28,556 nt of DNA from a virus. The stretch is from the IMG/VR virus record IMGVR_UViG_3300043331_000326, positions 1 to 28,556 of that record; one strand, written 5' to 3'. This document shows, piece by piece, positions 1 to 28,556 of this stretch. How positions within the stretch are numbered: the first letter of the stretch is position 1; the number at the start of each line of letters is the position of its first letter. The notes below the pieces were generated by a model. That model was not told the origin of the DNA and did not search any database. It saw only the letters and a list, made by a program, of their open reading frames with translations. A program made the translations under genes and the position numbers.

Positions 1-165
1 GTGGGGCGCAGGAACTACGGACCGTGGCAGTCGAAGGAGCGGGCCATCGCCAGCCAGAAGATCCTGGAGGGCAGGATCGGCCGTCAGCTGCGCCGGTACA
101 TCGTCACTAGATCATCCGCCGACGTGCCCGACGGCGCGGCCGACGAGATGGGCAAGACCGACTAA
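1..165 (+). CDS. Partial hypothetical protein, 3' end
   Basis: An open frame runs from the first base to a TAA at 163-165, giving 54 residues. The GTG at base 1 could be a start or simply an internal valine, so the gene is treated as cut by the window edge. The fragment is basic in its first two thirds (many Arg and Lys), ends in an acidic tail, and contains no recognisable motif. It lies 10 bases before the holin-like gene, so it may be the end of a tail or lysis gene. That placement is inference from position only. Confidence 0.55.
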   Translation: MGRRNYGPWQSKERAIASQKILEGRIGRQLRRYIVTRSSADVPDGAADEMGKTD

Positions 166-175
166 GGAGGTCAGA

Positions 176-511
176 ATGAAGACAGTCCTTCCCGCGGTGC
201 CGAGTGGCACCGGAACGCAGACCGCACTGGGCGGCGTCGTGCTGGCATGGCTGGCCGCCATCGGCGCCATCATCTCAGCCATCATCGACACCGGCTCCGA
301 CTTCTACACCCAGCCCGGCGTCACCGCCCTGGTGGCCACGGCCGTCGTCGCGACCATCGGCTTCTTCGGCGGGCGGTCGTACCAGGCCGGTCAGCTGTAC
401 AAGCCGGTCGACCCGGCACCCGTGGCTGACGACTTCGACTACGCAGCGGAGGCGCTTCCGTCCAGCCAGACCGACGTGAGCGCCGATGACGTCAACGGAG
501 GGGCATCTTAG
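176..511 (+). CDS. Small two-helix membrane protein, possible holin
   Basis: The 111-residue product has two hydrophobic stretches, about residues 17-37 (Leu/Ala/Ile rich, beginning near TALGGVVLAWLAAIG) and 47-66 (VTALVATAVVATIGFFGG). A short turn containing Asp and a Tyr joins them, and the tail is acidic and hydrophilic. Size and topology fit a class II holin, which makes the inner-membrane lesion that releases the endolysin. No endolysin is visible in the window, so the lysis role is inferred only from topology and from its place at the end of a transcription unit. The start is well supported by AAGGAGG at 164-170, six bases upstream. A stem-loop follows at 541-572. It could equally be another small phage membrane protein. 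Confidence 0.7.
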   Translation: MKTVLPAVPSGTGTQTALGGVVLAWLAAIGAIISAIIDTGSDFYTQPGVTALVATAVVATIGFFGGRSYQAGQLYKPVDPAPVADDFDYAAEALPSSQTDVSADDVNGGAS

Positions 512-540
512 GTATTCTCAGCAAATAGCGGGAATCTCGG

Positions 541-572
541 CGGAGGCGCTGCTCGGAGGGGTAGCGCCTTCG
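541..572 (+). terminator. Stem-loop after the holin-like gene
   Basis: The arms CGGAGGCGCT (541-550) and AGCGCCTTCG (563-572) pair over 10 positions with one G-U, around a 12-base loop. It lies 30 bases after the stop at 511. No clean T-tract follows, so intrinsic termination is plausible but not proven. The 3' arm overlaps the weak -35 of the next promoter candidate. Confidence 0.5.
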
Positions 573-623
573 TCTTGCATCAGGCATGGTTCGTCTCACC
601 GTTAGTACGAGCTAGGAGCGGTC
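562..623 (+). promoter_or_regulatory. Weak promoter candidate with two-part leader element
   Basis: The leader element is clear: TAGTAC at 603-608 and TAGGAG at 613-618, exactly 10 bases apart as in the five other copies. At the same distance from the leader as in two stronger promoters (18 bases start to start) stands CATGGT (585-590), with TAGCGC (562-567) 17 bases before it. Both hexamers match poorly. TTGCAT at 575-580 is an alternative -35 but has no good -10. The five bases after TAGGAG lead to AAG (624) instead of a start codon. Confidence 0.45.
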
Positions 624-671
624 AAGATTCACTCCTGTGTCAAGCAGATCCACAAGGCCAAGGAGGCCACC

Positions 672-1184
672 ATGGCACGCAAGTCCACCACGAGCAAGAC
701 CCGCACCGCCCGCGGTCGCAAGGCCAGCGAGTCCACCGACGCCGCCCCGAAGCGGCAGCGCCACGACGACGAGGCGCTCACCGCGCAGGTCGTCGAGCGC
801 ACCGAGAACGGCGAGAAGCTGGGCGCGGTCGCCAGCGACCTCGGCATCACCGCCGGGAAGGCGGCGTTCCTGCTCCTCATCAAGGACGCCGAGGACAACC
901 CCCGCACCCAGGTCAAGGTCAAGAGCGACGACGAGGTCGCCGACAAGGTCAGCGAGCTCCGCTCGCAGGGCGTCAGCTGGGGCGTCATCGCCGCCCGGCT
1001 GAAGGTCAACGGCAAGCGCCTGAGCGAGCCGAAGATCAAGCGGCTGTACCAGGACGCGGGCGGCGAGATGAAGACCGTCCACGAGATCCGCCCGAAGGAC
1101 GAGACCACCACCACGGCGGAGCCCCGCGGCCGCAAGGCCACCGCCAAGGGCAAGGGCTCCAGCCGCCCTTCGCGGAAGGGCTGA
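672..1184 (+). CDS. Basic DNA-binding protein with two helix-turn-helix-like segments
   Basis: The product has 170 residues. The first 33 are rich in Lys, Arg, Ser and Thr. Residues about 36-75 and 85-130 each hold a helical segment of helix-turn-helix character (around KLGAVASDLGITAGKAAF and GVSWGVIAARLKVNGKRL). The tail (PRGRKATAKGKG and onward) is again basic and flexible, like the DNA-binding tails of nucleoid-associated proteins. It probably binds DNA, as a regulator or nucleoid-like protein; no family was recognised. The ATG at 672 has AAGGAGG at 660-666. The frame is open upstream to a TAG at 603, which covers the AAG at 624 that sits in the start position of the leader element, so an older, longer N-terminus is possible. 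Confidence 0.75.
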   Translation: MARKSTTSKTRTARGRKASESTDAAPKRQRHDDEALTAQVVERTENGEKLGAVASDLGITAGKAAFLLLIKDAEDNPRTQVKVKSDDEVADKVSELRSQGVSWGVIAARLKVNGKRLSEPKIKRLYQDAGGEMKTVHEIRPKDETTTTAEPRGRKATAKGKGSSRPSRKG

Positions 1185-1216
1185 GCCACGAGCAGCTGGC
1201 CACCCAGCTGGAAGGC

Positions 1217-1525
1217 ATGGGCATCGTGGTCCGGATCGAGCAGAACTCGCCGGGCCACGACCCCGTCGTAGAGGAGGAGAAGTTCACGGTCAGGAAGTTC
1301 AAGCAGTGGAACCCCGACCGTCAGCTGCTCCAGTTCTACGCCGTCTCGGGTGGCCTGCGCACAGTCCACTCCAGCGACATCATCCGGATCGGCAAGCCGG
1401 TAGCGGGCGAGGCGAAGTTCGTGGGGCTGAGCACGGCCGAGTGCGCAGCGATGGGAGAGGTCGAGCGGTCCAACGCCAAGCGGCGGAAGGAGAAGCGAGA
1501 GACCAGAGGGACCAAGGTCAACTGA
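1217..1525 (+). CDS. Hypothetical protein with basic C-terminus
   Basis: This frame follows the previous gene and ends at TGA 1523-1525. The product is 102 residues from ATG 1217. Other possible starts are GTG 1226, better spaced from GGAAGG at 1210-1215, and an unusual CTG at 1181 that overlaps the upstream stop. The middle reads like a compact beta-rich domain (EEKFTVRKFKQWNPDRQLLQFYAVSGG, too long to be a known short motif) and the last 20 residues are strongly charged, mostly Lys, Arg and Glu. No family was recognised. It is probably co-transcribed with the DNA-binding gene before it. Confidence 0.6.
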   Translation: MGIVVRIEQNSPGHDPVVEEEKFTVRKFKQWNPDRQLLQFYAVSGGLRTVHSSDIIRIGKPVAGEAKFVGLSTAECAAMGEVERSNAKRRKEKRETRGTKVN

Positions 1526-1533
1526 TCGACCGG

Positions 1534-1561
1534 CGGGGGTTGCTTTTCGGGGCAGCCCCCG
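1534..1561 (+). terminator. Stem-loop overlapping the next promoter
   Basis: CGGGGGTTGC (1534-1543) pairs with GCAGCCCCCG (1552-1561), 10 positions including one G-U, around an 8-base loop. It begins nine bases after the stop at 1525, so it can end the upstream transcript. The same bases hold the -35 and spacer of the promoter for the gene at 1607, so the structure may also act on that promoter. There is no T-tract. Confidence 0.45.
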
Positions 1562-1606
1562 TTACAGTCCGTCTACGTTCAAGCTAGTAGCAGTTAGGAG
1601 CCAGTC
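1540..1606 (+). promoter_or_regulatory. Promoter with two-part leader element
   Basis: TTGCTT (1540-1545), a 17-base spacer and TACAGT (1563-1568) form a sigma-70-like promoter. Downstream lie TAGTAG (1585-1590) and TAGGAG (1595-1600), the leader pair with its usual 10-base offset. Six bases then lead to the ATG at 1607. Confidence 0.7.
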
Positions 1607-2149
1607 ATGAAGCACGCCAGCGAGAAGCAGATCCAGTTCATCCACGGGCTGATCGACGAGCGCGACCTGCACGCCAGCCCGAAGTTCTTCGACACCGTCA
1701 ACGCGATGGACGCCGAGGAGCTCGTCCGCTACCTGGCCGGCATGAAGGCCAAGGCGACCACCCTCAACGTCGCCCAGGCCAGCCAGTGGATCGAGCGTCT
1801 GAAGACGCTCCCGCTGAAGAGCCAGCGCATCCTCAGCACCCAGCCCACCGTCGACGCCGGGCACTACGCCGTCGAGCACGAGGGCGTCCTGAAGTTCTAC
1901 CGGGTCACCAAGCCGACCGAGGGTCGCTGGGCCGGGTACACCTTCCTCGACGTCTACGCCTCCGACGAGCGGCACCCCATCCGCAACCGCTCCACCAAGA
2001 ACGAGATCCTCGGGCTCATCGCCGCCGACCCCGACGCGGGTCCGCGCTACGGCCGCGAGATCGGCAGCTGCTACGTCTGCAACCGGACCCTCACCGACGA
2101 GACCTCCCGCCACCTGGGCATCGGCCCGGTGTGCCGCGGGGACGCCTAG
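1607..2149 (+). CDS. DUF6011-like protein with C-terminal Cys motif
   Basis: The 180-residue product begins with a short helical domain (ASEKQIQFIHGLIDERDL), a pattern seen at the N-terminus of many phage and plasmid proteins of unknown function. A beta-rich central domain follows around residues 80-150. The end is the DUF6011-type signature CYVCNRTLTDETSRHLGIGPVC, with Cys pairs near residues 155-158 and at 176, the LTD...S pattern and GIGPVC. In this family the conserved cysteines are thought to bind zinc; the molecular role is unknown. The gene is a single-gene unit with its own promoter before it and a stem-loop 17 bases after it. The family call rests on the C-terminal motif alone. Confidence 0.8.
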   Translation: MKHASEKQIQFIHGLIDERDLHASPKFFDTVNAMDAEELVRYLAGMKAKATTLNVAQASQWIERLKTLPLKSQRILSTQPTVDAGHYAVEHEGVLKFYRVTKPTEGRWAGYTFLDVYASDERHPIRNRSTKNEILGLIAADPDAGPRYGREIGSCYVCNRTLTDETSRHLGIGPVCRGDA

Positions 2150-2166
2150 AGGCGTAGAGAGGCAAC

Positions 2167-2188
2167 GGGGGTAGGCAACCCTACCCCC
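2167..2188 (+). terminator. Strong stem-loop after the DUF6011-like gene
   Basis: GGGGGTAGG (2167-2175) and CCTACCCCC (2180-2188) are perfect complements over 9 bases with a 4-base CAAC loop, 17 bases after the stop at 2149. It is a very stable hairpin in the right place for a terminator, but a T-tract is absent, so partial read-through into the gene at 2226 is likely. Confidence 0.6.
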
Positions 2189-2225
2189 AGCCCCTCCAAT
2201 CGCCTCCAGAGGCCGGGGAGCAGCC

Positions 2226-2432
2226 ATGTGCAGCCCATCAGTCAGACCACCAGCAGGCTACACCCTGGTGATCGGTGACGGCAGCGGGTTCACCGCCATC
2301 GGCACCACCCTCCAGGAGATCTACGAGTGGCTTCCACGCCACAACGCACTACACCCTGACAGCGAGAAGGTGATCGCGGTCCTCAGCTGGCCTGACGGCG
2401 AGCTCGTGTACCGCCAAGGAGGCCAAGGATGA
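2226..2432 (+). CDS. Hypothetical protein, 68 residues
   Basis: A small ORF with ATG at 2226 after GGGGAG at 2215-2220. The product has a beta-strand pattern (GYTLVIGDGSGFTAIG), a helix (TLQEIYEWLPRHN) and another strand pair (KVIAVLSWPDGELVYR). No family was recognised. It overlaps the next gene by 4 bases (ATGA), so the two are translationally coupled. There is no promoter of the usual type before it; it may be expressed by read-through past the stem-loop at 2167. Confidence 0.65.
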   Translation: MCSPSVRPPAGYTLVIGDGSGFTAIGTTLQEIYEWLPRHNALHPDSEKVIAVLSWPDGELVYRQGGQG

Positions 2433-2641
2433 TCCGTTGCAGCCGTTGCAACAGCCGGAGCTACATCCCGTACACCAGGAAGGAGCGCGGCACGCAAGCG
2501 ATCCGGTACGACTTCTACAAGTGCAGTGAGTGCGGCCACACCTGGTCCTACCTGATGGCCAGCGTGCCGCAGGACCCCGGCCGTCAGCCGCCGCCGAAGA
2601 AGCCGAACGGAGGGAGAAACCGTATGACGAAGTACGACTAG
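2429..2641 (+). CDS. Small zinc-ribbon protein
   Basis: The 70-residue product has two CxxC knuckles, CSRC near residues 4-7 and CSEC near 33-36, with an aromatic beta segment between them and GHTW after the second. This is a zinc-ribbon fold of the type found in transcription factors such as TFIIS and in many small phage proteins. The tail is proline- and lysine-rich. AAGGAGG at 2414-2420 supports the ATG at 2429. It may contact nucleic acid or RNA polymerase; that role is inferred from the fold only. It is the last gene before a structured 220-base intergenic region. Confidence 0.75.
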   Translation: MIRCSRCNSRSYIPYTRKERGTQAIRYDFYKCSECGHTWSYLMASVPQDPGRQPPPKKPNGGRNRMTKYD

Positions 2642-2696
2642 CCCTCGCGAGCGCGTGCGCATGCATGGTCGGCTCAGGCGCTAGTTGGCGGAGGTT

Positions 2697-2770
2697 CTCG
2701 TGCTCGCGTGTACGCTTACGCGGGCACGAGGCGTTCTGGCTTACGGGCTGCTTCGCACATGTGCGCGCAC
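2697..2770 (+). promoter_or_regulatory. Long hairpin and overlapping palindromes in the 2642-2861 gap
   Basis: CTCGTGCTCGCGT (2697-2709) pairs with ACGCGGGCACGAG (2718-2730) over 13 positions with one G-U and an 8-base loop, and may terminate the transcript ending at 2641. Two 10-base palindromes follow that share four bases: GCACATGTGC (2755-2764) and GTGCGCGCAC (2761-2770), 30 bases before the -35 at 2800. They look like an operator. The remaining parts of the gap hold no gene that I can support. Confidence 0.5.
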
Positions 2771-2799
2771 GCGGGAGGCAAGAAATCGTCGAACGGGGG

Positions 2800-2861
2800 T
2801 TGCGCTTTGGGTCAGTGGGGAGTAGGATCCCCGTATCAGCTAGTACGAGATAGGAGCGATC
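2800..2861 (+). promoter_or_regulatory. Promoter with two-part leader element
   Basis: This is the clearest promoter in the window: TTGCGC (2800-2805), a 17-base spacer, TAGGAT (2823-2828). TAGTAC (2841-2846) and TAGGAG (2851-2856) follow with the 10-base offset, then five bases and the ATG at 2862. The likely transcript start is near 2835, so both halves of the leader would lie in a 5' UTR of about 27 bases. Confidence 0.75.
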
Positions 2862-2864
2862 ATG
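2818..2864 (+). repeat. 47-base perfect direct repeat, copy 1
   Basis: Bases 2818-2864 are identical to 3135-3181. The copy covers the end of the promoter spacer, the -10, the leader and the ATG of the gene at 2862. The offset between copies is 317 bases, and they bracket one complete gene. Confidence 0.97.
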
Positions 2865-3119
2865 AAGTTCAACCGCATCGCCCGAGGCCACCAGGCCACC
2901 CCGGACGGTCGTTACGCCGTCGTGATCGATGGCTACAGCCCCATCAAGAGCGCCGGGGCCGAGGGCGACTACGAGGGCTTCCAGGGCGGCGAGTGGGCCG
3001 CGATCTTTGACCCGAACGGCGAGCTCCGCGACGATCACAACGCCGGACAGAACCTCGACTGGTACCCCACCGCTCGCGAGGCCAAGGCGGCCTGCCAGCG
3101 CCACGCCGACAGGCACTAG
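2862..3119 (+). CDS. Hypothetical protein, 85 residues, flanked by a repeat
   Basis: The product has 85 residues, slightly acidic, with the pattern RYAVVIDGYSPIKSAG then GGEWAAIFDPNGELRDD, like a small beta domain, and a helix near the end (TAREAKAACQRHAD). No family was recognised. The ATG is set by the leader element five bases before it. It is a one-gene unit between two identical 47-base promoter-leader copies, so recombination between the copies would remove exactly this gene and leave a working unit for the gene at 3179. Confidence 0.75.
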   Translation: MKFNRIARGHQATPDGRYAVVIDGYSPIKSAGAEGDYEGFQGGEWAAIFDPNGELRDDHNAGQNLDWYPTAREAKAACQRHADRH

Positions 3120-3178
3120 GCAAACGGTCCGGCAGGGAGTAGGATCCCCGTATCAGCTAGTACGAGATAGGAGCGATC
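3117..3178 (+). promoter_or_regulatory. Duplicated -10 and leader with weak -35
   Basis: TAGGAT (3140-3145), TAGTAC (3158-3163) and TAGGAG (3168-3173) are copies of the elements before the gene at 2862. The base positions for a -35 at 17-base spacing read TAGGCA (3117-3122), which matches poorly, because the duplication does not reach that far upstream. This promoter should be weaker than its twin. Confidence 0.55.
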
Positions 3179-3181
3179 ATG
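3135..3181 (+). repeat. 47-base perfect direct repeat, copy 2
   Basis: Identical to 2818-2864. It carries the -10, the leader and the ATG of the gene at 3179, and begins 15 bases after the stop of the gene at 2862. Confidence 0.97.
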
Positions 3182-3499
3182 GCACGCAGCAACAGCTATC
3201 AGGACGCACAGTACGAGATCTGGTCCAGCAAGGACCTGCCGAAGATCGACCGGCAGATCGCTTACTCGAAGTACGAGTTGAGCCTGTCGGCCGCGGAACT
3301 GGCTGAGGACTACGAGCGGGCAGCCAAAGAGGCGCTCAGGCTCGCCTCCTTCTACGCCAAGGTGGCTGAGGACGTCGATGCGAACTACTTCCCCGTCAAC
3401 CACCTGGACCTCGAGTCCCGCGCGGTGCAGTCGATGGAGCGGCTGAGCAAGCACCAGATCGAGCTCAAGGCTCTGATGCGGGTTCGCGAGGACGACTGA
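3179..3499 (+). CDS. Hypothetical helical protein before the SNF2-like helicase
   Basis: The 106-residue product is almost entirely helical and charged, for example around SAAELAEDYERAAKEALRLA and SRAVQSMERLSKHQIELKA, and could form a coiled coil or helical bundle. No family was recognised. The ATG is set by the leader element. Its stop overlaps the helicase start (TGATG at 3497-3501), so the two are coupled and the protein may work with the helicase. That partnership is inference. Confidence 0.75.
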   Translation: MARSNSYQDAQYEIWSSKDLPKIDRQIAYSKYELSLSAAELAEDYERAAKEALRLASFYAKVAEDVDANYFPVNHLDLESRAVQSMERLSKHQIELKALMRVREDD

Positions 3500-5292
3500 T
3501 GATCAGGGCAGAGCTCAACGAGCGCGGGGACCGGATCGAGGTTCGGTTCCCGTACGACCCGGCCAACGTCGCCGCGGTCAAGCAGGTCCAGGGTCGTCGC
3601 TTTGACGGAGAGCGGCGGCTCTGGCTCGTTCCGCTCAGCCTTGAGCACGGCCGCGAGCTCCGCCGCGTCTTCGGTGACCGGCTGGAGCTCGGACCGGCGC
3701 TCAGGGCATGGGGTCGCAACGCCATCCGGCAGGAGCGCAACCTCGGCAAGCTGGCCACCGCCGACGACGCCGAGCTCGTCAACGTCAGCCCCGAGTTCGC
3801 TGAGTTCCTCGACCCGCACCAGCGGGCTGACGTCGCCTTCTTGGCTGAGCGCAACGCACTCAACGGCAACGAGCCCGGGCTGGGCAAGACCGAGGAGATC
3901 ATCGCCGCCGTGATCGAGGCGGGGCTTACCGGGCCGAAGCTGGTCAGCGCCACCATCAGCACCCACCAGGAGACGTGGGCCAAGCTGATCAGGCGCTGGC
4001 TCCCTGAGGCGATCATCTTCGACGGCGAGACCGCGGCCGAGCGCGAGGCTGCGCTGCGGCAGGCGCACGACCTCTACCACTCCGGCACCCGTGACTTCTG
4101 GCTGATCGTCAACCCTGACATGGTCCGCTACCGGCGGGACACCAAGGCCGAGAAGGTCATCGAGGACGGCAAGCTTCAGCACCCGGCCCGGCCGCGCTTC
4201 CCCGAGCTCAACACCATCACCTGGGACGCCGTCATCATCGACGAGTTCCGGAAGGTCGGGCTCAGCAACCGGAAGACGCTCGCGCACAAGGGCTTCTCCT
4301 CGCTGCGCTCCCACCGCCGCTGGGCGCTGAGCGGGACGCCCATGGGTGGCAACCCGAAGAACCTGTGGGGCGTGCTGAACTGGCTCGACCCGGCCGAGTA
4401 CACCACCATGTGGGGTTGGATGGAGCGGTGGATGGACAGCGAGCCGAACCGCTTCGCTCAGTCAGGCAAGACCTTCCTCGCCCGTGTCAAGCCCGGGCTC
4501 GAGGACGAGTTCTACACCAGCCTTCAGCGCCACATGGTCCGGCGCACTCGCGCCGAGGTCCGCACCAACGCCGCCCCGGTCATCCACGACGAGTGGGTGC
4601 GGCTGGCCGGCAAGCAGCGCAAGCAGTACGAAGCCTTCGCGAAGGACGCCGAGGCGGCGACTGATGGCCAGCGGCTCGAGGCTGAGGGTGTGCTGGCTGA
4701 GTACACCCGGCTTCGTCAGATCGCCATCGGTGAGGTTGAGGTGCTGGCCGACGTGGTCCGGTTCACCGGGCTCAGCCCGAAGTTCGACCGGGTCGTTGAC
4801 ATGCTGGCTGAGCGCGGCATCACCAAGACCGAGCAGGACGGCGACGCGAAGGTCGTCATCGCCAGCCAGTGGAACCAGGTGCTTGACGCGCTCGGGTCCC
4901 GCCTGGACGACGAGGGAGTCGAGTGGCTGGCCATCACCGGGGAGATCACCGGCAAGGCCAGGAACGAGGCTCAGAGGCGATTCCAGTCGGACGAGGGGCC
5001 ACGGGTCATCCTCATCAACACGACCGCTGGAGGGCTTGGCATCGACCTCGACCGGGCCGACACGGTCTTCATCCTTGACGAGACCTGGGACCCCGACGAC
5101 ACCACCCAGGTTGAGTTCCGCATCGACCGCCGCGGCCGGACCCGCACCGAGCCGATGGACATCTACTACTTCCGCACCCGCGACACCATCGACGAGTACG
5201 TCGCGAGCACCAACGCCGAGAAGAGCAGCGTGAACCACGACATCCTTGAGCTCCGCCGGGCGGCGTTCAAGGCGATCAACAAGGAGGCATGA
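3499..5292 (+). CDS. SNF2-type DEAD/DEAH-like helicase
   Basis: The 597-residue product is a superfamily 2 ATPase of SNF2/SWI2 type. Residues about 12-60 (IEVRFPYDPANVAAVKQV... then RRLWLVPL) resemble the HARP-like domain of annealing helicases. Motif I is EPGLGKT (residues 125-131, Lys130), motif II is IIDEFRK (Asp248-Glu249, DEFR where DEAH is usual), and motif III is LSGTP (277-281). In the second RecA domain TTAGGLGIDL (about 508-517) is motif V and RIDRRGRT (541-548) is motif VI. Family members move along or remodel duplex DNA; in phages they may act in replication, fork repair or strand annealing. It is coupled to the genes on both sides. Length and motifs are complete, so it is probably active. 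Confidence 0.9.
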   Translation: MIRAELNERGDRIEVRFPYDPANVAAVKQVQGRRFDGERRLWLVPLSLEHGRELRRVFGDRLELGPALRAWGRNAIRQERNLGKLATADDAELVNVSPEFAEFLDPHQRADVAFLAERNALNGNEPGLGKTEEIIAAVIEAGLTGPKLVSATISTHQETWAKLIRRWLPEAIIFDGETAAEREAALRQAHDLYHSGTRDFWLIVNPDMVRYRRDTKAEKVIEDGKLQHPARPRFPELNTITWDAVIIDEFRKVGLSNRKTLAHKGFSSLRSHRRWALSGTPMGGNPKNLWGVLNWLDPAEYTTMWGWMERWMDSEPNRFAQSGKTFLARVKPGLEDEFYTSLQRHMVRRTRAEVRTNAAPVIHDEWVRLAGKQRKQYEAFAKDAEAATDGQRLEAEGVLAEYTRLRQIAIGEVEVLADVVRFTGLSPKFDRVVDMLAERGITKTEQDGDAKVVIASQWNQVLDALGSRLDDEGVEWLAITGEITGKARNEAQRRFQSDEGPRVILINTTAGGLGIDLDRADTVFILDETWDPDDTTQVEFRIDRRGRTRTEPMDIYYFRTRDTIDEYVASTNAEKSSVNHDILELRRAAFKAINKEA

Positions 5293-5606
5293 TGAGGTTC
5301 ATCTACCGCGTCGAGGTTGAGCTCGAGAGGCAGGAGGGCAAGTTCGCCTCCCGCATCGAGCTCGGCGATCAGATCCGGGAGGCGCTGGAAGGTGCCGACT
5401 ACGGTGAATGGGGCACCGATGATGGCGGCGTCTACAGCAGCTTCTTCGATGTCACCGAGGAGTTCGACCTGCCCCGCGGCCAGCGAGCCGTGGTGCTGAC
5501 CAAGAAGCAGATCAACTACCTGACCAAGATCCTGAGCGAGGACACCAACGACACCGATCGTTCGATCATGCTTGCCATGGGCACGCTGACAGAGGAGTAT
5601 GTGTGA
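5292..5606 (+). CDS. Hypothetical acidic protein, 104 residues
   Basis: The gene overlaps the helicase stop. ATG 5292 is preferred over ATG 5289 because AGGAGG (5282-5287) would be only one base from the latter. The product starts with a strand-helix pattern (RFIYRVEVELE, then LGDQIREALEGADYG), continues with an acidic strand region (VYSSFFDVTEEFDLP) and ends in helices. No family was recognised. It belongs to the helicase transcription unit. Confidence 0.7.
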   Translation: MRFIYRVEVELERQEGKFASRIELGDQIREALEGADYGEWGTDDGGVYSSFFDVTEEFDLPRGQRAVVLTKKQINYLTKILSEDTNDTDRSIMLAMGTLTEEYV

Positions 5607-5656
5607 TGCTCTACCGTCTGTACAACCGCGTGCTGAGGTGGGTGTTCGATGTCTGA
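5606..5656 (+). CDS. 16-residue mini-ORF, possible translational coupler
   Basis: An ATG overlaps the upstream TGA (5604-5606) and opens a 16-codon frame, MLYRLYNRVLRWVFDV, ending at TGA 5654-5656, eight bases inside the next gene (start 5649). GAGGAG at 5592-5597 is a good ribosome site for it. The peptide alternates aromatic, aliphatic and basic residues and could form an amphipathic helix. It may be a real micropeptide or only a device that carries ribosomes to the gene at 5649. Confidence 0.35.
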   Translation: MLYRLYNRVLRWVFDV

Positions 5657-5855
5657 CTTCACACCGCCCGAGTGCCTGGGAGGTACACCGGCCCCGGTCA
5701 CCAACAAGCTGGTCCAGGTGGTCACGTCCCAGGACGACCTGGCCTACGTGGCCTTCGTTCTGAACTGGTACAGCGGGCTGCCGGGGCTCAGCCTGGCTGA
5801 CCGGCAGCGGGCAGCGGCCGTGGCCGCCACGTTCAGCCGTGAAGCCAGCCGTTAG
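5649..5855 (+). CDS. Hypothetical protein, 68 residues
   Basis: The product has 68 residues. The first 20 are irregular and proline-rich; the rest is helical (DDLAYVAFVLNWYSG, then LADRQRAAAVAATFSREA). No family was recognised. GAGGTGGG lies about eight bases before the ATG at 5649. It is the last gene of the unit that starts at 3179; the next promoter begins nine bases after its stop. Confidence 0.65.
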   Translation: MSDFTPPECLGGTPAPVTNKLVQVVTSQDDLAYVAFVLNWYSGLPGLSLADRQRAAAVAATFSREASR

Positions 5856-5863
5856 CGGGGCAG

Positions 5864-5983
5864 TTGCGCGTAAGGTGCGGGCCGGTTACGCTGCCGGTCC
5901 CCACGCGGGGTGCGCTGACAGGGGCCGCGGGGTCGGAGGTGGCTCCGGCCCCAGCGGTTCGATAGGAAGAGATAGGAGGCTCG
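5864..5983 (+). promoter_or_regulatory. Promoter with structured leader for the replication operon
   Basis: TTGCGC (5864-5869), a 17-base spacer and TACGCT (5887-5892) form the promoter. The 13 bases from 5862 (AGTTGCGCGTAAG) are identical to those at 18181, the other operon-sized promoter. The leader is longer than elsewhere, about 85 bases, and contains CCCC-ACGC-GGGG (5899-5910) and a 10-pair hairpin (5929-5952). The two-part element then appears as TAGGAA (5963-5968) and TAGGAG (5973-5978), 10 bases apart, five bases before the TTG at 5984. Confidence 0.7.
5929..5952 (+). promoter_or_regulatory. 5' UTR hairpin
   Basis: GGGGTCGGAG (5929-5938) pairs with CTCCGGCCCC (5943-5952) over 10 positions with one G-U, around GTGG. 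It lies between the promoter and the leader element of the replication operon. It may act as an attenuator or protect the 5' end of the transcript; there is no T-tract after it. Confidence 0.5.
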
Positions 5984-6988
5984 TTGCCAAGTAGGACACT
6001 GCCCATGATCCGAACGTCGGAGCGGACGACGTACACCCGCTGCGCCTGGTCGTGGATGTGGGCGTACGTGGAGCGATTGAAGCCAGTCGAGGAGGCTCCG
6101 GCCCTGCGCTTCGGTACGCTGGTCCACGCGGCGCTGGAGCAGTACTACGTCCCGGGGATCAAGCGTGGCCCCCACCCGGCTGAGACCTTCGCCCGGCTCT
6201 ACGAAGCTGAGCTCCAAGAGCGGGAGGTGTTCGGGTTCCGGGCTGACGACCAGTGGGAGGAGGCAGGCGAGCTCGGGCGGCTGCTGCTCGAGGCCTACGT
6301 CAACCACTGGGGCGACGACGGACAGTGGGAGGTGATCGCCTCTGAGCAGACGTTCCGTGTCCGCATCCGGAACGAGGACGGGTCACCGCTGTGCTGGTAC
6401 GTCGGCACCTTCGACGGCGTGTGGCGCAACCGCGAGACCGGCAAGATCTGGATCGTCGACCACAAGACGGCCGCGCAGATCTGGGCGCAGTACCTGATCC
6501 TCGACGAGCAGGCGAGCTCGTACTGGATGGCTGGTCCGTCCTGGCTCCGCAAGCAGGGCGTGCTAGGCAAGGACGATGAGCTCGAAGGGATCCTCTTCAA
6601 CTTCATCCGGAAGGGCAAGCCGGACACCCGCGACAAGGACGCGAAGGGTCGAGCGCTGAACAAGGACGGCACCGTGTCCAAGGTTCAGCCCGCTCCCCTG
6701 TTCGTCCGGCAGCCGACCTTCCGCTCCAAGTTCGACCGGCAGCAGGTGCTACGCCGGACGAGGCAGCAGGTGACGGATATGCTCCTGCTGCGCCGCGCTC
6801 TCCTCGACCACGAGGCTGAGCAGGTGCTGTACAAGACGCCCGGGAAGGCGACGTGTTCGTTGTGCGGCTTCCGGGACATGTGTGAGCTCCATGAGGCGGG
6901 GGCCGACTGGCTCACCTTCAAGGAGGCAACCATGACCTCGTGGGAGCCGTACGCCGACCACGAGATCCAACAGGAGGGCAGACGCTAG
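5984..6988 (+). CDS. Cas4-like PD-(D/E)XK exonuclease with iron-sulfur cysteines
   Basis: The 334-residue product has the RecB/Cas4-type nuclease core: His48 in GTLVHAALE, Asp144 in GTFDGVW, and Asp159-His-Lys161 in IVDHKTA (the DxK of the motif). Four cysteines, C20 near the N-terminus and C291, C294, C300 (CSLCGFRDMC) near the C-terminus, have exactly the C...CxxC-x5-C spacing that holds a 4Fe-4S cluster in Cas4 and AddB proteins. Such phage enzymes degrade DNA ends and feed recombination. The start is TTG 5984, preceded by TAGGAGG; ATG 6005 is an alternative. It heads the replication operon, followed at once by a Sak4-like ATPase and an ssDNA-binding-type protein, a typical phage recombination set. 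There is no CRISPR array or cas1/cas2 nearby. Confidence 0.9.
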   Translation: MPSRTLPMIRTSERTTYTRCAWSWMWAYVERLKPVEEAPALRFGTLVHAALEQYYVPGIKRGPHPAETFARLYEAELQEREVFGFRADDQWEEAGELGRLLLEAYVNHWGDDGQWEVIASEQTFRVRIRNEDGSPLCWYVGTFDGVWRNRETGKIWIVDHKTAAQIWAQYLILDEQASSYWMAGPSWLRKQGVLGKDDELEGILFNFIRKGKPDTRDKDAKGRALNKDGTVSKVQPAPLFVRQPTFRSKFDRQQVLRRTRQQVTDMLLLRRALLDHEAEQVLYKTPGKATCSLCGFRDMCELHEAGADWLTFKEATMTSWEPYADHEIQQEGRR

Positions 6989-7743
6989 TGCCCATCCAGA
7001 GCGTAGCGGCGAGCGAGAAGATCAACCTCCTCATCTACGGCGATCCCGGGGTCGGCAAGACCCGGCTGGCCGGTACCAACCCGAGGACACTGATCGTCCG
7101 CCCGCCCACGGACCACACGGACTCCATCCAGGACCCGCGGGTTCAGGAGTGGGTGATCCGTGGCTGGGCTGAGATGGACGAGGCGCGTGAGTTCATGCGC
7201 CACGAGGCGGGCAACCAGTTCGACTGGGTCTGGCTCGACTCCATCTCGCTCTGGCAAGACACCGGGCTCGACGACATCTGGGATGTCGTCATCACCGAGA
7301 AGCCCCACCGTGCCAAGTACGGTCGGGACAAGCCGGAGTACGGCCGGAACATGGAGCGGCTGGGAGCCTGGGTCCGGGCTGCCGTCGACGCCACTGGCTT
7401 CAACTTCGGCATCACGGCTCACCCGTTCGAGACCAGCACCCCAGACGGGGAAGCCATCTTCATGCCGTGGATCCAGGGCAAGAACATGAGCCCGAAGATC
7501 TGCGGGTACATGAACACCGTCGGCCTGATGCGCCTGACGGGCAAGGGAAGGAGGGTGATCCACTTCAACCTGACAGATGGCTACTACGCCAAGGATCAGT
7601 TCGATGCCTTCGAGCGCGGCCGTCTGTTGAACCCCACGATGGCCAAGATCGAGGAGGCCATCTCAGCCGCACGCGCAGCCAAGTTGGCGGCGGCTCCCAA
7701 GTCAGCGACGCGGCGGCGTAGGACCCGTCGCAAGGAGGCATAA
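6988..7743 (+). CDS. Sak4-like RecA-fold ATPase
   Basis: The start is GTG 6988, overlapping the upstream stop, with AGGAGG at 6972-6977. An open frame continues 48 bases further up but lies inside the nuclease gene. The 251-residue product has Walker A GDPGVGKT (18-25, Lys24) and Walker B DWVWLDSIS (79-87, Asp84), followed by a helical basic tail ending in RRRRTRRKEA. This is the pattern of phage AAA/RecA-core ATPases of the Sak4 type, single-strand annealing or strand-exchange proteins that work with an SSB. Its neighbours, a Cas4-like nuclease before it and an SSB-like protein after it, support that role. A general P-loop recombination mediator is the alternative. Confidence 0.85.
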   Translation: MPIQSVAASEKINLLIYGDPGVGKTRLAGTNPRTLIVRPPTDHTDSIQDPRVQEWVIRGWAEMDEAREFMRHEAGNQFDWVWLDSISLWQDTGLDDIWDVVITEKPHRAKYGRDKPEYGRNMERLGAWVRAAVDATGFNFGITAHPFETSTPDGEAIFMPWIQGKNMSPKICGYMNTVGLMRLTGKGRRVIHFNLTDGYYAKDQFDAFERGRLLNPTMAKIEEAISAARAAKLAAAPKSATRRRRTRRKEA

Positions 7744-8532
7744 GTGCCAAGGATCAAGTACGACGTCAGGGGCGTCGACTCGGGCGGCGGTGAGCGCCAC
7801 CCGGCTGGCGTCTTCAAGATGAAGATCAAGGCCATCACCGTCGAGAAGCCAGAGGGCATGGACCGGCGGATGAAGATCGAGTTCTCCGGGACCGGCAAGC
7901 ACGCCAAGACCATGCCGATCTTCGAGTACATCAACCTGGAGTCGGAGGCCACCCGCTGGAAGCTTCGCCAGTTCCTCGAGGCCGTCGGCCACATCAAGAC
8001 CAAGGCCAAGGAGTCCGGCAGCTACGACCCCGACGACTTCGTCGGCATGACCATCAACGTCCGCGTCCGCGAGGACACGTACAACGGTGAGTACAGCCCG
8101 AAGATCGGTGCCATGCTGAAGCCGACCGGCGACGCCGCCGACGCGGACGACGAGCCGGACGACGAGCCGGACGAGGACGACGAGCCGGATGACGAGGAGG
8201 AGGACTCGGGCGACGACGACGAGGACGAGGACTACTCCGAGTGGACCGACGTCGAGCTCAGGGACGAGCTCAAGGAGCGCGATCTCGACGTCCCGCTGAC
8301 CGGCCGCGGGTCCAAGAAGAAGCTGGACCGCGACCGGATGATCCAGATCCTGGAGGCCAACGACTCGGAGGACGACGACTCGGACGACAACGACGAGGAC
8401 TACTCCGAGTGGGACGTCAGCGACCTGAAGGACGAGCTCAAGGAGCGGGGGCTTAAGACCACCGGCTCCAAGAAGGTGCTCGTTGCGCGGCTGGAGGAGG
8501 ACGACGCCGCCGACGACGACGACGAGCTCTAG
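7744..8532 (+). CDS. ssDNA-binding-type protein with acidic linkers and two SAP domains
   Basis: The 262-residue product starts at GTG 7744 with AAGGAGG at 7733-7739. Residues 1-130 are beta-rich, with a conserved-looking WKLRQFLEAVGH helix and VGMTINVRVREDTYNG, similar to phage DUF669/SSB-type proteins. Residues about 135-163 are almost only Asp, Glu and Pro, like the acidic tail of SSBs. After that come two SAP-like DNA-binding helices: residues about 166-208 (WTDVELRDELKERDLDVPL) and about 222-254 (WDVSDLKDELKERGLKTTG), separated by another acidic stretch. A 21-base identity (8224-8244 and 8392-8412) shows the second SAP unit arose by duplication. It probably covers ssDNA for the Sak4-like ATPase and polymerase. 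Tandem SAP domains on such a protein are unusual. Confidence 0.8.
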   Translation: MPRIKYDVRGVDSGGGERHPAGVFKMKIKAITVEKPEGMDRRMKIEFSGTGKHAKTMPIFEYINLESEATRWKLRQFLEAVGHIKTKAKESGSYDPDDFVGMTINVRVREDTYNGEYSPKIGAMLKPTGDAADADDEPDDEPDEDDEPDDEEEDSGDDDEDEDYSEWTDVELRDELKERDLDVPLTGRGSKKKLDRDRMIQILEANDSEDDDSDDNDEDYSEWDVSDLKDELKERGLKTTGSKKVLVARLEEDDAADDDDEL

Positions 8533-8535
8533 GTC

Positions 8536-8817
8536 ATGGCGACGGAGTTCCGCACCGCTGACCTGAGCCTCGCGGCTGTGCTGTGGCTCGAGGGGCTGCG
8601 CGAGTTCGAGGTTGACAAGCTGACTGACGACCCGGCCGACGGCCGCGGCGTCTGGATCTTCTCGACCGAGACCGGACTCGCTCAGCAGCTGAGCGAGCAG
8701 TACACCCGGGGCCAGGTCAGGGTGGAACCGAAGTCCTTCCAGCGTGCTATCAGGAAGGTGCGTGAGGCCATGTTCGAGTGGCGTGACGCAGCCTTCCCGG
8801 ATGATGGGGAGGACTGA
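8536..8817 (+). CDS. DUF5659-like small protein
   Basis: The 93-residue product reads as DLSLAAVLWLEG, then a strand pair with GRGVWIFSTE, then a helix (LAQQLSEQYTRG), and PKSFQRAIRKVREAMFEW. This order (helix with AaxL, a phenylalanine-type strand, then a K-x-F/Y with charged helix) matches small proteins often annotated as DUF5659 in phages and Gram-positive genomes. The function is unknown. It lies between the SSB-like and primase genes, so a link to replication is likely. The last 17 bases overlap the primase gene if that starts at 8801. Confidence 0.65.
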   Translation: MATEFRTADLSLAAVLWLEGLREFEVDKLTDDPADGRGVWIFSTETGLAQQLSEQYTRGQVRVEPKSFQRAIRKVREAMFEWRDAAFPDDGED

Positions 8818-11584
8818 CCCGAGGGAACTCCTTCGCCCTTACGTTGCAGGAGCGCCGCGTGACGACGGCGAGCAGGACATGCACTGTCCTCTCCACCACG
8901 ACACCCGGCGCTCCGCGACCATCAACTTCGAACGAGGAGTCTGGTGGTGCGGCGCAGGCTGTGGGGGAGGAAAGATCCGTGACCTTGTCAAGCGCCAGGC
9001 TGAGTGGAATGATCCGCCCGGTGGCGCCAAGCCTGTGCAACGGAAGGGTGTCGAAGAGCTCCCTACCGAACGCCAGATCGCTAGGATGAATCGAATGCTC
9101 CTGAAGGACGAAACGCTCTACGGCATCCTCGTGGGGGAGCGGGGCATCACCCGCGACACCATGGCCCGGTTCGAGCTCGGGTGGGATGCCAGCCAGCGGG
9201 CGATCGTCATCCCGGTGAGGGACGCCGAGGGTGAGCTCGTCAACGTCCGCTTCTACGACCCGAACCCAGACCGGACGCGGCGGAAGATCTGGCAGGTGCG
9301 CGGCCGCACGGCCAAGCTTCTGTATCCGCTGACGACGATCGCCGAGGGACCCGAGTACATCATCATCTGCGAGGGTGAGTGGGACACGCTGCTGACGATC
9401 CAGCACGGGTTCCCCGCCATCACCCGGACCGGCAGCGCCGGTACCTGGCTGTCCTCGTGGAACCCTCTCTTCAAGGACCGGGTCGTGTACGTCGCGCACG
9501 ACGCCGATGCCGCCGGGCAGGCAGCCAACCAGAAGGTCGGGGCCGAGCTCGCGGGGTGGGCGTCAGAGGTCAGGGCAGTGACTCTTCCGTTCGCGATCAC
9601 CGACGACCACGGGAAGGACCTGAGTGACTTCTGGCTGGACGGTCACACCGCGGATGAGTTCCGTCGGTTGCTGATCGACGCACTGCCGTACGACAACGAG
9701 CGGCTGCGCCCGACTGAGCTCGACCCGTCAGACGCGAGCGTGCTTGACTCGTTCGACTCGCGGCGGCTCGGCGAGCCGCTACGGCTGAGCGTGACGGTGC
9801 AAGGCAAGCGTGACCCTGGGTACTCCATCCCGAAGGAGGTGGCCTACACCTGCACCCGCGACGCCGGGGAGAAGTGCAACCGGTGCCCGCTGTTCGGGGC
9901 TCAGGGCAACGACGTGCTCGACATCGAGCTCGGCGACCCCGACGTCCTCGAGATGATGAACGCAACCAAGCAGCAGCTGCACGAGCTCATGCGTCGGAAG
10001 TACGGCGCTCAGAAGTGTGACCGGTTGACCATCGAGGTGCCCGAGCACCAAGCCGTGGAGATCCTGTTCGCCCGGCCGAGCGTCGAGCACCTGAACGGTT
10101 ACACCCACCAAGGAGGCAACGCCCACAAGACCGTCAAGATCACCAGCGTCGGCAAGCACGACACCTCGGCCAACACCACGGTCCAGGTGACCGGCGCTCT
10201 CTACCCCGACCCGCGCTCGCAGCTGAACGAGTTCCTCGCCTGGAACGTCAACCCGATCGGGGCTCTGGCTGACAGGTTCGAGCTCAACGATGCAGCGGTC
10301 AGGTTGATGCGCCGGTTCCGGCCGCGTGCCACTCAGCGACCGCTGAAGAAGCTGGGCGAGATCGAGCGCGAGCTCGCGGCGCACGTCACGCACATCTACG
10401 AGCGGGTTGAGATGCACGCCATGATGGATCTGGTGTGGCACTCAGCCCTTCAGTTCGAGCTCGACGGGCAGCTGCTCACCCGCGGCTGGCTCGAGGCTCT
10501 CATCATCGGGGACACCCGGACCGGCAAGAGCGAAGTCGCCGCAGCGCTGACTCGCCACTACGGGCTCGGCGAGATCTACAACTGCGAGCGGGCGAGCATG
10601 GCGGGCATCCTCGGTGGGTTGCAGCAGTTCGGTTCGAGCTCACGTGAGTGGGCGATCACCTGGGGCGTGGTGCCGCTGAACGACGGGCGGCTCGTCGTCC
10701 TTGACGAAGCAGGAGGGATGACCCACGAGCAGATCTCTGAGATGAGTCAGCAGCGTGCGTCGGGCATGGCTGAGATCAACAAGATCCAGCAGGACCGGAC
10801 GCCCGCTCGTACCCGGGCCATCTGGCTGGCCAACCCTCGCAACAGCCGCATGAGGGACTACACCTACGGCGTGGCCGCGGTGCGTCCGCTCATCGGCAAC
10901 AACGAGGACATCGCCAGGTTCGACATGGCCATGACGGTTGCGGCCGGGGAGGTCGACCCGAAGGAGATCAACCGACCCCACCGTGCGGGTGAGCTCCGCT
11001 ACACCGCTGAGGCCTGCCGCACCCTGCTGTTGTGGGTGTGGTCGCGCACGCCGGATCAGGTCAAGTTCACGGCAGCCGCAACGAGGGAGGTGTACAAGCA
11101 GGCGCAGGCGATCGGCAGCAGGTACGTCGACGACCCACCTCTGATCCTGAGCGCCGACGTCCGGGTGAAGATCGCCCGCATCTCGGTGGCGCTGGCAGCC
11201 CGGCTGTTCTCGAGCTCAGCTGACTACGAGTCGATCGTGGTCAAGCCTGAGCACGTGGTCGCCGCGGTCGCCTTCATGGACCAGGTGTACTCGTTGAAGG
11301 GCTTCGGGTACAGGGAGCGGAGCGAGGAACTCCTCGCCGACGCAGCCACCGGTCTCGCCCACGCCGACAGCATCGAGCAGTACCTGGCACAGCACGAGGG
11401 GCTCGCGAAGTTCCTCCGGTCGAACAGCACCTTCCGTCGGCCGGACCTGGAGGAGATCCTGAACCTCCCCCGGGAGACAGCGAACGCCGTCATCAACACG
11501 CTGTGGCAGGCTCGTATGGTTAGGAAGGAGGGCGGCAACGTTCGGGTTGAGCCAGTCCTCCACGACATCCTGAGGAGAACCTAA
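8801..11584 (+). CDS. Primase fused to MCM-like AAA+ helicase
   Basis: The 927-residue product (start ATG 8801 or 8804; neither has a good ribosome site) joins three parts. A CHC2-type zinc finger uses C29, H32, C50 and C54 (CPLHH...WWCGAGC). A TOPRIM domain follows with IICEGEWD (Glu191) and HDADAAG (Asp234, Asp236). After a Cys-containing middle region (C351, C359, C362, C406, perhaps a second zinc site) comes an AAA+ core with Walker A GDTRTGKS (570-577), Walker B LVVLDEAGG (631-639), sensor-like ANPR (677-680) and IARFD (704-708). The ANP and ARFD elements are typical of MCM helicases rather than DnaB. It should prime and unwind at the phage fork with the DnaE-type polymerase. The last 100 residues resemble a winged helix. 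An open frame upstream to 8744 lies inside the previous gene. Confidence 0.9.
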   Translation: MMGRTDPRELLRPYVAGAPRDDGEQDMHCPLHHDTRRSATINFERGVWWCGAGCGGGKIRDLVKRQAEWNDPPGGAKPVQRKGVEELPTERQIARMNRMLLKDETLYGILVGERGITRDTMARFELGWDASQRAIVIPVRDAEGELVNVRFYDPNPDRTRRKIWQVRGRTAKLLYPLTTIAEGPEYIIICEGEWDTLLTIQHGFPAITRTGSAGTWLSSWNPLFKDRVVYVAHDADAAGQAANQKVGAELAGWASEVRAVTLPFAITDDHGKDLSDFWLDGHTADEFRRLLIDALPYDNERLRPTELDPSDASVLDSFDSRRLGEPLRLSVTVQGKRDPGYSIPKEVAYTCTRDAGEKCNRCPLFGAQGNDVLDIELGDPDVLEMMNATKQQLHELMRRKYGAQKCDRLTIEVPEHQAVEILFARPSVEHLNGYTHQGGNAHKTVKITSVGKHDTSANTTVQVTGALYPDPRSQLNEFLAWNVNPIGALADRFELNDAAVRLMRRFRPRATQRPLKKLGEIERELAAHVTHIYERVEMHAMMDLVWHSALQFELDGQLLTRGWLEALIIGDTRTGKSEVAAALTRHYGLGEIYNCERASMAGILGGLQQFGSSSREWAITWGVVPLNDGRLVVLDEAGGMTHEQISEMSQQRASGMAEINKIQQDRTPARTRAIWLANPRNSRMRDYTYGVAAVRPLIGNNEDIARFDMAMTVAAGEVDPKEINRPHRAGELRYTAEACRTLLLWVWSRTPDQVKFTAAATREVYKQAQAIGSRYVDDPPLILSADVRVKIARISVALAARLFSSSADYESIVVKPEHVVAAVAFMDQVYSLKGFGYRERSEELLADAATGLAHADSIEQYLAQHEGLAKFLRSNSTFRRPDLEEILNLPRETANAVINTLWQARMVRKEGGNVRVEPVLHDILRRT

Positions 11585-12064
11585 ATGGGACTGAAGGTCT
11601 ATCACGCGACCCCGCTCTTCTCTCCGGTCGGCCCGCGGGTCACCCAGATGCTCGAGCACTGGGGCCACCAGGTCTTCGACCCGCTCGCCGAGTCGAAGGA
11701 GATCTGGCAGGACAGGCCACCGGCCGACGCCGGGCCGGAGGCACGCCGTGCGGTGCTCGCGCAGAACATCCGCGGCATGAGGTGGGCCGACGTCGTCGTC
11801 GCCAACCTCAGGTCGACCGGCGGCAACTTCACCGACCAGGGCGTGGTGTGGGAGCTCGGCTTCTCCTACTCCCTGAGCAAGCCAACGATCGGGTTCCTTG
11901 CCGAAGGTGAGGAGGCCAACAACGTCAACCTGATGATCGCCGAGACGGTCGACGTGGTGGTGCCGGAGACGAGGCTGGTGATCGTCCTGGCTGACTACGG
12001 CGCTCAGGGCGTCTTCGGTCTGGTCCGCCACGGCAAGGCGCTGACCCACGAGGGTGCCTCGTGA
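11585..12064 (+). CDS. Nucleoside 2-deoxyribosyltransferase-like protein
   Basis: The 159-residue product begins KVYHATPLFSPVG, the nucleoside 2-deoxyribosyltransferase start with its conserved strand and Tyr/Phe. WADVVVANL (about 63-71) gives the Asp of the substrate pocket, and DQGVVWELGFSYSLSKPTIG (about 83-103) contains the catalytic Glu90 in a WELG context. Known enzymes move deoxyribose between bases or hydrolyse deoxynucleotides. In phages the family is linked to salvage or to making modified bases. The start follows the primase stop directly (TAAATGG). It is coupled to the HD phosphohydrolase by a GTGA overlap, and ThyX is in the same operon. Confidence 0.85.
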   Translation: MGLKVYHATPLFSPVGPRVTQMLEHWGHQVFDPLAESKEIWQDRPPADAGPEARRAVLAQNIRGMRWADVVVANLRSTGGNFTDQGVVWELGFSYSLSKPTIGFLAEGEEANNVNLMIAETVDVVVPETRLVIVLADYGAQGVFGLVRHGKALTHEGAS

Positions 12065-12675
12065 ACATCAACGACGCACTCAACGGGACCATCCGTCGGC
12101 TGAACCACATCCAGCGGTACTCGTCCTTCCCGGTGATCAAGCCGGAGAACGTCGCGCAGCACAGCTGGCAGGTGGCGTTCTACACGTACATCATCGGGTG
12201 CGACCTGAACCGTCGCACCGGGACAGCGGGCAGCCGGTTCGTGAACGTCAGGCTGGCGGTGGTCAAGGCTCTGGTCCACGACGTCAGTGAGGCGCTCAGC
12301 GGTGACGTCATTCGGTCGTACAAGTACAGCAGCCCCGACATGCGCCGGGCGACAGCCTGGGCCGACTACACGAACATGCAGGACCTGACGGCTGAGTTCG
12401 GAGAGGTGGGAGAGCAACTGTTCGATGAGTGGCACGACGCAAAGAACAACACCATGGAGGGCAAGCTGGTCGCGTTCGCCGACCTGGTCACCGTCGTCAC
12501 CTACATCCGCGAGGAGCGGGCGATGGGCAACTCAGCGCTGAACGAAGTTCTTCAGCGGTGCTACGAGGACCTGCTCCGACCTATGCGGGACGACCCGACC
12601 TTCGGCGTGTACGTGCAGCAGCTGTTCCCCGTCGACGAGTGGTACTCGGAGGGGAGGGGCGTCAGTGTCGCTTGA
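12061..12675 (+). CDS. HD-domain phosphohydrolase, YfbR-like
   Basis: The 204-residue product is an HD-domain enzyme: His34 in VAQHSWQVA, His73-Asp74 in LVHDVSEALSGDV, and Asp141 in AFADLVTVV form the metal site. The order and spacing match YfbR-type 5'-deoxynucleotidases, which remove phosphate from deoxynucleoside monophosphates; the SEALSGDV segment is characteristic. It may clear unwanted dNMPs or, with the deoxyribosyltransferase and ThyX, steer the pool toward the phage. The start is GTG 12061, sharing GTGA with the upstream stop. Confidence 0.85.
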   Translation: MNINDALNGTIRRLNHIQRYSSFPVIKPENVAQHSWQVAFYTYIIGCDLNRRTGTAGSRFVNVRLAVVKALVHDVSEALSGDVIRSYKYSSPDMRRATAWADYTNMQDLTAEFGEVGEQLFDEWHDAKNNTMEGKLVAFADLVTVVTYIREERAMGNSALNEVLQRCYEDLLRPMRDDPTFGVYVQQLFPVDEWYSEGRGVSVA

Positions 12676-13000
12676 CGACCAGCACATCAGCACCGCCACC
12701 CTCGACGGGATCCTGTACGCCATCGACGTCGAGTTGACGGAGACCAACCGGCAGCAGGTCATGGCCATGATCATGGCGCTGACGGTGTTCGAGGAGCGCA
12801 ACGCTCTGCGCGGCGACCTGTGGGCACAGTTCGATCTGGAGGACGCGGCGCACCACCTCCGCTCCAAGTCAGCCCGGATGCAACATCTCGGCCGCGGCGG
12901 ACTGAACCCACCGGAGGCTCTGGACGACGCCATCGACGCGATCAACTTCGCGGTGTTCTGCGTCCGCCACATCCTCGGGTTGAAGGGCACGGCCGGGTGA
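12665..13000 (+). CDS. Hypothetical helical protein, possibly nucleotide-related
   Basis: The 111-residue product starts at GTG 12665, overlapping the HD gene by 11 bases. It is mostly helical, with FEERNALRGDLWAQF, DAAHHLRSKSARM and DDAIDAINFAVFCVRHI. The D-x-x-x-D-x-x-N-F-A pattern in the last helix resembles all-alpha nucleotide pyrophosphohydrolase-like or DUF1599-type proteins, but the match is weak and the metal-binding ExxE motif is not clear. Its place among nucleotide enzymes fits such a role. Confidence 0.65.
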   Translation: MSLDDQHISTATLDGILYAIDVELTETNRQQVMAMIMALTVFEERNALRGDLWAQFDLEDAAHHLRSKSARMQHLGRGGLNPPEALDDAIDAINFAVFCVRHILGLKGTAG

Positions 13001-13167
13001 CGGATGTGACAGTCACCCTCTGCCCCCACTGCGGGGTGCCCCTCGTGGAACACGAGTACGGCATCCCGCTGCCGGGTGGGTTCACCACGTTCGTGTGTGA
13101 GAAGGCACCGCCCGGCAGGCTATGGCCAGTCAAGCTTGAAGAGGGAGAGGACTACCAGGATGGGTAG
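12997..13167 (+). CDS. Small Cys-containing hypothetical protein, 56 residues
   Basis: A GTGA overlap with the previous stop starts this short frame (GTG 12997; GTG 13006 also possible), which ends at TAG 13165-13167. The product has a CPHCG knuckle near residue 9 and a single further Cys in TTFVCEKAP, so three of the four ligands of a zinc ribbon are visible; a His (near VEHEY) could be the fourth. The tail is acidic. It overlaps the polymerase start by 8 bases, so it is coupled to it. Confidence 0.6.
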   Translation: MTDVTVTLCPHCGVPLVEHEYGIPLPGGFTTFVCEKAPPGRLWPVKLEEGEDYQDG

Positions 13168-16100
13168 AGAGGAGAAGGATCGGCTTGTCAAGGCAAGGGC
13201 GTTCGAGTCCTGCCGACACACGCACCCGATCCTCGTGCAGCGTGAGCTCGCGCAGCGGCGGCGACGCGCACGGCAGGCAGTCGGCAACGGAAGGCCGATG
13301 AGGTTCGTCAGCCTGCATCATCACTCGACGTTCAGCTACCTCGATGGGTACGCACTGCCGGGCGCTCACGTGCGCCGGGCTGAGGAGTTGAACATGGCCG
13401 CGCTCGCGCTGACCGAGCACGGCAACATCGCCAGCCACGTCAAGCTGGAGGAGGCGGCGTCCCGCACGGGCGTCAAGCCGATCTTCGGTTGCGAGGTCTA
13501 CACCGGGTACACGGACGAGCGACGCACCCAGATGAAGAACCACCTGACGGTGCTGGCCAAGGACGCCGAGGGGTACGGGAACCTGATGCGGATGATCAGC
13601 GACTCGTACGCCCGCGGCTTCTACTATGAGCCCACGGTCGACTGGCGGATGCTGCGCCGGTACCACCGTGGGCTCGCGGTGCTGAGCGGGTGCCAGAGCT
13701 CTGAGCTCTTCACCGCGCTCGTCGGGGGCAAGCACGTAGACCCCGGGGATGCATCCTACAAGCGCGCACGCGGCGTTGCAAGGCGATTTCAGAGGCTCCT
13801 AGGGCAGAACTACCTGATCGAGGTGCAAGCCTTCCCAGAGCTCGAGCGTACCAGGCAGGCCAACCCGCTGCTTGCCCGGCTGGCCGGTGAGCTCGGCATC
13901 CCGCTGGTCGCAACGATGGACTGCCACTACACCGTGTACACGGAGCGCGAGCTCCAGGTGATCCTTCACAACGTGCGGCCGGGCAACAAGCAGACGGTTG
14001 AGGAGCAGGTCAGGGACTGGGGGTACGACGTCCCGCTCTGCCCACCGCCGAACGATCGCTCCATCTACCGGCGGCTGCGGGCCACCGGTCTGACCAAGGC
14101 GCAGGCGCTGGAAGCTGTGTATAACACCGAGTCGCTGGCGCAGGACTGCAACGTCACTCTGCCGAAGCTTCCGATGGTTCGCTTCCCGCTGCCTCCTGGT
14201 GAGACCGACCGGCACCGCTACTGGCGCAAGATGATCAAGCGCGGGTGGGAGTACCGGCGCTGCGATGACTTGCCGGCCAAGGAGCGACGCCGGTACCAGG
14301 ATCAGCTTGACAAGGAACTCGAAGTCATGGAAGGCAAGGACTTCACGGACTACTTCCTCGTGGTGGCTGACTCCGTTCAGTGGGCGAAGGACAACCAGAT
14401 CGCGGTCGGCCCGGCCCGGGGTAGCGCGGCGGCGTCGATCGTCTGTTGGCTGCTGCGCATCACCGAGGTCAACCCGATGCTGTTCCCTGACCTAGTGTTC
14501 GAGCGGTTCATCGACGTGTCGCGTGAGGACCTGCCGGACATCGACCTTGACTTCGACAGCGACCGCCGCCACGAGGTGCGCGACTACCTGGTGTCCAAGT
14601 ACGGCGAGGGGCACGTCAACAACATCGGCACCTTCGCCTACTACAAGTCCAAGCTGGCGCTCGACGACGTGGCCCGCGTGTTCCGGATCCCTGAGTACGA
14701 GGTGAAGACGATCAAGGACCTGCTGCTCGAACGGAGCTCGGGTGACCTGCGGGCGTCGGCCACCATCGAGGACACCGTCGGTCAGTTCGAGGAGGCGGGC
14801 GAAGTGCTGACCCGCTACCCGGACATCACCAAGGCGATGGACCTGGAGGGGAACGTCAAGCAGTTCGGGGTGCACGCCGCCGGGCTGGTCGTGTCGAACG
14901 GACCGATCACCGACGTGACCGCGGTGCTACAGCGGACGGTGAACGGGCACGACATCGAGGTCGTGTCGATGGACAAGTACGACGCCGAGCGGCAGGGCTT
15001 GCTGAAGCTGGACTACCTCGGCCTGTCGACCATGGCGATGCTGGCTGAGGCCTGCCGTCAGCTGAACATGAAGGTCGAGGACCTCTACGCCATCCCGCTC
15101 GAGGACGAGGTGACGGTTCAGGGCTTCCGCGAGAACGACGTGGTCGGTGTGTTCCAGTTCGAGGGCAGGGCGACCCGCTCGGTGTGCGGCAGCCTCCAGC
15201 CTGACAGCTTCAAGGAGGTCTGCGACGTCAACGCACTGAGCCGCCCGGGTCCACTCCACAACGGGGCAGCCAATGCCTACATCGACATCAAGCGGGGCAC
15301 CCGCAAGCCCGAGCTCATCCACCCTCTGCTCGACAGCATCACCGCCGGTACCAACTTCCAGATCGTGTACCAGGAGCAGATCCTCCGCATCGTCCGTGAG
15401 GTGGGTGGCTTCGACTGGACCGCCGCGGCATACATCCGTCGCATCATGTCGAAGAAGCACGGCGAGGCTGAGTTCAACCGGCAGTGGGAGAGGTTCTGGG
15501 CTGGCGCTCAGGAGCGCGGGCTCGATGAGAAGACGGCCAAGAAAATCTGGGGTCTGTGCATCACGGCCGGTGCCTATGCCTTCAACGCCGCGCACTCAAC
15601 CTCGTACGGGATGATTGCCTGGTGGACCATGTGGTTCAAGCGACACCACCCCGCTGTGTTCTACGCCGCCGCGCTCTCGAAGATGCCTGACATGACGAGC
15701 GGTCGGGGTAGCGCGGGCGTGAGCATGGGACGCCATGCGATGCTCCGCCGCGACGCCGCGCTCAGGGGCATCCGCATCCTGGCTCCCCACCCGAAGCGGT
15801 CAGGCCTGACCTGGGCACCAGCCAAGCGCGGCTCGCTCCGGGCCGGGCTGACTCAGATCCCGGGCGTCGGTGAGAAGAGCGGCCAGGCCATGCTCGACTT
15901 CCGCGAGGCATCGGGCGGGGTCGACGGGTGGAACGACTACCTCCACGTCAAGGGCATCGGTCCCAAGACGGTGCTCGCGATGCAGGAGTTCAGCGAGGCT
16001 GAGGACCCGTTCGAGATCTTCGCCCTTGACCGCAAGCTGGAGACAGCCAAGGAGTTCATCAAGAAGGCCGGGCTGATGAAGCCAACCCACACCAGCCAGC

Positions 16101-16453
16101 AGATCCCGTACGAGTCCGGCCGCGACACCGAGATCACCTGGGTGGGGGTCGGGGTGCACCTCAACCTCCGCGACATCTTCGAGAGCAACCGAGCAAGGAC
16201 CGGCGTCGAGCTCAAGCCTGAGGAGATCAAGCGACCTGACCTCAACGAGTTCATGATGGTCGCAGGGTACGACGGCACTGAGCTCGTCAACCTCCGCTTC
16301 AACAGGTTCATCTACCCCAGGTTCCGGAACCAGATCTGGAACATCAAGCTAGGCCACGACGTGCTCCTGATCCACGGCACCAAGCCGGGCTTCCGGACAG
16401 CACGAGAGGTGTACGTGGACAAGATGATCGTCATCGATCCAGAGGAGGACTAG
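13160..16453 (+). CDS. dnaE: DNA polymerase III alpha subunit, DnaE type
   Basis: The 1097-residue product is a family C replicative polymerase. The PHP domain begins with VSLHHHSTFSYLDG (His53-55), continues with ALTEHGNIASH and KPIFGCEVYTG, and keeps DCHYTV. The polymerase core has GPARGSAAASIVCWLL and PDIDLDFD, where Asp460 and Asp462 match the catalytic pair. QIVYQEQILRI, a basic fingers segment and FNAAHSTSYGMIAWW follow. Near the C-terminus are helix-hairpin-helix elements (IPGVGEKSGQ, VKGIGPKTV) and an OB-like end. It would copy the phage genome with the primase-MCM helicase. The start at ATG 13160 has GGGAGAGG before it and gives a basic 46-residue extension; ATG 13298 would start just before the PHP motif. 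No separate proofreading exonuclease was seen, so the PHP domain may do that job. Confidence 0.95.
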   Translation: MGREEKDRLVKARAFESCRHTHPILVQRELAQRRRRARQAVGNGRPMRFVSLHHHSTFSYLDGYALPGAHVRRAEELNMAALALTEHGNIASHVKLEEAASRTGVKPIFGCEVYTGYTDERRTQMKNHLTVLAKDAEGYGNLMRMISDSYARGFYYEPTVDWRMLRRYHRGLAVLSGCQSSELFTALVGGKHVDPGDASYKRARGVARRFQRLLGQNYLIEVQAFPELERTRQANPLLARLAGELGIPLVATMDCHYTVYTERELQVILHNVRPGNKQTVEEQVRDWGYDVPLCPPPNDRSIYRRLRATGLTKAQALEAVYNTESLAQDCNVTLPKLPMVRFPLPPGETDRHRYWRKMIKRGWEYRRCDDLPAKERRRYQDQLDKELEVMEGKDFTDYFLVVADSVQWAKDNQIAVGPARGSAAASIVCWLLRITEVNPMLFPDLVFERFIDVSREDLPDIDLDFDSDRRHEVRDYLVSKYGEGHVNNIGTFAYYKSKLALDDVARVFRIPEYEVKTIKDLLLERSSGDLRASATIEDTVGQFEEAGEVLTRYPDITKAMDLEGNVKQFGVHAAGLVVSNGPITDVTAVLQRTVNGHDIEVVSMDKYDAERQGLLKLDYLGLSTMAMLAEACRQLNMKVEDLYAIPLEDEVTVQGFRENDVVGVFQFEGRATRSVCGSLQPDSFKEVCDVNALSRPGPLHNGAANAYIDIKRGTRKPELIHPLLDSITAGTNFQIVYQEQILRIVREVGGFDWTAAAYIRRIMSKKHGEAEFNRQWERFWAGAQERGLDEKTAKKIWGLCITAGAYAFNAAHSTSYGMIAWWTMWFKRHHPAVFYAAALSKMPDMTSGRGSAGVSMGRHAMLRRDAALRGIRILAPHPKRSGLTWAPAKRGSLRAGLTQIPGVGEKSGQAMLDFREASGGVDGWNDYLHVKGIGPKTVLAMQEFSEAEDPFEIFALDRKLETAKEFIKKAGLMKPTHTSQQIPYESGRDTEITWVGVGVHLNLRDIFESNRARTGVELKPEEIKRPDLNEFMMVAGYDGTELVNLRFNRFIYPRFRNQIWNIKLGHDVLLIHGTKPGFRTAREVYVDKMIVIDPEED

Positions 16454-16659
16454 TGATCGACATCACGATGGTGAACGTGCAGGTGCAGACCATGGAGGCG
16501 CAGCAGCCCGACGGCACCGTCATGCGGGCGCTGAAGTTCACCGACCCCGAGTCCAAGATCTCGGTGACGGTGCCCATGGACCTGCTCACCGCTGACCGGA
16601 TGGGCCGGGCGCTCCAGGGTCTGGTCATCGCGGTCCCTGAGCCGCGGCTGCCGAGATGA
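16453..16659 (+). CDS. Hypothetical protein, 68 residues
   Basis: The start is GTG 16453, one base overlapping the polymerase stop TAG. The product is a small beta-rich protein (MVNVQVQTMEAQQPDG, ALKFTDPESKISVTVPM) followed by a helix (LLTADRMGRALQGLV). No family was recognised. It overlaps the ThyX start by 4 bases, so it belongs to the same operon. Confidence 0.7.
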   Translation: MIDITMVNVQVQTMEAQQPDGTVMRALKFTDPESKISVTVPMDLLTADRMGRALQGLVIAVPEPRLPR

Positions 16660-17486
16660 GCGGCGAGCTCACACGCTGGGGCGACAGCCAGCAGTACGAG
16701 GCAGCCCCGCTTCAGGGTCCGGGCATCACCGTCCGGGCGTTGCAGGTCCCGATCGATCCGCTGGGCGGGGTTGCGGCCATGCGTAGGATGTACGGCGGCA
16801 AGCCAACCTACTCCCTCAGAGAGATCAGCCACGTCGAGAGGATGGAGGCCTGGGAGGACATGATGAACGCCCACCTCCAGGCTCCGCTCGAAGCCATCCA
16901 GATGCACTTCTTCATCGAGGGAGTTGACCGTGCCTTCACCCACCAGCTGGTCCGTCAGCGCACCGCGACCTACGCTCAGGAGAGCATGCGCTTCGCGGTG
17001 GTGGGTGAGCTCGCCGACAAGGTGCAGCTTCCGGTCAGCATCCGGAGCGGATCGGCTGAGGCCGAGTCTTGGAACGCCGCGATCCTGGCGATCCAGCAGG
17101 CCTACGACTTCCTGGTGAACAATGGGGTGCCCGCCGAGGAGGCACGCGGGCTGCTGCCTCACGCCGTACCGACCAGGGTCCACTACGTGACCAACATGCG
17201 AGCTCTGCTCGAGCACGCGGGCAACCGGCTGTGCACTCAGGCGCAGTACGTGTGGCGGATCGTCTTCGCCATGATCGTCAACGAGCTCCGGGCACAGGAG
17301 CCGGAGTGGCAGTGGCGGGTCATCACCGAGCGTGCCTTCAAGCCGGTGTGCTATCGGCTGGGGCACTGTCCCTTCGAGGCAACCTTCGACCGGGACTGCA
17401 AGATCCGGCGTCGGGTGCGCGAGGGTCGGTGGGACGAGATCAACGACGCCGAGTGGGCACTCGACCCAGCGGCAGCGAGGAGGTAG
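16656..17486 (+). CDS. thyX: Flavin-dependent thymidylate synthase
   Basis: The 276-residue product has the ThyX signature RxRx7S, here RQRTATYAQESMRF with Arg100, Arg102 and Ser110; the usual central His of RHR is Gln101. Before it, HFFIEGVDRAFTHQLVR is the conserved approach with HQLVR, and the C-terminal domain keeps NRLCTQAQYVWR and a Cys-rich end. ThyX makes dTMP from dUMP with methylenetetrahydrofolate, FAD and NADPH. The enzyme is common in actinobacteria and their phages. It is the last gene of the replication and nucleotide block, 2 bases before the next start. Confidence 0.93.
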   Translation: MSGELTRWGDSQQYEAAPLQGPGITVRALQVPIDPLGGVAAMRRMYGGKPTYSLREISHVERMEAWEDMMNAHLQAPLEAIQMHFFIEGVDRAFTHQLVRQRTATYAQESMRFAVVGELADKVQLPVSIRSGSAEAESWNAAILAIQQAYDFLVNNGVPAEEARGLLPHAVPTRVHYVTNMRALLEHAGNRLCTQAQYVWRIVFAMIVNELRAQEPEWQWRVITERAFKPVCYRLGHCPFEATFDRDCKIRRRVREGRWDEINDAEWALDPAAARR

Positions 17487-17488
17487 GA

Positions 17489-17935
17489 ATGAGGAAGTTC
17501 GTCGCCATCGTTGCGTCGCTCGCGATCGTGGGCGGCGTGGCGACTGGCATCGAGAAGGCTGACGGGGCTGTTCGTCGCTCGTTCGCTGAGCCAGTTCAGC
17601 ATGGCGTCACCCGGGTCGGTGACGGCATCCTCGGATCAGTCTCCTGGAAGGTCTGGGGCAACGCACGTGGCCTGAAGCTTTCGATGACCCTGCGCTTCGA
17701 GTACCAGCTGCCCAGCGGCGTGGTTGGCGCTCTGCCTGACAGGTACTTCGAGCCCTTCCCGGTGAAGAACGGGTTCACCTACACCAGGGGGATCTTGCGG
17801 CCGTGCAAGATTGCGGGCATCCCTCGCAGGCGCAAGGTGCTGTGGCGGCTGGCATACGCTGGCACTCTCACAGCGATGAACGGTTGGGGGAACGCCGAAG
17901 CTGACCGCACTCCGTGGTCGGCTGTGTGCAGCTAG
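17489..17935 (+). CDS. Exported hypothetical protein
   Basis: The 148-residue product starts with a basic N-terminus and hydrophobic core (MRKFVAIVASLAIVGGVATG) followed by small residues around ADGA at about 24-28, which reads as a signal peptide or a membrane anchor. The mature part is basic and beta-rich, with SWKVWGNARGLKLSMTLRFEYQLPSG and two Cys (about 107 and 147) that could form a disulfide. No family was recognised. GAGGAGGTAGGA precedes the ATG. It opens the set of exported proteins that follows the nucleotide operon. Confidence 0.7.
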   Translation: MRKFVAIVASLAIVGGVATGIEKADGAVRRSFAEPVQHGVTRVGDGILGSVSWKVWGNARGLKLSMTLRFEYQLPSGVVGALPDRYFEPFPVKNGFTYTRGILRPCKIAGIPRRRKVLWRLAYAGTLTAMNGWGNAEADRTPWSAVCS

Positions 17936-17944
17936 GAGGTAGGG

Positions 17945-18181
17945 ATGACGATCGTGTGGACCAACGGCGAGATCAGATCGGTGCACGGAGCAGCCAACAC
18001 CCGGCTGTTCTACGTGGTGCTCGAGGACGGGACTAGAGGGTACGTCCGCGACACCGCGGTCAAGCACCACAAGGACAACGACGCCCGGATGCGAGCGCCA
18101 TGGTACATGGCACCCGGGGCTCACGTCGAGGTCAGGAGCGACCGAGTCAAGGACACCCGCGACGCGGCGCTGGCGGCGTAA
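17945..18181 (+). CDS. Hypothetical protein, 78 residues
   Basis: The ATG at 17945 follows AGGAGGTAGGG. The product is a small beta protein, with RSVHGAANTRLFYVVLEDGTRGYVRD and GAHVEVRSDRVKD, similar in texture to SH3-like folds. No signal peptide and no recognised family. The promoter for the next unit begins at its stop codon: the stop ends at 18181 and the -35 starts at 18183. Confidence 0.65.
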   Translation: MTIVWTNGEIRSVHGAANTRLFYVVLEDGTRGYVRDTAVKHHKDNDARMRAPWYMAPGAHVEVRSDRVKDTRDAALAA

Positions 18182-18182
18182 G

Positions 18183-18241
18183 TTGCGCGTAAGCGCACGT
18201 GCGCTATAGTGCGCCCGCACGCTAGTCAACGCTAGGAGAAC
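18183..18241 (+). promoter_or_regulatory. Promoter with core palindrome and two-part leader
   Basis: TTGCGC (18183-18188), 16 bases and TATAGT (18205-18210) form the promoter. Between them AGCGCACGTGCGCT (18192-18205) is a perfect 14-base palindrome that occupies most of the spacer, a typical operator position. The leader TAGTCA (18223-18228) and TAGGAG (18233-18238) keeps the 10-base offset. ATG 18242 is three bases and ATG 18245 six bases after TAGGAG, so the second ATG matches the usual spacing better. Confidence 0.75.
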
Positions 18242-18901
18242 ATGATGGGACGCGGCGCCAGATGGATCATCGTTGGAGGTCTGTGTCTCCTGCTCGCATT
18301 CGCGGGTAAGGGCCAGGCTGCCACCATGTCGGATGGCCCGACGTTCCTCGCCCGGTACGGGGTCGACGCATCGTTGGCCAAGCCGATCAAGTTCGTCGAC
18401 CACATCCCGAACCGTTACGACCCCGCCCTGGAGGCGAGAGCCGCAGCCGGGTCAGAGAACATCCTGGTTGTCCGCCAGGCTGATCCGCGCGACCAGGCAC
18501 GAGACATCCTGCACGAGGACCTGCACTACGCAAGCTTCTGGCGTTGGCATGGCGTCGACGGACAGTTCGTGCAGGACGAGCAGTACAACTGGCGCATCGT
18601 CTACAAGTACGACGCTCAGCTGACCAACGAGGCTTGGCTCCTCAAGTACGAGGAGGCTCTGGTACAGGCCATCGCTCGGGCGATGATGCCCCGGTGGTGG
18701 AAGTACCTCACTGGTCGCAGGATCGACCCTGAGTGGGAAGGTCTCAGCACGGCGTACGACGCCGGTGTGATCCAGTGGAACGCACGTGCCAAGAAGGCAA
18801 CCGGAGAGTCCTGGCGCACACGCGCTGGGCGAGAGTGGCTGGTGGCTGCGCTGACCTTGCCGCCGCCAGAGCGTCAGGCGCTCTACGACAGCCTGACCTA
18901 A
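18242..18901 (+). CDS. Exported protein with HExxH metalloprotease motif
   Basis: The 219-residue product starts at ATG 18242 (or 18245) with a signal peptide: RGAR, then WIIVGGLCLLLAFAGKGQAA, with a likely cut after AQAA-type residues near 27. His91-Glu92-Asp-Leu-His95 (LHEDLHYAS) is a HExxH zinc motif, and Glu137/Glu138 in KYEEALVQAIAR, about 42 residues later, could be the third ligand, as in gluzincin-type proteases. There is no transmembrane segment after the signal. An exported or envelope-acting zinc metalloprotease or peptidase is plausible; the substrate is unknown. It heads its own promoter unit between the replication and packaging modules. Confidence 0.75.
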   Translation: MMGRGARWIIVGGLCLLLAFAGKGQAATMSDGPTFLARYGVDASLAKPIKFVDHIPNRYDPALEARAAAGSENILVVRQADPRDQARDILHEDLHYASFWRWHGVDGQFVQDEQYNWRIVYKYDAQLTNEAWLLKYEEALVQAIARAMMPRWWKYLTGRRIDPEWEGLSTAYDAGVIQWNARAKKATGESWRTRAGREWLVAALTLPPPERQALYDSLT

Positions 18902-18920
18902 TCCCCTGTTAGGAGGACCG

Positions 18921-19736
18921 ATGAAGAAGAGGACCTTCGCGGCTGCACTGGGTGTCGCCGCGCTCACCACCGCCGGGCTCGCGAGCCAGGCATCGGCCAA
19001 CGACTCGGCGATCGCCTGCTACGTGCAGGACCCGTCGAAGATCGAGCTCACCCTGACCCACTGGCAGGGCGGGGCAACGGCCACGCTCTACTCCAACAAC
19101 CAGCAGGTGTCCGTCAACCAGTACCCGGGCAACGGCGTCTACCAGATCGCCGCCCCGGACGACACGAACATCCGCGTCGTGGTGACCGGCTCGGGAGGCC
19201 AGCGTTCGGAGTCCTCGATGTACAAGGACTGCCAGCCGCCGGTCGTGCTTCCGCCGCCACCGCCGCCGCCCGGGCCGGAGCCTCAGCCTCAGCCGACGCC
19301 GCGCACCGTCGTGGTGCCGCCGCCGCCGAAGCCGAAGCTTCCGCCGCCGGACCTTCCCCCGCGGCAGCCCTGCAAGATGGTTGGGCAGCTGAAGCTGTTT
19401 GTCCCTAACCACACGCTCGCGGTGTCGCTGGGCGGTCCGGAGTTCTACACCGGCCGCGTGGTGTTCAAGAACACCGGGGCGACCATCCACCGAGCGGTGC
19501 TCTCGCTCCGCTTCACCAACCGTCCGTCGCTGGCGTACTTCATCCGCAACGGCGAGCGTGCCGGGCAGGCCATCGGCTTCCAGATCCGCGAGCTCAAGCC
19601 GCAGAAGACGTACACTAAGACGTTCCGGTTCCAGCACCCGGCGCGAGCCTTCAAGCGGTTCTTCCGCACCGAGGCCGTCGTGGTGAACTCGTGTGGCCAC
19701 ATCGACCGCGTGGCCGTCACCCGACTGGAGGACTGA
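18921..19736 (+). CDS. Exported two-domain protein with proline-rich linker
   Basis: The 271-residue product has a clear signal peptide (MKKRTFAAALGVAALTTAGL, cleavage near ASQASA-ND). Residues about 28-108 form a beta-sandwich-like domain with two Cys (about 33 and 109). A stretch of about 45 residues is almost only Pro with Val, Lys and Gln (residues about 110-153). The second beta domain follows, about 155-265, with RVVFKNTGATIHRAVLSLRF like an Ig/fibronectin-type fold. No family was recognised. The design fits a cell-wall-spanning or surface-attached protein. AGGAGG lies just before the ATG. The stop is followed in the same frame by the next open frame. Confidence 0.75.
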   Translation: MKKRTFAAALGVAALTTAGLASQASANDSAIACYVQDPSKIELTLTHWQGGATATLYSNNQQVSVNQYPGNGVYQIAAPDDTNIRVVVTGSGGQRSESSMYKDCQPPVVLPPPPPPPGPEPQPQPTPRTVVVPPPPKPKLPPPDLPPRQPCKMVGQLKLFVPNHTLAVSLGGPEFYTGRVVFKNTGATIHRAVLSLRFTNRPSLAYFIRNGERAGQAIGFQIRELKPQKTYTKTFRFQHPARAFKRFFRTEAVVVNSCGHIDRVAVTRLED

Positions 19737-19778
19737 GCCATCGCGCTCGTCGTTCACGCCGAGCTCCCGCCCGCCCTT

Positions 19779-20318
19779 GTGCGGGTGGGGGCCATCCGGC
19801 GCATCTACCCTGACCTGTTCCGGCTGTCGCATCCGCTGGCTGCCAGAGACCTTCGCCCCATGCCCACCAGCGTGGGGCCGAAGCTGGGTCGGAGAGTCTC
19901 GTCTCGCTACGCCAACACGCACAAGTGCTCGCAGTTCGCGATCGAGCACCGTGCGGCGTCGCGGGGAGTGCTGGGTACGTCTCGCGTGGTGTGGGGTTGC
20001 GCCGACGTGCCTCAGCCGGTTCAGCAGTTCCTCTCGTGCGTGATGCCCAAGGAGGGTGGCACCACGCACTGGGATGTGATGTTCGGCGGAGCCAGGTACT
20101 CGCAGGTGGGGCTCCCGCCGGGTAACGCCGTGCTCGGGCCGGTGCAAGGACGCCCGGCCTGGGTTGTGGTCTACGAGTTCGGCGGGACGTACCGTGAGGA
20201 CTTTTGGACGGTGCGTAAGGCCGAGATCATGACCGGTCCCTACCATCACCCCCGGATCGCCTGGATGATCTACCGGCTGCAAGGTCGGGCTGCCTGGGCG
20301 ACCGAGGGCTTCTGCTAG
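19779..20318 (+). CDS. Hypothetical protein with uncertain start
   Basis: The first conventional start is GTG 19779 (179 residues; GTG 19785 is next), but neither has a ribosome site. The frame is open back to the TGA (19734-19736) that ends the previous gene in the same frame. GGAGGACTGAGCC then leads to ATC at 19740, which has the right spacing for a start and would add 13 residues. The product has several Cys and reads as beta-rich (RPAWVVVYEFGGTYREDFW). There is no signal peptide from GTG; from 19740 the first residues are hydrophobic but short. No family was recognised. Confidence 0.6.
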   Translation: MRVGAIRRIYPDLFRLSHPLAARDLRPMPTSVGPKLGRRVSSRYANTHKCSQFAIEHRAASRGVLGTSRVVWGCADVPQPVQQFLSCVMPKEGGTTHWDVMFGGARYSQVGLPPGNAVLGPVQGRPAWVVVYEFGGTYREDFWTVRKAEIMTGPYHHPRIAWMIYRLQGRAAWATEGFC

Positions 20319-20328
20319 GAGGGGGGTT

Positions 20329-20682
20329 GTGGATAGTATGGAGGAGATGGTTCGCCAGATCGTCCGCGAGGAGATCGCGAGCCTGTTCAACGAGCTCACC
20401 ACTCGCCCCCGCGCTTCGGCTGCGAAGGCGAAGCGGATGATCAATGCCAGGTCGTTCAAGCCTCAGGCTGGCTCGATCACAGAGCAGGTCTGGGAGACCA
20501 TGGGCCGACGCCAGGATGAGTGGCTGACGGTCCAGGACTGGGCGGCTGTCTGCAACACGAATGGTGCCCGCTTCTTGAAGGACGGGCAGGTGGGGTCGGC
20601 GCTGTCGCGACTGAAGCAGCTGGGGCTGATCTCTTGCAGGGTCGGCCACGGTGGGTTGAAGAGCTACGCACGATTCGAATAA
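20329..20682 (+). CDS. Winged-helix-like DNA-binding protein, regulator candidate
   Basis: The 117-residue product starts at GTG 20329 after AGGAGGGG (about 20317-20324). Residues 1-25 (DSMEEMVRQIVREEIASLF) form an amphipathic helix suited to dimer formation. Then a basic region, and residues about 55-115 read as a winged helix: ITEQVWETMG, WLTVQDWAAVCN, KDGQVGSALSRLKQLGLISC and a wing with GHGGLKSYARFE. This matches the helix-helix-recognition helix-wing order of MarR/ArsR-like folds and of phage regulators. No exact family was recognised. It stands between the exported-protein unit and the packaging genes and may control late transcription; that is inference. Confidence 0.65.
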   Translation: MDSMEEMVRQIVREEIASLFNELTTRPRASAAKAKRMINARSFKPQAGSITEQVWETMGRRQDEWLTVQDWAAVCNTNGARFLKDGQVGSALSRLKQLGLISCRVGHGGLKSYARFE

Positions 20683-20691
20683 GGAGGAGGC

Positions 20692-20883
20692 ATGGCGTGT
20701 TGTTCGATGTGCTGGGTGGAGTCGGTGGATCACCTTCTCTGGCTTGGCGCGTCGGGCCGGTGGTGGTGCCGGGATGAGCAGCTGTGCTTGTCCCGGTACC
20801 CCGATCGGCGCGAGGCGGGTAGGGTGGCGCCTGCTAAGGTTGCCGTGCAGGGCCAGGAGCGGGCTCTGGAGGCGAAGAGATGA
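20692..20883 (+). CDS. Small zinc-finger-like protein
   Basis: The 63-residue product has Cys at 3, 4 and 7 (MACCSMC) and at about 26 and 32 (WWCRDEQLCLSRY), a CxxC...C-x5-C pattern like a small zinc finger. The rest is a basic helix. AAGGAGGAGG lies right before the ATG at 20692. It overlaps the next gene by 4 bases. From here codon use shifts toward G and T in third positions, unlike genes to the left. Confidence 0.6.
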   Translation: MACCSMCWVESVDHLLWLGASGRWWCRDEQLCLSRYPDRREAGRVAPAKVAVQGQERALEAKR

Positions 20884-21443
20884 CGGGAGGGGTAGCGGTG
20901 GGCCTGAAAGGGTATCTCGGGGCTCTGGAGGCGCTCCTGGGCGTTGCGGACTCCCAGATGATGATCTGGGGGAATGATTCGGGTGTGTGGGAGGTGGGAG
21001 TGGCTGCGGCGGTGGCGTGTGACCGGTTGGCGTGCTGGCATGGCGTGGTGCGCATTGCGCGGGACTGGCCGAGGCGGATCGATGACGATCGTGCGATGGG
21101 GCGGGACAAGCGCATGTGCGCGAAGGCGATGTGGGCGATGCGCCAGGGCGTGGGGCACTGGCAGGGCGGGGCTGAGGGTTGGCAACCGGAGATTGACTCG
21201 TCGTGGATGGATGACGATGCGGACTACCGGTCTCAGGCTGCGACGTTGCTGTGGCCGAAGTGGTTGGATGAGAGATGCGAGATCGTGGTGGCTGAAGCAA
21301 CGCAGCACATGAACGCCGCGCAGCAGGTGCTCGGTCCGAAGGCGCAGAGGTTCATCTACGTCAGGTACGTGGCTGAGGTGAAGAGGCTGTGGCGTCTGAG
21401 GGAGTGGTGGTGCGCCGAACCGGTCGACGCGTCGCCCGCGTGA
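20880..21443 (+). CDS. Hypothetical protein rich in Trp and Ala
   Basis: The 187-residue product is helical and has many Trp, Met and Ala, for example WEVGVAAAVACDRLACWHGVV, RMCAKAMWAMRQGVGHW and RFIYVRYVAEVKRLWRLREWW. No catalytic motif or signal peptide. It starts at ATG 20880 (ATGA overlap with the upstream stop). A long frame on the opposite strand covers it, but that product is almost only Pro, Arg, His and Ser. Third positions prefer G over C here. No family was recognised. Confidence 0.65.
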   Translation: MTGGVAVGLKGYLGALEALLGVADSQMMIWGNDSGVWEVGVAAAVACDRLACWHGVVRIARDWPRRIDDDRAMGRDKRMCAKAMWAMRQGVGHWQGGAEGWQPEIDSSWMDDDADYRSQAATLLWPKWLDERCEIVVAEATQHMNAAQQVLGPKAQRFIYVRYVAEVKRLWRLREWWCAEPVDASPA

Positions 21444-21481
21444 GCGCACACATGCGAGGCGGGTCCGTCGGGGTGCTGGCT

Positions 21482-21520
21482 TCGTGCTCGCGTATACGTG
21501 CGTGGGATCGCGGCCACGAG
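21482..21520 (+). promoter_or_regulatory. Hairpin-like element related to that at 2697
   Basis: TCGTGCTCGCGTATACG (21482-21498) differs from 2698-2714 at one position only. CGTGCTCGCG (21484-21493 with neighbours) and CGCGGCCACG (about 21509-21518) can pair except for two central positions. It lies 39 bases after the stop at 21443, in the same place relative to a gene end as the copy at 2697. It may be a terminator or a site shared by both transcription units. The rest of the 21444-21585 gap shows nothing else. Confidence 0.4.
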
Positions 21521-21585
21521 AAAATCGCCCCAATAGTTGGCTGGCCTCGCAGGCAGGCGCACGCGCGTAGGGAGGTGGCGGTCTT

Positions 21586-21759
21586 ATGGATGTCATTCGG
21601 ATTGCTTATTCGAAGGCGTCTTCAATCGCCGATCGTGCTCAGATCGCCATTTCGTCGATAAGCGGGGTGGGAGGGCTTCTGGGGCGATTTGATGTTCGGA
21701 GGTGTAACTACCCTCAGACGCCATCAAATCGCTTTCGCCTGCTAATGGAGGGATTCTGA
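21586..21759 (+). CDS. Possible 57-residue protein in an AT-richer island
   Basis: ATG 21586 follows GGGAGGTGG at about the right distance and opens 57 codons to TGA 21757-21759. The product (MDVIRIAYSKASSIADRAQI and onward) is mostly helical with a Gly-rich turn (SGVGGLLGRF) and one Cys. Many codons end in T or A, unlike the rest of the window, so the frame may be young, foreign or non-coding. A 10-codon frame overlaps its stop (ATG 21759 to TAA 21791) and leads to the ribosome site of the next gene. An 11-base inverted repeat lies inside it. Confidence 0.4.
   Translation: MDVIRIAYSKASSIADRAQIAISSISGVGGLLGRFDVRRCNYPQTPSNRFRLLMEGF
21684..21732 (+). repeat. 11-base perfect inverted repeat
   Basis: GCGATTTGATG (21684-21694) and CATCAAATCGC (21722-21732) are exact complements separated by 27 bases, with G-T pairs possible beyond the outer ends. 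The loop holds GAGG and CCTC that can also pair. It is the most AT-rich structure in the window and could be a protein-binding site or an RNA fold before the RuvC-like gene. Confidence 0.7.
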
Positions 21760-21802
21760 TGGATGGCCTGAACATAAAGATTAGCCGGTAAAGGAGGTGG
21801 GT

Positions 21803-22387
21803 GTGGGTAGGTGGGTGTGCATTCTGGCGGTGGACCCGGGGGAGACGACGGGTTGGTGTTCGGGGATGGTCCAGGTCGATGATGAGGTGGGGGTTGGTGA
21901 TTTGGTGGGCGGGATGGTGCGTCGACGGGAGGGAGAGATCGAGCCGTTCTTTGGCGAGGATGGGGTGTGTGACCACGCCAGGATGGCAAGGGAGATCGTG
22001 TACCTGTACCTTCAGTACTGCCGTGAGTGGATTGGGATGCCGGAGAGGTACTTCGTCATGGAGGACTTCATTCTGCACTCAATGGGGTCGACTGGGGTGA
22101 CGGGGATTGCGCCTGCGAGGATCGGGTGGTACGTGCAAGGGATGATCGCGGGGATTGCCTATGACCGTGCGTTGCTTGGTGACTTCTCGTACTGGGGTGA
22201 GGAGGGGCCCAGGGTCCGGCCGGTGTGGTATCCGGTCGGGGCGTTCGGCTCTCGTGCGCGTACGGACGCACGCCTGCGCGAGTACGGGCTCTGGGTGCGC
22301 GGGAAGGAGCATGCCCGGGATGCCTGGCGTGTGTGGGTGCATCATCTTCGGGTGCTGAGGAAAAGCCCTGCTCCTGGCCTGAAGTAG
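21803..22387 (+). CDS. RuvC-like Holliday junction resolvase
   Basis: The 194-residue product has the RNase H-fold order of RuvC: ILAVDPGETTGW with Asp11, then FVMEDF with Glu87 (and Asp88), then HARDAWR with His170 and Asp173 as the C-terminal acidic ligand. Phage members cut branched DNA before packaging, which fits its place just upstream of the terminase genes. GTG 21803 is preferred over GTG 21797 because AGGAGG (21792-21797) needs a gap. Third codon positions prefer G and T. Other RuvC-like nucleases are possible, but the motif set is complete. Confidence 0.8.
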   Translation: MGRWVCILAVDPGETTGWCSGMVQVDDEVGVGDLVGGMVRRREGEIEPFFGEDGVCDHARMAREIVYLYLQYCREWIGMPERYFVMEDFILHSMGSTGVTGIAPARIGWYVQGMIAGIAYDRALLGDFSYWGEEGPRVRPVWYPVGAFGSRARTDARLREYGLWVRGKEHARDAWRVWVHHLRVLRKSPAPGLK

Positions 22388-22419
22388 CGGATAAGCAGGG
22401 GACGCCGTACGGTTGGGGA

Positions 22420-23049
22420 GTGGCCCGCCCCAGCCCATCCGGTGGACGTGATCCGTACCTCCTGTGCGGGAGGCCAACCCGTGGTGGAGGGCGGTGTAGG
22501 AGGGCGGCTGGCCAAGGAACGAACCACGTTGGATCAGGTGCCTGCTCCTCCCACGGGGGCGCGACTCCCCAGTCCGAGCTCCACGCTGTACGGGCTGAGG
22601 CACACGAGCAGTACGGCGCGTGGGTGGACATCGACCCGGCTGAGGCTGTCCTCCTCTGCATCCGCATCGCCTCAGGCGAAGTGTTCTGGTTCGACGAGAT
22701 GGTCCGTCGCTTGACACCCGACGAGGTCGTGGTACGAGAGGTGACCACGAGCAAGTCCTACTCCACTGTGGAGGGGAGCGCGAGCAGCCGGACCGAGAGC
22801 ACTCGGGTCGAGCTCAACGTGTACATCAGGGCGAGGCAGGCTGCGACGGATCGTCTGATGAAGTACAGCACTCAAGCATTGAGTCTCGGTCTCGAGGAGC
22901 GCCGCGTCCGCATGGCTGAGCAGTGGGGCGACCTGATGGGCCGACTGATCAGGGGTGTCCTGGACGAGCTCGAGCTCACGCCCGGGCAGATGCAGCGCGC
23001 GCCCGAGGTGGTGCGGCAGCAGCTGCTGCTGTTGGAGGGTGGGGCGTGA
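22420..23049 (+). CDS. Putative terminase small subunit
   Basis: The product has 209 residues from GTG 22420; GTG 22333, inside the RuvC-like gene, would add 29. The N-terminal part has a Cys/His cluster (LLCGRP, GGRCRRAAGQGT, GACSSHGGATPQ) seen at the start of many actinophage small terminase candidates. The rest is helical: ALSLGLEERRVRMAEQWG, LIRGVLDELELTPGQM and a C-terminal helix. In the family, the small subunit recognises phage DNA and starts packaging. The call rests on that pattern and on its place before the large terminase. No strong ribosome site was seen. Codon use returns to the GC-rich pattern here. Confidence 0.65.
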   Translation: MARPSPSGGRDPYLLCGRPTRGGGRCRRAAGQGTNHVGSGACSSHGGATPQSELHAVRAEAHEQYGAWVDIDPAEAVLLCIRIASGEVFWFDEMVRRLTPDEVVVREVTTSKSYSTVEGSASSRTESTRVELNVYIRARQAATDRLMKYSTQALSLGLEERRVRMAEQWGDLMGRLIRGVLDELELTPGQMQRAPEVVRQQLLLLEGGA

Positions 23050-23266
23050 CGACGATGATCGACTCAGTCGTCTCGTCGACGACTCGACCCACCCGGTCGA
23101 CTTTGGAATCTCTAATGAGATGTGGGAGAGAGGGAGGCACCCGCCTCCACAAAATCCACACGATCTCCGCACCGCAGAGGGAAATCGTCTAATGCGCTAC
23201 CTGTCAGCAGTGGTAGCCATCCTGGCGATCGTGATCCTGGTTCTCATCCTGCTGAGGCTCACCTGA
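23039..23266 (+). CDS. Small single-pass membrane protein, start and frame uncertain
   Basis: In the frame ending at TGA 23264-23266 the last 24 residues (MRYLSAVVAILAIVILVLIL and a short end) form a transmembrane helix. Read from GTG 23039, the 75-residue product has a hydrophilic acidic N-terminus (RDDDDRLSRLVDDSTHPVDF) and looks like a normal protein, but the ribosome site GGAGG (23034-23038) is directly against that GTG. An alternative uses GTG 23046, which has a good site and a GTGA overlap with the small terminase stop, and encodes 48 residues in another frame to TAA 23192; ATG 23192 would then start the 24-residue helix alone. Its stop overlaps the terminase start (TGATG). Confidence 0.5.
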   Translation: MGRDDDDRLSRLVDDSTHPVDFGISNEMWERGRHPPPQNPHDLRTAEGNRLMRYLSAVVAILAIVILVLILLRLT

Positions 23267-24762
23267 TGGCGGTGCGCGAGCACACGCGGGGTCGTGGTGG
23301 TCGGGAGAAGTGGTACCCGGCCATCGCTCTGTCGAAGCCCCGTACTGTCATCCCGCCGTCATACGCTGAAGCGGCGCTGCGTGCCTCCGGGCTGGTTGAT
23401 CACCCGTACCAGATGGACCCGAACGGCTGGCTGAGCGACCGTCTCGGCGAAGCAGCCTGGACCAAGCAGCAGGAGATCAACCGCAGCATCGTGCACAACC
23501 GCTACACCGCCGTGCGCTCCTGCCACGACACTGGGAAGTCCTGGGTTGCGAGCCGGGCTGTGTGCTGGTGGCTGGACGTTCACCGGCCGGGCGAGGCGTT
23601 CGTCGTCACCACTGCGCCGACCTACCCTCAGGTGCAGGCGATCCTCTGGCGCGAGATCGGCAAGGCGCACACCCGGGCTGAGGACCGCGGCCGACCTCTC
23701 AGAGGACGCATCACCCTGGACTGTCAGTGGTACATCGGCCGCGAGCTCGTGGCCTACGGGCGCAAGCCTGCCGACTACAACCAGGCAGCCTTCCAGGGCA
23801 TCCACGCAGCCAAGGTGATGATCGTCATCGACGAGGCATGCGGCGTGAACAAGGCGCTGTTCGACGCGGCTGACTCACTCGCGACCAATGAGGACGCGCG
23901 GGTGCTCGCGATCGGGAACCCGGACGACCCCTCCTCACACTTCGCAGAGGTGTGCAAGCCCGGTAGTGGCTGGAACTCGATCCACATCGGGTACGCCGAC
24001 ACGCCCAACTTCACTGGCGAGCCGGTCGCGCCCGAGGTCGGCAAGGCGCTGATCTCCAAAGTCTGGGTCGACGAGCGGCGCTCACGCTGGGGCGAGCAGA
24101 GCCCGGTGTTCATCTCGAAGGTACTGGGCGAGTTCCCCGCCGACGCGCAGGACGCGGTGGTGCCCGGCAGCTGGGCGTTCCGATGCAAGAACATGCCGTG
24201 GGAGGACCCCGCCGTCCTCCCCAACGAAGGTGGCCTGGACGTCGGTGCTGGCGGCGACGAGAGTGTGTTCATGCAGCGGCTGGGCAACAAGCTGATCGAG
24301 CACTGGTCGGACCGCAACCCCGACACCATGGCGACGGCCGACCGAGCGCACTCCACCTGCATGCGGCTGGGGATCGAGAACCTCAAGATCGACACCATCG
24401 GCATCGGCAAGGGCGTCGCCGACCAGCTGAAGCGGCTGGCCGCGGGCAAGTACCGCATCACGCCGGTCCACGTCGGCGAGAAGTCGGACAACCCCGCCCG
24501 CTACCCGCGGCTGAGGGATCAGCTGTGGTGGGAGCTCGGCCGCGAGCTCAGCGAGGACGGCGGCTGGGACCTGAGCGCCATGTCCGACGACTTCATCGCA
24601 CAGCTGACCGCACCGAAGTACGAGTACGACTCCAGCAGACGCATCAAGGTTGAGCCGAAGGAGGACACCATCGCCAGGATCGGCAACAGCCCCGATAAGG
24701 CAGACGCGGCGCTGCTCGCCTTCTACGGCGGACGGACCAAGAAGAACTGGAGCGTCGCATGA
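23266..24762 (+). CDS. terL: Terminase large subunit
   Basis: The 498-residue product is the packaging motor. Walker A is SCHDTGKS (85-92, Lys91), Walker B is MIVIDEAC (Asp189, Glu190), and AIGNPDDPSSHF is the coupling motif. The C-terminal nuclease has GGLDVGAGGDE (Asp325), IDTIGIGKGVADQL and NSPDKADAALLAF, the usual acidic positions of the RNase H-like domain. It cuts concatemeric DNA and pumps it into the prohead through the portal. ATG 23266 is chosen because it overlaps the previous stop; an open frame continues further up but lies in the small genes. It overlaps the portal start by 4 bases. Confidence 0.95.
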   Translation: MAVREHTRGRGGREKWYPAIALSKPRTVIPPSYAEAALRASGLVDHPYQMDPNGWLSDRLGEAAWTKQQEINRSIVHNRYTAVRSCHDTGKSWVASRAVCWWLDVHRPGEAFVVTTAPTYPQVQAILWREIGKAHTRAEDRGRPLRGRITLDCQWYIGRELVAYGRKPADYNQAAFQGIHAAKVMIVIDEACGVNKALFDAADSLATNEDARVLAIGNPDDPSSHFAEVCKPGSGWNSIHIGYADTPNFTGEPVAPEVGKALISKVWVDERRSRWGEQSPVFISKVLGEFPADAQDAVVPGSWAFRCKNMPWEDPAVLPNEGGLDVGAGGDESVFMQRLGNKLIEHWSDRNPDTMATADRAHSTCMRLGIENLKIDTIGIGKGVADQLKRLAAGKYRITPVHVGEKSDNPARYPRLRDQLWWELGRELSEDGGWDLSAMSDDFIAQLTAPKYEYDSSRRIKVEPKEDTIARIGNSPDKADAALLAFYGGRTKKNWSVA

Positions 24763-26807
24763 GCGTCTGGCGCAGGATGACGAAGGCATTCCGGGTCACC
24801 TACCCGGCGCAGCCACACTTCCTCTCGTACCTGAACCCGATCAACGCCGAAGCCTTCCGAGAGGTGGGCGACGGTACCGGCTCGTCGGTCGTCATGGCCC
24901 CGCTTCAGTGGCTGTGTCGGACCTTCCCCGAGGCACCGCTGGTCGTCGATAAGCGGAACGGGGACGAGTGGGACGTCCAGGTCAAGCACGACCTGGCGAT
25001 GCTGATCGCTCGGCCGAACCCGTTCTGGTCTGGCGAGCAGCTGTGGTGGGCGACGATCATGAGCCTCGTCACCGACGGCAACGGTTATCTGATCAAGCTG
25101 ACCGACCGGGCGCTGAAGCCGACCGAGCTCTGGTGGGCACCGCCGTGGACCATGGAGCCGAAGTGGCCGCTGGACGGCAAGGAGTTCATCAGCCACTACG
25201 AGTACAACCCAGGCTTGCCCGGGCCGACCCGGCTCGAGACCACCGACGTCATCCACTTTCGCTGGGGCGTCAACCCGGCCAACATTCGCAAGGGCCAGAG
25301 CCCGCTGTACTCCGTCATCCGTGAGGTGTTCTCGGACGACGAGGCAGCCGTGTTCGCCAGCAGCCTGCTGCGGAACATGGGCGTGCCCGGGCTGGTCATC
25401 AGCCCCGACGGCGACGCGGTCGCGCCGGACGACGGCGACCTGGAGGCGACTGAGAAGAAGATCTTCGAGAAGTTCCGGGGAACCCGTCGCGGGCGACCGC
25501 TGGTCGCGGGGGCTGCCACGCGGGTCCAGCAGTTCGGGTTCACGCCCCAGCAGATGGACGTGCGGACCCTACGCCGGTTGCCGGAGGAGCGGGTGAGCGC
25601 GGTGCTGGGCGTGCCGGCCATCGTCGCGGGGCTGGGCGCAGGCCTGGACCGCAGCACCTTCGCCAACTTCGCCGAGGCGCGAGAGATGGCGTACGAGTCT
25701 GGCATCATCCCGCTTCAGCGGACCATCGCCGCCGACCTCGGCAACCAGCTGCTCGGCGACTTCGTGGGCGACGACACCTCGGACTGGCGCTGCCGCTTCG
25801 ACCTCACCGAGGTCAGGGTGCTCCAGGAGGACGAGGCCAAGATCGTCGAGCGCAAGCTGAACGAGCTCAAGGCGGGAGCGATCACGCTCGCCACGTACCT
25901 GCGCGAGACGGGCCGGGAAGCCGGTCCCGAGCACGAGGTGTACCTCCGTCCCTTCTCGGTCGTGGAAGTCCCGGAGAACCCCGCAGAGCGCGAGGAGCCC
26001 GAGACCCTCACCGATCTCAACGAAGAGGTCCAGCAGCAGCCCCTCGCGCTCGTTCGCGGGCGCAAGACGACCAAGGCCACCCAGCAGCAGCAGCGCCTGG
26101 CCCGGCGCTTGCGGGAGCGAGAGATCGCGTTGGCTGGCTCCTACACGGGCGAGCTCGTCACCTGGTTCGCTGAGCTCGGTGACCGAGCGGCCGACGTGTA
26201 CATGGGGCTGCCGAAGATGAAGGCTGACGAGGACGCCGCCATGGCCAACAGGATCATGGGAGAGCTCGGCGACCTGAGCCTGAAGACTCAGAACGAGCGC
26301 CAGTACCAGAAGGTCGCCTCCGACACCATCGAGACGATCAACTCCAACTCCGACCTCGGGGTCAACCTCGAGGACCCGGCCATGCGGAAGATCATCGCGA
26401 CCGGCGGCAAGCGGGCTGGCCTGATCGACATCCGCAAGAGCACGCGCGACGCCATCTTCCGTGCGCTGCTGGAGGGGCGTGAGCTCGGGGAGGGTCCGGT
26501 CGCTGTCGCCCGGCGCATCCGCGAGCTCGTGCCCGCCGGGCGGTTCACCAACGCCGGACCATTCTACCGGTCCCAGCTGATCGCACGCACCGAGACCAAG
26601 TACGCCCAGAACATCAGCAGCATGCGGGCGTACCGAGAGTCCCCGGTTGTCACGGGGCTGTTGGCGTTCGACTCGCAAGGGTCGGGCGAAACCGACGAGG
26701 AATGCCTCGCACGTGACGGCGTGACCTTCACGTTCGACGAGGCAGACGTGGAACTCGACCTTGAGCATCCCAACGGGACGCTCTCGTTCGCGCCAGTCAC
26801 AAGCTGA
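24759..26807 (+). CDS. Portal protein fused to MuF-like domain
   Basis: The 682-residue product is longer than usual HK97-type portals (about 400-550). Residues 1-430 are the portal: WLCRTFPEAPLVV, DGNGYLIKL, DVIHFRW, SPLYSVIREV, RRLPEERVSAVLGVPAIVAG and a C-terminal tunnel-loop region. After a Gln/Glu-rich linker (about 425-465) and a helical region, residues about 565-680 carry a MuF-type domain: SQLIARTETKYAQN (Arg610, Thr611, Glu612), then SGETDEECLARDG and EHPNGTLSFAPV near the end. MuF proteins help head assembly or ride into the capsid and are usually separate genes next to the portal. The start ATG overlaps the terminase stop (ATGA). Confidence 0.9.
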   Translation: MSVWRRMTKAFRVTYPAQPHFLSYLNPINAEAFREVGDGTGSSVVMAPLQWLCRTFPEAPLVVDKRNGDEWDVQVKHDLAMLIARPNPFWSGEQLWWATIMSLVTDGNGYLIKLTDRALKPTELWWAPPWTMEPKWPLDGKEFISHYEYNPGLPGPTRLETTDVIHFRWGVNPANIRKGQSPLYSVIREVFSDDEAAVFASSLLRNMGVPGLVISPDGDAVAPDDGDLEATEKKIFEKFRGTRRGRPLVAGAATRVQQFGFTPQQMDVRTLRRLPEERVSAVLGVPAIVAGLGAGLDRSTFANFAEAREMAYESGIIPLQRTIAADLGNQLLGDFVGDDTSDWRCRFDLTEVRVLQEDEAKIVERKLNELKAGAITLATYLRETGREAGPEHEVYLRPFSVVEVPENPAEREEPETLTDLNEEVQQQPLALVRGRKTTKATQQQQRLARRLREREIALAGSYTGELVTWFAELGDRAADVYMGLPKMKADEDAAMANRIMGELGDLSLKTQNERQYQKVASDTIETINSNSDLGVNLEDPAMRKIIATGGKRAGLIDIRKSTRDAIFRALLEGRELGEGPVAVARRIRELVPAGRFTNAGPFYRSQLIARTETKYAQNISSMRAYRESPVVTGLLAFDSQGSGETDEECLARDGVTFTFDEADVELDLEHPNGTLSFAPVTS

Positions 26808-26815
26808 GGAGATCC

Positions 26816-27475
26816 ATGGCCATCAAGGCACTCAGCGAAGTCAAAGCGGAAGGCGACGCCGGATACGTGGAGGCTGTGTTCTCCACCTTCGACGTCATCG
26901 ACCACGACAACGACGTCACCCGCAAGGGAGCCTTCGAGCAGGACGCGCCAGTCAGGGTCTCCGCTTACAACCACGCCAGCTGGGGTGGGGCGTTGCCAGT
27001 GGGTCGCGGGAGCATCACCTCCGACGACTCCAAGGCGACGTTCGCCGGTCAGTTCTTCATGGGCACCACGCCCGGTCGCGACACGTTCGAGACCGTCAAG
27101 GCGATGGGCGACCTCGGCGAGTGGTCGTACGGCTTCGACATCATCAAGTCCTCCGAGGGCGAGCACGACGGCAAGTCCGTCAGGTTCCTCGAGGAGCTCA
27201 AGGTCCACGAGGTCAGCCCCGTACTACTCGGAGCGGGCGTCGGGACGCACACAGTCGTCGCGAAGGCCAAGCAGGTCAAGGACCTCAGCGACGAGGAACT
27301 CGCGGAGCAGGCGCTCGAAGCCTGCAAGGCGCTGCTCGATCGGGGGCTGTCGCTCCCGGAGCACGTGGTCGAGGCTGTTCGTAGGAAGGACGCCGAGACC
27401 CTGGAAGCAGAGCGCCGTGACGGATCGCTCAGAGCCATCGCCGCGATCCACGGCATCCCACTAGGAGGTGGTTAG
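26816..27475 (+). CDS. HK97-type prohead protease (S78 family)
   Basis: The 219-residue product has the serine protease triad of phage prohead proteases: His53 in YNHASWG, Ser104 in WSYGF, and the acidic residue in ELKVHEVSPVLLGAG. In this family it removes the N-terminal delta domain of the capsid protein during maturation. The C-terminal third is helical and charged and may bind the scaffold. GAGGAG is a few bases before ATG 26816, which comes 9 bases after the portal stop. Confidence 0.93.
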   Translation: MAIKALSEVKAEGDAGYVEAVFSTFDVIDHDNDVTRKGAFEQDAPVRVSAYNHASWGGALPVGRGSITSDDSKATFAGQFFMGTTPGRDTFETVKAMGDLGEWSYGFDIIKSSEGEHDGKSVRFLEELKVHEVSPVLLGAGVGTHTVVAKAKQVKDLSDEELAEQALEACKALLDRGLSLPEHVVEAVRRKDAETLEAERRDGSLRAIAAIHGIPLGGG

Positions 27476-27478
27476 GCG

Positions 27479-28556
27479 ATGGGACTCAAGACCGATCTCG
27501 TCGACGCCCGCGGCGTCCTCGAGCAGAAGCAGGCCACGCTCGGCAAGATCTTCGAGCAGGCCGGCAGCGACCTGGACATGTCCAAGGTCACCGAGATCGA
27601 AGGCGACACCGGCGCCAAGGTCGACGCGATCCGCTCGCTCAACGAGGAGATCACGGAGAAGACCAAGGACGTCGAGCGGCTCGTCGACGCGATCCGGGCG
27701 CAGGAGGAGAGCGAGCGCCGCAAGGAGCGCGACGACGACGAGGCAACGATCCGCCACCCCGGTGGCAAGGGCGGTGCCAAGGAGCAGCCCCAGACCAAGA
27801 CCCTGGGTGAGCTCTTCGTCGAGAGCCGTCAGTACACCGAGGCGAAGGACAAGTCGAACATCCAGATCGACCTGCCCGACGTCGAGATGAAGACACTGAT
27901 GACCACGTCGGCCGGGTGGGCTCCCGAGACCACTCGCGGCCCGCGGCTGGTCGACTACGTCACGCGTCCGGTGCAGGTGACCGACACGATCCCCTCCACG
28001 ACCACCAACCAGGTGGCCATCAAGTACATGGAGGAGACCACCTTCACGAACGCCGCCGCCGAGGTGGCCGAGGGTGGGACGAAGCCCGAAGCCGCTCTGG
28101 CGCTCACCGAGCGCAGCGACCCGGTCCAGAAGATCGCCGTCTGGATCCCGGTCACGGACGAGCAGCTGGAGGACGTCTCGCAGGTCCAGGGGTACATCAC
28201 CAACCGGCTGACCTTCATGGTCCGCCAGCGCCTGGACACGCAGATCCTCGTCGGCAACGGCACCAGCCCGAACCTCTCCGGCCTGCTGGACCGCTCCGGC
28301 ATCCAGACGCAGGACGGCACGGGCGACCCGATCCCCGACGCCATGTACAAGGCGATGACGAAGGTGCGACTGACCGGCGCGGGCAACGGCGGCGGCATCG
28401 CGAACGTCATGTACATGAACCCGCTCGACTGGCAGGAGGTCCGCCTCCTCAAGACCGTCGACGGCGTCTACATCTGGGGTGCCCCGAGCGACATCGGTCC
28501 CGCCCGCATGTGGGGGCTGACGGTCGTCGAGGCTGAGGGGCTCACGCAGGGCACCG
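27479..28556 (+). CDS. Major capsid protein, HK97 fold, cut by window end
   Basis: ATG 27479 follows AGGAGG (27463-27468) and opens 359 codons without a stop before the window ends. Residues 1-95 are a charged coiled-coil (RGVLEQKQATLGKIFEQAGS and LNEEITEKTKDVERLVDAIR), the delta domain that acts as an internal scaffold and is removed by the protease upstream. A linker with RHPGGKGGAKEQP follows. The rest reads as the HK97 fold: TTSAGWAPETTRGPRLVDYV, EETTFTNAAAEVAEGG, KIAVWIPVTDEQLEDV, LIGNGTSPNLSG-like (ILVGNGTSPNLSG) and MNPLDWQEVRLLKT. No separate scaffold gene is needed. Confidence 0.95.
   Translation, partial: MGLKTDLVDARGVLEQKQATLGKIFEQAGSDLDMSKVTEIEGDTGAKVDAIRSLNEEITEKTKDVERLVDAIRAQEESERRKERDDDEATIRHPGGKGGAKEQPQTKTLGELFVESRQYTEAKDKSNIQIDLPDVEMKTLMTTSAGWAPETTRGPRLVDYVTRPVQVTDTIPSTTTNQVAIKYMEETTFTNAAAEVAEGGTKPEAALALTERSDPVQKIAVWIPVTDEQLEDVSQVQGYITNRLTFMVRQRLDTQILVGNGTSPNLSGLLDRSGIQTQDGTGDPIPDAMYKAMTKVRLTGAGNGGGIANVMYMNPLDWQEVRLLKTVDGVYIWGAPSDIGPARMWGLTVVEAEGLTQGT

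Follow-up and report, generated by a model that had tools for sequence, protein, structure and literature searches.

Genes between thyX and the terminase gene

Do the exported proteins encoded between thyX and the packaging genes of a phage constitute a system of their own, and what does the HExxH protein in their midst do? The question is raised by the window, i.e., the whole stretch of DNA analyzed here, a 28,556-base virus record. It is a phage fragment in which replication genes are followed by thyX, a stretch of five genes (A–E), the gene for the terminase large subunit (recognized by its match to PHROG phrog_2) and, downstream, head proteins, the last being called from position and reading only. 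The anchor upstream of the exported genes is thyX, which codes for a flavin-dependent thymidylate synthase (16656–17486, + strand; Pfam Thy1 E=2e-29). It is succeeded on the same strand by A (17489–17935), coding for a basic, exported protein of 148 aa that has two cysteines; B (17945–18181), a 78-aa protein without a signal peptide; C (18242–18901), a 219-aa exported HExxH protein predicted from its family to be a gluzincin-like zinc peptidase; D (18921–19736), a 271-aa exported protein; and E (19740–20318, or from 19779), a 179–192-aa protein. The codon-position signal of the phage is strongest in the gene's own frame for each of A–E, with the other frames being lower, and in A–D the ATG start is preceded by a Shine-Dalgarno sequence, E being the exception. 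A crude Sec rule predicts Sec-type signal peptides in A, C and D and none in E. The original prediction of real, exported ORFs at 17489, 18242 and 18921 is thus borne out, and its gene list is right for A, C, D and E, while it overlooked B between A and C. Searches of Pfam, PHROGs, NCBIfam and PADLOC gave no acceptable match for any of A–E, and no recognized lysis gene is seen adjoining C in the window.

The start of E is less clear-cut than the proposed 19779. E continues the frame of D past the TGA of the latter (19734–19779), and no good ATG or GTG start is present. The candidate start is an ATC at 19740, lying 8 nt after GGAGG (19727–19731), with the GTG at 19779 as the alternative; a rare ATC start, read-through and a sequencing error are all possible.

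The exported genes had also been proposed to share a strong regulated promoter. The sole candidate is a promoter-like site, TTGCGC-16 nt-TATAGT (18183–18210, + strand), which is unique in the window and matches the sigma-70 hexamers at 3/6 positions in the −35 element and at 5/6 in the other; a sigma-70 promoter scan made no call there. Its spacer harbors the palindrome GCGCACGTGCGC (18193–18204), which counts for little on its own since the window has 14 perfect 12-bp palindromes. As the site lies between B and C, downstream of both 17489 and 17945, it is no driver of A and, judging from this arrangement, can serve only C and the genes downstream (C and D), not A or B. Hence, the notion of a shared promoter falls away. 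A, which has its own Shine-Dalgarno sequence (AGGAGG) and is separated from the stop codon of thyX by 2 nt, is probably read together with thyX. D starts 20 nt past C, and the two are probably on one transcript.

A family of HExxH proteins new to the libraries searched

The translation of C reads as had been claimed, with HEDLH at residues 91–95 and Glu137/138 downstream. Shuffling C yields HExxH in about 0.3% of cases, and the figure across C-family proteins is 0.3–0.5%; this rarity, together with its conservation in homologs, indicates that the motif is not a chance occurrence. In the closest relatives of the phage (G001 and G002), a homolog, P0006, is detected via C residues 130–214, i.e., downstream of the motif, and nevertheless possesses a signal peptide, HEVLH and WLEEGL (pairwise E=1e-4; local alignment shuffle P=0.0005 over 2000 shuffles). 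A two-member profile of C and P0006, run against 297 genomes of one phylum centered on a Mycobacterium, recovered P0008 (locus L201, E=2e-9), again via the downstream part; this is an exported ORF with HETLH and EEW. The resulting three-member profile found matches at 13 places in 12 of 399 genomes of one class, with the best match, P0008 itself aside, at E=3.6e-25. One weak place, L218, was left out, and it was dropped from the family along with L202–L204, as these are without the motif or a clean frame.

HExxH is present in all full-length family matches inspected. The iterated profile searches thus uncovered homologs in a dozen actinobacterial genomes, and the family with HExxH has 14 members. 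In an 11-member alignment, H91, E92, H95, E138, Y172, W199 and R211 (C numbering) are invariant. The downstream glutamate lies in an EE(G/A)xx motif at a widely varying distance of about 13–43 aa from HExxH. The family-wide invariance and the rarity in shuffles indicate that HExxH and this glutamate are under constraint. Judged by its motifs, the family fits a previously uncatalogued group of gluzincin-type zinc metallopeptidases with HExxH followed by Glu about 13–43 residues on.

No library searched contains the family: Pfam, PHROGs, NCBIfam, PADLOC, the PDB sequences and a set of 50,697 phage records all lack it, so that pipelines built on these libraries would miss it. A plasmid search with C gave no match, scans of viral collections with C, D, P0006, TerL and the alignment A4 gave no new match, and fifty further ThyX-bearing phage records, searched whole, hold no C homolog. 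The C profile also matched haemagglutinin-esterase and IgG Fc in the PDB, by chance. Models predicted for C and P0006 are of too low confidence to be informative (pLDDT 42 and 62) and have no Foldseek match at E≤0.001. As no Pfam, NCBIfam or PDB peptidase family is matched, we term C only gluzincin-like: the proposal that it is a metalloprotease is credible in light of the family-wide HExxH and downstream Glu, although no named peptidase family supports it.

A second subgroup (L209–L215) is without a signal peptide and occurs on cellular contigs without clear phage neighbors, which implies that only some members of the family are exported. In these loci, TAC(C/G/T)TTCGG ends a few bases before the ATG of the C-family gene with no Shine-Dalgarno sequence, as if leaderless, and the N-terminus of the protein reads CTPPPPP or CTPAPPP. 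One genome carries a diverged pair of C-family genes: L222:9576-10184 lies in a prophage, and L223:9467-10144 is without clear phage neighbors.

Genomic contexts of C and its neighbors

ThyX scans furnished 24, and later 80, related viral loci. Three among the 24 are near relatives, sharing with the window DnaE (68%), a primase-helicase-like protein (63%) and ThyX (68%); the RuvC-like gene and TerL also match. Neither these near relatives nor the further viral loci contain a detectable homolog of A, D or E. C alone has one, P0006, which in G001 and G002 is encoded between genes for a SNF2-like helicase and a Cas4-like nuclease (labels given by reading of the sequence, without a family search), near neither ThyX nor the terminase. 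Elsewhere, in the apparent prophage L222, C is preceded by a RusA-like and then a replication-initiation gene and is followed by TerL and portal; the apparent prophage L220/L221 reads replication initiation, C, HNH, TerL, portal and tape measure, and the phage contig L231 reads C, HNH and TerL. Counting the window, four genomes thus have an exported C that either separates the replication from the packaging genes or lies shortly before the latter, with G001/G002 being the exception. On this reading, it is phages and prophages of Actinomycetota that carry the exported form.

In total, C is found without A, D and E in five genomes or records. The genes had been expected to travel together in relatives; with C having its homologs at other places without the rest, and A, D and E having none, the island is not a unit. 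Direct searches of the 50,697 phage records with A, C, D and E returned no match. Matches of A and D to genomes (L205, L206, L233–L235) were discarded as low-complexity, frame-shadow or stop-containing. Position made it tempting to relate A to P0007, an exported 123-aa protein that also follows ThyX in the closest relatives, but shuffle tests do not uphold this (P=0.14–0.39). Similarly, D has a Cys-bracketed N-terminal domain, a long Pro linker and a C-terminal domain, an architecture resembling that of P0009 from a relative; the similarity is not significant and the shuffle tests again fail (P=0.06–0.92). A and D look like lineage-specific genes gathered beside thyX rather than fixed parts of a system.

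Exported proteins around ThyX in related phages

Structural or lysis genes had been thought out of place in this part of the genome. This does not hold in the relatives, where transglycosylase-like ORFs occur by ThyX or the terminase genes. G002 codes for the exported P0009 before and the exported P0007 after ThyX, and for an exported SLT protein whose gene lies between those of the terminase (Pfam SLT, 22.8 bits against a cut-off of 21.3). In L150, an ORF next to ThyX codes for an exported transglycosylase-like protein whose E of 7e-4 does not reach the Pfam cut-off; L162 and L148 have weaker cases near ThyX, and L149 has one by reading alone. In L170, a distant phage relative, ThyX is directly followed by an exported matrixin with HETGHILGLGH (11094–11729; Pfam M10 6e-9, 36.4 bits, cut-off 24).

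Exported transglycosylase-like ORFs near ThyX or between terminase genes, some called by reading only, are L048:4361-5011 (− strand), L150:9195-9560, L149:8975-9484, L162:9240-9581, L179:9081-9590 and L152:9433-9798; it is possible that they are Sec-exported endolysins of this phage group. At L169:3155-4289, in another phage, three successive exported ORFs directly follow ThyX, constituting a second exported cluster at such a place. With the unedited caller, exported ORFs are not significantly more frequent within 2.5 kb of ThyX than farther away (16/379 vs. 19/610, P=0.23); with Rossmann-fold and multi-span false positives removed by eye, a post hoc step, the same count gives 12/379 vs. 5/610 (P=0.007).

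Comparison with known systems

As a kind, the phage-associated exported zinc protease already has a precedent. The closest tested one is the Listeria Mtz, a secreted metzincin of phage origin encoded adjacent to Tim; Mtz cleaves its neighbor lipoprotein, alters the wall and raises sensitivity to lysis and the release of virions, and relatives display a plain Sec signal (PMC8235301). As in that pair, C is an exported HExxH protein associated with phage elements and has an exported neighbor, D, encoded directly downstream. However, in place of the HExxHxxGxxH/D motif and Met-turn of Mtz, C reads HEDLHYASFWR plus a downstream Glu, and the metzincin motif is also absent from P0006 (HEVLHRHVPYN) and P0008 (HETLHRTDCHR). 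Moreover, D shows no relation to the TIMP-like Tim and is not conserved with C. With the gluzincins (clan MA(E): HExxH plus a distal Glu), the C family shares HExxH and the invariant Glu in EE(G/A)xx, but C has no detectable sequence relation to them in Pfam, NCBIfam or PDB, and the low-pLDDT models of C and P0006 went unmatched in Foldseek.

The L170 matrixin resembles C in being exported, having HExxH and lying near ThyX, there directly after it, but its motif is that of a metzincin and it belongs to a different protein family. The murein hydrolases of phages (SLT, transglycosylase-like) are likewise exported and located beside ThyX or between terminase genes in relatives, but these are not proteases and have no sequence relation to C. 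Thus, as originally stated, no named system matches this set of genes, and PADLOC has no match to it.

A potential role for C in lysis and its alternatives

The best overall explanation, to which we give a probability of roughly one half, is that C is an exported gluzincin-like protease that cuts host envelope or secreted proteins, thereby easing lysis and virion release. Its parts differ in strength: C is likely to be an active zinc peptidase in view of its conserved residues, whereas easing of lysis or release as its role is put forward tentatively, by analogy. Starting from the observed family, its invariant residues, the rule-based signal peptide and the phage position, we infer the zinc, the proteolysis, the target, the timing and the benefit as follows. 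C would be made together with D from their own promoter and cross the membrane via Sec, its signal peptide placing it outside, where it would fold. Zinc would be held by His91, His95 and Glu138, with Glu92 as the base; C would then cut at least one envelope or secreted protein of the host, making the wall give way more readily at lysis and setting virions free. A and D may have accumulated beside thyX, a site at which related phages harbor other exported genes acting on the envelope. Among the three roles originally proposed, cell-wall work before lysis comes out best, albeit by inference.

In a rival reading, which we consider unlikely, C is an exported zinc peptidase for superinfection exclusion or receptor shaving, trimming during infection or lysogeny a surface protein that serves related phages as their receptor. 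Its occurrence in two apparent prophages would suit such a role, since exclusion or lysogenic conversion is of benefit there, as would its distance from any lysis cassette; yet there is no PADLOC match or visible tie to immunity genes, and lysogenic-conversion genes at the ends of prophages are not typically found beside replication genes. We regard it as quite unlikely that C and D form a protease-partner pair with D as an exported substrate, inhibitor or anchor, in the manner of Mtz-Tim. The 20-nt gap with no promoter between the genes, the signal peptides on both products and the protease-accessible long Pro linker of D would suit such a pair, as would the Listeria precedent, where tim directly follows mtz with no apparent promoter (PMC8235301). 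Nevertheless, no D homolog lies beside C in the relatives or the three prophage/phage loci, and in G002 the protein with D-like architecture is encoded far from the C homolog and is not significantly similar.

HExxH with a Glu is also seen in inactive or non-protease zincin-like proteins. C could accordingly have kept a zincin scaffold for metal or partner binding in the envelope, or for a structural or regulatory zincin-like function; no fold or family match backs peptidase activity, and the HExxH-to-Glu spacing is widely variable. Weighing against this, and making it very unlikely, is Glu92, which is needed for catalysis rather than zinc binding and is invariant in 11/11 aligned sequences, thus arguing for an active peptidase. 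Finally, that A, C, D and E are jointly a new envelope-modifying or exclusion system appears exceedingly improbable: the genes are adjacent and co-oriented and three of their products are exported, but the promoter-like site comes after A, convincing homologs are lacking for A, D and E, and C stands without them in every other genome found.

Returning to C as an exported protease that eases lysis, a broader formulation would be that it founds a new family of phage-encoded, Sec-exported gluzincin-like proteases with which actinophages reshape the host envelope from outside, either ahead of lysis or in its course, the slot by thyX serving as an envelope-attack module that unrelated phages fill with the matrixin or the transglycosylase-like proteins; this generalization is doubtful at present. 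Phage release is usually described in terms of a holin and a murein hydrolase. If the proposal is true, some phages would attack host envelope proteins too, by means of a recurrent exported protease gene located between those for replication and packaging.

Other features of the window

The window begins inside a gene, which is followed by one for a small holin-like membrane protein (176–511); the endolysin might be encoded by the missing upstream gene. The holin-like protein is common to the window and G002, where it comes after TerL. An inverted repeat, GCGATTTGATG...CATCAAATCGC, occupies apparently noncoding DNA before the RuvC-like gene (21687–21735); the noncoding region near 21600–21800 folds no better than its shuffles and has no Rfam match. 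A 47-bp block occurs in two identical copies (2818–2864 and 3135–3181) and one degenerate copy (580–626). It comprises the leader, Shine-Dalgarno sequence and start of two successive small genes, and is thus a duplicated promoter or leader.
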